Below, piece after piece: positions 1 through 64,000 of a DNA stretch of 64,000 bases. How positions within the stretch are numbered: the stretch's first letter is position 1; each line of letters opens with the position of its first letter. The stretch comes from Thermococcus camini. GTDB taxonomy: Archaea; Methanobacteriota_B; Thermococci; Thermococcales; Thermococcaceae. A model generated the notes under the pieces. The model made no database searches and was not told the origin of the DNA. It saw nothing but the letters and a program-made list of their open reading frames with translations. The DNA lies in the NCBI RefSeq assembly GCF_904067545.1, contig NZ_LR881183.1, positions 1,058,277 to 1,122,276 on the forward strand, read 5' to 3'. The position numbers and the translations under genes were made by a program.

Positions 1-987
1 GGAAAAACGAGTGTGGTTAGTGTGATGGCAGAAAAGCTGCGGAGAAAAAGGGGACACCACTATGTCTATTTCAACTTCTCCCGATTCCTCGGGTCGAAGG
101 CGATTTCAATATCCGATATAGAACCCAAGAGAACATCGCTGAAGATGATAACGACGAGCAAGAGCTATACACTATCTTTCAGGGGCCTCAGCGTGGAGGT
201 GAGAAAAACGAGCATCGAGGAGTTCAGCAGGGACTTTTCAAGGCTGGTCAGGGTATTGTCTGAGAACGCCAGGCTGGGTGTTTTGATATTCGACGAAGCC
301 CAGGTCTTAGCGAGACTGAAGAACCTCGACTTTAGAGGCCTTTTGCAGGAGATAACGGACAGCTATCCGAACATCTCCCTCGTTTTCACGGGTTCAATGC
401 CGGGTATGCTGGTTGAATATCTGAATCCAAGCGCCGAAAGGCCCAACTTCATGCGCTCGGCGGAAATCTTCACCCTTCCAAGGTGGAGCACCAGTGAGGG
501 GAAGGGCTACCTCATGGAGGGGTTCAGAAGTTACGGGATAAGCCTGGCGAACGAGCTGGAGCTCTCAAGAGCCGTTGAAGAGCTGGGAGGAGTTCCGGGA
601 TTCGTCTCCCATTATGGCATCACGGTCGTCAACTTCGTGAGGGATGGAAAAAGCCCGGAAGAAGCGCTTCCAATGGCCCTTATGGAAAGCAGGAGGTATG
701 CGCTTGAGGAATGGCGGAAGGATATAGAGGCCTTTCTGAACGTCTACAACAGTGCGGTTTACATTGGAATTCTAAGAGTCCTGGCCAAAACTTATCCAAG
801 TGCCCTCAGGGGGGCCGAAATCTACAGGAGGCTTCAATCCATAGGTCTTGCTCCTACCAGGGTACAGCACGTCTACAAATACCTCGAAACGCTGGAAAAG
901 GCGGGCTTCGTTCGTTCATCGGAAAAAAGGTACTGGGTTGAGGATCCACTCCTCCGGGAGGCTGTTAGAACGTTTACCACCCCATAA
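1..987 (+). CDS. Archaeal AAA-type ATPase, 5'-truncated by the window edge
   Basis: The reading frame is open from base 1, where the first codons read G-K-T-S, the end of a Walker A motif. The gene therefore starts before the window and the in-frame GTG at 13 is not its start. A Walker B-like LIFDEAQ and a sensor-type VFTGS follow. The last ~80 residues look like a winged helix, with short helices and a K-R-Y-W-V-E-D-P-L segment. This is the layout of the Archaeal_ATPase family (PF01637), which is abundant and mobile in Thermococcales and of largely unknown function. It ends alone, with no partner downstream on the same strand. Confidence 0.8.
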   Translation, partial: GKTSVVSVMAEKLRRKRGHHYVYFNFSRFLGSKAISISDIEPKRTSLKMITTSKSYTLSFRGLSVEVRKTSIEEFSRDFSRLVRVLSENARLGVLIFDEAQVLARLKNLDFRGLLQEITDSYPNISLVFTGSMPGMLVEYLNPSAERPNFMRSAEIFTLPRWSTSEGKGYLMEGFRSYGISLANELELSRAVEELGGVPGFVSHYGITVVNFVRDGKSPEEALPMALMESRRYALEEWRKDIEAFLNVYNSAVYIGILRVLAKTYPSALRGAEIYRRLQSIGLAPTRVQHVYKYLETLEKAGFVRSSEKRYWVEDPLLREAVRTFTTP

Positions 988-1086
988 TACCATATGGCTT
1001 TTTACTTTTTCAGGCAAATGGGGGAAAATACTCAATCGAATTTCTGTGTGGGAGACTGTCGGAACTAATTGTCTTCACTGGAGGCA

Positions 1087-1479
1087 TCAGGACCGCTCTG
1101 GCTCCACCAGCCAGTACGTCAGCAGGGCTATGGAAACAGTGTAGAGTATCGCTCCAACGGTTTCGAGGGGCCTGCCATCTGATACGCTGTCGGGGAGCCA
1201 CGCCGTCAGAACAGCAGCTAGCAGTATGAACAGCAAAACCCCCAGGAGGCTCTCAACCTGGCCAAGCACCAGTCCTACGAACTGCACCGACAGGAAGGCC
1301 TCCAGCCCCACTTCTGACTTCTTCCGGGCCCTGTGGTACATTAACAGCGAGACAACAAAGACCACCACAGACGCTATCAAAAACGGGGAATATTTCACTA
1401 TGTTTGAGGGCACATAGAACGCAGCGGGAGGAATCAACAGGAGCACCATCCAGAGGATGTCTCTTCCGTTGAGCCGCAT
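1087..1479 (-). CDS. Small polytopic membrane protein of unknown function
   Basis: The product is about 130 residues with roughly four hydrophobic segments, a short charged cytoplasmic loop (HRARKKSE) and a hydrophilic C-terminus. I chose the ATG at 1479, which gives MRLNGRDILW followed directly by the first membrane helix. The longer frame would start at 1557, inside the divergent ABCE1 gene. It lies head to head with ABCE1, with about 60 bp between the starts. I do not recognise a family. Confidence 0.6.
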   Translation of the reverse strand: MRLNGRDILWMVLLLIPPAAFYVPSNIVKYSPFLIASVVVFVVSLLMYHRARKKSEVGLEAFLSVQFVGLVLGQVESLLGVLLFILLAAVLTAWLPDSVSDGRPLETVGAILYTVSIALLTYWLVEPERS

Positions 1480-1540
1480 GGATTGAGATATCCCGCAACC
1501 CTTTAAAAGGGCTTTCGGTAGGCTAACCCGGTGGTGAGTG

Positions 1541-3316
1541 ATGAGGATAGCGGTCATCGATTACGATAGGTGCAACCCTGATAAGTGCGGCCACTTCCTG
1601 TGTGAGCGCGTTTGTCCAGTCAATCGAATGGGCGGAGAGGCGATAATCATAGACGAAGAAAACTACCGCCCGGTGATCCAGGAGGCGAGCTGTACGGGCT
1701 GTGGAATCTGCGTCCACAAGTGTCCGTTCAACGCGATAACAATCGTGAACCTCCCCGAGGAGCTTGAAGAAGGCTGCGTCCACCGCTATGGAGTCAATTC
1801 CTTCGTTCTCTATCGCCTTCCGGTCGTTAAGGACGGAATGGTGGTCGGTATCCTCGGACCGAACGGAACCGGTAAAACAACGGCAGTCAAAGTACTCTCG
1901 GGTCAGATAGTCCCGAACCTCTGCGGCTATAACGATAGCTGGGACGCCGTCATAAAGGCCTTCCGCGGCAACGAGCTCCAGAACTACTTCGAGAAGCTCA
2001 AGAACCGGCAGATTAAACCTGTGGTCAAGCCCCAGTACGTGGACTTAATCCCCAAGGCCGTTAAGGGCAAGGTTCGGGACCTGCTCAAGAGGGCCGACGA
2101 GGAGGGCAGGTTCGATGAGGTCATAAGGGAGCTCGAGCTGGAGAACGTCCTTGACAGGGACATAAAACACCTCTCCGGCGGTGAGCTTCAGAGGGTTGCC
2201 ATAGCCGCGGCGATACTCAGAAATGCCCACTTCTACTTCTTCGATGAGCCGTCCAGCTACCTCGACATAAAGCAGAGGCTCAAGGTGGCCAGGATAATCC
2301 GCCACCTGGCCGATTCGGGCAAGGCGGTTCTCACCGTCGAGCACGACCTGGCGGTCCTGGATTACCTCAGCGATGTCATCCACGTCGTCTACGGTAAGCC
2401 CGGCGCCTACGGTATATTCTCCCAGCCGAAGGGCACGCGCAACGGAATAAACGAGTTCCTGCGCGGCTACCTGAAGGACGAGAACGTCCGCTTCAGGCCC
2501 CAGGAGATAAGGTTCACTAAATCCAGCGAGAGGAAGAGCCAGGAGGGCGAGATACTGGTCGAGTACCCGAGACTGGTGAAGGACTACGGCGGCTTCAGGC
2601 TCGAGGCCGAGCCCGGAATACTCTACATGGGCGAAGTTGTGAGCATCGTCGGCCCCAACGGAATCGGTAAGACCACCTTCGTGAAGATGCTCGCAGGCGT
2701 CGAGAAGCCCACCGAGGGGGAGGTCGACTGGGAGCTGAAGGTTTCCTACAAGCCGCAGTACATCAAGGTTGACTACGAGGGAACCGTCTACGATCTCCTG
2801 AGCAAGATAAACGCCGGGAAGCTCCTCAACAGCTTCTACAAGACCGAGCTCCTGAACCCGCTCGGCGTTCCGGACCTCTACGACAAGCAGGTGAACGAGC
2901 TGTCGGGCGGTGAGCTTCAGAGGGTTGCAATAACCGCGGCCCTCATCCGCGACGCGGACCTGTACCTGCTCGACGAGCCCTCCGCGTACCTCGACGTCGA
3001 GCAGCGCTTGGCTGTTTCGAGGGCGATAAGGCACCTGATGGAGAAGGAGGGCAAGACCGCCCTCGTCGTCGAGCACGACGTTCTCATGATAGACTACATC
3101 AGCGACAGGCTTATGGTCTTCGAGGGCGAACCTGGAAAGCACGGTAAGGCGCTGCCCCCAACGGGAATGCGCGAGGGAATGAACCGCTTCCTCGCGGGGG
3201 TCGGCATAACCTTCAGACGCGACCCCGACACTGGCAGGCCCAGGGCCAACAAGGAGAACAGCGTCAAGGACAGGGAGCAGAAGGAGATGGGCGAGTACTA
3301 CTACGTCGCCCCGTGA
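1541..3316 (+). CDS. rli1: Ribosome recycling ATPase ABCE1/Rli1
   Basis: ABCE1 splits archaeal ribosomes after termination. The N-terminus carries two [4Fe-4S] clusters, seen as C-x4-C-x3-C-x3-CP and CTGCGIC-x3-CP. Two ABC ATPase halves follow, each with Walker A (GPNGTGKTT, GPNGIGKTT), the signature LSGGELQRV and a D-E-P-S Walker B end. The length of 591 residues is normal for the family. The start could be GTG 1538 or ATG 1541; ATG 1541 gives the usual MRIAVIDYD beginning, with GGTGA a few bases upstream. It appears monocistronic, with a T-rich stretch just after the stop that may terminate transcription. Confidence 0.97.
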   Translation: MRIAVIDYDRCNPDKCGHFLCERVCPVNRMGGEAIIIDEENYRPVIQEASCTGCGICVHKCPFNAITIVNLPEELEEGCVHRYGVNSFVLYRLPVVKDGMVVGILGPNGTGKTTAVKVLSGQIVPNLCGYNDSWDAVIKAFRGNELQNYFEKLKNRQIKPVVKPQYVDLIPKAVKGKVRDLLKRADEEGRFDEVIRELELENVLDRDIKHLSGGELQRVAIAAAILRNAHFYFFDEPSSYLDIKQRLKVARIIRHLADSGKAVLTVEHDLAVLDYLSDVIHVVYGKPGAYGIFSQPKGTRNGINEFLRGYLKDENVRFRPQEIRFTKSSERKSQEGEILVEYPRLVKDYGGFRLEAEPGILYMGEVVSIVGPNGIGKTTFVKMLAGVEKPTEGEVDWELKVSYKPQYIKVDYEGTVYDLLSKINAGKLLNSFYKTELLNPLGVPDLYDKQVNELSGGELQRVAITAALIRDADLYLLDEPSAYLDVEQRLAVSRAIRHLMEKEGKTALVVEHDVLMIDYISDRLMVFEGEPGKHGKALPPTGMREGMNRFLAGVGITFRRDPDTGRPRANKENSVKDREQKEMGEYYYVAP

Positions 3317-3390
3317 TTCTTTTTCTGCCTACTCTTTCCTAAACCCGCCCCAACCAAAATAACGGGATTTTGTGCCCCTATAAACTTAAA

Positions 3391-3420
3391 TAAACGTTGG
3401 CTAACGTTGTTTAACGATAA
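3391..3420. repeat. Three 10-bp tandem units with AACG at exact 10-bp spacing
   Basis: Three consecutive decamers read TAAACGTTGG, CTAACGTTGT and TTAACGATAA, with AACG at 3393, 3403 and 3413. A one-helical-turn period places each unit on the same face of DNA, as in a multimeric regulator site. It lies about 100 bp upstream of the TATA box of the secreted CWB2-protein gene. Confidence 0.5.
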
Positions 3421-3493
3421 GCTATGAAAAAGCCTGTAAAGAGGGACTATGCTGAACAAACATGAATCTAAGACTACGATTTCGTGAAAAAAG

Positions 3494-3501
3494 CTTAAAT
3501 A
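3494..3501 (+). promoter_or_regulatory. TATA box for the CWB2-domain protein gene
   Basis: CTTAAATA is preceded by a purine-rich BRE-like GAAAAAAG. The predicted start of transcription, about 25-30 bp downstream, falls at or just before the GAGGTG ribosome binding site at 3525-3530. Confidence 0.5.
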
Positions 3502-3537
3502 TGACAGTCTTCAAAAAGAAAAGCGAGGTGAAGCTCT

Positions 3538-4725
3538 ATGGTGTGGAAAAAAGCTATTGCATTGCTCTTTGGTTTGATGATGGTGGCGACGACCGCCTCC
3601 TTCGGCCACGTGTCAGCCGCAGATACCAGCGTGACCGTCATACTCGTCAGCGACAACGAGGCTGACTGCACACTGGCTCAGTACCTCGCCAACATGACAG
3701 GCGCGGTGGTCGTGACGACCCCATGGGGGGTCTATGACCCGAACGTCACGGCGGGCGTGATGAGCTACGGCCCCGATAATGTTATAATAATTGGCGGACC
3801 CGATGCCGTCGTCGATAGGTACCTGGATGATCTAAAGGAGCTCAACATCACCGTCGAGCGCTGGTGGGGCAGGAACAGGTACGAGACCAACCTGGCGGTC
3901 ATAGGAAACGCAACCGCCAAGCTCAGGATAAAGTTCGAGAACCACGTGATAGTGGTTCCCGGCAACGACACCGCCGCGATCAGGGTCGCCCTCAGGAAGG
4001 CCGTGAAGGTTCACGGGGTGATAATCTTCGCCAACGACACCACCAACATAACCAGAGTCATGATGAAGATAGAGGCCCACCCGAAGAACATGACACTCAT
4101 CAGAAGCCATGTCATGGTGAGAATGACCGAGAGGCTCAGGGAGAGGTTCGAGAACCGCGTCGGGGCCAACGTCACAGAGGTCGATGTAAACATAACCCCT
4201 GAGATGGCGATGGAGGCCATCAACACGAGCGAGGAGCGCATTGCCTCCGCCGAGGAGCTGCTCGCGAACGTTACCCTGCCGCCCCAGAGGGACCGGGTCG
4301 CGGAGAAGATGCTGAACCTCGCCAAGAAGGAGCTCGAGAGAGCCAGGAACGCCTATGATGACGGTGAGTACGGAAGGGCCTACGGGCAGGCCATAGCTGC
4401 GAAGGCCCACGCCGAGTTCGTCATAAGGATGGCCTCAAACAGGTGGGAGACAGAGATCGAGAAGAACAACTCTATGCGGTTCCAGGTATACCTCTGGAGA
4501 ATAGAGGTTCAGATCAGCGCGCTGGAAAGGGCGGGAATAAACACCACCGAACTGAAGGGACTCGTTGAGGAGCTGAAAACGGCCGTTAAGAACGGTGACT
4601 ACGACGTCGCCGATACCCTGATGTGGAAGATACGCTACAAGCTTCTCGAACTCTACACGCAGGGAAGATGGAAATTCAAGGGGATCGAACGCCTCCCCGT
4701 TGGGAGGGGACACGAGCACCCGTGA
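3538..4725 (+). CDS. Secreted protein with one CWB2-type domain and a helical C-terminus
   Basis: The product has 395 residues. A signal peptide spans about residues 1-28 and ends near S-A-A-D. Residues ~30-125 match the cell-wall-binding repeat 2 pattern (PF04122): IIIGGPDAVVD, then V-E-R-W-W-G-R-N-R-Y-E-T-N. The rest, from about 225, is charged and helical, suggesting coiled coil. Several N-x-T sequons fit N-glycosylation by the AglB encoded in this window. The start is fixed by GAGGTG at 3525. CWB2 domains bind bacterial wall polymers; archaea lack that wall, so a role in S-layer or cell-surface attachment is inference. Confidence 0.75.
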   Translation: MVWKKAIALLFGLMMVATTASFGHVSAADTSVTVILVSDNEADCTLAQYLANMTGAVVVTTPWGVYDPNVTAGVMSYGPDNVIIIGGPDAVVDRYLDDLKELNITVERWWGRNRYETNLAVIGNATAKLRIKFENHVIVVPGNDTAAIRVALRKAVKVHGVIIFANDTTNITRVMMKIEAHPKNMTLIRSHVMVRMTERLRERFENRVGANVTEVDVNITPEMAMEAINTSEERIASAEELLANVTLPPQRDRVAEKMLNLAKKELERARNAYDDGEYGRAYGQAIAAKAHAEFVIRMASNRWETEIEKNNSMRFQVYLWRIEVQISALERAGINTTELKGLVEELKTAVKNGDYDVADTLMWKIRYKLLELYTQGRWKFKGIERLPVGRGHEHP

Positions 4726-4843
4726 GTCCTTTAATTTTTATTCTCCAATCCCCCACCGCAGGTTATGATGAAACGCCGTTTCTCAGAAATCCATTTAAGC
4801 ACAGACATTCACTCCCCAGTGGTGCTGTCAGAGGGTGATAAAA

Positions 4844-5836
4844 ATGCTGCCCGCGGGTAAAATTCCACCGGAAAAGCTCAGAGAGCTTGTTTTCAACCGC
4901 CTCGGGGCCAAGGGAGAGAGGGTGATACTCGGGGCCGACCTCGGGGTGGATGCGGCCGCGATAGACTTCGGAGAGACGGTTCTCGTTGCATCGACCGACC
5001 CCATAACCGGTGCCGGGGAGGGAATAGGCTTCTACGCGGTTCACGTCAACGCCAACGACGTGGCCACCTTCGGGGCCAGGCCGAAGTGGTTCCTCGTTTC
5101 AATCCTCCTCCCGGAGAACTCCAACGAGGCCATGCTCTCGGGGATAATGGAAGAGCTCCACAGGAGCGCTGCAAAGCTTGGCGTCGCCATAGTGGGCGGC
5201 CACACGGAGGTAACGCCGGGCCTCGACAGGCCGATAGTCGTCGGGACGATGCTCGGGGAGGTGCCGAGGGAAAAGCTTGTAACGTCGAACGGAGCCAAGG
5301 CTGGAGACGCGATAATACTCACAAAGTGGGCCGGCCTTGAGGGAACGTCGATAATAGCGGGCGAGAGAGCGGGGGAGCTTGAGAGAGCCTTCGGAAGGGA
5401 GTTCGTCGAGAGGGCGAGAGGGTTCATCGAGATGATAAGCGTCGTGGAGGATGCCCTCACGGCCAGCGAGGTCGGCGTTCACGCCATGCACGACCCGACG
5501 GAGGGTGGAATAGCGAACGGCCTTCACGAGATGGCAGACGCAGCCGGCCTGGGCTTCAGGGTGCACCTCGAGAGGATACCCATCAGAGAGGAGACGCTCA
5601 AGGTATGCCGCTTCTACGGCCTGAATCCCCTCGCCCTGATAAGCTCTGGGGCCCTGATGATAGCCGCCCCGAGGGACGGCGTGGATGAGATCCTGAACGC
5701 CCTTGGAGAGAAGGGCATAAACGCCTCCGTCATAGGGGAGTTCGTGGAAGACCCCGGCGTCAGGGTCATCGTTGAGAACGGGGAAGAGAGGCCCCTTGAG
5801 AGACCTGAGAGCGACGAGCTCTGGAAGGTGGTCTGA
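4844..5836 (+). CDS. AIR synthase-related (PurM/HypE-fold) protein
   Basis: The product has about 330 residues with the AIR-synthase N- and C-terminal domain architecture: an acidic nucleotide-binding loop (ILGADLGVDAAAI), the VHVNANDVATFGA segment, GGHTEVTPG, and the C-domain HDPTEGGIANGL. HypE proteins end in a PRIC tail whose cysteine carries the thiocarboxamide. This protein ends SDELWKVV with no cysteine, so it is not a functional HypE of the known type. I chose ATG 4844 because GAGGGTGA precedes it at 4831-4838. No hydrogenase maturation gene is nearby. Its substrate is unknown. Confidence 0.8.
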   Translation: MLPAGKIPPEKLRELVFNRLGAKGERVILGADLGVDAAAIDFGETVLVASTDPITGAGEGIGFYAVHVNANDVATFGARPKWFLVSILLPENSNEAMLSGIMEELHRSAAKLGVAIVGGHTEVTPGLDRPIVVGTMLGEVPREKLVTSNGAKAGDAIILTKWAGLEGTSIIAGERAGELERAFGREFVERARGFIEMISVVEDALTASEVGVHAMHDPTEGGIANGLHEMADAAGLGFRVHLERIPIREETLKVCRFYGLNPLALISSGALMIAAPRDGVDEILNALGEKGINASVIGEFVEDPGVRVIVENGEERPLERPESDELWKVV

Positions 5837-5842
5837 GCACCA

Positions 5843-6715
5843 TCAAATCTCAACCGATATCCTCAGCTTTTCCTCTTCCTCCAGCTTTTTGAGTACATCC
5901 AGGGCAGTCTCGGGGCTGAGCGACATTCTCCTGATGTGCTCGTAGGCCCTCCGTACCTCCTCCCGCTCGTACCCCCGGGCGCGCTTCTCCAAATACAGCA
6001 GGACGGAGAGGAGAACCCCCTTGATGCTCCTTTCCTGGAGGGGAAGGAACTTCCACCCACCGTCATAGACATAGGCTGCCTTGGGCGTCTCGTCCCCCCT
6101 CAGCTCCCCAACGGGAACTGTGTTCATGCCCTCCCGCGACGTCAGGTACTCGATCAGCATATCCTCGGAGTAGCCTTCCTGTCTGAGTCCCAGAAAGCTC
6201 AGCTCAAGCGCCCTCAGAAGGGAGGCAATCCTCTCCATCTCGGTTATCCTGGACTTCGAGAGAATGGACAGCTTCAGCACGGCCTTCTCAAGGGGCTCTT
6301 CCTCGATGTTGACGGTAACGAGAACCCTGTCCCTCAGACGGGAGCCCTCCTCAAAGGCTTTCACCACTATCCACACGGCACCGTTCGTGAGGATGCCGTA
6401 TTTAACACCGGAGTTGAAGCAGTAGCGCGCCAGCTGGCGGAGGGGCTCGTCCCGCGTGATTATGTTAACCCCGAGGTTCTTGGCCTCGACGTAGGCAAAG
6501 ACCCCGCCATTGAGGATGAGCGCGTAGTCCGCCCTCCCGTCCTCCGTCCGCTCCTCCGGCCTGACCTCCTCCGGGTTGTTCCAGTCCCAGCCGAGCGCCT
6601 GGAAGATTTCCCCGATGAGGTGCTGCTTCACCGCCTCCTCGTTCTTGGCGTAGAGTTCCCTGTGTGAACGGATTTTCCTCCTGACGCTGGCCACGGCTTT
6701 GGTAAGCCCCTCCAT
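5843..6715 (-). CDS. Standalone HsdR-N (PD-(D/E)XK) nuclease-domain protein
   Basis: The product has 290 residues. It resembles the HSDR_N domain of type I restriction subunits: a helical start, then GRADYALILNGG and V-E-A-K-N, the D...E-x-K of a PD-(D/E)XK nuclease fold. The C-terminal half is helical with a small YVYDGGWKF region. No helicase domain, methyltransferase or specificity subunit is present. ATG 6715 is used because upstream codons run into the divergent amidotransferase promoter. Similar standalone proteins are common in archaea and have no established function. Confidence 0.7.
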   Translation of the reverse strand: MEGLTKAVASVRRKIRSHRELYAKNEEAVKQHLIGEIFQALGWDWNNPEEVRPEERTEDGRADYALILNGGVFAYVEAKNLGVNIITRDEPLRQLARYCFNSGVKYGILTNGAVWIVVKAFEEGSRLRDRVLVTVNIEEEPLEKAVLKLSILSKSRITEMERIASLLRALELSFLGLRQEGYSEDMLIEYLTSREGMNTVPVGELRGDETPKAAYVYDGGWKFLPLQERSIKGVLLSVLLYLEKRARGYEREEVRRAYEHIRRMSLSPETALDVLKKLEEEEKLRISVEI

Positions 6716-6797
6716 ACCTATACCCCCGACCGCTTTAGTGCTCTCCCCACGACCTAAAAGCTTTTGGGCGGTGGGTTCAAATTGCTCCGGTGGGACT

Positions 6798-7589
6798 ATG
6801 TGCCGCGTAATGTTTGCAGCAGGTGACGGAAAGCGGATTCGTCCGCTGCTGGATGCCCTGGTAAGATCCTCCGAAAATGACCCGTACAAGGAGCGGAGGG
6901 GAAGGGGGAATCAGCACAGGGACGGATGGGGGTACGTCCTCCTGAAGGAGGGTTCGGTGAAGCACTACCGCTCGCTGAGGCCCATATTTGAGGACGACGC
7001 CGCCCTCGGTTCCCTCAGAGAGGAGCTTGAGGGCTTCACCGTGCTGATGGCCCACACGAGGGCGGCCAGTCAGGGGGCCAGGAACCTCTTCAACGTCCAC
7101 CCGTTTGCGTTCTCGTCCAGACACGGCTTCACGTTCTGGCTGCTCCACAACGGCGACCTTGACAAGGGGAGGATTATGGAGCTCGCCGAACTGGACGGAG
7201 AGGAGCTGGAGAACGTTTCGGACACCTACGCCTTCGCCACCTACCTGTGCAGGAGGCTCCCCAGCCCGTCGCTCGATGACGTTCTGGAGCAGTACCGGAT
7301 CATCAACGGGACGATGAAGTCCCTCTTCAACACCGTCACCCTGTTCCAGGATTCCGGGGGAAGATTCTCCGCCTTCATAACCGCCAGCATGAGCGAGAAA
7401 TACGCCGGGAACCCGCTGAACTACGACTACGGAAGGCTGCTCCTCATCGAAGATAAGGACCTCTTCGCGGTGACGTCCTCAACCTTCGAGCTGTACCACC
7501 CCGCGGACTACCGGGTAATCCCAAACGGAACCGCGTTCTACGTTAGGCTTGGTGAGGAAGACTTCGACGTTGAGACGGTTCGCCTGTGA
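6798..7589 (+). CDS. Class II glutamine amidotransferase (Ntn hydrolase)
   Basis: The product has 263 residues starting M-C-R-V-M-F. The cysteine at position 2 becomes the N-terminal nucleophile after Met removal, which fixes the start at 6798 (GGTGGG upstream). Family motifs RDGWGYVLL, AHTRAASQGA and FWLLHNGDL are present (GAT class II, YafJ-like). No synthase domain is attached, so the acceptor of the released ammonia is unknown. It is divergent from the HSDR_N gene, with an 82-bp shared promoter region. Confidence 0.85.
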   Translation: MCRVMFAAGDGKRIRPLLDALVRSSENDPYKERRGRGNQHRDGWGYVLLKEGSVKHYRSLRPIFEDDAALGSLREELEGFTVLMAHTRAASQGARNLFNVHPFAFSSRHGFTFWLLHNGDLDKGRIMELAELDGEELENVSDTYAFATYLCRRLPSPSLDDVLEQYRIINGTMKSLFNTVTLFQDSGGRFSAFITASMSEKYAGNPLNYDYGRLLLIEDKDLFAVTSSTFELYHPADYRVIPNGTAFYVRLGEEDFDVETVRL

Positions 7590-7632
7590 AACGTTATATA
7601 CTATGCCCCCCACTTTTATTTTGGGTGGCAAC

Positions 7633-8040
7633 ATGGATAGGGATGCCCCGATCAAGGTTTACATGACGAGGAAACTGATAGGCGTTTCTCCGGACGACAG
7701 CGTAAAGCGCGCCTGTGAGGTCATGGTGGAGTTCGACATAGGCTCCTTGGTTGTCGTCGAAGAAAACAGAGTGGTGGGGTTCTTCACGAAGAGCGATATA
7801 ATCCGGCGTGTTGTCATCCCGGGGCTGTCAAATAGCACCCCAGTCCGGGAGATCATGAGCGGGGAGCTGATAACCATTGACGCGAACACACCCGTGAGGG
7901 ACGTTCTCGATCTGATGGCCAAGAAAGGAGTCAAGCACATGCTCATCGAAGAGGACGGCGAGATAGTGGGTATATTCAGCCTGAGCGACCTGCTGACCGC
8001 CAGCAGGAGGCGGCTCGAGACAGCCATCGCGGCCGAGTGA
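7633..8040 (+). CDS. Two-CBS-domain protein
   Basis: The product has 135 residues with two CBS motifs in tandem. The first ends VVEENRVVGFFTKSDI and the second IEEDGEIVGIFSLSDL. Such pairs bind adenine nucleotides and usually act as sensors. ATG 7633 has GGGTGG just upstream. It overlaps or abuts the following metallophosphoesterase gene, so the two are probably co-transcribed, and the CBS pair may sense nucleotides for it (inference). Confidence 0.88.
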   Translation: MDRDAPIKVYMTRKLIGVSPDDSVKRACEVMVEFDIGSLVVVEENRVVGFFTKSDIIRRVVIPGLSNSTPVREIMSGELITIDANTPVRDVLDLMAKKGVKHMLIEEDGEIVGIFSLSDLLTASRRRLETAIAAE

Positions 8041-8045
8041 TGGGT

Positions 8046-9557
8046 ATGATACGGATAGCGCACATAAGCGACACCCACATAACCGGCGAGAGCGCCTACA
8101 AGGGCTACGCCTACGACCTCATAGTCAACGACGTGAACCGCGGGGACTTCGACTTCGTGATACACACCGGCGACGTGACCAACCAGGGCCTCCGCGAGGA
8201 ATACGAGCGGGCCTCGTACGAGCTTGGAAAAATAAAGAAGCCGCTCGTCGTTATCCCTGGCAACCACGATGTCAGGAACGTCGGCTACGAACTGTTCGAG
8301 AAGTTCATAGGGCCGCTGAACGGCGTTTACGAGTTCCGCGATGGGGTCGTCATCTGGGTTGACTCGACCATACCCGACCTGAGCGATGGCAGAGTGGGCG
8401 GCCACAAGTTCCGGTGGCTCAAAGCGAGACTCGAGGAGTACTCCGAGAAGAAGTTCAAAATCGTCGCCGCGCACCATCACCTCGTCCCGCTGCCCGACAC
8501 CGGGCGGGAGAGAAACGTCCTGTACAACGCAGGCGACGTCCTCGACCTCCTCCTCAGGCACGAGGTCAGCCTCTACACCTGCGGCCACAAGCACGTGCCC
8601 AACGTCTACCGCATCGAGGATATGGTGGTCGACAACGCGGGGTGCGCATCCTGCAGGAAGACGAGGAAGGGGGACGTGAACAGTTACAACATCATCACCA
8701 TTCACGACGACGGCAGGATAGAGGTTACGATAAAACGCGTGACCGGGGACGAGGTGAGGAAGGAGCACAGGCCCATAAAGCCGAAGATCTTCGTGCCCCG
8801 CGGGGAGCGCCTGCTCCGGATAGTCCAGATGAGCGAGAGCAACGTCTCTGACAGGATGTATTTCAGGAGGAAGGTACTCGAAAACGCGGTGCGTACAATA
8901 AACGAAAAGCTGAGGCCGGATATAGTGATTCACAACGGCGACGTCGTGGATATGGGGATAGAGCGCTACTACGAGAAGGCCTACGAGTTCTACGAGAAGA
9001 TCAAAGCGGAAAAGCTCGTCGTTCCCGGTCACAACGACATAACCTACCTCGGCTACGACCTGTTCCTGGAGTACTTCGGCGAACCGGAGATTGTGGAGAT
9101 AAAGGACTTCAAGTTCCTTCCAGTGATAAGCGCCCAGTACGAGACCCCTATAGGGGTCGTCGGGCGGATAGGCCAGCGGAAAGTAGCGAGACACCTCGAG
9201 GAGTATCGCGAGAGCTTTACTGTGGTCGTTCTGCACCACAACATAATCCCGATTCCGCGGAGCAGGGAGGTGGGATTCCTCGAAGACGCCGGTGACGTGC
9301 TGAGGACACTGACGGAGGGGGAGGCCAACCTCGTGCTGACCGGCCACGGAGGCAACTCCTTCGCGGTCAAGGTTGAGAAAACACCGGTAGTCAACGCGGG
9401 CTCAATAAGCTGGGAGCTCCACAGGAACCCCTTCGGAAACAGCTTCAACCTTATAGACATATACCCCGGGATGATAGTCGCCTTTGAGGTTCAGGCCACG
9501 TGGGGGAGCGGAAGGCTCCTTGGGATATGGAAAATAAAAGGCCCGTTCACCCTCTGA
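8046..9557 (+). CDS. Tandem calcineurin-like metallophosphoesterase with a degenerate second domain
   Basis: The product has 503 residues. The first half has the full metal set of the family: ISDTH, GDVTNQG, PGNHD, AHHHL and CGHKH. The second half (from about residue 255) repeats the fold with altered ligands: MSESN replaces S-D-x-H, PGHND replaces GNHD, and TGHGG lacks the last histidine. GDVVDMG and LHHNI remain. The second copy is probably non-catalytic or regulatory. Starts at 8037, 8040 and 8046 are possible; 8046 gives [11 protein letters not shown]. The 3' end overlaps the convergent 2-phosphoglycerate kinase gene by 11 bp. Confidence 0.85.
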
Positions 9558-10437
9558 CGTCCCCTCCCACCTTTTTCATCAGCCGCTCCATTATGTCCTC
9601 CATTATAACGTCCACAGTGTGCTCCAGCTCGACGTTGTTTATCACCCGAACCCCATGCTCCCTCGCCATCTCCACAATGAAGTCCTGTATCTCCATGATG
9701 GCGTCTATGTGTTCGAGATAGTACTCGGCAGGCCTCTTGCTGTAGCGTGCCCTTTCGTAGAACCTGGCCTCCAGGTCCCGCTTGCTGCCCACAGTTATCA
9801 CGTACATGAAGTCCCTGTCGTTGAGCTCAACGTAGCCCGGAACAAGGTGTATGCCCTCGATGACCGTGTTGAAGCCCTCTTTGTGGGCCCTCTCAAGGAC
9901 CGCCTTGAGGCCAACGGACACATGGCGAACCTGCTCCTCGAAGCCCCTGATAAGGGGGGAGTCCCTTCCCTTTACCCTGCCGGTGGCCGTCCAGGCGAGG
10001 AAGGACGACGTGTGTAGATCCGGGAGAAGTTCAGGCGCTATTATCTTCCTCATGACCTCCCTTACCGTGTCCGTCCCTATAACGCTCCTTATGCCGAGGC
10101 GGAACGCCAGCTCGGTCGCTATCGTTGACTTCCCTACACCTGTTGCCCCACCGAGGAGAATGGTTATCGGCACCTTCAGGCGGCGGAGCTGGCGCCAGAA
10201 CAGGTAGCGCTTCGCCGCTTCTTTAAGGCCGTGGTCAATGAGCCTCCTGTACGTCAGCTCACGTATCTCCTCCGTGGTGACAAACTTGGCCTTTCTGGAA
10301 TTCAGCTCCTTCTGAACCTCCGTGGCTATGATGTAAGCTATACCCACATCAACACCCGCGAGGGTTATTGAGCGCGTGAGGATTCCCCTTGAGAACGGGA
10401 GCCTGGCCCTGCTCTCGGGGTCGGTTACGATTATCAT
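9547..10437 (-). CDS. pgk2: 2-phosphoglycerate kinase
   Basis: The enzyme phosphorylates 2-phosphoglycerate to 2,3-bisphosphoglycerate, the first step to cyclic 2,3-diphosphoglycerate. The 296-residue protein starts with an ATP-cone-like domain (~1-88, with [19 protein letters not shown]). A P-loop kinase domain follows, with [10 protein letters not shown] at 96-105 and [11 protein letters not shown]. The start ATG at 10437 overlaps the stop of the upstream cyclic-DPG synthetase (ATGA), so the two are translationally coupled. The 3' end overlaps the metallophosphoesterase gene. Confidence 0.88.
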
Positions 10438-11741
10438 CCTCTTCCCTCCAGTATCGAGCGGCCGAGCCTCAAAACGGCCCTTCTTAGGTCCTTCCCATCG
10501 ATGTTGACAGGCTCGTTGTCCAGGTAGATCACCTCGATTCCCCTCTCAAGTGCCCACCGGGTAACAACGTCCACGGCGGCCGCTTTAAGCTCAACGGCCA
10601 CCGCGTCGATACCCTCGAATCCCCCCAGGTCCTTTCTCAGTGCAGGTCTCCTCGACAGGTTGTCAGAGGTGTGAACAACGTCCGCCCCCATGTCCTCGAT
10701 GTACCTCCTCGCCCCCTTGAGGGCCAGCCCCGACGTCATCACGAGGGCCAGCCTCTTCCCGGAAACGTCCCCGAGGGGCCTCGGTCTGAACGCGGTCAGA
10801 TGCACATCCGCGTCGGGGTTAATCTCCAGGATTATCCTCTCAAGCTTCCTCAGCCGCCCCCGGGGTACCGAGTCGGCCATCGTGACGACGACTATGTCCG
10901 CCAGGGAGAGCCTGAAGGGGCCGAAGTAGCCGCCTATGAAGTCGGGCTTCTGGGCGGCGCTGACCATGAGGACGTACCCATCTGCGCGGTAGGCGGGAAA
11001 CGTTGCCCCGCTGCCCTCGAGGATTATTAGGTCGTTCGGCAGGCTCTCGGCCAGCTTAACTCCCTCATCCACAACATCGAAGAAGGAAAACCCCGCCATG
11101 CCTCCCCCGCAGCGGCGGCACCCTATGGTCACCACACGTGAGGTGAGCGCGTTCTCAAAGTGGTCCGAGGCGGCGTGCTTTCCCTCCCCCGCCAGCTTGA
11201 CCAGGAACTCGGGGGTTATCTCAAATTTGTCCCCCTCTATCAGCTCCGGCTCCTCGGGACCCCCGCGGCCCATCGTGACTATGACGGGGTTGGCTATCTC
11301 CTTGAGGGTCCTGGCTATGAAGCCGCTGACCGCAGTCTTGCCGACCCTCTTCCCCGTCCCTATGACGGCAAGGCTCGGCTTTCTGGTCCTCTTCAGCGGC
11401 CGGGGGGTGAACGTGAAGTCGGCCCCCCGGTAGGTCACCCCGTGCAGCATGCACAGGGATGCAATCCTGAACCTGTCCTCGTAGTTCAGAACTGGCTCGT
11501 CGCTCAGGTCAACGACCTCGCAAACATCGTTCTCCCGGAGGGCCCTCGCGAGGGCGGCAAGGTAGTCCCCCGCGTAATACACTGGAATCCCGAGCCTCTC
11601 CTCGATGTCCCGAATGTCCCTAATCTTCTCACTCCCGCCCAGAAAGACGGCGCAGCAGACATCACCGAGCCTTTCCACCGCCCACGCGGTGACGTCTGGA
11701 TAGTGCTCGCCGTCGATAAGGACGAGCCTCCGATTTTTCAT
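10434..11741 (-). CDS. cpgS: Cyclic 2,3-diphosphoglycerate synthetase
   Basis: The enzyme closes the intramolecular phosphoanhydride of cyclic 2,3-diphosphoglycerate using ATP; this compound is known as a thermoprotective solute in some methanogens. The product has 435 residues with a P-loop-like GTGKRVGKT at 128-136. ATG 11741 is preceded by GGTGGTGGC, and the longer frame from 11774 is unlikely. With the kinase downstream it forms a complete two-gene pathway from 2-phosphoglycerate. Subgroup assignment is from memory of the family. Confidence 0.85.
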
Positions 11742-11887
11742 GCCACCACCGTAACCACTATCTTCATGGAGCATTTAACATTTTGGAGTGTGTCCCAGCG
11801 GCACCTCTCCGCACCCCGGGAACCGCAGGAAGGATTATAAACCCCAAGGAGGTATGATTATTGCCCCGCTGAAAGGAGGTGTATGAA

Positions 11888-12067
11888 ATGGCTGAGATGA
11901 TTGTTAAGAGCAAGGTTAAGGAGGCCGTCAAGGCCATCGACCCCGAGATGAGGGTCAACCCGGAGTTCTACGAGGCCCTCGAGGCCGAGGTTAAAGCCCT
12001 CGTTGAGAAGGCTGTCAAGAGGGCCAAGGACGAGGGCAAGAAGACCCTCTACCCGAGGCACGTCTGA
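11888..12067 (+). CDS. DUF1931-type small histone-fold-like protein
   Basis: The product has 59 residues, starting MAEMIVKSKVKEAVKA and ending KKTLYPRHV. It is lysine-rich and helical. The end resembles the K-T-(I/L)-x-x-x-x-(I/V) end of histone-fold helices, and the size fits DUF1931 (PF09123), related in fold to archaeal histones. ATG 11888 has a strong AGGAGGT at 11874-11880. A DNA-binding role is inference. Confidence 0.75.
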   Translation: MAEMIVKSKVKEAVKAIDPEMRVNPEFYEALEAEVKALVEKAVKRAKDEGKKTLYPRHV

Positions 12068-12144
12068 GGCCTCTCCCTTTTCCTGCTTTTTCCATTCCAT
12101 CGATGGCCTTTTATTCTCCCTTTCCTAACTTTTGCGGTGGTAAC

Positions 12145-13023
12145 ATGGCGCTGAGAAAGCTCGGAGATTCTATCTACCTATACCCGGGCAGTCCATCTAC
12201 CCTGATAAAGGTTCTCAGGGAAGGGGCTGTTCTGATCGACCCCGGCCACGGGAGCGGGCGGCACAAGGATCTGAAAAGGGAGGTCCGGAAGCTGGGGGTC
12301 GAAATAAAGGCCCAGCTTGCGACGCACGGCCACGCGGACCACATATCGGTTGCGCCGAGGATCGACGCTCCTCTTTTCATGCACCGCTTCGAGTTCTCGA
12401 TAGCCGAGAGTCCGCTGAACAGGGAACTGCTCACCTTTGGCTCAAAGGCGCCGAACGGATTCCTCGTCTTCCAGTTCCCTGACGAGGTCAAGGTTCACGC
12501 GGTTTTCGAGTGGGGTGACGAACCCTTCGGTCTCAAGTCTGTGAAGCTGGACGGACATTCCCCCGGCATGACGGGTTTTGTGGACGAGGCGGGCGGGATT
12601 CTCTACGCGGGGGACGCCTTCTTCGGGGAGCGGGTCATAACCTCGGTCGGCATGCCCTACATGGTCGACCCTGACCTATTCAAAGCTTCAATTACAGAAT
12701 TAAAGAATTATGTAGAAAGGGGCTTTCTCCTGATACCCTCCCACGGCAGGCCGGTGGAGGGGGAGGAGGCGCTCGAACTGCTCGACTTCAACCTCACCTG
12801 TGTCGAGGAAACAGAAAGCCTCATCCTGGACATCCTGAGGAAGGGGCCAATGGGCATCGACGGTATCGCCTTCCGCATAATGAAGTACTACGGGGTCGAG
12901 GTCACGCCCCAGAAGCTCGCCCTCAACCTCGTCCCCACCAGGGCCTTCATTGCGAAGCTCTACAACGAGGGGAAGGTGGACGCGGTCGTTGATAACGGAC
13001 TCAAATGGAGGTTGAGAGGTTAG
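12145..13023 (+). CDS. MBL-fold metallo-hydrolase
   Basis: The product has 292 residues. The beta-lactamase-fold zinc ligands are present: THGHADHIS (H-x-H-x-D-H), a later GHSPGMTGF, DAFFGE and PSHGRP. The C-terminal ~80 residues are a helical, winged-helix-like extension (GIDGIAFRIMKYYGVEVTPQ) as in other archaeal MBL proteins. The start at 12145 follows GCGGTGGTAAC. Specific substrate unknown. Confidence 0.85.
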   Translation: MALRKLGDSIYLYPGSPSTLIKVLREGAVLIDPGHGSGRHKDLKREVRKLGVEIKAQLATHGHADHISVAPRIDAPLFMHRFEFSIAESPLNRELLTFGSKAPNGFLVFQFPDEVKVHAVFEWGDEPFGLKSVKLDGHSPGMTGFVDEAGGILYAGDAFFGERVITSVGMPYMVDPDLFKASITELKNYVERGFLLIPSHGRPVEGEEALELLDFNLTCVEETESLILDILRKGPMGIDGIAFRIMKYYGVEVTPQKLALNLVPTRAFIAKLYNEGKVDAVVDNGLKWRLRG

Positions 13024-13033
13024 GAACGGGCAC

Positions 13034-13675
13034 TCACTCCTCGTCAGGATAGCACAGGTAGCGGTAGGGGCAGAACCTGCACGTGTAGGAGTATTCCCCT
13101 TTGGGGGGCTTTCCTCTTTTGTAGGCCTTTTTGACGGAGTAGAAATGCTTGAGGGTCTCGCGGAAGAGCTTGCCATCGTAGGGGACTTCAAAGGCCCTGA
13201 AGTTCGGCCCTTTGACGATTGGAAAGCGCGAGAAGTCGATCTTGCTTATCACCTTCATCGGCTCCTCGTGGAGCTTGACGTAGTAGAGATAGCCGTACTC
13301 CGCCTCTGCCCAGCGCATGTAAATGTTAAGCTGGGCCATATGGTAGTCGTAGGGTTTGCTGGGGAGGCTGGTCTTGCCCTTTATCTCGATCGGGAAGTCC
13401 CCTATGGCGTCTATTCTGCCGTGTATCTCGAAACCGAGCCTCCGGGAGCGAAGAACGAGGTGCTTCTCAAGCTCGAAACCGAAGCGTTTTTGCAGGATCT
13501 CCCCGAGGACGTTGTGGGTATTTATGCCCTGGTTCAGCCTAACCTTTACGAACTCCGGCCATCTCTCTGGGTAGCCCTTGAGCCTGAAGTATATCCTCCT
13601 CGGACAGGTTAAGGCCTCGCTGGCGTAGAACTCGATGAGACCATCGTTCCCGTTGATTCCGTCATTTTCGGCCAT
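13034..13675 (-). CDS. Cas4-like PD-(D/E)XK nuclease with a likely Fe-S cluster
   Basis: The product has 213 residues. An N-terminal C-P-R-R and a C-terminal C-x2-C-x5-C (CRFCPYRYLC) provide the four cysteines typical of Cas4/AddB-type [4Fe-4S] nucleases. Between them lie HGRIDAIGD and P-I-E-I-K-G-K (D...E-x-K) and MAQLNIYM (the Q-x3-Y motif). ATG 13675 has GGAGGG upstream. No CRISPR repeats or other cas genes are in the window, so this is a solitary Cas4-family nuclease, common in archaea, with a possible repair role. Confidence 0.82.
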   Translation of the reverse strand: MAENDGINGNDGLIEFYASEALTCPRRIYFRLKGYPERWPEFVKVRLNQGINTHNVLGEILQKRFGFELEKHLVLRSRRLGFEIHGRIDAIGDFPIEIKGKTSLPSKPYDYHMAQLNIYMRWAEAEYGYLYYVKLHEEPMKVISKIDFSRFPIVKGPNFRAFEVPYDGKLFRETLKHFYSVKKAYKRGKPPKGEYSYTCRFCPYRYLCYPDEE

Positions 13676-13854
13676 TCCGTTCCCTCCAGGAAGGGGGCGG
13701 GTCATCGGCCCGCGAACCTCTCCGCCCCTGCGTCAGCTAATACCGACGTCATCACCCATCAGACTGGGCAAGGGTCGTCATCCGCTTGGAGGGTTAAGGC
13801 TAACCCACCATTTAAACCTTTGGGGAAAGAAGGCCGAATGAAGGGAGAAGGAAA

Positions 13855-14199
13855 TCAGAGTATGGTACCCTTCTTCCTCTTGAGCGAGTAGCTCAGGCCA
13901 TAAGCAGGCCAGATGCTCGGTGGCTGCTCGTAGTGGTGGAGGTTCCTCAGTATCTTCTCCGCGGTCTTTTTGTTCCTGGCCTTCACCCTCAGAACGCCGT
14001 CCTCAAGCTCAACCGTTCCGTTGGACAGCCTCAGGGTGAGCTTTGAGCCGTTCACTTCGGGCCTGGCCTTCATCAAAAGCTCCCTGTAGTCCTCGTATGC
14101 CTCCCTGCTGAGCTTCTGCTCAAGAAAGACGGGTTTCTCACGTGACTTAAACAGGCGGGAGAACCAACTACTTGAAGGTTCTTCATCCATACTCCTCAT
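13855..14199 (-). CDS. Conserved hypothetical protein, about 114 residues
   Basis: A small soluble protein, basic at both ends (ending LKRKKGTIL). The middle alternates hydrophobic and charged residues (KLTLRLSNGTVELEDGVLRVKARN), suggesting a beta-sheet domain. Starts at 14199 and 14190 are both possible: GGAGGT lies only 2 bases before the first and 11 before the second. I do not recognise a family. It is divergent from the secreted-protein gene at 14400. Confidence 0.55.
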   Translation of the reverse strand: MRSMDEEPSSSWFSRLFKSREKPVFLEQKLSREAYEDYRELLMKARPEVNGSKLTLRLSNGTVELEDGVLRVKARNKKTAEKILRNLHHYEQPPSIWPAYGLSYSLKRKKGTIL

Positions 14200-14399
14200 C
14201 TACCTCCGGAGGATTTCTCGTTTTAAATTCGCGGTTCCGCTTTTTAAGGCTTTCTCCTCGCTTTTTGCCGAAACGGCGAAATCTCTGCCATCTCCGGTGG
14301 TGAGAGAGTACTACCTATTGTCACTGCAGGATAAGAAGTTTTAAAAGTGCGAAGAATAAGGCAATTTCAGACCAGCCAGATGCAGTATCGGTGAGCATC

Positions 14400-15338
14400 A
14401 TGTCCAAAAGCCTTCTTTTACTGCTCCCGGCCTTAATACTCCTGATCTCACCCTTAGCGGCAGCGCAGAGCGATGGATTTATCACATCCATCCGCGTTTA
14501 CCCTGGAGAATCTGACGCTTTCATCGTCGTTGGGTGGGACCTGGCGTATTATACGATGTGCCCAGGCACCGGCTCGGAGGAGAAACTATGTTATTGCTCA
14601 CTCGATCCAACGTTTTTCAGGCGCTATGTGTTTTACTTCAACGGGAGCAACGTTGCTTACGTCCCCCAGCTCTCCAATGTGGATGTAGAAATCGGGTTTA
14701 GCCATTCGAACTCATCGTGGAGGATGGCCTACATGTTCGGTGAAATAAAGCCTGGGCTTCCGGAGGCAAACGAGTCGAATTACTACGAAATCCATCCGGG
14801 GAAGGCATGCGTTCGTCCATTAGGTAACCTGTCCTATCTATTTCGCCCGTATCATGGAATTCCGGGTAGAGTGGAAGGAGATACCCTCGTTTTTTCTAAC
14901 GGCTCCCAGACATACAGAGTTCCGCTGGAAAACCTGAAAGGCCACGTGCTGTTAAAATCGGACTACGACAATTTCAGGGCAGTTTTTCTCAAAAACGGGG
15001 TTCTGTTCTATGTCCCTTTCTATGAGGGGACGACGGATTATGGATATCCAAATGTTATAATACACGGAAGGGGAAACTGTTCCCCTGATAATCTCATGGT
15101 CGAAAATGTGGATAAACTGAACCCTATTGTTCTGTTTTTCTACGACGGAGATGAGCTCAAAACTTTTCCCCTCTACCGGATAACATACAATGATTCCCCA
15201 GACCTCAGGCCAGAGGTTTTGATCAATATGACCCTTGATTTTTCGCAGTGTGAACGAGAAATATGTGGTAATGGAATCATATTAGTCATCTTATTGCTCG
15301 CATTCGCCTTTGTGCTGTGGACAAGCAGGAGGCACTGA
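14400..15338 (+). CDS. Secreted, C-terminally membrane-anchored protein of unknown function
   Basis: The product has 312 residues: a signal peptide at ~1-23 (LLPALILLISPLAAAQ), a long extracellular part with many cysteines and N-x-S/T sequons, and one C-terminal helix (IILVILLLAFAFVLW) followed by RRH. ATG 14400 follows GGTGA at 14390-14394; the upstream in-frame GTG at 14391 is part of that site. The gene is AT-richer than its neighbours, which may mean recent transfer or relaxed selection. Function unknown. Confidence 0.65.
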   Translation: MSKSLLLLLPALILLISPLAAAQSDGFITSIRVYPGESDAFIVVGWDLAYYTMCPGTGSEEKLCYCSLDPTFFRRYVFYFNGSNVAYVPQLSNVDVEIGFSHSNSSWRMAYMFGEIKPGLPEANESNYYEIHPGKACVRPLGNLSYLFRPYHGIPGRVEGDTLVFSNGSQTYRVPLENLKGHVLLKSDYDNFRAVFLKNGVLFYVPFYEGTTDYGYPNVIIHGRGNCSPDNLMVENVDKLNPIVLFFYDGDELKTFPLYRITYNDSPDLRPEVLINMTLDFSQCEREICGNGIILVILLLAFAFVLWTSRRH

Positions 15339-15405
15339 GTCTGAAAATGCTTTCTATTTCAATCTTGGAAACATTATGGGACTTATGACAGGTAGTGGGC
15401 AAAGG

Positions 15406-15412
15406 TTTAAAA
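15406..15412 (+). promoter_or_regulatory. TATA box of taw2
   Basis: TTTAAAA in the context AAAGGTTTAAAACCC lies about 30 bp before the ATG at 15438. There is no clear ribosome binding site, so the mRNA is probably leaderless. Confidence 0.5.
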
Positions 15413-15437
15413 CCCATGCCTAAGGATTAGACGTGAA

Positions 15438-16283
15438 ATGGGACAAGGGAACACCAGACTCATCAAACCCCGCATTCGGGAAACGTTGGCCCGTGAACTC
15501 CCCGGGGAGTTAGTCCAGATGCTCCCCAAACACTGGGTTCAGATAGGCGATGTACTGATTCTGCCGCTCAGGCAGGAGCTTGAGCCGTACAAGCACCGCA
15601 TCGCCGAGGTCTATGCCCAGGTAATCGGGGTCAAAACCGTCCTCAGGAAGGGCAGAATAGGCGGCGAGTTCCGCGAGACGAACTACGAGGTTCTATACGG
15701 GAGCGATACGGTGACGGTGCACGTTGAGAACGGAATCAGATACAAGCTCGACGTTGCCAGAGTCATGTTCTCCCCGGCCAACGTCAAAGAGCGCGTTAGA
15801 ATGGCAAAGGTCGCGAAGCCCGGGGAGCTCGTGGTGGACATGTTCGCCGGAATCGGACACCTAAGCCTGCCGATGGCCGTTCACGGGAAGGCCAGGGTCA
15901 TTGCAATAGAAAAGAGCCCGTACACATTCCAGTTCCTCGTTGAGAATATCGAACTGAACCGGGTTCAGGACAGGATGACGGCATACAACATCGATAACCG
16001 CGACTTCCCTGGAGAGAACATAGCCGACAGGATTCTGATGGGCTACGTCGTTACGACCCACGAGTTCATCCCCAAGGCGCTCAGCATAGCCAAGGACGAA
16101 GCGATAATCCACTACCACAACACAGTTCCGGAGAGGCTGATGCCGGAAGAGCCATTCAGGACGTTCAGGGAAATCGCGAGGGAGCACGGCTACGAGGCCG
16201 AGAAGCTCAACGAGCTGGTAATCAAGCGCTACGCCCCCGGGGTCTGGCACGTCGTCGTTGACGTGAGGGTCTTCAAGAGATGA
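15438..16283 (+). CDS. taw2: tRNA(Phe) wybutosine aminocarboxypropyltransferase Taw2
   Basis: Taw2 transfers the 3-amino-3-carboxypropyl group of SAM to imG-14 (4-demethylwyosine) at position 37 of tRNA(Phe). The 281-residue protein has the Trm5/TYW2 N-domain (KPRIRE, LYGSDTVTVHVENG), the SAM loop DMFAGIGHLSLP, and family motifs MFSPANVKERVRM and IHYHNTVPE. Length and sequence closely resemble what I recall of the characterised Pyrococcus homologue. The ATG lies at the predicted transcription start, consistent with a leaderless mRNA. Confidence 0.9.
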   Translation: MGQGNTRLIKPRIRETLARELPGELVQMLPKHWVQIGDVLILPLRQELEPYKHRIAEVYAQVIGVKTVLRKGRIGGEFRETNYEVLYGSDTVTVHVENGIRYKLDVARVMFSPANVKERVRMAKVAKPGELVVDMFAGIGHLSLPMAVHGKARVIAIEKSPYTFQFLVENIELNRVQDRMTAYNIDNRDFPGENIADRILMGYVVTTHEFIPKALSIAKDEAIIHYHNTVPERLMPEEPFRTFREIAREHGYEAEKLNELVIKRYAPGVWHVVVDVRVFKR

Positions 16284-16350
16284 GCCTTTCTTCTATGTTT
16301 CCGTTGAAAGGTCCTGTCCCAACCGCACGACGTTCCAGCGACCGTTTAAA

Positions 16351-16408
16351 TTTCCCCATTGGGTTCGTCCATGGAACTTTCTGTTCCATCGGACAAACTT
16401 TTGGTCCG
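16351..16408 (+). promoter_or_regulatory. Distal TATA-like site with two adjacent inverted repeats upstream of the tungstoenzyme gene
   Basis: A TATA-like CGTTTAAATTT at ~16352-16362 is followed by a perfect 7-bp inverted repeat, ATGGAAC-N5-GTTCCAT (16371-16389), and directly by CGGAC-N9-GTCCG (16390-16408). The first repeat sits where a transcript from this TATA would start. Its core AAC-N5-GTT matches part of the published SurR consensus (GTTn3AACn5GTT), but the outer GTT is missing. Confidence 0.4.
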
Positions 16409-16490
16409 TTGTGTCGAAGGCAGTTCGCTGGTGGTTAACAATTGAACTTAACTTAACATATACTGTGAAACGCTTCCTTTTGCGAAGACC

Positions 16491-16497
16491 TTATATC
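16491..16497 (+). promoter_or_regulatory. Proximal TATA box of the aldehyde:ferredoxin oxidoreductase gene
   Basis: TTATATC follows GCGAAGACC. Transcription would start near 16518, immediately before the GAGGTGAT ribosome binding site at 16519-16526. Confidence 0.55.
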
Positions 16498-16531
16498 CTT
16501 CAACCCGAAAATCTTTCGAGGTGATTCTGAA

Positions 16532-18433
16532 ATGGAGGCAAAAGGCGGCTACTGGGGCAAGATTCTGAGGGTTAACCTGACCACCAAAGAGGTCAAGGTT
16601 GAGCCCCTCCCCGAGGAGTTCCCGAGGAAGTACCTCGGAGGCGTTGGCTTTGGAACCAGACTTCTCTACGACGAGGTTCCAGCTAAAGCTGACCCCCTCG
16701 GGCCCGAGAACAAGATGATAATCACGCCCGGTCTGTTCGTTGATACCGGCATCGGAACCGGCTCCAAGACTGCATTCAACTTCAAGAGCCCGCTCACCGG
16801 CGGCTACGGAAGGGCCATGGCCGGTGCCGAGATGGGAGTCCAGCTCAAGAGGGCAGGCTACGACATGCTCATAGTAGAGGGACAGAGCGACGAACCCGTC
16901 ATGCTCATCATCAACGACGATGACGTCGAGATCGTTCCCGCCGACGGCTACTGGGGCCTCACCACCGGCGAGGCAAGGTCCAAGGCCAAGGAAGAATACC
17001 CCGGCTATGCGACCGCGTTCATCGGACCCGCGGGCGAGAGACTCAGCCTCATCTCGACGATCGAGACCGATGACAGGCAGGCCGCCCGTGGAGGGCCCGG
17101 TGCCGTCCTCGGAAGCAAGAAGCTCAAGGGCATTCTTGTGAAGGGCAGCAAGAAGGTCCCGATAGCCAGCCCCGAGAAGTTCCGCGAGCTCCTGAAGGAG
17201 TGGGCCCTCGTCTTCAAGGACCACCCGGCCACCAAGGCGGACATGGACTACGGAAGCGGTGAGTTCCTCGACTGGATGAACCGCGAGCGCGGTACCTTCC
17301 CGACCAGGAACTGGCAGATGGGCTTCTTCAAGAAGGCCTACGAGAAGGCCAAGGAGGAGGGCAGAGAGCACATCGGAATCGACCCGTACTTCTGGGCGCC
17401 GAAGTACCGCACGGGAAGGAAGCCGTGCCCGATGTGCAACAAGCCGTGCAGCCAGTACGTCAGGGTGGAGAGCGAGAAGTGGGGCACCTTCATGGTGGAT
17501 GGTCCCGAGTACGAGACCCTCTACTCCTTCGGCGGCGTCCTTGAGCTCGACGACTTCGAGACCGTTGCCTACCTCAACTACCTCGCCGACCAGCTCGGTC
17601 TCGACACCATCTCAGCCGGTGTCACCATCGCCTGGGCCATGGAGGCTTACGAGAGGGGACTCCTCACCAAGGAAGAGGCAGATGGCCTTGAGCTGACCTT
17701 CGGCAACGGAGAGGCAGCGGTCGAGGCCCTCAGGAAGATGGCCTACCGCGAGGGCAACCTCGGAAAGCTTTTGGCAGATGGCGTCAAGAGGGCCAGCGAG
17801 AGGCTCGGCAAGGGCAGCGAGAAGTTCGCCATGCACGTCAAGGGCATGGAGCCGCCTGCCTATGACGTCCGCGGTATAAAGGGAATGGCGCTTGCCTTCG
17901 CCGTGAACGTCCGCGGTGCCGACCACCTCACCAGCGGCGCCTACGGAACCGAGCTCGTCGGCAGGTGGTGGAAGTTCGACGGCGTCGACAGGACCAGGGG
18001 CGAGAACAAGGGATTCGAAATAGCGTTCCACGAGAACCTCATGGCGGTCTACGACGCCACCGGAACGTGCAAGTTCTCAAGACACATGTACTTCCTTGAG
18101 GGCTTCCCGCCGCTCGTCGAGGCCGTCACCGGCATGAACATCGGTGAAGCAGAGCTGATGGTCATCGGTGAGAGAATAATGAACATAGCGAGGGCCTTCA
18201 ACGTCAGGGAAGGCTTCACCAGGAAAGACGACACGCTCCCGTACAGGATTATGTGGGAGCCGATTCCCGAGGGTGTCAGCAAAGGCCTCCACGTCCCGCC
18301 GTGGGAGCTCGACAGAATGCTCGACGAGTACTACCAAGCGAGGGGCTGGAGCAGGGACGGAATCCCGACCAAGGCCAAGCTCATGGCCCTCGACCTCCCG
18401 GACATCGCGGAGGACATTGGGGCCGGGATTTGA
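16532..18433 (+). CDS. Tungsten-containing aldehyde:ferredoxin oxidoreductase family enzyme
   Basis: The product has 633 residues and starts GGYWGKILRVNLT as in the AOR/FOR family. Cluster ligands are visible: C299, C302 and C306 (CPMCNKPC) and the distant C513 in YDATGTC; DQLGLDTIS matches the D-x-x-G-L-(C/D) pterin-binding motif. The enzyme would oxidise an aldehyde to an acid using a tungsto-bispterin and pass electrons to ferredoxin. It is not GOR-like at the N-terminus. I cannot decide between FOR, AOR and WOR4 types. It stands alone with its own promoter; no ferredoxin or cofactor gene is adjacent. Confidence 0.9.
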   Translation: MEAKGGYWGKILRVNLTTKEVKVEPLPEEFPRKYLGGVGFGTRLLYDEVPAKADPLGPENKMIITPGLFVDTGIGTGSKTAFNFKSPLTGGYGRAMAGAEMGVQLKRAGYDMLIVEGQSDEPVMLIINDDDVEIVPADGYWGLTTGEARSKAKEEYPGYATAFIGPAGERLSLISTIETDDRQAARGGPGAVLGSKKLKGILVKGSKKVPIASPEKFRELLKEWALVFKDHPATKADMDYGSGEFLDWMNRERGTFPTRNWQMGFFKKAYEKAKEEGREHIGIDPYFWAPKYRTGRKPCPMCNKPCSQYVRVESEKWGTFMVDGPEYETLYSFGGVLELDDFETVAYLNYLADQLGLDTISAGVTIAWAMEAYERGLLTKEEADGLELTFGNGEAAVEALRKMAYREGNLGKLLADGVKRASERLGKGSEKFAMHVKGMEPPAYDVRGIKGMALAFAVNVRGADHLTSGAYGTELVGRWWKFDGVDRTRGENKGFEIAFHENLMAVYDATGTCKFSRHMYFLEGFPPLVEAVTGMNIGEAELMVIGERIMNIARAFNVREGFTRKDDTLPYRIMWEPIPEGVSKGLHVPPWELDRMLDEYYQARGWSRDGIPTKAKLMALDLPDIAEDIGAGI

Positions 18434-18793
18434 GGCCCCTCTTACTTTTCTGTTTACACATAAACAAAACTTCGCCCATATTCTCCCGTCGTGTATCAGC
18501 CAACTACAGGGCCTACAATCAGGACTTTGCTCACCAAAACTCTATCAAAAGAGCGCCCTTTCTCATAAAACAGCTGGGAAAGGTTAGCGTGCACTCTAAA
18601 ACTCGCCCATGAAAAAGAGCTTAACATAAAACCGACTATTTAAGGGATTCCACTTTTATTCTGGCGTCCCAAGGACGCCTTGTGGAGAGTGGAACACTAT
18701 AAACTACCAATTATGACGGATAACCCCTCTGAAAACAGGCAACTTTGAACTTGCACGCCAACTTTGATCAAACTTTGCGCAGGCAAAGTTTGG
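18434..18793. other. 360-bp gene-free region with several hairpins
   Basis: No convincing ORF. After the oxidoreductase stop there is a T-rich possible terminator. At 18648-18694 a nested structure can form: an outer 7-bp stem TTCCACT/AGTGGAA encloses a perfect hairpin GGCGTCC-CAA-GGACGCC (18663-18679). From 18741 the heptamer AACTTTG occurs three times (18741, 18760, 18771) and once inverted (18784). TATA-like AT-rich tracts lie at ~18618-18644. A small RNA is possible but unproven. Confidence 0.4.
18769..18792 (-). terminator. Perfect 10-bp hairpin just downstream of tRNA-Ser
   Basis: CAAACTTTGC and GCAAAGTTTG flank a 4-nt loop, starting 2 bases after the encoded CCA of the tRNA on the minus strand. 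It may end the EF-1alpha/uS10/tRNA transcript or guide 3' processing. There is no T run, so a standard archaeal terminator is uncertain. Confidence 0.4.
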
Positions 18794-18879
18794 TGGCGCC
18801 GGGGCAGGGATTTGAACCCTGGTGGGCAGAGCCCACTGGCTCTCCAGGCCAGCGCCTTCCCAGGCTAGGCTACCCCGGC
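18794..18879 (-). tRNA. tRNA-Ser(GGA)
   Basis: Read on the minus strand, the acceptor GCCGGGG pairs with CCCCGGC, followed by discriminator G and an encoded CCA (18796-18794). The D stem is GCC/GGC. The anticodon stem CTGGC/GCCAG holds loop CTGGAGA with anticodon GGA. The long variable arm GGGC-TCT-GCCC marks a class II tRNA. The T arm is CAGGG-TTCAAAT-CCCTG. No intron is seen. It lies 16 bp after the uS10 stop and may share its transcript. Confidence 0.95.
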
Positions 18880-18895
18880 GCATAAAGGAGAGGAA

Positions 18896-19204
18896 TCAGG
18901 AGATGAGCTCGATTTCGATGGTAACGTCCTCAGGGACGCGGATGCGCATGATCTGGCGCATGGCCCTTTCGTCGGCCTCAATGTCAACGAGCCTCTTGTG
19001 AACGCGGAGCTCGAACCTGTCAAAGGTGGCGGTGCCCTCTCCGTCCGGGCTCTTCCTGGTGGTGATCCTTATCCTCTTGGTCGGGAGCGGGATGGGTCCG
19101 CTCATCCTAACGCCGGTTCTCTCGGCGATCTGCTTGATCTGGTCGGTGACCTCGTTGAGGGCCTTAATGTCCGTGCTCGCAAGCTTAATCCTTGCCTTCT
19201 GCAT
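18896..19204 (-). CDS. rpsJ: Small ribosomal subunit protein uS10
   Basis: The product has 102 residues with the family motifs [18 protein letters not shown] and [26 protein letters not shown]. It is a 30S head protein. It lies 51 bp downstream of EF-1alpha on the same strand, the common archaeal tuf-rps10 pairing, with a GGAGGG ribosome binding site, and is followed by tRNA-Ser. Confidence 0.97.
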
Positions 19205-19255
19205 TTCCGTCCCTCCTAAGGCTTAAGGAAGTAAAGGAAAGGTCAGAGAAGGCCT

Positions 19256-20542
19256 TCACTCGGCCTTCTGAACGGAGATGACCATACCGGCAGCGACGGT
19301 CTGGCCCATGTCACGGATGGCGAACCTGCCCATCTGCGGGATCTCCTTGACCGGCTCGATGACCATCGGCTTGGTCGGCCTGAGGATAACTATTGCGGAG
19401 TCACCGGTCTTGATGAACTGCGGGTTCTCCTCGACGATGTTACCGGTCCTCGGGTCGAGCTTAGCCAGGAGCTGCTCGAACCTGACGGCGACCTGGAGGG
19501 TGTGCGCGTGGAGGACCGGGGTGTAGCCGACGGTTATTGCAGTCGGGTGGTTGAGGACGATGATCTGGGCCTTGAAGGTGTCCTTCGGCCTGACGACGGT
19601 CGGCGGGTTGTTGGTGTGTCCGGCAACGTCACCGCGCTTTATGTCGTTCTTACCAACGCCACGGACGTTGAATCCGATGTTGTCACCCGGAAGGGCCTCC
19701 TGCATGGACTCGTGGTGCATCTCGATGCTCTTGACCTCACCCTGGATGGCCTTGTGGAAGATGGTGCTGGCCGGCTCGAAGATGACGACGTCACCGACCT
19801 TGAGGACACCGGTCTCGACACGGCCGACCGGGACGGTACCGACACCCTTAATGGAGTAGACGTCCTGGATCGGGATGCGGAGCGGCTTGTCGGTCGGCTT
19901 CGGCGGCTCCGGTATCTGGTCGAGGGCCTCGAAGAGGGTCGGGCCGTTGTACCAGGGCATCTTGTCGCTCTTCTTGACGATGTTGTCGCCCTCCCAAGCG
20001 CTGGTCGGGATGACCTGGACGTTCTTGTAGCCGAGCATCATGAGGAGCTTCTTAACCTGCTCGGCGACCTGCTTGAACTTCTTCTCGTCGTAGTTGACCA
20101 TGTCCATCTTGTTGAGGGAGACGATGATGTGGTTGATACCGAGGGTCTTGGCGAGGAAGGCGTGCTCCTTGGTCTGCGGCATGACACCGTCGGTGACGGC
20201 GACGACGAGAACTGCCGCGTCAGCCTGGCTGGCACCGGTGATCATGTTCTTAACGAAGTCCCTGTGGCCCGGAGCGTCGATGATGGTGATGTACCTGTGC
20301 GGGGTCTCGAACTTGGTGTGGGCGACGTCGATGGTGATACCCCTCTCGCGCTCCTCCTTGAGCCTGTCCATGACCCAGGCGAACTTGAAGGACTTACCCT
20401 TCTCACCCATCTGCTCGAACTTCTGGATGATGTTCTCCGGAATGTTCTGGCTGTCGAACAGGAGCCTTCCAACGGTGGTGCTCTTTCCGTGGTCGACGTG
20501 TCCGATAAAGACAATGTTAATGTGCGGCTTCTCCTTAGCCAT
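19256..20542 (-). CDS. tuf: Translation elongation factor EF-1alpha
   Basis: GTPase that delivers aminoacyl-tRNA. The product has 428 residues with GHVDHGKS at 14-21, the DAPGHRDF switch, NKMD and the C-terminal beta-barrel domains. I chose ATG 20542 because GGAGGT sits 8 bases upstream; the alternative ATG at 20548 would leave only 2 bases. Codon use is strongly biased, as expected for a highly expressed gene, which explains the long antisense frame opposite it. Confidence 0.98.
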
Positions 20543-20590
20543 TTCCATACACCTCCAAACTTTGGTCTAGTCCGATTGACTAGGATGGCT

Positions 20591-20598
20591 TTTTAAAT
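20591..20598 (-). promoter_or_regulatory. TATA box of the EF-1alpha gene
   Basis: On the minus strand it reads ATTTAAAA, preceded by a BRE-like CGAAAG. Transcription would start near 20570, giving a leader of about 25 bases that contains GGAGGT. Confidence 0.55.
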
Positions 20599-20727
20599 CT
20601 TTCGAACCTCGGCCCCCTCGGGCGGGAAACCCGCAGTTTATCGGGGAGGCCTCACGAGTTCCGTGCTTAACTTACGAAGCGGGTTTAAAAACTTAACTAC
20701 GGGGGTTTGAACAGGAAAATGTAAACC

Positions 20728-21249
20728 TCAGCCCCCCTTCAGCCTGCATTTCCTGAGGTAGTCCCAGAGGGTGTAGTAGATGGTGAACCTCTCCTCTCTC
20801 CTGCTGTCAATGTCATACACCGTGAGAACCAGCCCGCACTCCCTCGTGCCGTTTTCAAGGGTATAGCAAATTTCCCTGTAGGCATTCTCCGAGGGGCCGG
20901 TGCTCGAGGTGTATCTAACCTCCACCAAGCGACCGTCCTTTCGCACCAGGACGAGGCGCTGGTAGGTCCTACCGTATCCATCATTCGAGAGGAAACTCCT
21001 CTCCGCCACCACCGTTTCTATCCCATCAGACTTGTTCGCGCTCACGTTCCAGCTTTCATAGTTGATACTCCTGACGAACTCGAAGGGTGCAGTTCCAGCT
21101 TTGCACTCCACCTTCTCCTGTGGTGTTGATGGCCCCCACCAGAAATAGGAGTAGTGCTCGTAGAACACCATCCCCGGCCACGGGACGAACAGTAAACTCC
21201 CAATGACTACCAGAATTCCAACGAAGAGTACCTTCCTTCGTGCCCCCAT
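20728..21249 (-). CDS. Secreted or membrane-anchored hypothetical protein
   Basis: The product has 173 residues: one N-terminal hydrophobic helix (VLFVGILVVIGSLLFVPW), then an extracellular part with four cysteines and N-x-S/T sites, ending basic (CRLKGG). It lies between EF-2 and EF-1alpha on the same strand, about 120 bp after the EF-2 stop and 180 bp before EF-1alpha. I do not recognise a family. Confidence 0.6.
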   Translation of the reverse strand: MGARRKVLFVGILVVIGSLLFVPWPGMVFYEHYSYFWWGPSTPQEKVECKAGTAPFEFVRSINYESWNVSANKSDGIETVVAERSFLSNDGYGRTYQRLVLVRKDGRLVEVRYTSSTGPSENAYREICYTLENGTRECGLVLTVYDIDSRREERFTIYYTLWDYLRKCRLKGG

Positions 21250-21366
21250 GAAGCTGATATCATCGTCAGAAATTAAAGAGTTTTCGGAGGAGACGTTGAA
21301 TTAAGTGGCACGGTATCTCAAGCCCATGAGACTAGAAAGTAGGCAGAAGGGAAGGGCGGAAAGCCC

Positions 21367-23565
21367 TCACTGCTGCGGGCAGACGTCCTGCTCCTTCGGC
21401 GGGTTCGGGTCAAGGCCCTTCCTCTGGCGTATCTGCCTGATGATGTTGGTGGCCAGCTCTCCAGGAACGCGCTTAAAGCCAGCGTGCTCGGTGCTCCAGA
21501 GGGCCCTTCCGCTGGTGGCGCCACGTATAGCACCGGCGAATCCGAACATCTCCGCAACCGGGGCCTCAGAGATGATGATCATGACCTCACCCTCCTGTCT
21601 CATGTCGATGAGCTGGCCGCGCCTCTGGTTGATCTCCCTGCTGACGGCACCCATGTACTCGTAGGGCACGTTGATGATGACCTTCTGGTACGGCTCGTAG
21701 AGGATCGGCTGGGCCTTCATCATGGCGCACTGGATGGCACTCCTGATGGCCGGGTAGATCTGGGCCGGGCCGCGGTGGACGTTGTCCTCGTGGATCTTGG
21801 CGTCGTGAAGCCTGACCATGACCTTCATAACGGGCTCCTTGGCGAGCGGACCCTCGTCCATGGCCTGGTGGAATCCGTCGACGAGGAGGTCCATGACTTC
21901 GTTGAGGTACTGGATACCCTTGGTGTTGTCGAGGAATATGTTGCCGTGGTATATGTCAACTATGCCCTTGGCGACCTCGTAGTCCATACCGAGCTCGGCG
22001 AGCTTCTTGGCGACGGCCTTCGGGTCCTTCGGCCTGCCCTCCGGGATGAGTCCCTCGTGGATGGCCTGGTAGATCTCGTCCGGAAGCGGCTCCACGGTGA
22101 TGTAGAACCTGTTGTGCTTGTTCGGGCTCTTTCCTTCGACTATCGGGCTCATCTTGCTGACGCTCTCGCGGTAGACGACGATCGGCGGGGAAACGTCAAC
22201 GTCGAGCTTCCAGTCCTCCTTGAGCTTGACGAGCTTGACCTCAAGGTGGAGCTCACCCATACCGCTGAGGAGGTGCTGACCGGTTTCCTCGTCGATCTTG
22301 ACGTGGAGGGTAGGATCTTCCTTGGCGAGCTGGCGAAGGGCTTCAATGAGCTTCGGAAGGTCCTTAACGTTCTTGGCCTCGATGGCGACGGTAACGACCG
22401 GCTCGCTGGCGTAGTGGAGGGCCTCAAACGGCTCGATCTGCTCCTGGGAGACGGTCTCACCGGCCATGGCATCGCGAAGACCTGTTACAGCGACGATGTT
22501 TCCTGCAGGAACGGCCTCCATGTTGACCCTCTCGGGACCCATGTAGATACCGACCTGCTGGATTCTGGCCTTCCTCTTGGCGTTGATGAGGTATACCTCC
22601 TGGCCGGTCTTCACGGTACCGCTCCAGACACGGCCGGTTGAAACCTCACCGGCGTGCTTGTCGAGGATGATCTTGGTGACGACCATGACCATCTTGCCCT
22701 TCGGGTCGCACTTGAGCATGGCCTGGCCGACCTCGCTGTCAACCTCTCCCCTCCAGAGGTGTGGGATCCTGTACTTCTGGGCCTCGAGCGGGTTCGGCAG
22801 GTGCTTGACGACCATATCGAGGACGACGACGTGGAGCGGGGCCTTCTGCCTGAGGGTCTTGAGGTCGCCGCTGTTGGTGAGCTCGACGATGTCCTTGAAG
22901 GAAACACCGGTCTTCTTCATGTACGGGACGCTGAGGGCCCAGTTGTAGTAGGCACTTCCGAAGGCAACGCTACCGTCCTCGACCTTGACGAACCACTGGT
23001 TCTTGAACTCGTCCGGGGCGTACTTCTTGATGAGCCTGTTGACATCGGTGATGATCTTGGCGAACCTCTGGAGGATGTCGTTCGGGCCGAGCTTGAGCTC
23101 CTTGATGAGACGGTCAACCTTGTTGATGAAGAGAACCGGCTTGACGTACTCCCTCAGGGCCTGTCTGAGAACGGTCTCGGTCTGGGGCATGACTCCCTCG
23201 ACCGCGTCAACGACGATGATGGCACCGTCGATGGCTCTCATTGCTCTCGTAACGTCACCACCGAAGTCAACGTGACCCGGCGTATCTATGAGGTTGATGA
23301 GGTAGTCTTGACCCTCGTAGTTGTGAACCATCGAAACGTTGGCCGCGTTGATGGTGATTCCCCTCGCCTGCTCCTGCTCGTCGAAGTCAAGGACGAGCTG
23401 CTTTCCAGCCAACTCCTCGCTGATCATTCCGGCACCTGCGAGCAGGTTGTCGCTCAGCGTCGTCTTACCGTGGTCAATGTGAGCGGCAATACCCATGTTC
23501 CTGATCCTCTCGGGCTGGGTCATGAGCTCTTTAATCTTCGCAACCATCTCTTCCCTTCTTCCCAT
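21367..23565 (-). CDS. fusA: Translation elongation factor EF-2
   Basis: Translocation GTPase of 732 residues. The G domain has AHIDHGKT at 28-35, DTPGHVDF and NKVDR. In domain IV, His597 in NVHRGPAQ is the residue expected to be converted to diphthamide. Domains order as in archaeal and eukaryotic EF-2. The start ATG 23565 follows GGTGG; the gene has its own promoter. Confidence 0.98.
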
Positions 23566-23619
23566 TTACACCACCTTCTAACCTGATGAGCTTGTTCACC
23601 ACTCACTTAAGAAGCCCGG

Positions 23620-23627
23620 TTATAAAT
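23620..23627 (-). promoter_or_regulatory. TATA box of the EF-2 gene
   Basis: The minus strand reads ATTTATAA preceded by GGGAAAG. Transcription would start near 23598, giving a leader of about 30 bases. Confidence 0.55.
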
Positions 23628-23686
23628 CTTTCCCAGCGGAGAAATGGAAGGGCGCTCCGGACGTTCAAACTACTTAAGGTTTTGGG

Positions 23687-24766
23687 TTATGGAATGAACC
23701 CGGCCCGCAGGAATTTCTCAACCCTCTCCACCATGTCCGCCCTCGCGTAGACACCCCAGCGCCAGTGAGTATCCTTTAGTTCAACGAGGGAGCGAACGAG
23801 GGGGGAGACCTCGCTAAGGCGTTTTAAGCCGTTTTCCGTCTCGACGAAGGCGTTCTTCTCCTCGAACTTGGGCTTTGGAGGATAATCCACCAGCGCCAGG
23901 TGGTCGAACTCTGCCTCTAGTTCTCTTTTCAGCTCTTCAACTGCCTTCTCGCCCGGGTCTTTATCCGTGTAGAGAACGCGCTTGTAAAGCCTCCTGTCGT
24001 CCACCGCCCGAACGAGCTCCCGAACCTCCACCCTCTCACTCGCCCTGAGCCGTGCTATCAGATCAACCTCGTCCATGGTGCGTATTTCATCGGAGGGAAT
24101 CCCTTCGAGCTCGACAGCCGTTATGAGCATGGCACTCGCTATCTTCGAGACGTGATGCTGGTAAACGGTGGGATACATCATGCTCCTCGCCAGAAGCAGG
24201 TTCTGGGCGGCCATGATGCCCTTCTCCCCGATTATCAGCCTCTCAGCATCGTAGTGAAGGTTCCTCACGAGCCTGTCGAGGTCAACCAGGCCGTAGGCCA
24301 CGCCTGTGTAGTAGGCGTCCCTCACGAGGTAATCCATCCTGTCGGCGTCTATATCTCCGCTCACGAGGGGGTGCTTGAGGAGTTTGATGAACTCCCCCAC
24401 GGAATAGCGCTCCCTGATAATATCGCTGATTTCGCCGTGCCTTATGAACCACTTCGTGTTCTCCTCGTGCCGCGGGTAGAGGGCCTCGAGCGTGTGGCTG
24501 AAGGGATAGTGGCCGAGGTCGTGCAGTAAAGCCGCGTAAACTGCGCCCTCCTCGATTTCGGGGTTGTGTTCGGTTATCCTTTTCGCAAGATAGAAAGTTC
24601 CCAGCGAATGTTCGAAGCGCGTGTGCCTGGCCGAGGGGTAGGCTAGGAATACCGGACCGAGCTGGGTTATTCGCCTGAGCCTCTGGAACTCAGGGGTATC
24701 AACGAGCCTCAGTGTGAAACCATCCAGTGATATGTCCCCATGAATCGTGTCCCGTATTACTTTCAT
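23687..24766 (-). CDS. HD-domain phosphohydrolase (dNTPase-like)
   Basis: The product has 359 residues. The metal motif is present: RFEHSLGTFYLA, LLHDLGHYPFSH and the later DADRMDYLVRD, as in the dGTPase-like HD family. IHGDISLDGF at the N-terminus and the C-terminal RxVLYTDKDPGEKAVEEL-like segment are also typical. ATG 24766 follows GTGGTCAAA. Predicted activity on nucleotides is from the family only. It has its own promoter (TTTATTAA near 24796). Confidence 0.83.
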   Translation of the reverse strand: MKVIRDTIHGDISLDGFTLRLVDTPEFQRLRRITQLGPVFLAYPSARHTRFEHSLGTFYLAKRITEHNPEIEEGAVYAALLHDLGHYPFSHTLEALYPRHEENTKWFIRHGEISDIIRERYSVGEFIKLLKHPLVSGDIDADRMDYLVRDAYYTGVAYGLVDLDRLVRNLHYDAERLIIGEKGIMAAQNLLLARSMMYPTVYQHHVSKIASAMLITAVELEGIPSDEIRTMDEVDLIARLRASERVEVRELVRAVDDRRLYKRVLYTDKDPGEKAVEELKRELEAEFDHLALVDYPPKPKFEEKNAFVETENGLKRLSEVSPLVRSLVELKDTHWRWGVYARADMVERVEKFLRAGFIP

Positions 24767-24810
24767 TTTGACCACGAAGGCCATAGAATCGAAAGATTAA
24801 TAAACGTGGC

Positions 24811-24892
24811 GGCGATACGCACCCTGCCGGCCGATACGGGCCGGCCTCTATCCCGGGCCGGGGGGTAGCCCTCAGGGGTTACCCCCCACTAA
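24811..24892. ncRNA. GC-rich hairpin region, candidate structured RNA
   Basis: Between the HD gene and the ABC operon, about 80 bp can fold strongly: GCCGGCC-GATACG-GGCCGGC (about 24828-24847) and GGGGGGTA...TACCCCCC (about 24864-24891), whose loop can pair again (CCCT/AGGG). The AT-rich GATTAATAAA at ~24795-24804 could act as a TATA on either strand. No C/D or H/ACA boxes are visible and the strand is undecided. Confidence 0.3.
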
Positions 24893-24963
24893 AACCTGTT
24901 CTGTTCCATTATGAACCCGGCATACTTCAGAAGAGCAAAAATTTTAAAGGGAAGCCCTCAAAA

Positions 24964-25731
24964 TTATCTTGTGGCAGGAGTTTGCCGACCCTCCTGCCCT
25001 GAGGAAGAGGGGCCTTCTTGGGCCCCCTTCCTCTTTGAACGTTCTATATGTGGTTTGAACAGCTTCTCGACCTCTTCCTGAACCTCCTCCGCTTCTCCGC
25101 TCAGGACGAGCTTTCCGTTGCCTATGACAACCACCCAGTCCACTATCGGAATCAGCGGCTCCCAGATGTGGCTTATGACAACGAAGTTGGTCTTTTTCAT
25201 CTCCTCGATTATCTCAATAACCCTCTCCATGCTGTCGAAGTCTATGTTCGCCAGGGGCTCGTCGAGGAATATCAGCTCGGGCTTCCCTACGAAGGCCTGT
25301 GCAAGGGAAAGCCTCTTGAGCATTCCCGATGAGTAGCCGCTTATCCTCTTGTCAAGGAAGCCTTTGACCTCAAACAGCTCCGCAACCCTCTCGACTTCTT
25401 CCTCACCGAACCCTTTGCTCTCGGCGAAGAGGGTCAGCCATTCCCTGCCCGTAGTGAACTGCGGAAAAGCCGGCGGGTCGTAGGCAACGCCGAAGCGGGC
25501 CTTAAGTCGTCCATTGTTCCAGGGGACTTCACCGAAGACCCTTATCTCTCCGGCGCTTGGACGATAAACGCCGGTGGCGAGCTTGAGGAAGGTGCTCTTT
25601 CCGCCGCCGTTGGGGCCGAGGATTAGGGTGATTCCCTTAGGAATGCCCACGGTAACGCCGTCGAGCGCCTTGATGCTCCCGAAGTGTTTCTTCAGGTCTC
25701 TCGCCTCGATTATCACCTGCCCCACCTCCAC
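24964..25731 (-). CDS. ABC transporter ATP-binding protein
   Basis: The product has 255 residues with Walker A GPNGGGKST, signature SSGMLKRL, Walker B LIFLDEPLANID and a switch histidine in VISHIWEP. It is the last gene of a seven-gene operon (30278 to 24964) and overlaps the preceding small membrane-protein gene by 19 bp. Its partner is the ABC-2 permease at 26171. Substrate unknown; export of a product of the same operon is inference. Confidence 0.9.
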   Translation of the reverse strand: MEVGQVIIEARDLKKHFGSIKALDGVTVGIPKGITLILGPNGGGKSTFLKLATGVYRPSAGEIRVFGEVPWNNGRLKARFGVAYDPPAFPQFTTGREWLTLFAESKGFGEEEVERVAELFEVKGFLDKRISGYSSGMLKRLSLAQAFVGKPELIFLDEPLANIDFDSMERVIEIIEEMKKTNFVVISHIWEPLIPIVDWVVVIGNGKLVLSGEAEEVQEEVEKLFKPHIERSKRKGAQEGPSSSGQEGRQTPATR

Positions 25732-26174
25732 ACGATAAAAGCCAAAAGGATTGCAAAGAAGGAACCGCTGATGTATAGGGAGTTTTGGACCTCCTTGGTC
25801 GGGTAGTTTTTGATGAAACGGAAGGAGCAGGTTAGCTTGTCCGTGCCGTTGTTGATTATCAGGTAGTCCCCCTCCCCCGGCAGAATGAACTGATACTTTG
25901 CGTGGCCGTAGACTGCGTGTTTATCCACCTGCTCTCCTGTTATAACGTCGTATACCTCAACGACCCCGTTGCCGTTGCAGGATGCCTCAACCAGCGAGCT
26001 GGTGGGAGTGTGCGCCTTTACGGTGCTGAGACTGGTGAAGTTTCCCTGTCTCTCGACAGGCTGAAGAAACACCGGGCCGATTGAGCCGACCTGGTTTTCA
26101 TAGGAACTGTAAACCCAGAGCGAGCCAATGGTGAGCAGGAGCATCGCAGAGAGCAGGGCACCCCAGAACCTCAC
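25713..26174 (-). CDS. Two-helix membrane protein of the ABC operon
   Basis: The product has 153 residues with one helix at each end (ALLSAMLLLTIGSLWVYS and FFAILLAFIVWRW) and an extracellular middle of ~100 residues with two cysteines and N-x-S/T sites. I chose GTG 26174: GGAGGG lies 7 bases upstream and the start overlaps the permease stop (GTGA). The upstream ATG at 26204 would lie deep inside the permease gene. It may be an accessory of the transporter. No family recognised. Confidence 0.7.
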   Translation of the reverse strand: MRFWGALLSAMLLLTIGSLWVYSSYENQVGSIGPVFLQPVERQGNFTSLSTVKAHTPTSSLVEASCNGNGVVEVYDVITGEQVDKHAVYGHAKYQFILPGEGDYLIINNGTDKLTCSFRFIKNYPTKEVQNSLYISGSFFAILLAFIVWRWGR

Positions 26175-26938
26175 ACCACATCCCTCCTTCTGATGAGAAC
26201 CCACGAGAGGGCAAAGAGCGCCAGCGGGACGAGAAGGCCCCAGCCGATGTAGTTAATTGTGAACGGTGTAAAGTCAGTGCTCCCGCTCCTGGGTATGGCG
26301 TTGATGAAGAGCACCGGCGGGAGGTTGGAAAGGCCGGTAACCCTGGGCGCGTATATCACCGCAAAGCCGACCATGAAGGCAAGAAACGCGTTCGGGGAGG
26401 CCAGTGGGACAAAGGTCGCAACCGCCACCAGGTAGAGCACAAGGAAAATTACCAGAACCAGTGCATCGCTTAGGAAGTTTGAGGTTATCTGGGGGAGGTA
26501 GTTCAATATGCTTGCGTAGGTGGTCACGCTAACGTAGGCGAAGGGCAGCAGTATCATGGTGAATCCGTAGATTAAGAGCGAGAGAAGCTTGACTCCGAGG
26601 AGTTCATCGTTGGAGTAAGGAAGCGAGTAAATCGAACGCGCGACACCGCTGTCCCTGTCATAGCGGAACATTAAAGCACCGAGGAGCAAAACCAGGAAGC
26701 TCACCAGCGTCCAGACGTCGTCGAGGGAGAGCATGCCCTGTATAGCCGTTGAAACTCCAGATGCTTTTGAAGGCCCGAAGAGTTCAATCTGGGTTCCAGA
26801 GGCAAAACCCATGCCCGAGTTTACCGCCATCAGGGACTGTTTCATGGCCATTCCTGCCAGGAGTACTCCAAACAGCAGGAGGACGTTCTTAACCAGGTCG
26901 TTCATCTCCCACCGGAAGAGTGTGTAAAGTCTTCCCAT
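26171..26938 (-). CDS. ABC-2 type transporter permease
   Basis: The product has 255 residues with six predicted membrane helices and an N-terminal cytoplasmic RLYTLFRWEMND, as in ABC-2 permeases. It starts 4 bp after the preceding secreted-protein gene and overlaps the next gene by 4 bp. It pairs with the ATPase at 24964. ABC-2 systems are usually exporters. Confidence 0.85.
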   Translation of the reverse strand: MGRLYTLFRWEMNDLVKNVLLLFGVLLAGMAMKQSLMAVNSGMGFASGTQIELFGPSKASGVSTAIQGMLSLDDVWTLVSFLVLLLGALMFRYDRDSGVARSIYSLPYSNDELLGVKLLSLLIYGFTMILLPFAYVSVTTYASILNYLPQITSNFLSDALVLVIFLVLYLVAVATFVPLASPNAFLAFMVGFAVIYAPRVTGLSNLPPVLFINAIPRSGSTDFTPFTINYIGWGLLVPLALFALSWVLIRRRDVV

Positions 26939-26942
26939 GTGT

Positions 26943-28013
26943 CTACTCCCTCCGTTTCTTTATCTTGGTCAGCCCGACAATAATCAAGAGAATAGCGAGA
27001 GAACCGTGGAAGACGTAGGCTGTTTTAACGTCCGGCTTGCGAAAGCTAATGGTGTTGAGTCTTTTGGCGCTCGTTTTGAACAACTTAAGCACAAGTCCTG
27101 TTGCATAGGAGTCATCATGTCTGACTTCTGCCTGATATAAAGCATATTCATCGGAAAATGAGGCGCTTAAAATGCCAACGGCCCAGAGGTCAGGCCCGCC
27201 GTTGGGTGTGAACACGAGATTTCCATCCGACGCGTCAAAGGTGTAAATCAGGGTTGCCATCTGGACAATCTCGATGGGATACCCCTTCCCAAATGGCTGG
27301 GTTAGGTTGAACGAATACCCCTCAGTAACCACGGTCTTGAGGGGTGGGTAATACGTGATGTTCTTCCACTTCTTCGAATTCTTGTTATCCACCGTTACCC
27401 TGCCGATAACGGTACTGAAGGGATACTTGGAAAAAGCACTGCCCTTTTCGAGCGGGTGCAACGGACTGTCAAAAAGCATCGTGTGACCGTAGGCTTTTCC
27501 GTCCTTTACCACCTGCATGTCGGCTTCTCTGATGAGATGCGATCCAGTTATCGTGACTTCCCGAAGTTTGAAGATGTACCAGGTCCAGTCCTTGAAATCC
27601 GGGTCATGACTTTTCTCGGTTTTCGCTGAGAGAACATCCACATCCTTCCAAAAGGCTGGGGGGTGAACCCCTTTGGGGAGAACTGTCATTACGGTGACGT
27701 TGGTAAGTTCTATTTGAACGTGTGAAATGATATACTCATTGTTTTCATCGGAGAGGTTGAACCTTATCACGGTGTCATTGTACGTTTTTATCACGTAGAG
27801 AACTCCGGAGTAGTTGTAAATCATCAGCGACGTGGTTACCCAGTCCGGTTTGTCCCCGTGGGAGACGCGATATTGAATGTATGGGTCGTACCTCTGGGCG
27901 ATGTATTCGATGTAAACTCCTGGCTTGATCCAGTATGGGGCCGCGAGCGCTGAATGAAGGCCTCCAATGAGGATGAATATTGCCACTAACATCGAGGGAA
28001 TGACGTTTCTCAT
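26943..28013 (-). CDS. Secreted membrane-anchored protein, paralogue 3 of a tandem triplet
   Basis: The product has 356 residues: signal peptide, then PYWIKPGVYIEY and RYDPYIQY, a central AYGHTMLF, a PDLWAVGI segment and one C-terminal helix followed by KIKKRRE. The same landmarks occur in the two genes upstream. The gene overlaps the preceding one by ATGA (28010-28013), and GGAGGAAATC precedes the ATG. Topology predicts a large extracellular domain anchored at the C-terminus. No known domain recognised. Confidence 0.75.
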   Translation of the reverse strand: MRNVIPSMLVAIFILIGGLHSALAAPYWIKPGVYIEYIAQRYDPYIQYRVSHGDKPDWVTTSLMIYNYSGVLYVIKTYNDTVIRFNLSDENNEYIISHVQIELTNVTVMTVLPKGVHPPAFWKDVDVLSAKTEKSHDPDFKDWTWYIFKLREVTITGSHLIREADMQVVKDGKAYGHTMLFDSPLHPLEKGSAFSKYPFSTVIGRVTVDNKNSKKWKNITYYPPLKTVVTEGYSFNLTQPFGKGYPIEIVQMATLIYTFDASDGNLVFTPNGGPDLWAVGILSASFSDEYALYQAEVRHDDSYATGLVLKLFKTSAKRLNTISFRKPDVKTAYVFHGSLAILLIIVGLTKIKKRRE

Positions 28014-29071
28014 TTTGATTTCCTCCCGCCTTTTGCTGTCATGATAGAGCCGAGGAGAACCAGCGACCCCCAGAACGCGTACTTCCACGGCGTTTTAGCC
28101 TTTGAGAACGGTACCTCTTCTACTCTCTGAAACTCCGCATTAGTGTCATACAACGGTAGCAGGCCGGCCCATACGGAGTTTCCCTTTACTATCTGGTCAT
28201 AGGCCACGCGCTCGTCCATAAAGGATGCAAAAGGAATCCCTATAGCGGCAAGGTCAGGGGAAATCAGTATCGAGAGGGTAGTCGGGGATAACACCATTCC
28301 CGTTGCTGGATCATAACGCAAATCCCCAGGAGTCTGGGTGGTGAACTCCACGAGACCCTCCATAACAAGTGGCGATCCCAGGAGAGACAGCGTGGCAACA
28401 GGGGGCCCGAATTCCCTGTAATATGTTTTCGAGGGTTTATCCTTCACGGACACCCTTTCGACTTCCATCGTCCAGTTAAGGGTCGGAAAAACCACAAAGG
28501 TCTCGTTCTCCTGCGGAACCAGACCTGGATCGGTATCAATCCAGAGGAAAGTGTGACCATAGTGGGTTCCGTCCAGGCGGAAAACGGCACCATCGCTCTC
28601 CCGTATTCTGTAAACACCCTTAATCCTGAGGGAACGGAGGTGCACCTTGTATTCAAGGGTACCTGAATTGCTCGGGGTTGGTATGGTTTCAACTTTTATG
28701 ACCTCGTTTTGTTCCCAGATTGGACTAAGGTTCCCTCCAGTTGGGACGGTGACTTTAACCGTTACATTGCTCATGTCAATACGGACGCCGACCGTTAGAT
28801 AACCGTCAATCTCCTCCAAAATAGTGAACTTGAGGTAAGTGTCGTTGTACGCGTAGATTCGGTAGGAAGCGTTGTGGGAAAGGTAAACAAGAAACGCAGT
28901 TCTTTGCTCGGTTGAGTATCCCTGGGAGAGCTGATACTGGATATACGGGTCATACCTCATAGCCGCATACTCAACATAGACTCCCGGCTTGACCCAGTAC
29001 GGGTGTGCGTATGCAGGGAAAACAGGAAGAGATATCATAAATAAAACCCATAAACCCCTAAGAGCCTTCAT
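28010..29071 (-). CDS. Secreted membrane-anchored protein, paralogue 2 of a tandem triplet
   Basis: The product has 353 residues: signal peptide ending near A-Y-A-H, PYWVKPGVYVEY and RYDPYIQY, then HYGHTFLW, SPDLAAIGIPFASFMDE, YDTNAEF and a C-terminal helix with GGRKSK. ATG 29071 overlaps the stop of paralogue 1 (ATGA) and GGAGG lies 8 bases upstream; the longer GTG start at 29086 is unlikely. It shares more sequence with paralogue 3 at the N-terminus and with paralogue 1 at the C-terminus. Confidence 0.75.
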   Translation of the reverse strand: MKALRGLWVLFMISLPVFPAYAHPYWVKPGVYVEYAAMRYDPYIQYQLSQGYSTEQRTAFLVYLSHNASYRIYAYNDTYLKFTILEEIDGYLTVGVRIDMSNVTVKVTVPTGGNLSPIWEQNEVIKVETIPTPSNSGTLEYKVHLRSLRIKGVYRIRESDGAVFRLDGTHYGHTFLWIDTDPGLVPQENETFVVFPTLNWTMEVERVSVKDKPSKTYYREFGPPVATLSLLGSPLVMEGLVEFTTQTPGDLRYDPATGMVLSPTTLSILISPDLAAIGIPFASFMDERVAYDQIVKGNSVWAGLLPLYDTNAEFQRVEEVPFSKAKTPWKYAFWGSLVLLGSIMTAKGGRKSK

Positions 29072-30096
29072 TGCCTCTTCCTCCACGCCACAACCACTGC
29101 GAGCACCAGGAGTAGGACAACGGCCGTGTATAGATACTTCGTATCCGTTTCAGATTTTGAAAACTGTACCGTCTCAGCGACCCCAAACTCTGCATTGGTG
29201 TCGTAAAACCCTATTCCGTAGGTGTAGAGCTTCCCGTCCTCCTTGTGGTTCCTGCTCATGTACATGCCCCACTGGTCCATAAAGTACACCAGCTTGACAC
29301 CGCATGCCGCGAGATCAGGGGCTGTCGGAAAAAGGCCAGTAACAAACATACCTGTGGATCCATCGAAATACAGTATCGCATCGGTTCCTGAGAAGGAAAC
29401 CTCCCCAATCGGGGTCTTTACACTCATACCTCCCGCGGTTCTGACGTAGATCACCGGCTTCGTGAAATTGGAAGTTCTAGTGATTACACTCACGTCCAGG
29501 GAAGTAACGTTCACCACCTTTGAAACGGAATTGCCTGCGAAACCAACAAGCTGGAACGGCTGATCTACCGTTATAGGGGCGTTTCCCAGATCGTCCCAGA
29601 GGATTGTGTGGCCGTAGTTTGTGCCTGCGGTATCGAAGACCATGCTGTCCTCCTTTCTAATCTTGTAGGTGCATGAGTACCTAGCCTCCGTGACGTTGAA
29701 TAGCGTCTCGTTGTCAAGGGTCTTTTTTGAGATCAAAGCTGATTCCGGCCACAGCACTACCGTCTTGTCCCCGAACTGCTTTATTGTTACGTTAAACATC
29801 TCCAAAATCAGCTTCATGAGCAGGTAGTCTCCTTCGTCGCCCAGGATGGTAAATGTCAAGTATGTGTCCCCCATAGCGGACATCTGGATGTAAGTACCAT
29901 TAACCTCAAGAACAACGTCACCCGTTGAGAGAGACATGCCCGTTGATGCATACTTACGGGCAATTTCCTCGTGTCTTAATGAGGCATACTTAATATAAAC
30001 TCCCGGTTTGGCCCAGTATGGCATGGCATTAACAGGATACGCACCGATTAGCACGATCAAAAGAATCACGAGGAATTTCAGGTTTTTGCTGTTCAA
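29068..30096 (-). CDS. Secreted membrane-anchored protein, paralogue 1 of a tandem triplet
   Basis: The product has 342 residues: signal peptide, PYWAKPGVYIKY, NYGHTILW, APDLAACGVKLVYFMDQ, YDTNAEF, then a C-terminal helix and WRKRQ. The start is TTG at 30096; its GGAGGTG lies 5 bases upstream, inside the end of the small peptide gene, and the TTG overlaps that gene's stop (TTGA). The coupling implies it is made together with the small peptide. Confidence 0.75.
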   Translation of the reverse strand: MNSKNLKFLVILLIVLIGAYPVNAMPYWAKPGVYIKYASLRHEEIARKYASTGMSLSTGDVVLEVNGTYIQMSAMGDTYLTFTILGDEGDYLLMKLILEMFNVTIKQFGDKTVVLWPESALISKKTLDNETLFNVTEARYSCTYKIRKEDSMVFDTAGTNYGHTILWDDLGNAPITVDQPFQLVGFAGNSVSKVVNVTSLDVSVITRTSNFTKPVIYVRTAGGMSVKTPIGEVSFSGTDAILYFDGSTGMFVTGLFPTAPDLAACGVKLVYFMDQWGMYMSRNHKEDGKLYTYGIGFYDTNAEFGVAETVQFSKSETDTKYLYTAVVLLLVLAVVVAWRKRQ

Positions 30097-30278
30097 GACA
30101 CCACCTCCAAATATCCATTAAGATATTTGACATCATACTTGACTCCGATTTCTGCATAGGCCCAGCTATACTGGCCTGAACTGTAGTCTCTCACAACCGT
30201 GGTGTTCCATATCGTCGCTGCCGCGAACCCTGTCACCACTACCAGCAGACCGAACAGTATTGCCACAAGCTTCTTCAT
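30093..30278 (-). CDS. Small secreted peptide precursor, first gene of the ABC operon
   Basis: The product has 61 residues. MKKLVAILFGLLVVVTGFAA is a clear signal peptide; the remaining ~40 residues are aromatic-rich (8 Tyr/Trp), contain one N-T-T sequon and no cysteine. ATG 30278 has GGAGGG 8 bases upstream. It overlaps the next gene (TTGA). It leads an operon with three secreted paralogues and an ABC-2 exporter, so a secreted signal, toxin or structural peptide is possible. It could instead be a remnant of a longer gene. No family recognised. Confidence 0.6.
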   Translation of the reverse strand: MKKLVAILFGLLVVVTGFAAATIWNTTVVRDYSSGQYSWAYAEIGVKYDVKYLNGYLEVVS

Positions 30279-30292
30279 GGTGCCGACCCTCC

Positions 30293-30325
30293 TGCCCGGG
30301 GGCGGTTAATACGCCCCCTTGGGCA
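30293..30325 (-). promoter_or_regulatory. GC-rich leader hairpin directly before the operon's ribosome binding site
   Basis: TGCCC plus GGGGGCG pairs with CGCCCCC plus GGGCA around a 7-nt loop, giving 12 bp with a 2-nt bulge. On the minus-strand RNA its 3' arm abuts the AGGAGGG site of the small peptide gene. It could control translation of the whole coupled chain. Confidence 0.5.
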
Positions 30326-30330
30326 ATTGG

Positions 30331-30347
30331 TGATACTCTCATTATCA
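30331..30347 (-). promoter_or_regulatory. Operator-like palindrome at the operon's transcription start
   Basis: TGATA-N7-TATCA lies about 25-45 bp downstream of the TATA centre, where a repressor site would block initiation. It is not the TGR box (TATCAC-N5-GTGATA), whose half-sites are in the opposite order. Confidence 0.4.
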
Positions 30348-30372
30348 TATTTAACTTTTACTTCGAAGTCTA

Positions 30373-30381
30373 ATTATAAAT
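30373..30381 (-). promoter_or_regulatory. TATA box of the secreted-peptide/ABC operon
   Basis: The minus strand reads ATTTATAAT preceded by an A/T-rich BRE-like TTTGAA. Transcription is predicted near 30350, leaving a ~70-base structured leader. Confidence 0.5.
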
Positions 30382-30560
30382 TTCAAAAAAAATCGGGAAC
30401 GTCCCTGCAGGCCATTACATTGTACAAACACATAGGCAGATATGTCAAAACTAACAACCCGGTTATGCAGGTGTTAACGAAATAATTTAACAAAAGGTCG
30501 CAGAATTGTGCAAAAACTTCGGAGCGAGTAAAGAGAATAAAGGATATCGAGTTTCAAACC
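30382..30560. other. AT-rich intergenic stretch between mptA and the ABC operon
   Basis: No ORF or strong hairpin is seen. It is markedly AT-richer than its surroundings. It must contain the end of the mptA transcript and the BRE of the operon downstream. Confidence 0.4.
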
Positions 30561-31364
30561 TCAGCTCCACGTCTCGGCTATGACGTCGTGCTTGTGGATG
30601 CTCTCGTTGCTGATGACCTTCACGTGGATCCTGCCCTTGAACCTCTCCTTCGCCCTGGCGAATATCTCGCGCGCAACGTCTTCCACGAACTTCGGATTGG
30701 CGTGCATTCCCTGAACCACGGCGTTCTCGTCCACCGTCTTCAGCAGGGTGTACGTCGGGTGGCTGAACGAACTCTCGACCACGTCAATCATGTCTTCTAA
30801 GGCTATCTCCTCATCAAAGGCCGTCCTCACCTCAAGCTCGCCTATGGCTCTCTGTATGTGGGTCTTTCCGTTGTTGTTGGCCATCGCGTGGGGGCAGGCG
30901 GTGTTTCCGATGACCTTGACGCGGAGAACCTTCTCAAAGGTTCCGTCGTAGTGCTTTATGACCCCGACCTCGACGTCGTAGGGCTCGTAGGTGGTCTTTC
31001 CACTGGCGGGGGTTTCCCTTGGAATGATGAGGTGGGTTCTTATCCACACCTCCGCCCTCTTGTGGGGGTGCTTCCCTTCCAGGCGGCCGATTATCGCTCT
31101 CCCCAGCTCTTCGAGCGAGGAATGAGCCTCCATGACCTCCTCCTCAACGGCCTCGCTCATGGCCTCGGTTATGCTCTCGACCAGCCTGCTCATGTGGATT
31201 CCTTTCTTCTCCTCGGGGACGTCGATGGTTATCTCGAAGAGCGGGAGGAACGTGTAGACCTTCCCCTTCCAGTTTATCTTCGCAACGCTCCTCAGGTTGG
31301 TGATTCCGACGCGGTGAAGGCGCTCCCTTATCTCGGGCCTCTCCTCCTGGGTCTCGACGAACAT
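30561..31364 (-). CDS. mptA: GTP cyclohydrolase MptA (FolE2 family)
   Basis: The enzyme converts GTP to 7,8-dihydroneopterin 2',3'-cyclic phosphate, the first step of archaeal pterin synthesis, using Fe(II). The 267-residue protein carries [29 protein letters not shown] and an ending [10 protein letters not shown], as in COG1469. ATG 31364 follows GGGTGAT; ATG 31370 is an alternative. It follows the DUF4129 gene by 56 bp on the same strand. Confidence 0.92.
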
Positions 31365-31420
31365 GGACATCACCCTCTCTTTTTAGGGGCCTCTAAGCGC
31401 GCCCCCTTTTAAAGCTACCC

Positions 31421-32197
31421 TCACCTCAGAAACTCCATGAGCCGGTCGTAGCTCTCGCGCGCAGCTGTGGCATCTTCCTCGCTCAGCCTTCCGGCGTACT
31501 TGGCCTTCTCGAAGAGTCTGGTAAGGACGTCGAGGTCCTTTAGGTCGGGAAAGACTTCCCTCAGCCTCTCCTCGTGCTCCCGGTGGGTCCAGCTCTTCCG
31601 GTAGGGATAGCCCTTCTCGACGAGACCGGCGACCACGTTCTTGTACATTCGGATAACCTTTTCCGCGGGGGTTCCTTCAATGGCATCGTAGGTAAGTTCC
31701 GGCTCGAACTTGACCTCCGGAACGGGCCGTCTCTTCTTAGTTCTCCTGGCGGTTAGTACGATAGCCACGAAGAGAAGGAAGGGAATCAGGTAAGCCCAGC
31801 CTGGAAACTGATTCCAAACAGTCACGAAATCGCCGGAGGTGACGTTGTACCAGACTCCCTCGAGACCCCTGCCTATCTCCTTACCCCCCACCAGCCTCTC
31901 CGGCTCCCTTTTGAAGAAGATTAAGTAAACCGCCACCACTATTGCCAGGAGCGTTATTATTCCCGCCAGCGGGTTGCTCTTCCCATTCCTCACGCCGTGG
32001 GCGCTGAGGCGGCCTTCGATGGCCAGCTTGACGACGTAACCCGCAGCACCGAAGAGAAAGAGCGAGGATAAGAAGAAGTACCACTCGAAGTTGAAGGTCG
32101 TCGTGCCCCCGTGAACCCCTGAGGACTGTATGAGGGAGAAGATAACCACGAGGGCAAGCATAGCGAGTGCCGCGGTTTTCCGCTGATCCATACCCAT
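31421..32197 (-). CDS. DUF4129-domain membrane protein linked to the McrBC-like genes
   Basis: The product has 258 residues: four helices (residues ~8-23, 38-58, 76-95, 133-152), then a cytoplasmic domain with the DUF4129 pattern (EKVIRMYKNVVAGLVEKGYPYRKSWTHREHEERL ... LTRLFEKAKYAG). DUF4129 proteins usually sit with MoxR AAA+ ATPases, DUF58 and transglutaminase genes. Here the gene starts 24 bp after mcrC on the same strand, so it is likely the third gene of that operon. Starts at 32197 and 32191 are both possible. Confidence 0.78.
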   Translation of the reverse strand: MGMDQRKTAALAMLALVVIFSLIQSSGVHGGTTTFNFEWYFFLSSLFLFGAAGYVVKLAIEGRLSAHGVRNGKSNPLAGIITLLAIVVAVYLIFFKREPERLVGGKEIGRGLEGVWYNVTSGDFVTVWNQFPGWAYLIPFLLFVAIVLTARRTKKRRPVPEVKFEPELTYDAIEGTPAEKVIRMYKNVVAGLVEKGYPYRKSWTHREHEERLREVFPDLKDLDVLTRLFEKAKYAGRLSEEDATAARESYDRLMEFLR

Positions 32198-32221
32198 CAG
32201 TCGAGGTAATGTGCACCAGCT

Positions 32222-33625
32222 TTAAACCTTTTCTCCGTTCAGCACGCACACGGACTCGAGGAGGTTCCTAACGTTTCCCGCGATTTTTCCGTCGAGGACC
32301 ACTCCCCTGCGCGCTATGAGCACGTCCCTGCCGATGTGCGACAGTTCGTACCCGACGATTCCAAGGGGAGTGCCGTCGAAGAAGCTGAAGGTCTCGACCC
32401 CCTCATCGAACATGTCGGGAAGCCACCCGTTGTACTGTCCCCTCAACCTCGGATATACGATGAGCGCCCCGCCTCCGGAGATGCGGGAGTAGGAGTACAC
32501 CTGGTAGAGCTCCCCGCTGCTTCTGACGAGTTTGCGCCACCAGGCCTCTCCCATCTTCACGCTCAGGTTCCTGTACTTCACCTCCAGAACGCACCGGCCA
32601 CCGGGCATCTGGATCAGCATGTCGGGCCTCGGGGGGCCGAAGGTGAACACCGCGCCCATTTTGGCCTCTATCTCGGACGCGTTTCTGATTATATGCGGCA
32701 GGAGCTGCTGCCTGTGGACCCTTCCCTTCCCGGAGAGGGCCGTCAGGATCGTGTGGTAAACGAGATCCTCGAACAGGCGGTCCATCTCTATGAATATCCC
32801 CGGAGCCGTGAAGCCCCCACGGGAAAGCTTTCCAAAGCCCGCGAGTATCATAGTTGCCAGGTGGAAGATCGGCCGGAACCTCTCATTCAGCGGGTTGAAG
32901 GTAACCCTCTCTATGTCCCCCTGCCTGAGCGGGCCAACGTCGGCAAAGTATCGAATCAGGGCCTCCGCGGCCCTGGCTATGCCCTCCCACGCTGAAACCT
33001 CCACGACCACCTCCAGAGCTGCCTTCAGGACCCTGTTGAGTGAAGTATCAACGTCGAGAACCGCGTGTCTTACCGGAACTTCCCTGCCGAGGGGAGGCCT
33101 TCTGGCAAGGCGCGAGAGGAGAACCCTTCCCCGTATCGTCCGGAGCTCCTCCTCGACCTCGGAGTACTCCTGGTAGAGACCGTGGAAGAGCTCCCTGCTC
33201 AAAAGGTAGGTGTAGAGATACAGGAAGAGCTCGTGAACACCTCCTTCGCCGCGGGCGTAAGTTGATACCGCCTCCTCTATCTCCCGTCTTCCCAGCCCCA
33301 GTCCGCCGCTGAGGTTCATAAGGCTGAGGAAAAAGCGCAGGGAGCGCGCCTCGTCTGGGTCGCGTTTGTAGGGCCTCGGGAGAACCTGGATCATGAAGCC
33401 CGGCTCCCCCAGGTGGTAGGCGAAGCCCACGCTGCCGTGAGCCTTGATGTAGTACTCCCCCCTCCGGGTGTCGTACTTGAGGCTCAAAACCTCGTGCTCC
33501 CTGCCGTAAAGCCCGTTTATGACCTCAAAGAACCTCTGAAGGCTCTCCGGAGTAACCTCTAAGCCCTCGGTTCGGATCGCGCTTAGGTACTTCCTCTGGA
33601 ACTCGTAGAGGGTTATCCTCCTCAT
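32222..33625 (-). CDS. mcrC: McrC-family nuclease subunit
   Basis: The product has 467 residues. Family features (PF10117) are RGRVLL at 166-171, MDRLFEDLVY at 281-290 and a PD-(D/E)XK core with D335, E348 and K350 (PDMLIQ...LEVKYRN), plus Q375-x-Y-S-Y. In McrBC systems McrC binds the McrB ring, stimulates GTP hydrolysis and cuts DNA. Its ATG overlaps the stop of the McrB gene (ATGA), so subunits are translationally coupled. Confidence 0.88.
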   Translation of the reverse strand: MRRITLYEFQRKYLSAIRTEGLEVTPESLQRFFEVINGLYGREHEVLSLKYDTRRGEYYIKAHGSVGFAYHLGEPGFMIQVLPRPYKRDPDEARSLRFFLSLMNLSGGLGLGRREIEEAVSTYARGEGGVHELFLYLYTYLLSRELFHGLYQEYSEVEEELRTIRGRVLLSRLARRPPLGREVPVRHAVLDVDTSLNRVLKAALEVVVEVSAWEGIARAAEALIRYFADVGPLRQGDIERVTFNPLNERFRPIFHLATMILAGFGKLSRGGFTAPGIFIEMDRLFEDLVYHTILTALSGKGRVHRQQLLPHIIRNASEIEAKMGAVFTFGPPRPDMLIQMPGGRCVLEVKYRNLSVKMGEAWWRKLVRSSGELYQVYSYSRISGGGALIVYPRLRGQYNGWLPDMFDEGVETFSFFDGTPLGIVGYELSHIGRDVLIARRGVVLDGKIAGNVRNLLESVCVLNGEKV

Positions 33626-35739
33626 TCCGCCCTCACCAGCCGACGAAGGGCCTCCATGAAGGACTCTCTGTCCATCATCACTATCCTGCCCCTGTCGTCT
33701 ATGAACTCGAATCCAGGATAAAACGACCCCAGCTGCTCCCAGCTCCCGTAGAAGTACTCCTGGAAGAGGGGCAGTATCTTGTGGTAGAACACCAGATAGA
33801 GGTCCTCCTCGGGGTTCTCGGACGAGGCTATATCCAGGAAGTAGCCGTGGCCGATGGTATAGTCCTTGCCCTTCTCCCGCTCGATTATGGAGTTCAGCCT
33901 CGAGAGAAGGTGTTCCATGCTCACCCCGCCGACTTCCATTCCAGCCAGCAGCTCTGGCCTCGGGAGAACCTCGTAGAACGCGAACCTCCTCCTCAGGGCT
34001 ATGTCGAGCAGCGCTATGCTCCTGTCGGCCGAGTTCATCGTGCCGATGATGTAAAGGTTGGGCGGAACGGCGAAAAGTTCACCTGAGTACGGGAGCCTGA
34101 CTATCGTCTCGCTCGGGCCGCCAAGTCTCTTGTCAGTGTCGAGGAGGGTTATCAGCTCCCCGAAGATCCTGCTGATGTTTCCACGGTTTATCTCGTCTAT
34201 GACCAGGTAGAACTCCCTCTTCGGTGCGAGCTTCAGGTTTTCTCCCGCTTTTCTCCGTTCAAGGAACTCGAGAACCGCTTTTTTCATCTCCCCGTACGTG
34301 GCGTTCTTTTTCCTGAACTTCTCTGGCAGGGAGTCGTAGATTGCCTCTATCGAGATCCTCTTAAAGACGCCATCGACTACGTCGTAAACCACCCCGCCGC
34401 TTCCCTTCGTCGGCCGGAAGCCCTCAACGAAGTCCTCGTAGCTGAAGGACTGGTGGAACGATACAAACTCGGGCTTAACGGCCACTTTCCTGGCCAGGTA
34501 CGTCTTTCCGGTGCCGGGGGGACCGTACAGTATGACCTGTCCAAACTTCCTGAGGAGGGTTCTTATGGACTCAACTTCCTCCACGCCCTCCTCTGGCTCC
34601 GGGGTTTCAAGGCCCTCCCGTGATTCCCCAGGTAAGGCCTCCCAGCGTATCTCGTAAAGGTAATCCACGTCCCTGCGGAGGTAGTAGTAGAACCTCTGTC
34701 CCATAGCCCTGTAGGCGGTTCTTCCAAAGTAGAGGATCCTGCAGTCTTCAGAGACACCCGCGTACTTGGGATCAACGACGCCCGGGACGTACCTCCCGAG
34801 CGAAAAGAGCCCCTCAAAATCGTCCCTGCCTATTTCCCTGGCCTCGAGGAGGCGCTCAAGAGACACCACCCCCGCATTTATTCCCCCACCGTAGACCCCA
34901 GTTATCAGGAAAAGGCCCCTCGATGTAAAGCGCAGGTATATCAGCTCGCCTGGAAGGAGAATACTTCTGCTTTTTTCGGGGGAAAGAAGGACGATTTCTC
35001 TGCTCCCTTTGCTCCCGAGAACGGCCACAAAAGAGCCATTATCCATGAGATAAAGGTCTCCCACGGGTTTTCTACCACCCCTCAAAGGCCCCGTACTCGC
35101 AAGCCTTTCCATGCCCTCCCAGAACTGGCGCGGTGTGTAATACGGGAAGACCGGGAGGTTTATCCTTCCAACCCGAAGTTCATGTTTCTGCCCGTCCTTC
35201 CACGTGTAAAGGACATAAACCGCATCGTCGCTGTCTGTTATGGCGTGAAGGTAGGCATAGCCGTCAGCCGGCGTGGGGAGTTTCACCACCCTTACTCCCT
35301 CGGGTACCATGTAATCCAGCGTTGGGTCGCCAAAAACCACGAGCCGTTTTCTCGGGGTGAAGCTAACGTACAGGGGGACCTTGGAAAAATCCACAACGAG
35401 CGACTCCTTTTCCGGATCCTGCGACGTCACGGGATATATTACCGCCCTCCCCGGGCTGCATTTTGTGAAAACAGCGAATTCGTTTTCCCCCGGGAGCAGT
35501 ATCGCTTCATCGGCACAGGGGACAGCAACGCCTTTCTCCCAACCCTGCGCAACCGAGCCGTTCGTGTTAAACACGTGAAGGAATCTGGAGTCATCCTCCA
35601 GCCGCACCATGACCACAAGGTACTCGCCGGAGGGGAACAGTGCCGCTTCCTCGATGACGAAGCCGAACTCCTCGTACTCTGTTTTTAGAAAGGTGTTTAT
35701 GGAATAAAAGGAATTCCTAATGGGCTCTACCTCCACCAT
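33622..35739 (-). CDS. mcrB: McrB-like AAA+ protein with a predicted beta-propeller N-terminus
   Basis: The product has 705 residues. The C-terminal ~310 are an McrB AAA+ domain: Walker A GPPGTGKT (406-413), Walker B LVIDEINRGN (512-521), the family's MNSADRS (568-574) and ALRRRF (581-586). The first ~370 residues are not the usual DNA-binding domain. They contain about seven repeats of paired beta strands ending in G or D turns (for example FPSGEYLVVMV, LPGENEFAVFT, DSDDAVYVLYT, DNGSFVAVLG, SEDCRILYFG), as in a beta-propeller. ATG 35739 follows GGGTGGT. The propeller may sense a protein or RNA ligand (inference). Confidence 0.82.
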   Translation of the reverse strand: MVEVEPIRNSFYSINTFLKTEYEEFGFVIEEAALFPSGEYLVVMVRLEDDSRFLHVFNTNGSVAQGWEKGVAVPCADEAILLPGENEFAVFTKCSPGRAVIYPVTSQDPEKESLVVDFSKVPLYVSFTPRKRLVVFGDPTLDYMVPEGVRVVKLPTPADGYAYLHAITDSDDAVYVLYTWKDGQKHELRVGRINLPVFPYYTPRQFWEGMERLASTGPLRGGRKPVGDLYLMDNGSFVAVLGSKGSREIVLLSPEKSRSILLPGELIYLRFTSRGLFLITGVYGGGINAGVVSLERLLEAREIGRDDFEGLFSLGRYVPGVVDPKYAGVSEDCRILYFGRTAYRAMGQRFYYYLRRDVDYLYEIRWEALPGESREGLETPEPEEGVEEVESIRTLLRKFGQVILYGPPGTGKTYLARKVAVKPEFVSFHQSFSYEDFVEGFRPTKGSGGVVYDVVDGVFKRISIEAIYDSLPEKFRKKNATYGEMKKAVLEFLERRKAGENLKLAPKREFYLVIDEINRGNISRIFGELITLLDTDKRLGGPSETIVRLPYSGELFAVPPNLYIIGTMNSADRSIALLDIALRRRFAFYEVLPRPELLAGMEVGGVSMEHLLSRLNSIIEREKGKDYTIGHGYFLDIASSENPEEDLYLVFYHKILPLFQEYFYGSWEQLGSFYPGFEFIDDRGRIVMMDRESFMEALRRLVRAE

Positions 35740-35770
35740 TACGACCACCCAGAGGAAATTGGGGGCAGGG

Positions 35771-35778
35771 TATATAAA
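35771..35778 (-). promoter_or_regulatory. TATA box of the mcrB operon
   Basis: The sequence TATATAAA reads TTTATATA on the minus strand, preceded by CCAAAGG. Transcription would start near 35748, so the leader is very short. Confidence 0.55.
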
Positions 35779-35799
35779 CCTTTGGCCGGTTAGAACGGG

Positions 35800-36216
35800 T
35801 TATATGCCCTTCAGGCCGGGCCTATTGCCCGACCTTTCGAGCATGTAGTATACCGTCCTGAGGGGAATTCCCATGCGGGCGCTCACCTCTTTCACGGGAA
35901 CTCCTCTGCTGACAAGCTCCCGTATCCGCATAACGGTCTTCTCGTCGTACTTCCTGGGCCTCCCCCGGGGATAGCCCTCGGGGACGAGTTCTATGCCCAT
36001 CTGGGCGAGTGCGGCGATGACCCTCTTGGAGACCTTGGGGTAGAGGCTGGGGGGACAGGAGATTTTGCGCACGTTGGGGGCCCGCTCGAGTATCCTGACG
36101 AGTATCTCCTTCGTCGGACGGAGGTTGATGTAGACCTCGGTGACCTCCTCGTTCAGGGACTCCCTGAGCTTTGCTATCAGCTCTGCATTGTTGCGAGCCT
36201 TTATCTCCACCCGCAT
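35800..36216 (-). CDS. DUF1699-family protein with a resolvase-type helix-turn-helix
   Basis: The product has 138 residues. The N-terminal part (VEIKARNNAELIAKLRESL ... NVRKISCPPSLYPKVS) matches DUF1699 as I recall it. The C-terminus has RGRPRKYDEKT, an AT-hook-like arm, then a helix-turn-helix (VMRIRELVSRGVPVKEVSARMGIPLRTVYYML) like those of recombinases. It is probably a DNA-binding regulator. It starts 4 bp after DUF530 at the end of the topoisomerase VI gene train. Confidence 0.75.
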   Translation of the reverse strand: MRVEIKARNNAELIAKLRESLNEEVTEVYINLRPTKEILVRILERAPNVRKISCPPSLYPKVSKRVIAALAQMGIELVPEGYPRGRPRKYDEKTVMRIRELVSRGVPVKEVSARMGIPLRTVYYMLERSGNRPGLKGI

Positions 36217-36220
36217 ACCC

Positions 36221-37468
36221 TCACCCCTGAAGCAGGGCCAGGAACTGTTTGGCCTTGTCACTCTTGGGCATGAACTTCTCGAACTTCTTCGTGTCGGCGA
36301 AGAGCCTCTTGTGCAGGCCCGAGATGACGAACTTCTTCACGGCCTCAACCAGCTCATCGACCTGAATTCCAAGAAGCTCCGCAACTTTGTCCTCGCTGTA
36401 CTCGCTCATTCCGTAGAGCAGAACGCCGCCGAGTAAGTGGTTGGGAACGTTGGCTATGTCCTTCCTCCTCCCCACGAGGGCCTTTTCCATCTCGCACTTC
36501 CTTATGAGGAGCATGCTGCCGTGGCCAGTCCGGAACCCGGGCTCGTCGGCGAATGGAAGGTCAAATATCGAATAGTGACAGTCGATGCAGAGCCTTATGT
36601 CCGGATAGAGGCCGAGGCGTTCCCTGTCGTTCTCGGAGGTCAGGAAGTAGTAGCGAAAGAGGTCGAGGCCGAGCTTCCTGGCACCGTTTTCAGGGTCAAG
36701 AACGGAGTAGGCCAGGGCCAGGTTATCCACAGTGTAGTGGTTGTTTATGAGCACTCCACGCGTCTTGACGAAGCTCAGAACACGCCAGCGGAAGCGCCTC
36801 CCGTACCTCTGGCGGAGTTCGGCCTCTATGTCCGCATCGGTGGGCAGGTCGAGGCGGGCCTTCTTCAGACGGTTGTTCTCCCAGTACTCGACCTCTATCC
36901 TGAGCCCGCGGTTCCTGACGGTTCCTTTCTCGCGGAGCTTGCCCTTTATGAACTTGAACGACTCCCTGACGTCCACACCCTCCCTGGCGAGCAGACGGAG
37001 GACGTCGCCGGAGTAGGCGAGGTGAGGAAGAACCTCAACGCGTCCAAGCTGAACCGGATTGGGAACGGCCCTGACCCGCTCAACGTTCTCCCTCGTGAGC
37101 TCCCTGAGGCCCACGAGTTTCTTCCCCATAAAGAAGGTGTAGTTGGCGGAGATTAGTGCAAGGGCCATCTTGTGGGCAGTTATGGCCGAGCGGAGCCTCT
37201 CAAGGGCAAGAACGCGGTTGCGCTTTTTCTTGTATATCCACTGGATGTGGGGGTCCTTGTTCTTTTTGTCCGAGAATCCGGCCGAGGGTGTGGTCTCACC
37301 CACGCGCCTTGAGAGGTCATCCTCAAGCTCCTGAAGGAGAGAGAGATTCTCCTTTAAACGGAAGGAGATGGACGGGACCTCGAAGGTCTCAAATAACCCG
37401 TCCATGTCTATCCCGATATCGTCCAGTATCTTGTTAACCTGTGCGACGAGCTCTTCAGTCGTCGTCAT
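36221..37468 (-). CDS. DUF530-family protein
   Basis: The product has 415 residues: a charged helical N-terminus, a central region with the pair of cysteines in RLCIDCHYS, and [30 protein letters not shown]-like segments, then a helix-turn-helix-like end ([24 protein letters not shown]). This matches DUF530 of Thermococcales and methanogens; function unknown. Its start overlaps the Top6A stop by 4 bp, so it is co-expressed with topoisomerase VI. Confidence 0.75.
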
Positions 37469-38625
37469 GGCAGGAGCTCACCGTTGTTTATCTTTTCGGG
37501 GAGGTACTTCTTCGCGACGAACTCGAGGCTCTTGTTTGCTAAAGCCTGTTGTTCTATCCTGACCCCCATCTTAATCGCCATCTTGAGCTGCCTCTGCCAC
37601 TCCCTGTTCTGGAACCACGGGTACTCCATCTCCTCCAGGATTCTCTTGTAATCCGCCGTCGGGCCGCCCTTCTTGTTCGGCGGGATTCCCTTGAGCTTTT
37701 CGGTGACGTTCTTCAGCCCATAGCGCTCTATGTCGTCCATGGTCATTCCAACGAACTTCGCCTCCGGTGTTGCGAGCTTGTCGCTGAGGTATGCGAGGTT
37801 GATGGAGCCCTGCTTTATGGTCGAGTAGATGTACCAACCGTAGGGGTCGCCATCGGTGAAGACTATTATCGGCAGTCCCTCCTCGTAGTGAAGCCTGTGG
37901 ATGAGCCTCCTGACGCCGCGCGAGGCCTGTCCCTGGGTGGCTATGATTAAAGCTTTCTCCTTCTTCGGGAACTTTTCCTCGATGAGACGGTCGGCCATAG
38001 CGGCGGTCTCGACGACCAGGGCGTAGTCCACGTTGACCTCAACGAACTGGAGATGCTCAACCGTTCCCGGGACGGCCCAGCCGCCCATACCGAGCTTGCT
38101 CGTGTTGAACTCATCCTCGCCGTCGCGAATGACTATGTCGCCGTAGATGTAGCCGCGCCTGTCCGCCGTGAGGTGCATCTCCTCACGAAGGACGCCCATC
38201 ATCCTCTCGAGGTCCTCTATGATGGGGTCGCTCTCGCGCTGGTCCTCAAAGGTGTTCTCTTTCGTTCCCGGGATGGTGTGCTTGTTGGCGTAGTAGGCTT
38301 CACGAAGGCTCGCGTGCTTGTTCTCGCTTACGAGGCGCTTGACGTAGGCCATTATGAGGAGCGTCTGCATGAACTTCCTCGCGTGGGCAACGTTGAGGAA
38401 GTACCTCCTGGAGAGCTTGTCGCCCATCCTGATGACGCGCCTCTTCTCGTCGAAGTAAACGTTGCCAATGCCGCGCATGGGGATGTCAAAGTAGGGGTTC
38501 TTTCCGATCTTTATGTCCTCAAGGATTTTCTTTCCGTACTCCTCGAGTCTGGTGAGCACTTTGGTCGGGTCGTAGCTGAAGCGCTCCCTCGGCTTCTCGC
38601 GCCTGACTGCTTTGGATTTAGGCAT
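37465..38625 (-). CDS. top6A: DNA topoisomerase VI subunit A
   Basis: Spo11-like subunit that breaks both DNA strands through a catalytic tyrosine, in the YY pair at 111-112. The TOPRIM metal site is [10 protein letters not shown]. The product has 386 residues, a normal size. It overlaps Top6B by 8 bp and DUF530 by 4 bp. Confidence 0.97.
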
Positions 38626-40315
38626 TCTCGCTCACCTCCTCCGCTCCACCTGTCTCCTTGGCCGCGAAGTGGCCCTCTATGTAGGACAGGAAGTAGTTCC
38701 TAACATCCTCCTCGGGCTCCCCGGTGAGTACACTCAAAGCTTTGGCTATCTCCGGCACGTACTTCTCAAAGGTTCTTCTCCTCTTGGCCTGGTGGAGCCT
38801 GCGGTGCTTTCCGCTGAGGTAGGTCTGGAGCTTTCTGGCCGCGTCCATTATCGCCAGCCTTATCTCGTTCTGAATCTCCTCCACGTTGGCTATGCTCTGC
38901 TTTCCTGTGCCGGTGTAGGGCACGTGAACGCTGATGACGTTTATCATGAGCACGAGGGGGGCTCGGTCGAGGTCATCAACCTTGTAGCGCCTCCAATCAA
39001 CGGAGCGCGCCGCCAGCGTCGTCACACAGGAACCGGCATCGAAGAGGAGTGGAACCCTGTTGGCGTAGCGGAGGAGCTCGAAGCCACCTGGAATCTCGCC
39101 GCCGTAAGCGAGGCCGACCTCGACCTGGAAAGGTATACCTCCTGAGTAGACCTTCGGCGACCTGGTGACCGCGGTAACAAATTCTGGCTTGAGGATGTTG
39201 GTGAGGCCCTTTTCTATGTTCTCCTCACCTATGGGCCTGAGGCCGTGGGTCGGCGGGGCCAGGAACTTCATGTACTTGAAGGCCTCGACTATCTCTTCCG
39301 CCTCGTGCCAGCTCAGCTTCTCGGGTGGCTTCTCCATGAGCTTCGCAACCTGCTTGACGACCTTAGTATAGCCCTTGAACGAGCGCAGGACGGCCTTTAC
39401 CTCGCCCTTCATGAGCCTCTCGTAGAGCTGCTCCTGAACGTTCTTGTCCTTCTCGGTCTTTATGAGCCTCAGCGCCGCGATGTACTCTATCAGCTCGTCG
39501 ATTTTCTTGTCGCTTATCCTCGAGAACTCCCCAACAAGGAAGCGCTTGATGGAACTCCTCCTCGTCTTCTTGGCCATCCTGTAAACGTCGTCGGTGAGGA
39601 CACCGCGCGGATGGGGCTTCATCTCCACCGGGGGCTCGGGAACGTCCTCGCTGGAGCGCGGGAACACTATGAGCTTCCCGTCAGGCTCAATGAGCTCTAT
39701 GTGGGCGTGCGGGTTGGCTATCGCGGTGAGCTTGAGGTACCAGTAGATGCCCTGCTTTGAGCGCACGTAGCGTACGTTCTTCACCTCCAGCTCTATCCGG
39801 GTGCCGCGCCAGCCCTTCGGGTTGGGGTGCTTTTCCTTCTTCACGATCTTGCCCTCGTTCCTGTCAACGTCTATCTTGACCCATGCCTCGATGATCCTGT
39901 CGTCTCCCGTGGAGGTGATGACGCGGGTCGCCTTTCCGCTCGTTATCTGGGCGAACATGACGGCACCGCTTATACCTATACCCTGCTGACCGCGGCTCTG
40001 TATGTTCCTGTGGGCCTTGGTACCGGCCAGCATCTTACCGAAGACGTGGGTTATGTACTTCTCGGGGATTCCCGGTCCGTTGTCCTCGATTATGACCTTG
40101 TAGTGCTCCCTTCCAAGCTCCTCTATCTCAACGCGGACGTAGGGAAGTATGCCCGCCTCCTCACAGGCGTCGAGCGAGTTGGTCACGGCCTCATGGATCA
40201 CCGTGGTGAGGGAGCGTATCTTGCCCGTGTAGCCGAGCATTGCCGCGTTCCGTCTGAAGAACTCGCTGACACTCTGGATTTTGAACTCCTTAAACAGCTG
40301 ATTCGCCTCGGCCAT
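38618..40315 (-). CDS. top6B: DNA topoisomerase VI subunit B
   Basis: GHKL ATPase subunit of 565 residues. The N-box [13 protein letters not shown], the G1 box EDNGPGI and the [10 protein letters not shown] lid are present, followed by the helix-2-turn-helix and transducer domains. ATG 40315 has GGAGG 7 bases upstream; the longer frame runs into the KH-protein gene. It begins 2 bp after that gene's stop. Confidence 0.97.
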
Positions 40316-40317
40316 AT

Positions 40318-41043
40318 TCAGTCCTCCCAAAAGTCTTCGTCATCGTAGTCCTCCCCGAACTCGCCCGGCTCCCCTTCAAGGGCCTCGTAGTAGGTCGTGC
40401 TCTCGAGTTCGAGGTCCTTCTTTCTGCGCTCAAGGTACTTGTAAACGACGCCGTGCGGGGAGCCCCTGGCGAGCTTCTCTATGGCGGTCTTGGCAACCTC
40501 AACCTGGATCGGGTTGCCGATTATCGCGACGGTTTTTCCGTAAACGCTCACATCCGCACCGCTCATTTCCTCGATTATTTCACGCGTCCTTCCCTTCCTT
40601 CCGATTATCCTCCCCCTAACGCGGGGAAGGGCGTTCTTGTCGTTACCGATGACGACATCGGTGAGGTTGACGACCTCAAGGACTTCGCCCTCGTTGAAGA
40701 GCCGGAACGCCCTCTCGGGCGAGAAACCCCGGCCTATGGCCATTACAATATCACGTGCCTTCCAGACAGCCAGGGGGTCGCTGGTCTCCTCGGTGGAGGT
40801 TATGAAGACCTCGCCGGTCTCGCTGTCCACCTCTATCTTGGTCTTGGTCCTCTCCTCTATCTCCCTCTTGGTCTGTCCCTTTCTGCCTATGACGACCGCA
40901 ACCCTGTCGCGGGGGATTCTTATGAACTCCTCCTGCTCGCCCTCCGCGGCGTAGGTGATCTCCTCATCGCGACCGCCCCGGGTGGGCCGGCCGTCCTTGT
41001 CTATCCGCTCATACTTCTTCAGCAGTCTCTCAAACTCGTCCAT
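40318..41043 (-). CDS. KH-domain rRNA-processing protein, Dim2/Pno1 type
   Basis: The product has 241 residues with two KH domains: GRKGQTKREIEERT and GRKGRTREIIEEMSG, the second in the context VRGRIIGRKG. Archaeal Dim2 binds the 3' end of 16S rRNA and works with Rio1 in 30S maturation; here rio1 lies 11 bp upstream. The acidic tail is typical. Confidence 0.9.
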   Translation of the reverse strand: MDEFERLLKKYERIDKDGRPTRGGRDEEITYAAEGEQEEFIRIPRDRVAVVIGRKGQTKREIEERTKTKIEVDSETGEVFITSTEETSDPLAVWKARDIVMAIGRGFSPERAFRLFNEGEVLEVVNLTDVVIGNDKNALPRVRGRIIGRKGRTREIIEEMSGADVSVYGKTVAIIGNPIQVEVAKTAIEKLARGSPHGVVYKYLERRKKDLELESTTYYEALEGEPGEFGEDYDDEDFWED

Positions 41044-41054
41044 GCTCTCACCCT

Positions 41055-41831
41055 CTAAACCCCAACCAGCTCACGGAACTTATCGTTGAAATCATCAACA
41101 TCAACGCCTTTCCGCCCAAAGTAGTTTATGACGTTCCTCAGATCCCTTCTGAGCAGCTCCACGCTCATCCTGTTCCTCTTCACCGTCGCCTGCGACCAGT
41201 CTATCACAACGGGCCCCTCGTGGAGCAGTATGTTGTACTCGCTCAGGTCGCCGTGCACCATGTCCCCGCGCTTCCAGAGCCTCTCGATGACGCCCATAGT
41301 GAAGTCGTAAAGCTCCTCAAAGTCCGAAGGCTCGAGCGAACGCTCGACGTCTTTGATGCGGGGTGCGGGGAGCTCGTCCCCTATGAACTCCATCACGAGG
41401 ATGTTGTTGCGGAAGATAACCGGCTCGGGAACGCGAACCGCATATTTTATCGCCCGCTGGAGGTTCTTGAACTCTCTTCTCGTCCACACGAAGACGAGCT
41501 TGCGCATATCCTTGGGCAGGTAGCCGACGCGGGGGTCTGCCGCGAGGTACTCCCATATGCGCCGGAACTCGGTCGTGTACGTGCGGTATATCTTAACGGC
41601 TATCCTGTTCCCCTCTGCGTCCACGCCGGCAAAGACGTTGGCCTCCTTGCCCGTGCTGATGACGCCGTAGAGGGCCTCGACCTTCCCCCTCCTGTGGAGG
41701 TAGGCGAGGGTCTCCTTCGTCGTTCTGTCGAATACTTCATTGGCTATCTTGTAGAGGTCACTGTCCTTCTCCCGCCTCTCCCGGAGGCCCAGCATTCCCT
41801 CGATTTCGCGCTCTATTACATCCTCGCGCAT
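41055..41831 (-). CDS. rio1: Rio1 serine protein kinase
   Basis: Atypical kinase for late small-subunit maturation. The product has 258 residues with the flexible P-loop STGKEANVF, catalytic HGDLSEYNIL and metal-binding IDWSQA, in the Rio1 arrangement. Its neighbours aIF-1A and Dim2 act on the same small subunit. It starts 43 bp after aIF-1A. Confidence 0.95.
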   Translation of the reverse strand: MREDVIEREIEGMLGLRERREKDSDLYKIANEVFDRTTKETLAYLHRRGKVEALYGVISTGKEANVFAGVDAEGNRIAVKIYRTYTTEFRRIWEYLAADPRVGYLPKDMRKLVFVWTRREFKNLQRAIKYAVRVPEPVIFRNNILVMEFIGDELPAPRIKDVERSLEPSDFEELYDFTMGVIERLWKRGDMVHGDLSEYNILLHEGPVVIDWSQATVKRNRMSVELLRRDLRNVINYFGRKGVDVDDFNDKFRELVGV

Positions 41832-41874
41832 TCCCCATCACTCGCTGGCAGCTGGAATTTTAGAAGAAGCGGGC

Positions 41875-42249
41875 TCAGAACAGGAGCTCGCCACCGCTGA
41901 GGAATTCCTGGCTTATCTTGCCCCTCCTCAGGAGCCAGTCCACCTGAGTCCTGGTGTAGCGGTAAACTATATCCCCGCGCTCCTCGGTCTGTACGTCCCA
42001 GGGCTGGACTATGACGACATCTCCAACGCGCATCCACATGCGCCTCTTGAGTTTGCCCGGTATCCTGCACCTTCTGATCTTCCCGTCGGAGCACCTCACG
42101 TCCATCCATCCGGAACCCAGGGCCTGCTCGATTACACCGAACAGCTGTCCTTCCTTCGGGAGGGGAACACGGATGACCTCGTCACCCTGAACCTGCCTGT
42201 TCTTTTTCTTCCCCCCACTTCTTCCGCCTCTTCCTCTGTGGTACGCCAT
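41875..42249 (-). CDS. Translation initiation factor aIF-1A
   Basis: The product has 124 residues: a basic glycine-rich N-tail, then the OB-fold with [40 protein letters not shown] and [12 protein letters not shown] 42249 gives MAYHRGRGG and has AGGTGAT upstream. It heads the minus-strand train to DUF1699. Confidence 0.95.
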
Positions 42250-42281
42250 GATCATCACCTCCAGCGAATAGGCCCGAGCCC

Positions 42282-42288
42282 TTATAAA
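42282..42288 (-). promoter_or_regulatory. TATA box of the aIF-1A operon
   Basis: TTATAAA reads TTTATAA on the minus strand, in the context CAGGTTTATAAGGGC. Transcription would start near 42260. Confidence 0.55.
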
Positions 42289-42297
42289 CCTGAGCCT

Positions 42298-42348
42298 TGC
42301 AAAAATTTTCTAACGAGAGTACAGGCATGTGCTTTTAAAATTTTTGCA
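42298..42348. repeat. Perfect 12-bp inverted repeat in the aIF-1A / metal-transporter intergenic region
   Basis: TGCAAAAATTTT (42298-42309) and AAAATTTTTGCA (42337-42348) are separated by 27 bp. They lie upstream of the aIF-1A TATA and about 70 bp before the TATA of the transporter gene, so they could be an operator for either. Confidence 0.6.
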
Positions 42349-42417
42349 CAAATCCACGACGGCGCAGAAATCCTGCCCTTCCATTACCCACCTCTGTCCA
42401 GCAAGGGCACATCAAGG

Positions 42418-42425
42418 TTTAAAAA
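42418..42425 (+). promoter_or_regulatory. TATA box of the metal ABC transporter operon
   Basis: TTTAAAAA in CAAGGTTTAAAAACGC, about 33 bp before ATG 42458; a short leader with GGAGAT follows. Confidence 0.5.
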
Positions 42426-42457
42426 CGCACCGCTTAAACTGGAGTCTGGAGATTACC

Positions 42458-43252
42458 ATGGAGGCAATAACCGCCGAAAGCCTCACGATACTCTACGACG
42501 GAAAGCCCGCTGTGGAGGGGGTAGACTTCACTCTCGAGGACGGCGAAACGCTCCTCCTGCTCGGCCCCAACGGGGCGGGCAAGACGACCCTACTCAAGGC
42601 AATCGCCTGCTTCCACAGGGACTACACCGGACGGCTGGAGGTCTTCGGTAGGGAACCCTGCGGGGCGAAGGAGCTCATAGGCTACGTCCCTCAGAGCCAC
42701 AGCCTCAACGAGAGGGTTCCCCTCACCGCACTTGAGGTCGTTGCGATGGGGAGTCTCTACCGCCGCGGCTTCGTCCACTTCAAGCTTCCGCCGGAGACAA
42801 TGGAGAAGGCGGGGGAAGTCCTCGGCTTCGTCGGGCTCGCGGAAGTGAGTAACAGGCTTTTCAGCGAGCTTTCCGGCGGCCAGAAGCAGAGGATTCTACT
42901 CGCGAGGGCACTCATGAGCGACCCCAAACTGCTCCTCCTCGACGAGCCGCTCTCCGCTCTGGACCCCAGCGCAAGGGCAGAGGTCGCCAGCGTTCTGGCC
43001 AAGATAAAGCGCGAGAGACGGGTAACTATGGTCATCACAACCCACGACATCAACCCTCTAATCGAACTCGGGGACAGAATCATGCTCCTCAACAGACGCC
43101 TGATAGCCTTTGGAAGGCCGGAGGACGTACTTCAGGACAGGATAATTAAATCTGTCTACGGCCCGCTGGCAAGGGTCATACCCATTGAGGGCAAGCTCTT
43201 CTGTATAACCGGCGATGTCCACCTGCACAGGCACGGGGGTGGCGGGCGGTGA
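42458..43252 (+). CDS. Metal (zinc/manganese-type) ABC transporter ATPase
   Basis: The product has 264 residues with Walker A GPNGAGKTT, signature LSGGQKQRI, Walker B LLLLDEPLSALD and a switch His in TTHDINP. The end contains HLHRHGGGG, a histidine-rich tail that may bind metal. It overlaps the permease gene by GTGA. The metal is assigned from the permease family only. No substrate-binding protein gene is nearby. Confidence 0.88.
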   Translation: MEAITAESLTILYDGKPAVEGVDFTLEDGETLLLLGPNGAGKTTLLKAIACFHRDYTGRLEVFGREPCGAKELIGYVPQSHSLNERVPLTALEVVAMGSLYRRGFVHFKLPPETMEKAGEVLGFVGLAEVSNRLFSELSGGQKQRILLARALMSDPKLLLLDEPLSALDPSARAEVASVLAKIKRERRVTMVITTHDINPLIELGDRIMLLNRRLIAFGRPEDVLQDRIIKSVYGPLARVIPIEGKLFCITGDVHLHRHGGGGR

Positions 43253-44070
43253 TTCCTGAGTATCTGCTCAGGGCTCTCCTTGCCAGCGTTATGGTAAGCG
43301 TCCTGCTCGGCATGCTCAGCCCGCTCATCAACACGAAGGGACTGGCCTTTCTAACCCACGCCCTCTTCCACTCCCTGCTGTTCGGTGCGGTTCTTGGAAT
43401 GATACTCGGCCTGCTGTTCGAGAACCTCTCCCTGGTCATGCTCGTTGCACTCATCGTCACAGTCATCGTCGTGCTCACGATAGCGGAGCTTGAGAAGCTC
43501 GGGTTCTCCCCCGATTCCGCCGTTGGAATAGTGGCCAGCTTTGTCGCAGGCCTAACAGTCCTCGGCTTTGGTGTGCTCTACAAGGTGATGGCTACCAGGC
43601 CGTACTTCCCGCTCGGCGAGAGCATAGTCTCCTACCTCACGGGGGACATCTTCCTGATAACCCTCAACGATCTTACCGTCCTCGTCATCGGAGGTGCCCT
43701 TCTTTTCTTCGTCGTCCTCTTCCTTTACCGCGATTTCCTATACCTCAGCTTCGACCCGGAGGGCATGGAGAGCTACGGGGGCAACACGAGGGCCTACCTC
43801 ATGATCCTCTACGTCCTCGTCGGCGCCATCGGCGCCCTCATCGTCCAGACCGTCGGCCTCATAACCCTCCAGGTGGTGGCCGTTCTTCCGGGCGCGATAG
43901 CGCTGATGGTCAGCAGCGACCTGCGCAAAGTCATCGGGGCCAGCCTGTTCCTAACTCTCGGCGTCCAGGTGTCCTCCGTGATCCTCGCCTACTTTACCGA
44001 CATACCCCCCAGCGGCCTGGCGACGATAATGCTCGGCATCATCTACGGCGCCCTGCTCTTCAGGAGGTGA
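43249..44070 (+). CDS. Metal ABC transporter permease (ZnuB/MntB family)
   Basis: The product has 273 residues with about eight helices and family features (LISPLINTKGLAF-like N-terminus, FDPEGMESYG, VQTVGLITLQVVAVLPGAIA). It starts with GTG at 43249, overlapping the ATPase stop. It belongs to the ABC-3 permease family for zinc, manganese or iron. Confidence 0.88.
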   Translation: MIPEYLLRALLASVMVSVLLGMLSPLINTKGLAFLTHALFHSLLFGAVLGMILGLLFENLSLVMLVALIVTVIVVLTIAELEKLGFSPDSAVGIVASFVAGLTVLGFGVLYKVMATRPYFPLGESIVSYLTGDIFLITLNDLTVLVIGGALLFFVVLFLYRDFLYLSFDPEGMESYGGNTRAYLMILYVLVGAIGALIVQTVGLITLQVVAVLPGAIALMVSSDLRKVIGASLFLTLGVQVSSVILAYFTDIPPSGLATIMLGIIYGALLFRR

Positions 44071-44074
44071 AACT

Positions 44075-44770
44075 TTGAAGCTCGCTGGAATCGACGAAGC
44101 TGGCAGGGGCCCCGTAATCGGCCCCATGGTCATAGCGGCGGTTGTTGTGGATGAACGGAACGTTCCAAAGCTCGAAGAGCTTGGGGTTAAGGATTCGAAG
44201 AAGCTCACCCCCAGGCGGCGTGAGAAGCTGTTCGATGAGATAATCTCTCTGCTGGACGATTACGTGGTTCTGGAGCTCTGGCCGGAGGAGATAGACTCTC
44301 GCGAGGGAACTTTAAACGAGTTCGAGGTGGAGAACTTCGTCAAAGCCCTCAACTCGCTCAAGGTGAAGCCCGACGTGATATACATTGACGCCGCCGACGT
44401 GAAGGAGGCCCGCTTCGGCGAGGACATTCGAAAGAGGCTGAACTTTGAGGCTGGGATAGTCGCGGAGCACAAGGCCGACGACAAGTTCGTGCCGGTCTCG
44501 GCGGCCTCGATAATAGCGAAGGTAACCCGCGACAGGGCGATAGAGAAGCTGAAGGGGGAGTACGGCGAGATCGGGAGCGGCTATCCCAGCGACCCAAGGA
44601 CGAGGGCGTTCCTGGAGAACTATTACCGCGAGCACGGCGAGTTCCCGCCGATAGTCAGAAGGAGCTGGAAGACGCTGAAGAAGATCGAGGAGAAGCTGGG
44701 TACAGAGGTGGAGGCCAGAAAACCGAAGAAGAAAGGGCAGGTCAGCCTGGACGAGTTTTTGAAGAAGTGA
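44075..44770 (+). CDS. rnhB: Ribonuclease HII
   Basis: Removes RNA from RNA-DNA hybrids, including single ribonucleotides. The product has 231 residues with catalytic GIDEAGRGPV, KDSKKL, YIDAADV and HKADDKFVPVSAASIIAKVTRD. The start is TTG at 44075, supported by AGGAGGTGA at 44062-44070 inside the permease end; the genes are probably co-transcribed. Confidence 0.96.
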   Translation: MKLAGIDEAGRGPVIGPMVIAAVVVDERNVPKLEELGVKDSKKLTPRRREKLFDEIISLLDDYVVLELWPEEIDSREGTLNEFEVENFVKALNSLKVKPDVIYIDAADVKEARFGEDIRKRLNFEAGIVAEHKADDKFVPVSAASIIAKVTRDRAIEKLKGEYGEIGSGYPSDPRTRAFLENYYREHGEFPPIVRRSWKTLKKIEEKLGTEVEARKPKKKGQVSLDEFLKK

Positions 44771-44780
44771 AATAACCCAA

Positions 44781-44903
44781 TCAGCAACCCCTTTCAGGAA
44801 CTCCCCGGTTCCCCAAATTTCTCTCCCAGTAGCGGGATTCTACCAAGAACTGCCGGAACTTTTCGAGTCCTAGCTCTATATCGATGCCGTTTCTCTTAAA
44901 CAT
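44781..44903 (-). CDS. Possible 40-residue ORF
   Basis: ATG 44903 to TGA 44781 encodes a charged sequence starting MFKRNGIDIELGLEKFRQF, with an amphipathic helix-like middle. No clear ribosome binding site is present. It follows the broken mannosyltransferase on the same strand by 35 bp. It may be a remnant or chance frame; no family recognised. Confidence 0.25.
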   Translation of the reverse strand: MFKRNGIDIELGLEKFRQFLVESRYWERNLGNRGVPERGC

Positions 44904-44938
44904 GATTTAGTACTAATCCGGATCAGTATTGGGAGTCC

Positions 44939-46323
44939 TCACCTTCCCAGTCTCAGCCTTATCCTGTCCTTTACCTCCAGCAACCATTCCAGGTAGAGCC
45001 AGACTGACTCCCTGAAGGCCTCCCAGCGGAGGAGCTCGTTGAGGGCCACGCCCATGACCACCGCCGCGGGGGGAACCAGGGCGGTTGCGTAGAAGCTGAA
45101 CTGTGTCGTGCCCCCGAGCGCATACTGCATGAGGAACAGGGCCACGGTGCTCCAGAACACCCCGAAAGATGCCAGGATTCCGGATTTTTTCCTGTAAAGC
45201 CACGGGAGGGCAAGGATGAAGAGCGCCATCGCCAGAAGGAGGAAGGGATCGGTCTGGGCGAAGACGTCCGGGTTGTAGTGCAGGGCGAAGGCTTTCTTGT
45301 TTATGAACCACTCCCAGACGGGAGAGGCAGCTGGATGGCCGCCTTTGTTGGAGAGATGCCACCTGAAGCTTCCGAGGAATTCGTCGAACCACTTCTTCGG
45401 CCCGATCGCCACCATCGCCGGAACGTTCGGCAGGAGAAATCCAACCGCTGGAAGAACCGCTATCGTCACTAGAAAGCTGATGAGATTTTTCTCCCTTTGA
45501 GGGCCCTCCCAAGAAGGACGGGCCACCCGAAGGCGCCGCTGAGCTTGGTGGAGCCGGCGAGTCCAACGGCGAAGGCCGCGAGGCGGTCCCTGTCGTAGGC
45601 CAGGAAAAACACGAACAGGGCGACGAACAGGGCGACGTGGATGTCAAGCATGGCCACCACGGACATCGCCTGGAGGGTGGGGTCAGCTGCGGTGAAGGCT
45701 AGGGCTATGAGGGCCGCCAGATAGCTCCCGCTCACCCGGTAAGTCGCGAGGACGACGAGGAGCTCGATGAGGGCGAAGGCGATGATGCCGGGTATGCGCC
45801 AGTTTATCGGCTTATCCCCCAGGAGCATGCCGAGCATTATGAGGTCCTTCCCGAGGAAAGGATGCTCCGTGTTGAGGTAGTTCTGGATGTTGTCCTTGTC
45901 GGGATACCAGTGGCCGGGAACCGTGTAGTAAGCCCCCCCGGGTATTTCCCTCCCGACCTCTTCAAGGAAGGGCTCGAACTCGTCGGGGGGGAGCTCAAAG
46001 TAAACGCCCGGGAACTTGAGGTACTCCCTCTCGTAGGTTGCCCCGTGCCCCATAGCGATTTTCTCCACCCGGTATTGGTATTTTATCCGCATGCTCTGGT
46101 TGGAGAAGATGACGTTTACCCCTCGGGAACCCGTGGTCTCGTTCACGTAGGTCAGATCAACGCCGAGCCTGTGGAGGATGTTCCTGCCCGCGGGGACGTA
46201 CCAGACCTCATCCCCCACGTAGTCACGAAAAACAGGCTGAGAGGCAAAATCGTAGAGATACCACAGAGAGCCGATGATAGTGACGGCAACTATCAGAATG
46301 AAGGCTATCCTTCGCCACTGCAT
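44939..46323 (-). pseudogene. GT-C family mannosyltransferase-like gene interrupted by a frameshift
   Basis: Two frames join into one membrane glycosyltransferase of ~460 residues. The first (46323-45469) has an N-terminal helix, then DYVGDEVWYVPAGRNIL with the D-E expected of dolichyl-phosphate-mannose transferases, and several helices. It runs out of frame after GRALKGRK. The second (to 44939) continues with EKNLISFLVTIAV and further helices. One extra base in the G or A run at 45486-45498 would restore the frame. It could be a mutation, a sequencing error or programmed -1 shifting. Confidence 0.8.
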
Positions 46324-46384
46324 TCTACCACCAGGCAGGAATATCACGGGCAACGTTTTTAAGCCTCTCCCCTTAGGCGAAAAC

Positions 46385-47536
46385 ATGTTCGAAGGGATAA
46401 GCGAGGAGAAGGTCAGGGAAGCTGTGGAGCTGATTAAAAGGGGCTACGACGAGAGGAAGCTCCGAGCAAGGCTCGGCAGTGACTGGGAAGTCATCGCGGA
46501 AATAGCCCGGGCGCGGATCAAGGCGAAGGACAAGTTCTCGCGCGACGACCTCTGGATGGACCTCGAGGGCCTGCGCTACTCAACCCACGAGATAGTCGCG
46601 AGGTACCGCTCGGAGCGCCTTGAGAAGGCCGGCGTGAGGAGCATAACGGACGTTTCCTGCGGTATCGGAATCCAGCTCATATTCTACGCCATGAAGGTTG
46701 AGAGGGCCTACGGAATCGACATAGACCCCGCAAAGGTCGAGTTCGCCAGGAGAAACGCCGAAAAGTACGGGGTCTCAAACATCGAGTTCATCAACGCCGA
46801 CTCGCTCGCCCCCGAGACGGTCGGGAGGATCGACGCCGAGGTGGTCTTCTCAGACCCTGCCAGGCCCCCGGAAATGCCCGAAAGGCGGCTGGAAGACCTC
46901 CTGCCCAGCCCGCTCAGAATCTACGAAACGTACAAATCCCGGGCCGATGCGTTCATCTTTGACCTCCCGCCGCAGATAAGGCGCGAGAGGATACCCTGGA
47001 AGGGGGAGTTTGAGTACATAGACCTCTTCGGGGCCCTCAACAGGCTGACCTTCTACACCGAACCCCTCGCAGGGGTAGAGAGGAGCGCGGTTGTTCTTCC
47101 CGCGGGTGCAAGGCTGGAGAGCAATCCGGACCTTGAGAACATCCTCGAATGGACGGACGAGCCCGGCGAGTACCTCTACGAGGTCCCGCAGGCCGTTGAC
47201 TACGCCGACCTGCTGAACGAGCTGTTCCACGTTCTAAACGGGGAAGTCAAAATGCTCCTCCGCGAAAAGAGACGCGTTCTAGCTACTGGCGACGCACCCC
47301 TGAAAAGCCCGTACCTCAAGAGAACCTACGCCGTGGTCGGCGTTGTCCCGTTCCACCCGGTAAGGATAAACGACTTCCTCAGGAAGGAGGGCTTCGGAAG
47401 GGCCACGCTCAAGCTCAGTGTCCCCCAGGAGGAGTACTGGCGGGTTAGGAAGAGGATCGAGGCTAACCTGAGCGGGGACAGAAGGGCCTTCGTCTTCAGG
47501 GTCGGCGGGAAGGCCGTGGTAGCCGAGGCACTATAG
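46385..47536 (+). CDS. SAM-dependent methyltransferase with a THUMP-like C-terminus
   Basis: The product has 383 residues. After a helical N-terminus the Rossmann motifs appear: [27 protein letters not shown] and FSDPARPPE. The C-terminal part ([15 protein letters not shown]) resembles THUMP-like domains. The S-D-P-x-R motif fits an RNA or protein methyltransferase, but the target is not known. ATG 46385 gives [10 protein letters not shown]. Confidence 0.78.
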
Positions 47537-47719
47537 CTCCTCCACCCGGGCGTTCCTTATTTTCTTAGATCCTATGCGGAGCTGCTTGAAGTAGTCCACG
47601 TGTTCCTTTGGAAGAAAAGACTCCAAGTTGGTTGATTTCAGCCGCTTCTTTTTTCTCCTCCGCTCCCCAGGAACCTTCGGGGGAGCCGCCTCAAGGAACT
47701 CATCGAGCGTCCTGTTCAT
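47531..47719 (-). CDS. Small basic hypothetical protein
   Basis: The product has 62 residues, start [14 protein letters not shown], then a lysine/arginine cluster ([14 protein letters not shown]) and a charged end. ATG 47719 follows GGGTGG. Its 3' end overlaps the convergent methyltransferase by 6 bp. The composition suggests nucleic acid binding, but no family is recognised. Confidence 0.55.
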
Positions 47720-47878
47720 TCGGCCACCCTGAGTAGGTAGCCCAACAACTATAAAGACTTTTTCCCAATCGATGGATGAACCAAAGGGCATATTAATGCC
47801 TGAAAACAGGTCCCCTGAGAAAGGCTTTTAACTCTCGACGGTTTATCAGGGAAGAGAGTAATAAAGCGGGTGGTTGCC

Positions 47879-49687
47879 GTGTGTGGAATAATAGGCTACA
47901 TCGGAGATAGGGCCGCGTGCGAGGTAATAGTCAAGGGGCTCAAGAGGCTCGAATACAGGGGGTACGATTCTGCCGGCGTTGTAACGGAGGACGGAGGAAA
48001 GCTCTTCATAAAGAAGGGGGCCGGAGCCATAGACGAGCTCACCGAAAAGCTCGGCCTCCTTGAGATGCCGGGGAAGAGGGGCATAGGCCACACCCGCTGG
48101 GCCACCCACGGCGTTCCTAACGAGATTAACGCTCATCCCCACACCGACTGCACCGGAAAGATCGCACTCGTCCACAACGGTATAATCGAGAACTTCGCAG
48201 AGATTCGCGAGTACCTGCTCTCCCTGGGGCACACCTTCAAAAGCGATACCGACACGGAGGTTATAGCCCACCTGATAGAGGAGGAGCTTAAGAGCGCCCC
48301 CAGCTTCGAAGACGCTATGAGGAATGCCCTTCTGAAGCTGAGGGGTTCCTTCGCGCTTGGCATAATCTACGCCGAAGAACCCGACCGGCTCTATTTCGTG
48401 AGGAACGAAAGTCCCCTCGTCCTGGGGATAGGGGACGGCGAGAATTTCGCTGCCAGTGACGTGCCGGCCTTCCTCGAGTACACAAACAGGGCCGTCTTCC
48501 TCGACGACGGGGAGTACGCGGTCATAGGAAAGGACTTCTACGTTATCAAGAAGCTCGCAACCGGCGAGGTCGTTGAAAAGCCGGTCCAGGAGATTGAATG
48601 GACGCTGGAAATGGCCGAGAAGTCCGGCTACCCACACTTCATGCTCAAGGAGATATACGAACAGCCGAGGGCGATAAAGGACGCAATCCACGGCAACATC
48701 GACGCAGTGAAGAGGGCGGCGGAGGAGATAGCCCGCTATGAGAAGATATTCATAATTGCAATGGGCACCTCCTACCACGCCGGTCTCGTGGGCAGGTATC
48801 TCTTCCAGAGGCTCGCGAAGAGGGTTCCGATCGTTGAAGACGCAAGCGAGTTCCGCTACGAGTTCGAGGACCTCATAGACGAAGACACCCTCGTGATAGC
48901 GATAACCCAGAGCGGGGAAACCGCCGACACCCTTGCGGCGATGAAGCTGGCGAAGAAGAGGGGCGCCAAGGTTCTCGCGATAGTCAACGTCGTCGGCAGC
49001 ATGGCCACCCGCGTGGCGGACATGACCCTCTACACCCACGCCGGACCGGAGATCGGCGTGGCGGCGACCAAGACCTACACCACCCAGCTCACCGTCCTGA
49101 CCATGCTCGCTATCGAACTCGCGAGGGTTCTCGGAACGGCGGACGAGGCGTACCTCTCCTCCCTTGAGAAGGGCCTCAAGAGGGTTCCCGACCTCGTGGA
49201 GAGCGTCCTTAAGCACGACGCTGCCCTCAGGGAACTCGCCGAGAATCTCGCGGACAGGAGGGACTTCTTCTACATTGGAAGGGGCATAAACGTGCCAACC
49301 GCCCTCGAGGGAGCCCTCAAGCTCAAGGAGATAAGCTACATCCACGCCGAAGGTTTAAGCGCCGGCGAGCTGAAGCACGGCCCGCTTGCCCTCCTCGAAG
49401 AGGGCGTCCCGGTCGTCGCGGTGGCCCCGAGCGGGAAGACCTTCGACAAGATGGTGGGCAACGTGGAGGAGTCAAGGGCGAGGGGAGCGTTCATAATCGG
49501 CCTGGGGGACAGGGAGGAGCTGAGGCGCGTCTCCAGCGCCTTTATCGAGATGCCCGGTATCGACGAACTGATGACCCCCATCGTATATATCATACCGCTC
49601 CAGCTCATCGCGTATCACCTGGCGGTTTTGAGGGGCAACGACCCCGACAAGCCAAGGAACCTGGCAAAGTCCGTTACCGTTGAATGA
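47879..49687 (+). CDS. glmS: Glutamine-fructose-6-phosphate aminotransferase
   Basis: Makes glucosamine-6-phosphate for UDP-GlcNAc. The product has 602 residues. The start is GTG 47879, so Cys follows Met directly and becomes the N-terminal nucleophile (CGIIGYIGD). GHTRWATHG and HNGIIEN complete the glutaminase site. Two SIS isomerase domains follow ([29 protein letters not shown]). It ends 10 bp before aglB, fitting supply of amino sugars for N-glycosylation. Confidence 0.96.
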
Positions 49688-49697
49688 GGTGATCTGG

Positions 49698-52601
49698 ATG
49701 GTGAAAACAGAGATTAAGGAAAAGCGGAAGAAGAAAAAGGCGGAAAATACTTCCTCCTTCGGAAAATACTACCCGATGTTCAAGAGCTACGGCCTTCCGC
49801 TGATAGCACTCCTGCTCGCGTATCTGGGCTTCAAACTGAGGAACATAACCTCGAACTACAAGACCTTCCTCGACCCGGACACATTTTATCACTACGAGAT
49901 TTACCGCCTTGCGATAAGGGAGTGGCTTCCCAAGTACTTCCCGCTGGCCAATCCCCCCGCGGGCCTTAAGATAGGCGAGTCCCTCGGGCTATACACGGTG
50001 CAGGCGGCGTTCTACAAGCTCGTCAGCCCGCTTGGATACGACGTCATGGGAGCTTTCAAACTCTGGCCGCCCTTCGTTGGAGCGATGACCATAATAGCCG
50101 TTTATTTCCTCGGAAAGAAGCTCCACTCCAGCTGGGCGGGCATCTGGGGAGCAGCATTTATGATGTTCTCCTACGCCAACTTCACCAAGACTATGTCCGG
50201 CAACAACCGTGGTGAAGGCCCGTTCATGATGTTCTTCCTCTACGCAGTGCTTTTCCTCCTGATATACCTCGATGAGAAGAAGTGGAACTGGAAGAAGATC
50301 CTGGGCGGAGCGCTGTTCCTGGTTACGAGCGTCCTCTACATGGGCGTCTGGCTCGGAAGCCAGTTCGGTGTTGGAATACTCCTGCTCTTCGCCGCGGTTC
50401 ACACTGTAGTGCTCTTCATCTTCGGCAAAATTGACGAGCTCAAGCGCTTTACCGGGGAGTTCTACCCGCTCTATGGCCTCTCCCTGCTCCTCGGCCTTGC
50501 CCTCAACACCACCGGCTTCGTCAAGATAAAGGGCTTCCTGGTGTTCTCCATTGAGGCCTTCATAGGTCTGGCCATACTGGCGGCCATAATGCTCTACGGC
50601 CAGAGGGCGGGCCTCAACTACTCCGACAAGAAGCACCGCTTTGGAGTGGTCGCGATAGTCGGAGTCCTCGGCTTCGTCGCGGCCTACTTCTACCTTGGAC
50701 CGGACCTGCTCAAGTTCCTAGGAAGCGCCTCCCAGTCCAACCCGCTCTACCAGACCGTCGCGGAGCTAGCTAAAACGCAGTGGTCCGACATTAAGGACTA
50801 TTACAGCCTTCGTTATACTTATGACTATACTCTGAAGAAGATTGTCGGTGTTGACGGCTTAATATTTTTTGTCTCGCTTGCCGGCTTCGTGATAGTCCTC
50901 GTCCGCTTCGTGCTCAAGCTGGTTAGGGGCGACCTGACGGGCTACAAGGAGGTCTTCATCGTTTCCTACTACTTCGGTTCCCTCTACCTTCTCCTTACGG
51001 CCGTCCGTTTCGTCTTCCAGGCTTCGGGAGCCATACTCCTGCTGGCGGGCATAGCGATAGGCGAGGTCTTCCTCTTCGTGGAGAACATGAAGGAGAGCAC
51101 CACAACCAAGGCCCTCTACGCAATCCTGCTGATAATCCTGTTCCTCCCGCTCCCCATAATCGGTGCACAGCACAGCAAGGCTCTCGCGACGAACACCGCC
51201 AAGGCCCAGGGTTCCGTCCCGGCCGACTGGGTGAACACCCTCACCTGGCTCAGGGACAACAGCGATCCCCTCGACAGCGCCACGAGCTGGTGGGACTACG
51301 GATACTGGATCGAGTCGAGCCTGCTTGGTAACAGACGCTCCGCCACGGATGGCGGTCACGCATATGACAGGCGCTACATAGTTGCCGACTTCTTCTCCCA
51401 CTACGGCAACGAGAGCGAGCAGGACTTTGAGGCATGGGAGCTTAACTACCTCATCGTCTGGCAGAAGGACATCTACAAGTTCAACGCCATAAGCTACCTC
51501 GGCGGTGCGATAGACTACTACGAGTACAGCCACGTCCCGATGTTCCAGGTCATACCCATGCAGTACATCCAGTACGTCAATGAGAGCGGAAAGACCGTCG
51601 TGTACATAAACACCGGCCAGGCAGCGTATCAGCCCGTTATGACGGTCGATCTCGTGAAAGGGATGATCATAAACGGTGGCGGGGATATACCCTACGTCCT
51701 CTACGTGTTCGGCAACTACGGTGTGCTGGCTTACAAGAAGGTGGCCTTCAGCAACTTCGTCAGGCTCGCGTTCCACATTCCGTACTCCTTCGAGCCGTGG
51801 GATGCTCAGAAGCTCTTCGCCAACTTCAAGCCGGTCCATAACAATGGAGGAGTATCCACCTACGAGTTCAGACCGTTCGCCGTGTACAGGATCGATAAGT
51901 ATGAGAACGGCACCTGGAAGGCCTTCTACAGCACGATGGGAGGAGGAAAACTCCCGCTCGGAGAGCAGAAGCTCAGACTCTGGATTTCAGCCTTCGGTAG
52001 GGACGTCAAAGACGCGGCCCTGATCTTCGAGGCCTACAACGGAACCGAGCTCATCAAGAGGGAGACCCTCGCCGAGGGCCTCAGCATAGACCACCTCAAC
52101 GAGACCCCCGTGGAGGTCAGCCTCTTCGTGCCGAACGCCACCAGCTACCGCTTCGTCCTCATTCAGGACGGCCCGGTTGGAGTGCTCAACGGCGAGCCGA
52201 GGGTAAACGGAGAGGTCGCCAATCCAAGCTACCTCCTGGATGAGGGTCAGAGCGGTCAGCTTGAGCTTAAGGCCGCGTTCAGGAAGGACTACAGCGACGT
52301 GGAGCTTGCACTCAGGGCCAGCGTAGTTTACTACGTCGCCCCCAACGGCAAGGACATAGAAAAGGACGAATTCCATCTCGAGCCCCACCAGGACATCATC
52401 ACCTACGTTCCGGTCAAGGGACTGAGCGTCAAGGCCGGTGACAACGTGATAACCGCCCAGGCATCAATGCCCGATGGCGTATTTGAGGGCTACATTCAGA
52501 AGCTCTACCAGAAGTACGGCGAGGACAAGGTTGTCATAGTCAAGAAGCGCGTGGAGCCGGTGTTCATAACGAAGAAGGAGTACGCAATCTGGGAGGGCTG
52601 A
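49698..52601 (+). CDS. aglB: Oligosaccharyltransferase AglB (STT3)
   Basis: Transfers lipid-linked glycan to Asn in N-x-S/T of secreted proteins. The product has 967 residues: a basic N-tail, about 13 helices with DPDTFYHYE as the first acidic motif and GNNRGEGPF, then a large extracellular domain with the acceptor motif WWDYG at 531-535 and a beta-rich end. ATG 49698 follows GAGGTGAT. It may be co-transcribed with glmS. Confidence 0.95.
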   Translation: MVKTEIKEKRKKKKAENTSSFGKYYPMFKSYGLPLIALLLAYLGFKLRNITSNYKTFLDPDTFYHYEIYRLAIREWLPKYFPLANPPAGLKIGESLGLYTVQAAFYKLVSPLGYDVMGAFKLWPPFVGAMTIIAVYFLGKKLHSSWAGIWGAAFMMFSYANFTKTMSGNNRGEGPFMMFFLYAVLFLLIYLDEKKWNWKKILGGALFLVTSVLYMGVWLGSQFGVGILLLFAAVHTVVLFIFGKIDELKRFTGEFYPLYGLSLLLGLALNTTGFVKIKGFLVFSIEAFIGLAILAAIMLYGQRAGLNYSDKKHRFGVVAIVGVLGFVAAYFYLGPDLLKFLGSASQSNPLYQTVAELAKTQWSDIKDYYSLRYTYDYTLKKIVGVDGLIFFVSLAGFVIVLVRFVLKLVRGDLTGYKEVFIVSYYFGSLYLLLTAVRFVFQASGAILLLAGIAIGEVFLFVENMKESTTTKALYAILLIILFLPLPIIGAQHSKALATNTAKAQGSVPADWVNTLTWLRDNSDPLDSATSWWDYGYWIESSLLGNRRSATDGGHAYDRRYIVADFFSHYGNESEQDFEAWELNYLIVWQKDIYKFNAISYLGGAIDYYEYSHVPMFQVIPMQYIQYVNESGKTVVYINTGQAAYQPVMTVDLVKGMIINGGGDIPYVLYVFGNYGVLAYKKVAFSNFVRLAFHIPYSFEPWDAQKLFANFKPVHNNGGVSTYEFRPFAVYRIDKYENGTWKAFYSTMGGGKLPLGEQKLRLWISAFGRDVKDAALIFEAYNGTELIKRETLAEGLSIDHLNETPVEVSLFVPNATSYRFVLIQDGPVGVLNGEPRVNGEVANPSYLLDEGQSGQLELKAAFRKDYSDVELALRASVVYYVAPNGKDIEKDEFHLEPHQDIITYVPVKGLSVKAGDNVITAQASMPDGVFEGYIQKLYQKYGEDKVVIVKKRVEPVFITKKEYAIWEG

Positions 52602-52607
52602 GCCCTC

Positions 52608-53012
52608 CTAATCCCTGACTATTTTTACTCCTCCAAGGTCCTTAAGCCCGCTCTTCTCCGCGGTTCTCACGACCCCCGGCAGGAACCGAACCTTCGGCCG
52701 CAGTACGAGCGCCTCCACCTCCCTGAAGCCCAGCTTCCAGAGGGCAAAGGCCCTGTGGTGGCCGTCGAGGATATAGTAGCGCCCCCCGTAGGGTATGACC
52801 GTTATCGGGGCATTGTATCCGTGTTTTATCTCCTCCAGCACCACGAGAAGCTTCACCTCACTGAGCTCAGCCTGTGTTGGGACAAGAAGCTCCACCTGCA
52901 GGAAGGAATGCTCTATCTCAAAATCGATACCGTAGGCCGCCCTGTATTCGTTCATTATGCGCTCCGCGCGTTTAAACGCCTCCTCCCGGGTTATGAGCCG
53001 TATCTTCCTCAA
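52608..53012 (-). CDS. ParB/Srx-fold protein with a DGHHR motif
   Basis: The product has 134 residues. YYILDGHHRAFALWKLG is the ParB/sulfiredoxin nucleotide motif. Thermococcal SerK, a free-serine kinase, belongs to this fold, but this protein is much shorter than SerK as I recall it. The start is TTG 53012, with GGAGG 5 bases upstream and TTGA overlap with the methyltransferase stop. Activity unknown. Confidence 0.75.
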   Translation of the reverse strand: MRKIRLITREEAFKRAERIMNEYRAAYGIDFEIEHSFLQVELLVPTQAELSEVKLLVVLEEIKHGYNAPITVIPYGGRYYILDGHHRAFALWKLGFREVEALVLRPKVRFLPGVVRTAEKSGLKDLGGVKIVRD

Positions 53013-53680
53013 ACCTTCCTCCCCCTGACCGCCACGAACGCCGCAAGGTTCCTGCATTTCCTGTGGCACTTCCTGTCCACCCCCTCGGCCAGCCCGGTGA
53101 AGGGCCAGAACGAGGGAAAGAATATTACCCCAGCACTCTCAACCTCCTCGAATCCCGCCCCCCGGAGGAGCTCCTCAAGCTCGCTGGGAGTGTAAAAGCG
53201 AGCGTAGCGGTAGGCGGTTTCAACGAAGAGGCTCTTAAGCCGTTTGAAGAGGAACCACGCACTGCGTCCGTTCATGGTGCCGACGACCGCCTCGCCCCCC
53301 GGCCTCAGGACGCGGTGGATTTCGGAGATGACTTTTTCCGGCTCGTGAATAAACTCGAACATCGTGACGCTCAGGACGAGGTCAAAGCTCCCGTCCGGAA
53401 ACGGCAGGCTGTAGGCGTCTCCCCTGACGCAGTTCAGACCCTTCGAGCGCGCTATCTTCAGCATTCCCTCGCTGGCGTCGAGACCGACGACATCGAAACC
53501 CCTCCTTTTGAGCTCCAGGGTGTAGTTCCCGGTCCCGCAGCCGAGGTCGAGGGCCCTTCCCCTCCCGGTCCGCAGCATGGAGAATATCAGCCATTTCTCC
53601 GTCCTGTCCACGTAGCGGCCCGTTTTCGTCCGGTACCATGCATCGTAGCGTTCGGCTATCCTGTCAAAGTACTCGACCAT
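53009..53680 (-). CDS. SAM-dependent methyltransferase (UbiE-like)
   Basis: The product has 223 residues with motif I DLGCGTGNYT, GLDASEGML, VRGDAYSLPFPDGSFDLVLS and RVLRPGGEAVVG. This is a class I small-molecule type methyltransferase; the acceptor is unknown. ATG 53680 directly follows the stop of the thiamine-binding-fold gene. The C-terminus has a cysteine and histidine set (CHRKC) of unknown use. Confidence 0.85.
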   Translation of the reverse strand: MVEYFDRIAERYDAWYRTKTGRYVDRTEKWLIFSMLRTGRGRALDLGCGTGNYTLELKRRGFDVVGLDASEGMLKIARSKGLNCVRGDAYSLPFPDGSFDLVLSVTMFEFIHEPEKVISEIHRVLRPGGEAVVGTMNGRSAWFLFKRLKSLFVETAYRYARFYTPSELEELLRGAGFEEVESAGVIFFPSFWPFTGLAEGVDRKCHRKCRNLAAFVAVRGRKV

Positions 53681-53962
53681 TCAGACGCCCACCTTGCCCT
53701 CGATTGTCAGCGGCTTATCAACGCGGTCGTCGATTTTGAGGCTTATCACGACGCGCTTTGCCCCTGCCTCCAGAATCGCCCTGTGGCATCTCTTAACAAG
53801 TTCGAGGATCTCATCCACCGGGCCCTCCACCACCGTCCCCATCGGACAGACCCGGTACTTCAGTCCGCTGGAGGTTATAACGTCGATAACCGGACGCAGG
53901 TATTCCCCGACGCTGGGACTCTCCGTGCCGAGCGGGAAGAGGCAGAGCTCCGCAACCGCCAT
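53681..53962 (-). CDS. MTH1187/YkoF-type thiamine-binding protein
   Basis: The product has 93 residues, starting MAVAELCLFPLGT, with GLKYRVCPMGTVVEG and RVVISLKIDDR, as in the DUF77/MTH1187 family that forms tetramers and may bind thiamine. It abuts the MoaD-like gene before it and the methyltransferase gene after it with no spare bases. Confidence 0.85.
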   Translation of the reverse strand: MAVAELCLFPLGTESPSVGEYLRPVIDVITSSGLKYRVCPMGTVVEGPVDEILELVKRCHRAILEAGAKRVVISLKIDDRVDKPLTIEGKVGV

Positions 53963-54244
53963 TCAACCACCTCCCGCTGGAGGGAATATGTGAACCACAT
54001 CATCCTCATTCAGCTCGGTATCGAGGCCCTTGAGGTGAAGAACGTTGTGGCCGTTGACGAGGACCATGCCGTCTATGGGCTTATCCGGGCCGACGCGGGG
54101 CGTTCCAAGGAGCTGCTTCTTTATCTCAGGGGTATAATGTTCGGCGAGGTAATCTACGAGCTCGCGGACGGTCCTCACCCCGTGAACCTCAACCTCCCGC
54201 CTGCCGATTATCTCGCGGAACGTGGCATAGAACATGACCTTCAT
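53963..54244 (-). CDS. MoaD/ThiS-like ubiquitin-fold protein
   Basis: The product has 93 residues, starting MKVMFYATFREI, and ends with P-P-A-G-G-G, giving a diglycine-type C-terminus for adenylation by an E1-like enzyme. It could be a molybdopterin or tungstopterin synthase small subunit or a small archaeal modifier. ATG 54244 follows CAGGTGAC. No E1 or MoaE gene is in the window. It is the first of four compact genes. Confidence 0.85.
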   Translation of the reverse strand: MKVMFYATFREIIGRREVEVHGVRTVRELVDYLAEHYTPEIKKQLLGTPRVGPDKPIDGMVLVNGHNVLHLKGLDTELNEDDVVHIFPPAGGG

Positions 54245-54273
54245 CCGGGTCACCTGAGAAAGTTGAACAAAAC

Positions 54274-54282
54274 CCTTAAAGT
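54274..54282. promoter_or_regulatory. Shared bidirectional TATA-like element
   Basis: CCTTAAAG is almost symmetric. Read rightward it predicts transcription at about 54304, so the gene at 54305 would be leaderless. Read leftward it predicts a start near 54251, just before the moaD-like gene. Confidence 0.4.
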
Positions 54283-54304
54283 GATTTCGCCGTAGAACTA
54301 TCAA

Positions 54305-55054
54305 ATGACAGTACTAACCGTTGAACCCCCCGAGTACTATCCCGTGGTCGAGAAGCTCTTCGCCGGAAACATCCGGGATGCCCTCGAAACCCTAGGCGTG
54401 GAGCTCGTTGGCATGAAAGTCGGTGTGAAGCCTGTAGGAAGGATAATAAAGCTGGCATTCCTCTTCGAAATCCGCAGGCCCGAGACGTTTCTTCCCGGCG
54501 AGCTGGACTCGATAATATCGGGCCTCCTTGAGAAGCTGGCCGAAGAAGCTACGCGCACGTTTGGGAGGCTGTACGACGCCAGGTTTCAGGTGGCGGGATT
54601 CAGAACCATAGAGGCCGCCAGAAAGCCGCAGAAGGAGGAAGTCAGCCTCGTGGTGAACTGTCCCGAGGATCTCAGGAGAACGATAGAACGGCTGGGGAAG
54701 GGACTTGTAATCTACCTGAAGGACAAGAGAATCGACTTTTCAACCATCGTCCTCAACATGCCCTCCGACGGCAGACCACAGCTTACCATCACCCTGCTGC
54801 TCCCCGAGGAAAAACCATCGAGCATAAAGGAAAACCTTGCTAGGGACATCACCCACAAGGCATCCTCCTACCTCAGGACCCTCAACGCGGAATACATATC
54901 CGTCAGGGCAAGGGTGCTCGATCCGGGAGACAAGACTGTTGGGGTCATCATGAAACGCTTGGACCAGATAGAGAAGGAAGCAGAGGAACTGGCGGAGATG
55001 GACGAAATACAGGACCTCATGAGCGTCCTGGGGAAAGAGACTCGCGAGAGCTGA
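54305..55054 (+). CDS. Conserved hypothetical protein, 249 residues
   Basis: Mixed alpha/beta soluble protein with an acidic helical end (MKRLDQIEKEAEELAEMDEIQDLM). No catalytic motif is recognised. There is no ribosome binding site and a TATA lies about 27 bp before the ATG, fitting a leaderless mRNA. Its last 38 bp overlap the convergent adenylate kinase gene. Confidence 0.65.
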   Translation: MTVLTVEPPEYYPVVEKLFAGNIRDALETLGVELVGMKVGVKPVGRIIKLAFLFEIRRPETFLPGELDSIISGLLEKLAEEATRTFGRLYDARFQVAGFRTIEAARKPQKEEVSLVVNCPEDLRRTIERLGKGLVIYLKDKRIDFSTIVLNMPSDGRPQLTITLLLPEEKPSSIKENLARDITHKASSYLRTLNAEYISVRARVLDPGDKTVGVIMKRLDQIEKEAEELAEMDEIQDLMSVLGKETRES

Positions 55055-55691
55055 TGTAGTCGAGGAGGGGCCTTATGCGTTCCCAGACCTGAGATATCCC
55101 ATCGTGTCCATCCACCTTGACATGTATTCCCTGTTTACGGTAGAACTTGATTATTGGCCCCATGTTCTTTATGTAAAGGTCGTAGCGGTTGCCGACGATC
55201 TCGGGTCTGTCGTCCTCACGCTGAACCAGCTCAGCGCCGCAGACGTCACACTTTCCGGGAACCTTCGGGGGCCGGTACTTAACGTGGTAAACGGCACCGC
55301 ACTTCGGGCATATTCTCCTGCCAGATATCCGCTCTATGCTTTCCTCCTTCTCGATGAAGATCTCAAGGGCCACGTCTATTTTCATGCCGTGGTCGTAGAG
55401 GTAGTCCTCGAGCGCCAGAACCTGTTCCGCCGTTCGGGGGTATCCGTCGATGATGAAGTTCTTCCGGTTCCGCCTGAGCCGCGAGATCACGAGGGTGTTG
55501 ACAACGGTGTCCGGAATGAGTTCACCCCTTGCAAGATATCTCTCCAGCTCCCTCCCCAGTTCACTGCCCCTCTCTATCTCAGCCCGTATCATGTCACCAG
55601 AAGAGACGTATACCAGACCATAGCGCTCGGTTATCGTCCTTGAATGGGTGGACTTTCCGCTCCCAGGCGGACCAAAAATGAGAATGTTCAT
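55017..55691 (-). CDS. adk: Adenylate kinase
   Basis: Interconverts ATP, AMP and ADP. The product has 224 residues with P-loop GPPGSGKST at 7-15, SSGDMIRAEI, DGYPRT and a zinc-type lid with CPKC and CDVC. The long bacterial-type form with a zinc lid fits Thermococcales. ATG 55691 follows GGGTGAGAA. Its 3' end overlaps the opposite gene by 38 bp. Confidence 0.96.
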   Translation of the reverse strand: MNILIFGPPGSGKSTHSRTITERYGLVYVSSGDMIRAEIERGSELGRELERYLARGELIPDTVVNTLVISRLRRNRKNFIIDGYPRTAEQVLALEDYLYDHGMKIDVALEIFIEKEESIERISGRRICPKCGAVYHVKYRPPKVPGKCDVCGAELVQREDDRPEIVGNRYDLYIKNMGPIIKFYRKQGIHVKVDGHDGISQVWERIRPLLDYISSRESLSPGRS

Positions 55692-55848
55692 TTTTCTCAC
55701 CCTGGTTAGTTATTCGCGGGAGGCTAAAAGGATTGCGGTAAACCCAAAGTCCCACCTATCTGCACTTCCAGAAGCCCCTCCCAGCGGGTGAAGGCCTGAA
55801 GCGTCCGTTGTGCGGCGAGGCGGCCCAAAATCGGCTTGAATAAAAAAG
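55692..55848. other. 157-bp gene-free region between pyruvate kinase and adenylate kinase
   Basis: It holds the promoter side of adk and the end of the pyk transcript. A short T-rich tract lies after the pyk stop on the minus strand. No clear ORF or RNA was found. Confidence 0.3.
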
Positions 55849-57285
55849 TCAAACGGTGAAAATCCTTATCGTGTTCGTCCCAGCGGTCTTTCCTATCGGG
55901 GTTCCCTTCGTTAGCAGGATCGTGTCGTTCTCCTTGACGAGGCCGAGACCGCGTATCAGACGCAGTATCTCGTCCTCGCTGGTCTCCTCCACGACGAATG
56001 GATAGACTCCGTAGGAGAACATCAGCGTGTTGCCGACCCATTCGTCCCGCACGAAGGCGAGAACCCACTGCTTCGGCTTGAAGCGCGAGATGAGCCTTGC
56101 GGTCTCGCCCGTCCTCGTCGGGGTGAGGATGTGCTTGATGTCCATCGAGTTCAGGGCCTCAATGATGCTCCTCGCTATCGTGTCCTTTATTGTGCCTTTC
56201 CTGGGCATCCTGCCCTTCCACTCGCTCATCTTCCACTCCACTATGCGCGCGGACCAGAGGGAATCCCTGTACGCCTCGATCGTCTTGGCTATTTTGGCCA
56301 TCATCCTCACGGCATCGACGGGGTATCTGCCGACCGCAGTTTCCTCTGAGAGCATCACCGCGTCCGTACCGTCAAGGATGGCGTTGGCGACGTCGGTGAC
56401 TTCGGCCCTCGTCGGGAGCTTTTCCTCCGTCATGCTCTCAAGCATCTGTGTCGCGGTAATGGCGGGCTTGCCGGCGACGTTGGCTTTGTGGATGAGTTTC
56501 TTCTGGAGGATGGGCAGCTTCTCTATGGGCATCTCAACCCCGAGGTCGCCGCGCGCTATCATTATGCCATCGGCGGCGCGGAGAATCTCGTCGAAGTTCC
56601 TGACGGCATCCGGCCGCTCTATCTTTGCAATGATAAACATCCTGCCGTCCTTTTCCTCAACAAAGCGCCTGACTTTGAGAACGTCATACGCCGAGCCGAC
56701 GAAGCTTATGCCTATCGCATCGACGCCGTGTTCCATGGCGAATTCTATGAACCGGAGGTCACTCTCGGTCACCGCGTCTATTGCTATCCTTGCCTTCGGA
56801 ACGTTTATACCCTTGTGGGAAAAGAGGGTTCCCCCAACAAGGACTTTACATACCACGTCGGTACCGCGGACTTCCTCCACGCGGAGGGCGATAAAACCGT
56901 CGCTCAGGTAGATGACGTCTCCCCTGGAAACCATCTTTGGAAAGTCCTTGAACTGGACCGGAATAAGGCCCTCGTTGCCGACCACGTCCCTGGTGGTGAG
57001 CGTTACCGTCTGCCACCTTCTGAGGGTCACTGAACCGCCAGCAATCTCGCCAACGCGGATTTTTACACCCGGAAGATCGCCGAGGATCGCCACGGGGCGG
57101 TTCAACCTCCGAGCCGCCTTCCTCACCAGCTCAATGGTGCGGGCGTGCTGCTCCAGATCCCCGTGGGCGAAGTTTATACGCACCACACCCATTCCTGCCT
57201 TTATCATTGCCTCGATCGTTTCGCTCTTGAGGGACGCAGGCCCAATAGTGGCCACGATCTTCGTCTTGTGAGCGGGAAGCCTCAT
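55849..57285 (-). CDS. pyk: Pyruvate kinase
   Basis: Converts phosphoenolpyruvate and ADP to pyruvate and ATP. The product has 478 residues: TKIVATIGPAS, GVVRINFAHGD, the metal site IIAKIERPDAV, ARGDLGVEMP and ATQMLESM are all present, followed by the C-terminal domain. The substrate-binding serine of the common RxNxSHG motif is alanine here (NFAHG), which may be normal for the group. Divergent from the peroxiredoxin gene. No TGR box was seen upstream. Confidence 0.95.
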   Translation of the reverse strand: MRLPAHKTKIVATIGPASLKSETIEAMIKAGMGVVRINFAHGDLEQHARTIELVRKAARRLNRPVAILGDLPGVKIRVGEIAGGSVTLRRWQTVTLTTRDVVGNEGLIPVQFKDFPKMVSRGDVIYLSDGFIALRVEEVRGTDVVCKVLVGGTLFSHKGINVPKARIAIDAVTESDLRFIEFAMEHGVDAIGISFVGSAYDVLKVRRFVEEKDGRMFIIAKIERPDAVRNFDEILRAADGIMIARGDLGVEMPIEKLPILQKKLIHKANVAGKPAITATQMLESMTEEKLPTRAEVTDVANAILDGTDAVMLSEETAVGRYPVDAVRMMAKIAKTIEAYRDSLWSARIVEWKMSEWKGRMPRKGTIKDTIARSIIEALNSMDIKHILTPTRTGETARLISRFKPKQWVLAFVRDEWVGNTLMFSYGVYPFVVEETSEDEILRLIRGLGLVKENDTILLTKGTPIGKTAGTNTIRIFTV

Positions 57286-57378
57286 GTTCTCTCACCTAGT
57301 CTTGTAGTTGCCGCGCTTCCTAATAACCTTTGCCGAAAGGATTAAGAGTTAGAACGCCATACTTCCATGGGTGGTGGC

Positions 57379-57843
57379 ATGAACACCCTCGATATCCGGG
57401 TTTTCGACGAAAACGGGAGGGAGGTAACCCTCCGGGAGATCATCGGCGGAAAATGGGCCGTCGTCTATGTCTATCCAAAGGACAACACACCCGGCTGTAC
57501 AACGGAAGCAAAGGAATTCACCGAGCTCCTCCCAGAGTTCGAAAAGCTGGGCTTTCAGGTGATAGGCGTCTCGAAGGATTCCGTCGAGAGCCACAGACGC
57601 TTCAAGGAGAAGCACGGACTAAAGGTTAAACTCCTGAGCGACCCGGATGCGAAGCTGATAAGGGCCCTCGGAGCCTGGGGCAAGAAGAAGCGCTACGGGA
57701 AAGAGTACGAGGGAGTGATAAGGAGCACGTTCATATTCAACCCCCGCAGAGAAATCGTCTGGCAGAAGACCAACGTTCGTGCGAAGGGCCATGCGGCAAG
57801 GGTGCTGGAAGAGGCAAGGAAGCTGGTGAGTGAAGGGCAATAA
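57379..57843 (+). CDS. Peroxiredoxin, Bcp type
   Basis: The product has 154 residues. The peroxidatic cysteine lies in NTPGCTTEA. The second cysteine often found five residues later in Bcp proteins is absent (position held by A in CTTEAKEF), so it may be a 1-Cys form needing an external thiol. ATG 57379 follows GGGTGGTGGC; ATG 57367 is less likely. It would reduce peroxides in an anaerobe exposed to oxygen. Confidence 0.9.
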   Translation: MNTLDIRVFDENGREVTLREIIGGKWAVVYVYPKDNTPGCTTEAKEFTELLPEFEKLGFQVIGVSKDSVESHRRFKEKHGLKVKLLSDPDAKLIRALGAWGKKKRYGKEYEGVIRSTFIFNPRREIVWQKTNVRAKGHAARVLEEARKLVSEGQ

Positions 57844-57872
57844 TGAAGAAGCCAGGCATTTGGAGTTGGACT

Positions 57873-58568
57873 TCACAGTCGATGGTCCGAAGACAGGTTC
57901 GACTTCAACTTGAGGAGGCACGTTCTGCAGTAGCCGGGTACCCTTGAATCCCATTCCTCCATACTGGCGGGCGGGTTCATGACACACTGGTTGGTGCAGT
58001 GCTCCAGCCCGAAACCATGGCCCACCTCGTGGAGAACCCCTTTAAGAAGCCTTGCCTTGAAGAGCTCCAGGGAAGCCCTCAGACGGCCCTGCGATTCCTT
58101 CTCCGGGCCGTCTTCTCCACCCGTCTTTCTCAGCAGCCCAGAGAGTTCGGGCGGTTCGAAGGGGTTCATCGAAAGCACCATTATCCTGAGGCCGAGTCTC
58201 GTTTCATGGATGCCGAGGAACTTCTCGTAGAAGTCGAAGTATGGATTGCGGGAAACCAGGGGGAAAGTCGTGAGGGCGAACATCTTATCCATCTTGATAT
58301 CCGGCCGCTCCTCAATTTCGTGGATGAGCTTGGCATGGAGCACATCGACGAGGGCCTCAAGGGGATAGGCCCGGATCTTCCCTTCGGGGGTGTATATGTC
58401 TATCAGATAACCCGGCTCGAGCTTGAGCTTTCCAACGTAGAGAAACCTCAGAGGAAGATTGTTCTCTTCAAAGAACCTGTTAGCCCCGTCGAATACGTCA
58501 AAGACAACTTCTTTTATCAGGTCCTCACTTATGAAGTTGCCGACGTATGTGAAGGCTATGAACTCCAT
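57873..58568 (-). CDS. amzA: Archaemetzincin-type zinc metalloprotease
   Basis: The product has 231 residues. The zinc motif HEVGHGFGLEHC is followed by a nearby C-V-M and a CRTC pair, as in archaemetzincins. ATG 58568 gives MEFIAFTYVG. Substrates of archaemetzincins are not established. Confidence 0.9.
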   Translation of the reverse strand: MEFIAFTYVGNFISEDLIKEVVFDVFDGANRFFEENNLPLRFLYVGKLKLEPGYLIDIYTPEGKIRAYPLEALVDVLHAKLIHEIEERPDIKMDKMFALTTFPLVSRNPYFDFYEKFLGIHETRLGLRIMVLSMNPFEPPELSGLLRKTGGEDGPEKESQGRLRASLELFKARLLKGVLHEVGHGFGLEHCTNQCVMNPPASMEEWDSRVPGYCRTCLLKLKSNLSSDHRL

Positions 58569-58640
58569 GATTTCATCACAGAAAAAGGCTCTCACCAGAC
58601 TTATTAAGCTTTTAGGTGATTAGCCCGTTGCACCACAAAG

Positions 58641-58648
58641 ATTTTTAA
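58641..58648 (+). promoter_or_regulatory. TATA box upstream of the fluoride riboswitch
   Basis: ATTTTTAA preceded by a BRE-like CACAAAG. Transcription would start near 58668, at the 5' edge of the riboswitch. Confidence 0.5.
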
Positions 58649-58667
58649 CCGCCATCCTGAAGGGTCA

Positions 58668-58735
58668 CGTGGGCGATGGCGTCCGCCCGGGCTTCGAGCC
58701 GAACCGCCCGCCGAGGGCTGATGACGCCTGTTCTC
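58668..58735 (+). promoter_or_regulatory. Fluoride riboswitch (crcB motif)
   Basis: The conserved crcB pieces occur in order: GGGCGATGGCGTCCGCCC (58671-58688), GAACCGCCC (58701-58709) and GGGCTGATGACGCC (58715-58728). GGCGTC (58678-58683) pairs with GACGCC (58723-58728), GCCC with GGGC forms the second stem, and GGGC/GCCC forms the pseudoknot. An optional hairpin (GGCT-TCG-AGCC) is inserted. It ends about 27 bases before the ATG at 58762, so it most directly controls that gene. Confidence 0.93.
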
Positions 58736-58761
58736 CGTCAAAACCTTGAGGAGGCGGTAGA

Positions 58762-59628
58762 ATGGGCTCGAAGCTTTATACAATCGGACGATTTGTTAAC
58801 GCTGATTCGCTCATGAGGTATATAGAGGACAGACGCCACGAGGACGGCGGTTACTGCTTTGTCAGCGTTCTCGACGACACCAACGTCAACGACACTTACT
58901 ATGCCATCAAAATATATGACCTCCTTGGCATGGAGGTTTCGGAGCCAGAGAAGACGGTGGAGTTCCTCGAAAGGGCAATACAGCCCCAGACGGCGGTCGT
59001 TGCGATAGCAATGGCAATGGAGGGTCTGGCGATACTGGGTGCAAAAGACATCGCGATGGAGCACCTTGACATCGTTTTCACCAAGTACAACCCCCTTGAG
59101 GGCAGGTTCGCCGTTGGTCTCGGTGGAAGCGAGGAGTTTGGAACGGCGACGCCGCTGGAGGCAACTTACTGGGTCGTTAAGGCGTTCAAGGCTATAGGCT
59201 ATGATTTCAGCCCCGACGAGAAGGAAGCCATAAGGACCTTCGTTATGAAGTTCAGGAACGGAAACGGTTACGGCGTTAAGGGGCCAACTACGACGATGAC
59301 GTATCAGGCACTGCACACGCTCCGCACTCTGGGCTACAGGCCGCCTAAGAGTCCCCACTTCAAGAACTGCGAACTCTGCGGCGAGTGGGGCGGCTTTACG
59401 GAGGTCCCATACAGCCTTCCGCCCTACCTCGAGCCCACGTTCTACGCTTCCAGAGGGCTTGAACTGCAGGGTGAGAGGTCAGACTGTCCAAGACGGCACA
59501 TCTGGTTCATACGCCAGCTTCAGAACTCCAACGGCGGCTTCAGACGTTCGCTGGAGCTGGGCATCTCGAACTTCCAGAACACATACCGGGCGCTGGCGGT
59601 GCTTAACTTCATGAAGGGGTTCATCTGA
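58762..59628 (+). CDS. Prenyltransferase/terpenoid-cyclase-like repeat protein under fluoride control
   Basis: The product has 288 residues made of alpha-helical hairpin repeats with Q-x-(N/P)-x-G-G-F style ends (HEDGGYCFV, RFAVGLGG, QNSNGGFRRS), as in the alpha-toroid of prenyltransferases and squalene cyclases. A CELCGEWGG segment and a later DCPRRH may bind metal. No DCTAE or Asp-rich catalytic motif is visible. GAGGAGGCGG precedes the ATG. Its leader is a fluoride riboswitch, so it is probably induced by fluoride, but its role in resistance is unknown. Confidence 0.72.
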   Translation: MGSKLYTIGRFVNADSLMRYIEDRRHEDGGYCFVSVLDDTNVNDTYYAIKIYDLLGMEVSEPEKTVEFLERAIQPQTAVVAIAMAMEGLAILGAKDIAMEHLDIVFTKYNPLEGRFAVGLGGSEEFGTATPLEATYWVVKAFKAIGYDFSPDEKEAIRTFVMKFRNGNGYGVKGPTTTMTYQALHTLRTLGYRPPKSPHFKNCELCGEWGGFTEVPYSLPPYLEPTFYASRGLELQGERSDCPRRHIWFIRQLQNSNGGFRRSLELGISNFQNTYRALAVLNFMKGFI

Positions 59629-59866
59629 GTGGTGGGCATGGATTTGATTGGCATTTACCTCCGGGCTCTGCACCTACCACGCATGGAAGACTCTCGGAGA
59701 GACCCACCCCGACCCCCACCCCTGGCCGCTGGGAGTGGCGATTATTTAAGGTATTACAGCCATCGCGGGCACACTCCAGCTTGAAAGCCCTCCCAAAATC
59801 TTAAGTAGGGATCATTGGATGCATGCTGGAGGAAGGGCAGAAATCGAGAACCACAGGGGTGGGAAA
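59629..59866 (+). other. 238-bp intergenic region before crcB
   Basis: No second riboswitch is present. A TATA-like CTTAAGTA at 59800-59807, preceded by CCCAAAAT, predicts transcription near 59830 and a leader of about 37 bases for crcB. Another AT-rich tract (ATTATTTAAGG) lies near 59740. Whether crcB also depends on readthrough from the riboswitch transcript cannot be told from sequence. Confidence 0.4.
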
Positions 59867-60238
59867 ATGAACTTCAGAATAATCACCGCGATAATGCTCG
59901 GCGGCGCCCTCGGTGCGCTGGCAAGGTTCTACATCTCGGGAATACTGCCGGTTTACAGAGACTTCCCGGTTGGGACGCTCCTCGTGAACAGCATAGCCAG
60001 CCTGATCCTCGGCTACCTCTACGGCCTGCTCTTCTGGGGCATAGGAATTTCAACCGAGTGGAGGCTCTTCTTCGGGACTGGCTTCTGCGGTGCTTTGAGC
60101 ACGTTCTCAACGTTCTCGTATGAGACTTTTTCGCTTCTCCGTGAGAGGGAGTACCTTATAGCGGGTCTCAACATCGCGGCAAACGTTATAATAACCGTCA
60201 CCCTAGTATTCGCGGGCTTTCTCCTGGCCCGGAGGTGA
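59867..60238 (+). CDS. crcB: Fluoride channel CrcB/Fluc
   Basis: The product has 123 residues with four helices and the family motifs GGALGALARF, P-V-G-T-L-L-V-N and TGFCGALSTFSTFSYE. It forms dimeric fluoride-selective channels that remove F- from the cell. ATG 59867 follows GGGGTGGG. It lies 4 bp before the DUF190 gene, with which it is commonly paired. Confidence 0.95.
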   Translation: MNFRIITAIMLGGALGALARFYISGILPVYRDFPVGTLLVNSIASLILGYLYGLLFWGIGISTEWRLFFGTGFCGALSTFSTFSYETFSLLREREYLIAGLNIAANVIITVTLVFAGFLLARR

Positions 60239-60242
60239 TTGA

Positions 60243-60623
<381 letters not shown>

Positions 60624-60677
60624 TTTTCCCAATACATTATATATGAGTTAAACGAATCCCCTTCTGGAGGTGTTTCC

Positions 60678-61892
60678 ATGCTTCACCACGTCAAACTGAT
60701 TCATGCCACGAAAAGCAGAAAACTCGTTGGCAAAAAAATCGTTCTCGCGATTCCCGGCAGTATAGCGGCAGTAGAGTGCGTAAAACTTGCCAGGGAGCTG
60801 ATACGGCACGGCGCGGAAGTCCACGCCGTCATGAGTGAGAACGCAACCAAAATAATTCACCCCTACGCCATGGAGTTCGCCACCGGAAATCCGGTCGTGA
60901 CGGAAATCACCGGCTTTATAGAGCACGTTGAATTGGCTGGAGAGCACGAGAACAAGGCCGACCTGATCCTCGTCTGTCCTGCAACTGCAAACACGATAGG
61001 AAAAATCGCCTGCGGCATAGATGACACGCCAGTTACAACCGTTGTGACAACAGCTTTTGCCCACACGCCCATAATGATAGCCCCTGCGATGCATTCAACA
61101 ATGTACGAGCATCCGATAGTCGTTGAGAACATCGAGAAGCTCAAGAGGCTCGGCGTCGAGTTCATAGGCCCCCGCTTTGAGGAGGGAAAGGCGAAGGTCG
61201 CCTCGATAGACGAGATAGTCTACCGCGTAATCAAAAAGCTCCATCCAAAGACCCTCGAAGGAAAGCGCGTTCTCGTCACTGCCGGCGCAACGCGGGAGTA
61301 CATAGACCCGATTCGCTACATAACCAACGCGAGTTCTGGAAGAATGGGCGTGGCTATAGCGGAGGAGGCGGAATTCAGGGGGGCCGAGGTAACGCTCATT
61401 AGGACTAAGGGGAGCGTTCCCAGCTTCGTAGAGAGCCAGGTCGAGGTGGAAACGGTAGAGGATATGCTTGAGGCGATAGAGAACGAGTTAAAGGCCAAGA
61501 AATACGACATAGTTGTCTTAGCGGCCGCGGTCAGCGACTTCAGAGTTAAGGAAAAGGCCAGCGTAAAGATAAAGAGCGGGAAAACACTGACCCTTGAGCT
61601 TGAACCTACGCCGAAGATAATAAACAGGGTAAAGAAACTTCAGCCCGACACATTCCTCGTCGGTTTCAAGGCGGAGACTGGCCTCAGCGGGGAGGAGCTT
61701 ATCGAAGCAGCAAGAAGACAGATCGAGAGGGCAGGGAGCGATTTAGTTGTTGCAAACACGCTCAAAGCTTTTGGCAGTGAGGAGAACGAGGCCATCCTCG
61801 TGGGCAGGGACTTCGTCAAAAAACTTCCCAGGATGGGTAAACGCGAGCTGGCCGGGGAGCTCTGGAATGAAATAACTTCGATTCTTGGATGA
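60678..61892 (+). CDS. coaBC: CoaBC, phosphopantothenoylcysteine synthetase/decarboxylase
   Basis: Bifunctional enzyme of coenzyme A synthesis. The product has 404 residues. The N-terminal flavin domain (IALAIPGSIAAVE-like, LVCPATANTIGKIACG, PAMHSTMYEHP) decarboxylates; the C-terminal domain (VLVTAGATREYIDPIRYITNASSGRMG, VLAAAVSDF) joins cysteine. GGAGGTG precedes the ATG. Confidence 0.95.
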   Translation: MLHHVKLIHATKSRKLVGKKIVLAIPGSIAAVECVKLARELIRHGAEVHAVMSENATKIIHPYAMEFATGNPVVTEITGFIEHVELAGEHENKADLILVCPATANTIGKIACGIDDTPVTTVVTTAFAHTPIMIAPAMHSTMYEHPIVVENIEKLKRLGVEFIGPRFEEGKAKVASIDEIVYRVIKKLHPKTLEGKRVLVTAGATREYIDPIRYITNASSGRMGVAIAEEAEFRGAEVTLIRTKGSVPSFVESQVEVETVEDMLEAIENELKAKKYDIVVLAAAVSDFRVKEKASVKIKSGKTLTLELEPTPKIINRVKKLQPDTFLVGFKAETGLSGEELIEAARRQIERAGSDLVVANTLKAFGSEENEAILVGRDFVKKLPRMGKRELAGELWNEITSILG

Positions 61893-61953
61893 ATAAGGAA
61901 AACCTTTTTTACTTCAATATCCAATTTTCTCTAAAACCCTTCGAGGTGATAGT

Positions 61954-62760
61954 ATGGTGGCCCTCGATGCACCCCTTCCATACATAGGGGTCACGCCGTT
62001 CCAACTTATATCTGCACTGGTAATCTTGGTGGTGGGCTACGTTCTGGCCAGGATAATCGTCGGCCTCTTCAAGAAGAGTCTTGGAAGGACAAAGCTTCCC
62101 CCACTCGTAATAGAGTTCCTTGGGAGGTTTCTGGCAGTACTGCTCTACGTCATCGTCATGATAGTGGCGCTCGGTGCGGTTGGGGTCTCTGTATCTCCGA
62201 TAATCCTCGGCCTTTCAGCGGTGATCGGCCTGATACTGGGCTTTGGTCTGCAGGACACACTGACCAACCTCTCAGCTGGCGTCTGGATTGCCGCTTTAAG
62301 ACCGATTGACATCGGCGAAGTCGTGGAGGTAGCCGGACAGACTGGGAAGGTTGAAGCGGTTGGGATAATGAGCACAGAGCTTTTGACCCCTGACAACAAG
62401 TTCATTACCATACCCAACAAGCTCGTCTGGGGTAGCGTCATAACCAACTACACAAGGATGCCGACGAGGCGCGTTGATGTGGACATAGGAGTTGCCTACG
62501 GAACCGACCTTGACAAGGCAATAAAGCTCGCTATGGACCTGATGAAGAACCACCCGCAGGTTCTCGACGATCCTGAGCCAAGCGTGGTCATAACGGCGCT
62601 CGCGGATTCCTCGATAAACCTTCAGCTAAGGGCATGGGCCAAGACAGATGATTACTGGGACGTAAAGGGGGACTTAACGAAGGGCATCTACGAGCTCTAC
62701 ACGAAGGAGGGCATAGAGATACCGTTCCCACAGCTCGATGTTCACTTAAAGAGCGAATGA
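61954..62760 (+). CDS. mscS: MscS-type mechanosensitive channel
   Basis: The product has 268 residues with three N-terminal helices. The pore helix contains GLSAVIGLILGFGLQDTLTNLSAGVWI; the beta domain has PIDIGEVVEVAGQTGKVEAVGI and the alpha/beta end is complete. It releases solutes under hypo-osmotic shock. GAGGTGATAGT precedes the ATG. Confidence 0.93.
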   Translation: MVALDAPLPYIGVTPFQLISALVILVVGYVLARIIVGLFKKSLGRTKLPPLVIEFLGRFLAVLLYVIVMIVALGAVGVSVSPIILGLSAVIGLILGFGLQDTLTNLSAGVWIAALRPIDIGEVVEVAGQTGKVEAVGIMSTELLTPDNKFITIPNKLVWGSVITNYTRMPTRRVDVDIGVAYGTDLDKAIKLAMDLMKNHPQVLDDPEPSVVITALADSSINLQLRAWAKTDDYWDVKGDLTKGIYELYTKEGIEIPFPQLDVHLKSE

Positions 62761-62874
62761 CTTTCGTTTCTTCTCCCAATTTTCCGATGTTTTGCCCCCT
62801 CTGATTTCTTAGATCTTTAATCTTGGACCAAAAGGTTCATATCTCTCCCGGCGTCATGTTCTCCGGTGGTTCTC

Positions 62875-63555
62875 ATGAAGAAGATAGGGATAATAGGCGG
62901 AACAAGCCCCGAGGCGACGTGTTATTACTACAAGAAATACCTGGAGATAAGCAGGGAAAAGTTCGAGCCCTACGTCTTCCCCGAGCTGATAATCTACTCC
63001 ATAAACTTCAAGGAGTTCATCCACAACCCGAGGGGCTGGGATGGGAGGAAGGAGATACTCATAAAGGCCGCCAAGGCCCTTGAGAATGCTGGAGCCGAGA
63101 TAATATCGCTTTCAGCCAACACTCCCCACATAGTCTTTCCGGACGTCCAGAAAGCTGTAAACGTCCCGATGGTGAGCATAATAGACGCGCTCATCGAGGA
63201 TATGAAGAGGAGGGGCGTTAAGAGAGTTCTCCTCCTTGGGACGAAGACCACCATGACGGCCGACTTCTACAAGGACGCCCTCCGCGAGGCCGGTTTCGAG
63301 GTCATCACGCCAAATGAGGAGGAGATGGACGGGCTGAACAGGATAATCACGGAGGAGTTGATGTTCGAGAACTTCACCAGTAGGGACTGGGTGATTGGGC
63401 TGATAAACCGCTACATAGAAAAGGAAGACATTGAAGGCGTCATCCTCGGTTGCACTGAGCTTCCGCTGATAGTGAAGCAGGGAGATGTTAAAGCTGAGGT
63501 CTTCGACACCGTCGAGATTCACATGAGGAAACTCATCGAAGTGGCAAGCGAGTGA
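62875..63555 (+). CDS. Aspartate/glutamate racemase family protein with one catalytic cysteine replaced
   Basis: The product has 226 residues with IGIIGGTSPEATCYYY at the start. In aspartate racemases two cysteines act as acid and base. The second is present at 193 (LGCTELPL). The first position, in the P-C-N-T motif, is Ala81 here (SANTPH). Ala is unusual; some family members with Thr at this position are one-directional or have altered specificity. The substrate is therefore uncertain. ATG 62875 follows GGTGGTTCTC. Confidence 0.85.
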   Translation: MKKIGIIGGTSPEATCYYYKKYLEISREKFEPYVFPELIIYSINFKEFIHNPRGWDGRKEILIKAAKALENAGAEIISLSANTPHIVFPDVQKAVNVPMVSIIDALIEDMKRRGVKRVLLLGTKTTMTADFYKDALREAGFEVITPNEEEMDGLNRIITEELMFENFTSRDWVIGLINRYIEKEDIEGVILGCTELPLIVKQGDVKAEVFDTVEIHMRKLIEVASE

Positions 63556-63595
63556 TTTTTAAGCCCTTTTCTTCCCCTTCCTCCAGGTGGGAGAA

Positions 63596-63889
63596 GTGGA
63601 GATACGGGAATTCCAGGAGATGATTAGGGAAATCTACTTCCACAAGGACTCGAAGCGGGGCGTTGAGAGAACCTTCCTCTGGTTCGTGGAGGAAGTGGGA
63701 GAGCTGAGCGAGGCTATAAGGAAGAAGGACAGAGAAGCTATGGAAGAGGAGTTCGCCGACGTTTTAGCCTGGCTCGCGAGTCTGGCCAACCTTCTCGGGG
63801 TGGATTTGGAAAACGCGGCAAAGAAGAAGTATCCGGGAGTGTGCCCCTACTGCGGAAAGAAGCCGTGTGAATGCGAGGAGAAGTTTTAA
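63596..63889 (+). CDS. MazG-type nucleotide pyrophosphohydrolase
   Basis: The product has 97 residues. Metal motifs are EEVGELSEA (E-x-x-E) and EEEFADVLAWL (E-x-x-D). The end CPYCGKKPCEC is a likely zinc knuckle. I chose GTG 63596, 5 bases after GGTGG; GTG 63587 is an alternative. It would hydrolyse an NTP or related nucleotide. Confidence 0.88.
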   Translation: MEIREFQEMIREIYFHKDSKRGVERTFLWFVEEVGELSEAIRKKDREAMEEEFADVLAWLASLANLLGVDLENAAKKKYPGVCPYCGKKPCECEEKF

Positions 63890-63923
63890 TTTTCTAACTC
63901 AAGAGCTTTCTTTGGGGGTAGTC

Positions 63924-64000
63924 ATGAAGCCAGAAGATGGGCCAATCACGCTTGGCGATGTAAAGCTCCTAGTGAGGGAACTGTTAGGATACACCATAAC
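63924..64000 (+). CDS. Start of an unidentified protein, cut by the window end
   Basis: ATG 63924 follows GGGGGTAGTC and opens a frame starting MKPEDGPITLGDVKLLVREL that runs to the window end. Too short to assign. Confidence 0.55.
   Translation, partial: MKPEDGPITLGDVKLLVRELLGYTI

Follow-up and report, generated by a model that had tools for sequence, protein, structure and literature searches.

A predicted beta-propeller at the front of an McrBC-type motor and nuclease in a conserved chromosomal slot of Thermococcus

In a 64,000-nucleotide stretch of the Thermococcus camini chromosome (the window) we identified an McrBC locus whose McrB carries a predicted seven-bladed beta-propeller at its N-terminus. 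The locus probably encodes a restriction motor and nuclease in which the modified-base reader has been replaced by the propeller, and which acts on foreign DNA, chiefly that of replicating plasmids. The McrBC engine and the plasmid restriction by the T. kodakarensis orthologue were known already; a propeller front end on McrB was recognised in none of the open-access papers searched. Computed here were the fold, the conservation of motor and nuclease motifs, the assignment of TK0794-TK0795 as the orthologue and the single chromosomal slot. Features of the locus, in window coordinates, are:

35800..36216, minus strand: DUF1699-like / HTH protein, conserved left border of the slot (slot survey)
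35765..35780 (approximate), minus strand: putative BRE/TATA-like element CAAAGGTTTATATACC, 5' of mcrB (sequence and alignment of orthologue upstream regions)
33622..35739, minus strand: mcrB, 705 aa, predicted beta-propeller N-domain and McrB-type AAA+ motor (ORF, Pfam, model, PDB match)
34642..35736, minus strand: predicted N-terminal seven-bladed beta-propeller, residues 1-365 of P0001, the McrB sequence used in searches (AlphaFold2 and Foldseek)
33622..34557, minus strand: McrB AAA+ motor, P0001 residues 394-704, with Walker A GPPGTGKT, DEIN, MNSADRS and RRRF (Pfam AAA_5, orthologue alignment, match to T. gammatolerans McrB, TgMcrB)
32222..33625, minus strand: mcrC, 467 aa, PD-(D/E)xK nuclease subunit with D335, E348 and K350 (PF10117, conserved motif, TgMcrC match)
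32217..32229 (approximate), minus strand: putative TATA-like element AAAAGGTTTAAAG, overlapping the mcrC stop, 5' of the DUF4129 gene (sequence)
31421..32197, minus strand: DUF4129 membrane protein, 258 aa, four predicted hydrophobic segments (Pfam and sequence)
30561..31370, minus strand: presumably a FolE2/MptA-like gene, conserved right border of the slot (slot survey)

The mcrB and mcrC genes overlap by four bases (ATGA), and 24 bases separate mcrC from the DUF4129 gene; with all three on one strand and each frame supported by Pfam, the three-gene layout described in the initial annotation is confirmed. The ATG at 35739 was judged the best mcrB start (alternatives are GTG at 35748 or 35736), and P0001 begins one codon past it, at 35736. 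This ATG is preceded by a GGTG-like site and, about 30 bases upstream, by the candidate element CAAAGGTTTATATACC; both recur in relatives, the latter in the alignment of upstream regions of near relatives. The promoter element proposed earlier for mcrB thus has a candidate in the sequence. A second TATA-like candidate, AAAAGGTTTAAAG, lies about 27 bases upstream of the DUF4129 gene, making it doubtful that the three genes share one TATA box. A similar element precedes DUF4129 in two genomes without mcrBC (G003 and G031). Elsewhere in the window, three tandem paralogous proteins of ~340-380 aa are encoded at 26943-30096 beside ABC transporter genes (24964-26938), and Rfam identified a fluoride riboswitch (RF01734; 58663-58737, plus strand), an SscA RNA (20566-20662, minus strand) and a C/D box RNA (13730-13785, minus strand).

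The N-domain was modelled with AlphaFold2 (McrB residues 1-390) from an alignment of 21 orthologues that are 36-72% identical to T. camini McrB over this region. The model has a mean pLDDT of 87.7 and a pTM of 0.86; residues 1-365 form the propeller and residues 368-390 a low-confidence linker. Its 28 DSSP strands, when grouped by hand, give seven groups of four antiparallel strands in a ring. In Foldseek searches against the PDB, essentially all of the matches listed were propellers, from E 1.5e-6, including the prolyl oligopeptidase propeller, Utp18, Cdc20, LRP6 and Rae1. The TM-scores of these matches are moderate (0.2-0.48), which we attribute to distant propellers being aligned with register shifts. 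At the sequence level, the N-domain matched no Pfam family, including WD40 or other repeats, YTH, EVE, DUF3578 and B3, and had no meaningful match among PDB sequences. Convincing relatives beyond Thermococcus were found neither among 115 genomes of the phylum, where there was one weak partial match (E 0.003), nor in one short-peptide-pattern scan of genome contigs, and in these searches the family occurs only in Thermococcus. Together, the model and searches support a beta-propeller at the McrB N-terminus in place of any known domain that reads DNA. This bears out the earlier description of N-terminal beta-hairpin repeats, for which structure prediction returned no known DNA-binding fold. With a pI of 5.0-6.4 the domain is on the whole acidic; this speaks against unspecific binding to DNA but does not count against specific recognition. 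Conservation of the top (BC and DA) versus bottom (AB and CD) loops of the propeller did not differ significantly (p 0.10). Among open-access papers naming both (subscription papers were outside the scope), we recognised no McrB with a propeller.

Behind the propeller, the features of the McrBC family are present: a McrB-type AAA+ signature and, encoded directly downstream, a McrC with PD-(D/E)xK residues. Pfam AAA_5 covers McrB residues 401-585 (E 7e-16), and GPPGTGKT, DEIN, MNSxDRS and RRRFAF are invariant in all 21 orthologues. Hydrolysis of GTP rather than ATP, stimulated by McrC, is consistent with this signature motif. McrC matches PF10117 (McrBC; E 2.1e-49) and retains an intact PD...EVK nuclease motif, its PD and ExK residues being conserved throughout the 21 orthologues. 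PADLOC returned matches to the motor only.

The closest structural comparison is the McrBC of T. gammatolerans (6ut3, 6ut5, 6p0f), which is alike in its AAA+ motor (E 5e-75 to 6ut3) and McrC nuclease (E 4e-23 to 6ut5_G) but differs in its YTH N-domain, which binds 6mA DNA (PMC7680126) and has no similarity to the propeller. The TgMcrB alignment starts only past the N-domains, which do not match each other. TgMcrB itself was recognised among the genomes surveyed (in G014, by a full-length match to 6ut5), where its gene lies at another place than the slot. The T. camini motor also aligns to E. coli McrB; the E. coli system shares the GTPase motor signature and a PD-(D/E)xK McrC, but its N-domain is DUF3578/SRA-like and flips methylcytosine. 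LlaJI is similar in having a McrB-type motor directed by something other than a modified-base reader, but its B3 domain recognises a DNA site that is unmodified, and methyltransferases belong to the system (for these N-domains see PMC7680126 and PMC12707154). A seven-bladed propeller has been described on an E. coli Mrr-type nuclease (PMC9519451), which is bacterial and of the Mrr family rather than a McrBC pair. CoCoNuT systems, with their coiled-coil CnuB/CnuC tandem architecture, are nearly absent from archaea (PMC11090510). With motor and nuclease motifs intact and the N-domain unmatched, the T. camini locus thus joins a McrBC engine to another kind of front end.

Potentially addressing what this engine does, the locus has an experimentally studied orthologue. 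One genome of the set (G010) encodes an RNase HII that matches PDB 1io2, which we take to be the T. kodakarensis enzyme, over 213 residues. With top6A and top6B being TK0798 and TK0799 (PMC6401487), counting from top6B/top6A along the G010 locus (L048) makes the HTH gene TK0796, mcrB TK0795 and mcrC TK0794. Gene order and the RNase HII match therefore identify TK0794-TK0795 as the T. kodakarensis orthologue (McrBC1). It occupies the same locus, and its McrB is ~49% identical to that of T. camini, with an N-domain of the same propeller family (38% identity); it differs in having no DUF4129 in the slot. The fold of this N-domain is not described in the literature searched.

A 2026 study (PMC13385129) implies deletions of ~3.5 kb and ~3.9 kb, in agreement with both T. 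kodakarensis mcrBC pairs. According to this study, whose statements are based on two plasmid types, deletion of TK0794-TK0795 gave the highest transformation efficiency, with similar trends for dam-/dcm- plasmid DNA. Autonomous (replicating) plasmids gained from the deletion, integrative plasmids did not, and methylated integrative plasmids gained little. The deletion strains grew more poorly, not better. The study itself assumes m5C recognition and reads the phenotype as m5C restriction; it makes no mention of a propeller. By mass spectrometry, TK0795 is among the proteins of isolated chromosomes (PMC7325993). The plasmid restriction, the cost to growth and the association with the chromosome are published results on the T. 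kodakarensis orthologue; its identity of ~49% to the T. camini McrB weighs against carrying them over in full.

The idea in the initial annotation that the N-terminus reads something other than modified DNA fits plasmid restriction with or without dam/dcm methylation. A membrane arm through DUF4129 is not supported. That the locus is instead a conventional Type IV McrBC, with the propeller as a new reader of 5mC, 5hmC, 6mA or another mark, appears unlikely. Some propellers do bind DNA, DDB2 being one. Characterised McrB relatives also bind DNA via the N-domain (PMC7680126, PMC12707154), and the m5C interpretation in PMC13385129 points the same way. However, in that study the deletion effect persists without dam/dcm methylation, and methylated integrative plasmids gained little. 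In addition, the N-domain is acidic, and neither Pfam, the model nor Foldseek revealed a domain of known modified-base kind (DUF3578/SRA, YTH or EVE). Restriction of unmethylated and of replicating plasmids makes a plain modified-base reader somewhat less likely. Strains of E. coli that are dam-/dcm- often keep EcoKI adenine methylation, so a modified base could still be what is read; such a target is compatible with this residual methylation and with the fact that integrative plasmids face other demands.

In the propeller-targeted restriction that we favour, McrB would form a GTP-driven AAA+ ring, McrC would be the PD-(D/E)xK nuclease of the pair, and the propeller would serve as the targeting module. 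The target would be foreign DNA, above all replicating plasmids, encountered close to the chromosome in the cytosol. Recognition would pass through the propeller and would not simply detect dam/dcm methylation; the ligand might be a structure in the DNA, a protein brought in by the plasmid or virus, or a replication or chromatin protein of the host that sits on the invader. DUF4129 would lie outside the mechanism, as a separate occupant of the slot.

Across 61 Thermococcus genomes, all 21 mcrBC copies of this family lie in one slot, with a topo VI/DUF530/HTH block on one side and the folE2-like gene on the other (contig breaks hide one side or a joint of the slot in G032 and G080). The slot lies between 31370 and 35800 of the window, and its content varies among genomes: mcrBC or DUF4129 alone, the two together in either order, or neither. 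The trees of mcrB, mcrC and DUF530 disagree, and two genomes (G002 and G029) hold mcrBC of other lineages; the DUF530 data reject those mcrBC groupings (AU p 7e-5 and 2e-6, for groups picked after the trees were seen). This conflict indicates that mcrBC moves between species, yet it is found at only one slot. Exchange possibly occurs by recombination in the conserved flanks.

The slot also bears on whether this is a housekeeping machine for chromosome or DNA processing, with plasmid restriction as a side effect, which we consider quite improbable. Such a role would accommodate the growth defect on deletion, the presence of TK0795 in isolated chromosomes and the unvarying locus beside topo VI. 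However, the mcrBC of the slot is missing from 40 of the 61 genomes and has been horizontally exchanged; patchy presence and horizontal exchange are expected of defence genes, not of housekeeping genes.

The DUF4129 gene appears to share the slot, rather than a function, with mcrBC. Its product matches DUF4129 in Pfam (E 6e-10), and a positively charged stretch precedes the DUF4129 domain, which, judged from sequence, suggests that the domain is cytosolic. The other three DUF4129 genes of T. camini lie near AAA_5 (MoxR-type) genes, as the initial annotation would have it; the slot copy is alone, with no MoxR of a MoxR-DUF58-DUF4129 cluster at the slot. In 59 scored genomes the slot contains mcrBC only (12), mcrBC-DUF4129 (5), DUF4129-mcrBC (4), DUF4129 only (23) or neither (15), where a contig end is close by in a few genomes, DUF4129 is broken in G062, G021 and G025 have one stop at the match edge, and folE2 was not seen next door in G022 and G023. 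DUF4129 is thus present at the slot in 9 of 21 genomes with mcrBC versus 23 of 38 without (Fisher p 0.28, odds ratio 0.49), and phylogenetically independent pairs gave no linkage, at low power. As a functional partner of mcrBC, DUF4129 was ruled out by the slot survey and this co-occurrence; by present evidence it is an independent slot occupant and not part of the system. The three-gene module proposed earlier, a defence or regulated-death system with DUF4129 tethering the propeller-McrBC to the membrane, can draw on the same-strand adjacency with its 24-base gap, on nine genomes where DUF4129 directly flanks mcrBC and on a four-base overlap with the mcrB frame in G006, but is highly implausible: the conserved linkage it needs is absent, gene order is not conserved, DUF4129 has its own TATA-like element, T. 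kodakarensis restricts without DUF4129 at the locus, and TK0795 is found with the chromosome.

Other McrBC loci were also identified. The second of T. camini encodes an 817-aa McrB (L120:3519-7416; C1:1261518-1265416) in the same place as T. kodakarensis McrBC2 (L122). An N-domain model built from two sequences has low confidence (pLDDT 63.6) and again matches propellers, and the McrBC1 and McrBC2 N-domains have no convincing sequence link (hhalign probability 2.8%). This second propeller-like N-domain suggests that McrBs of Thermococcus have taken up propellers more than once. The third locus (L121:4555-7995) encodes a 665-aa McrB whose N-domain has no Pfam family and does not look propeller-like. 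Two further McrBs of the genus (L053 and L054; 920 and 1120 aa) have a motor that is split by a long insert after Walker A; the insert in L053 matches an EVE domain.

We regard a further step as conceivable rather than probable: the propeller would sense a replicating plasmid or virus via a bound protein or DNA structure and load the GTP-driven nuclease on it with no reading of modification. Such an anti-plasmid system would stand apart from Type IV restriction, and McrBs of Thermococcus would have gained propellers perhaps on two occasions. If the McrBC2 propeller is confirmed, both published T. kodakarensis McrBs would carry propellers. More generally, a neighbouring gene with the same orientation can share a slot without being a partner. 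McrBC systems are by default taken to be readers of modified DNA; here the reader would be a propeller. T. kodakarensis McrBC1 is a major plasmid barrier by genetics and deletion strains exist, so the question of what the propeller recognises can be tested now.
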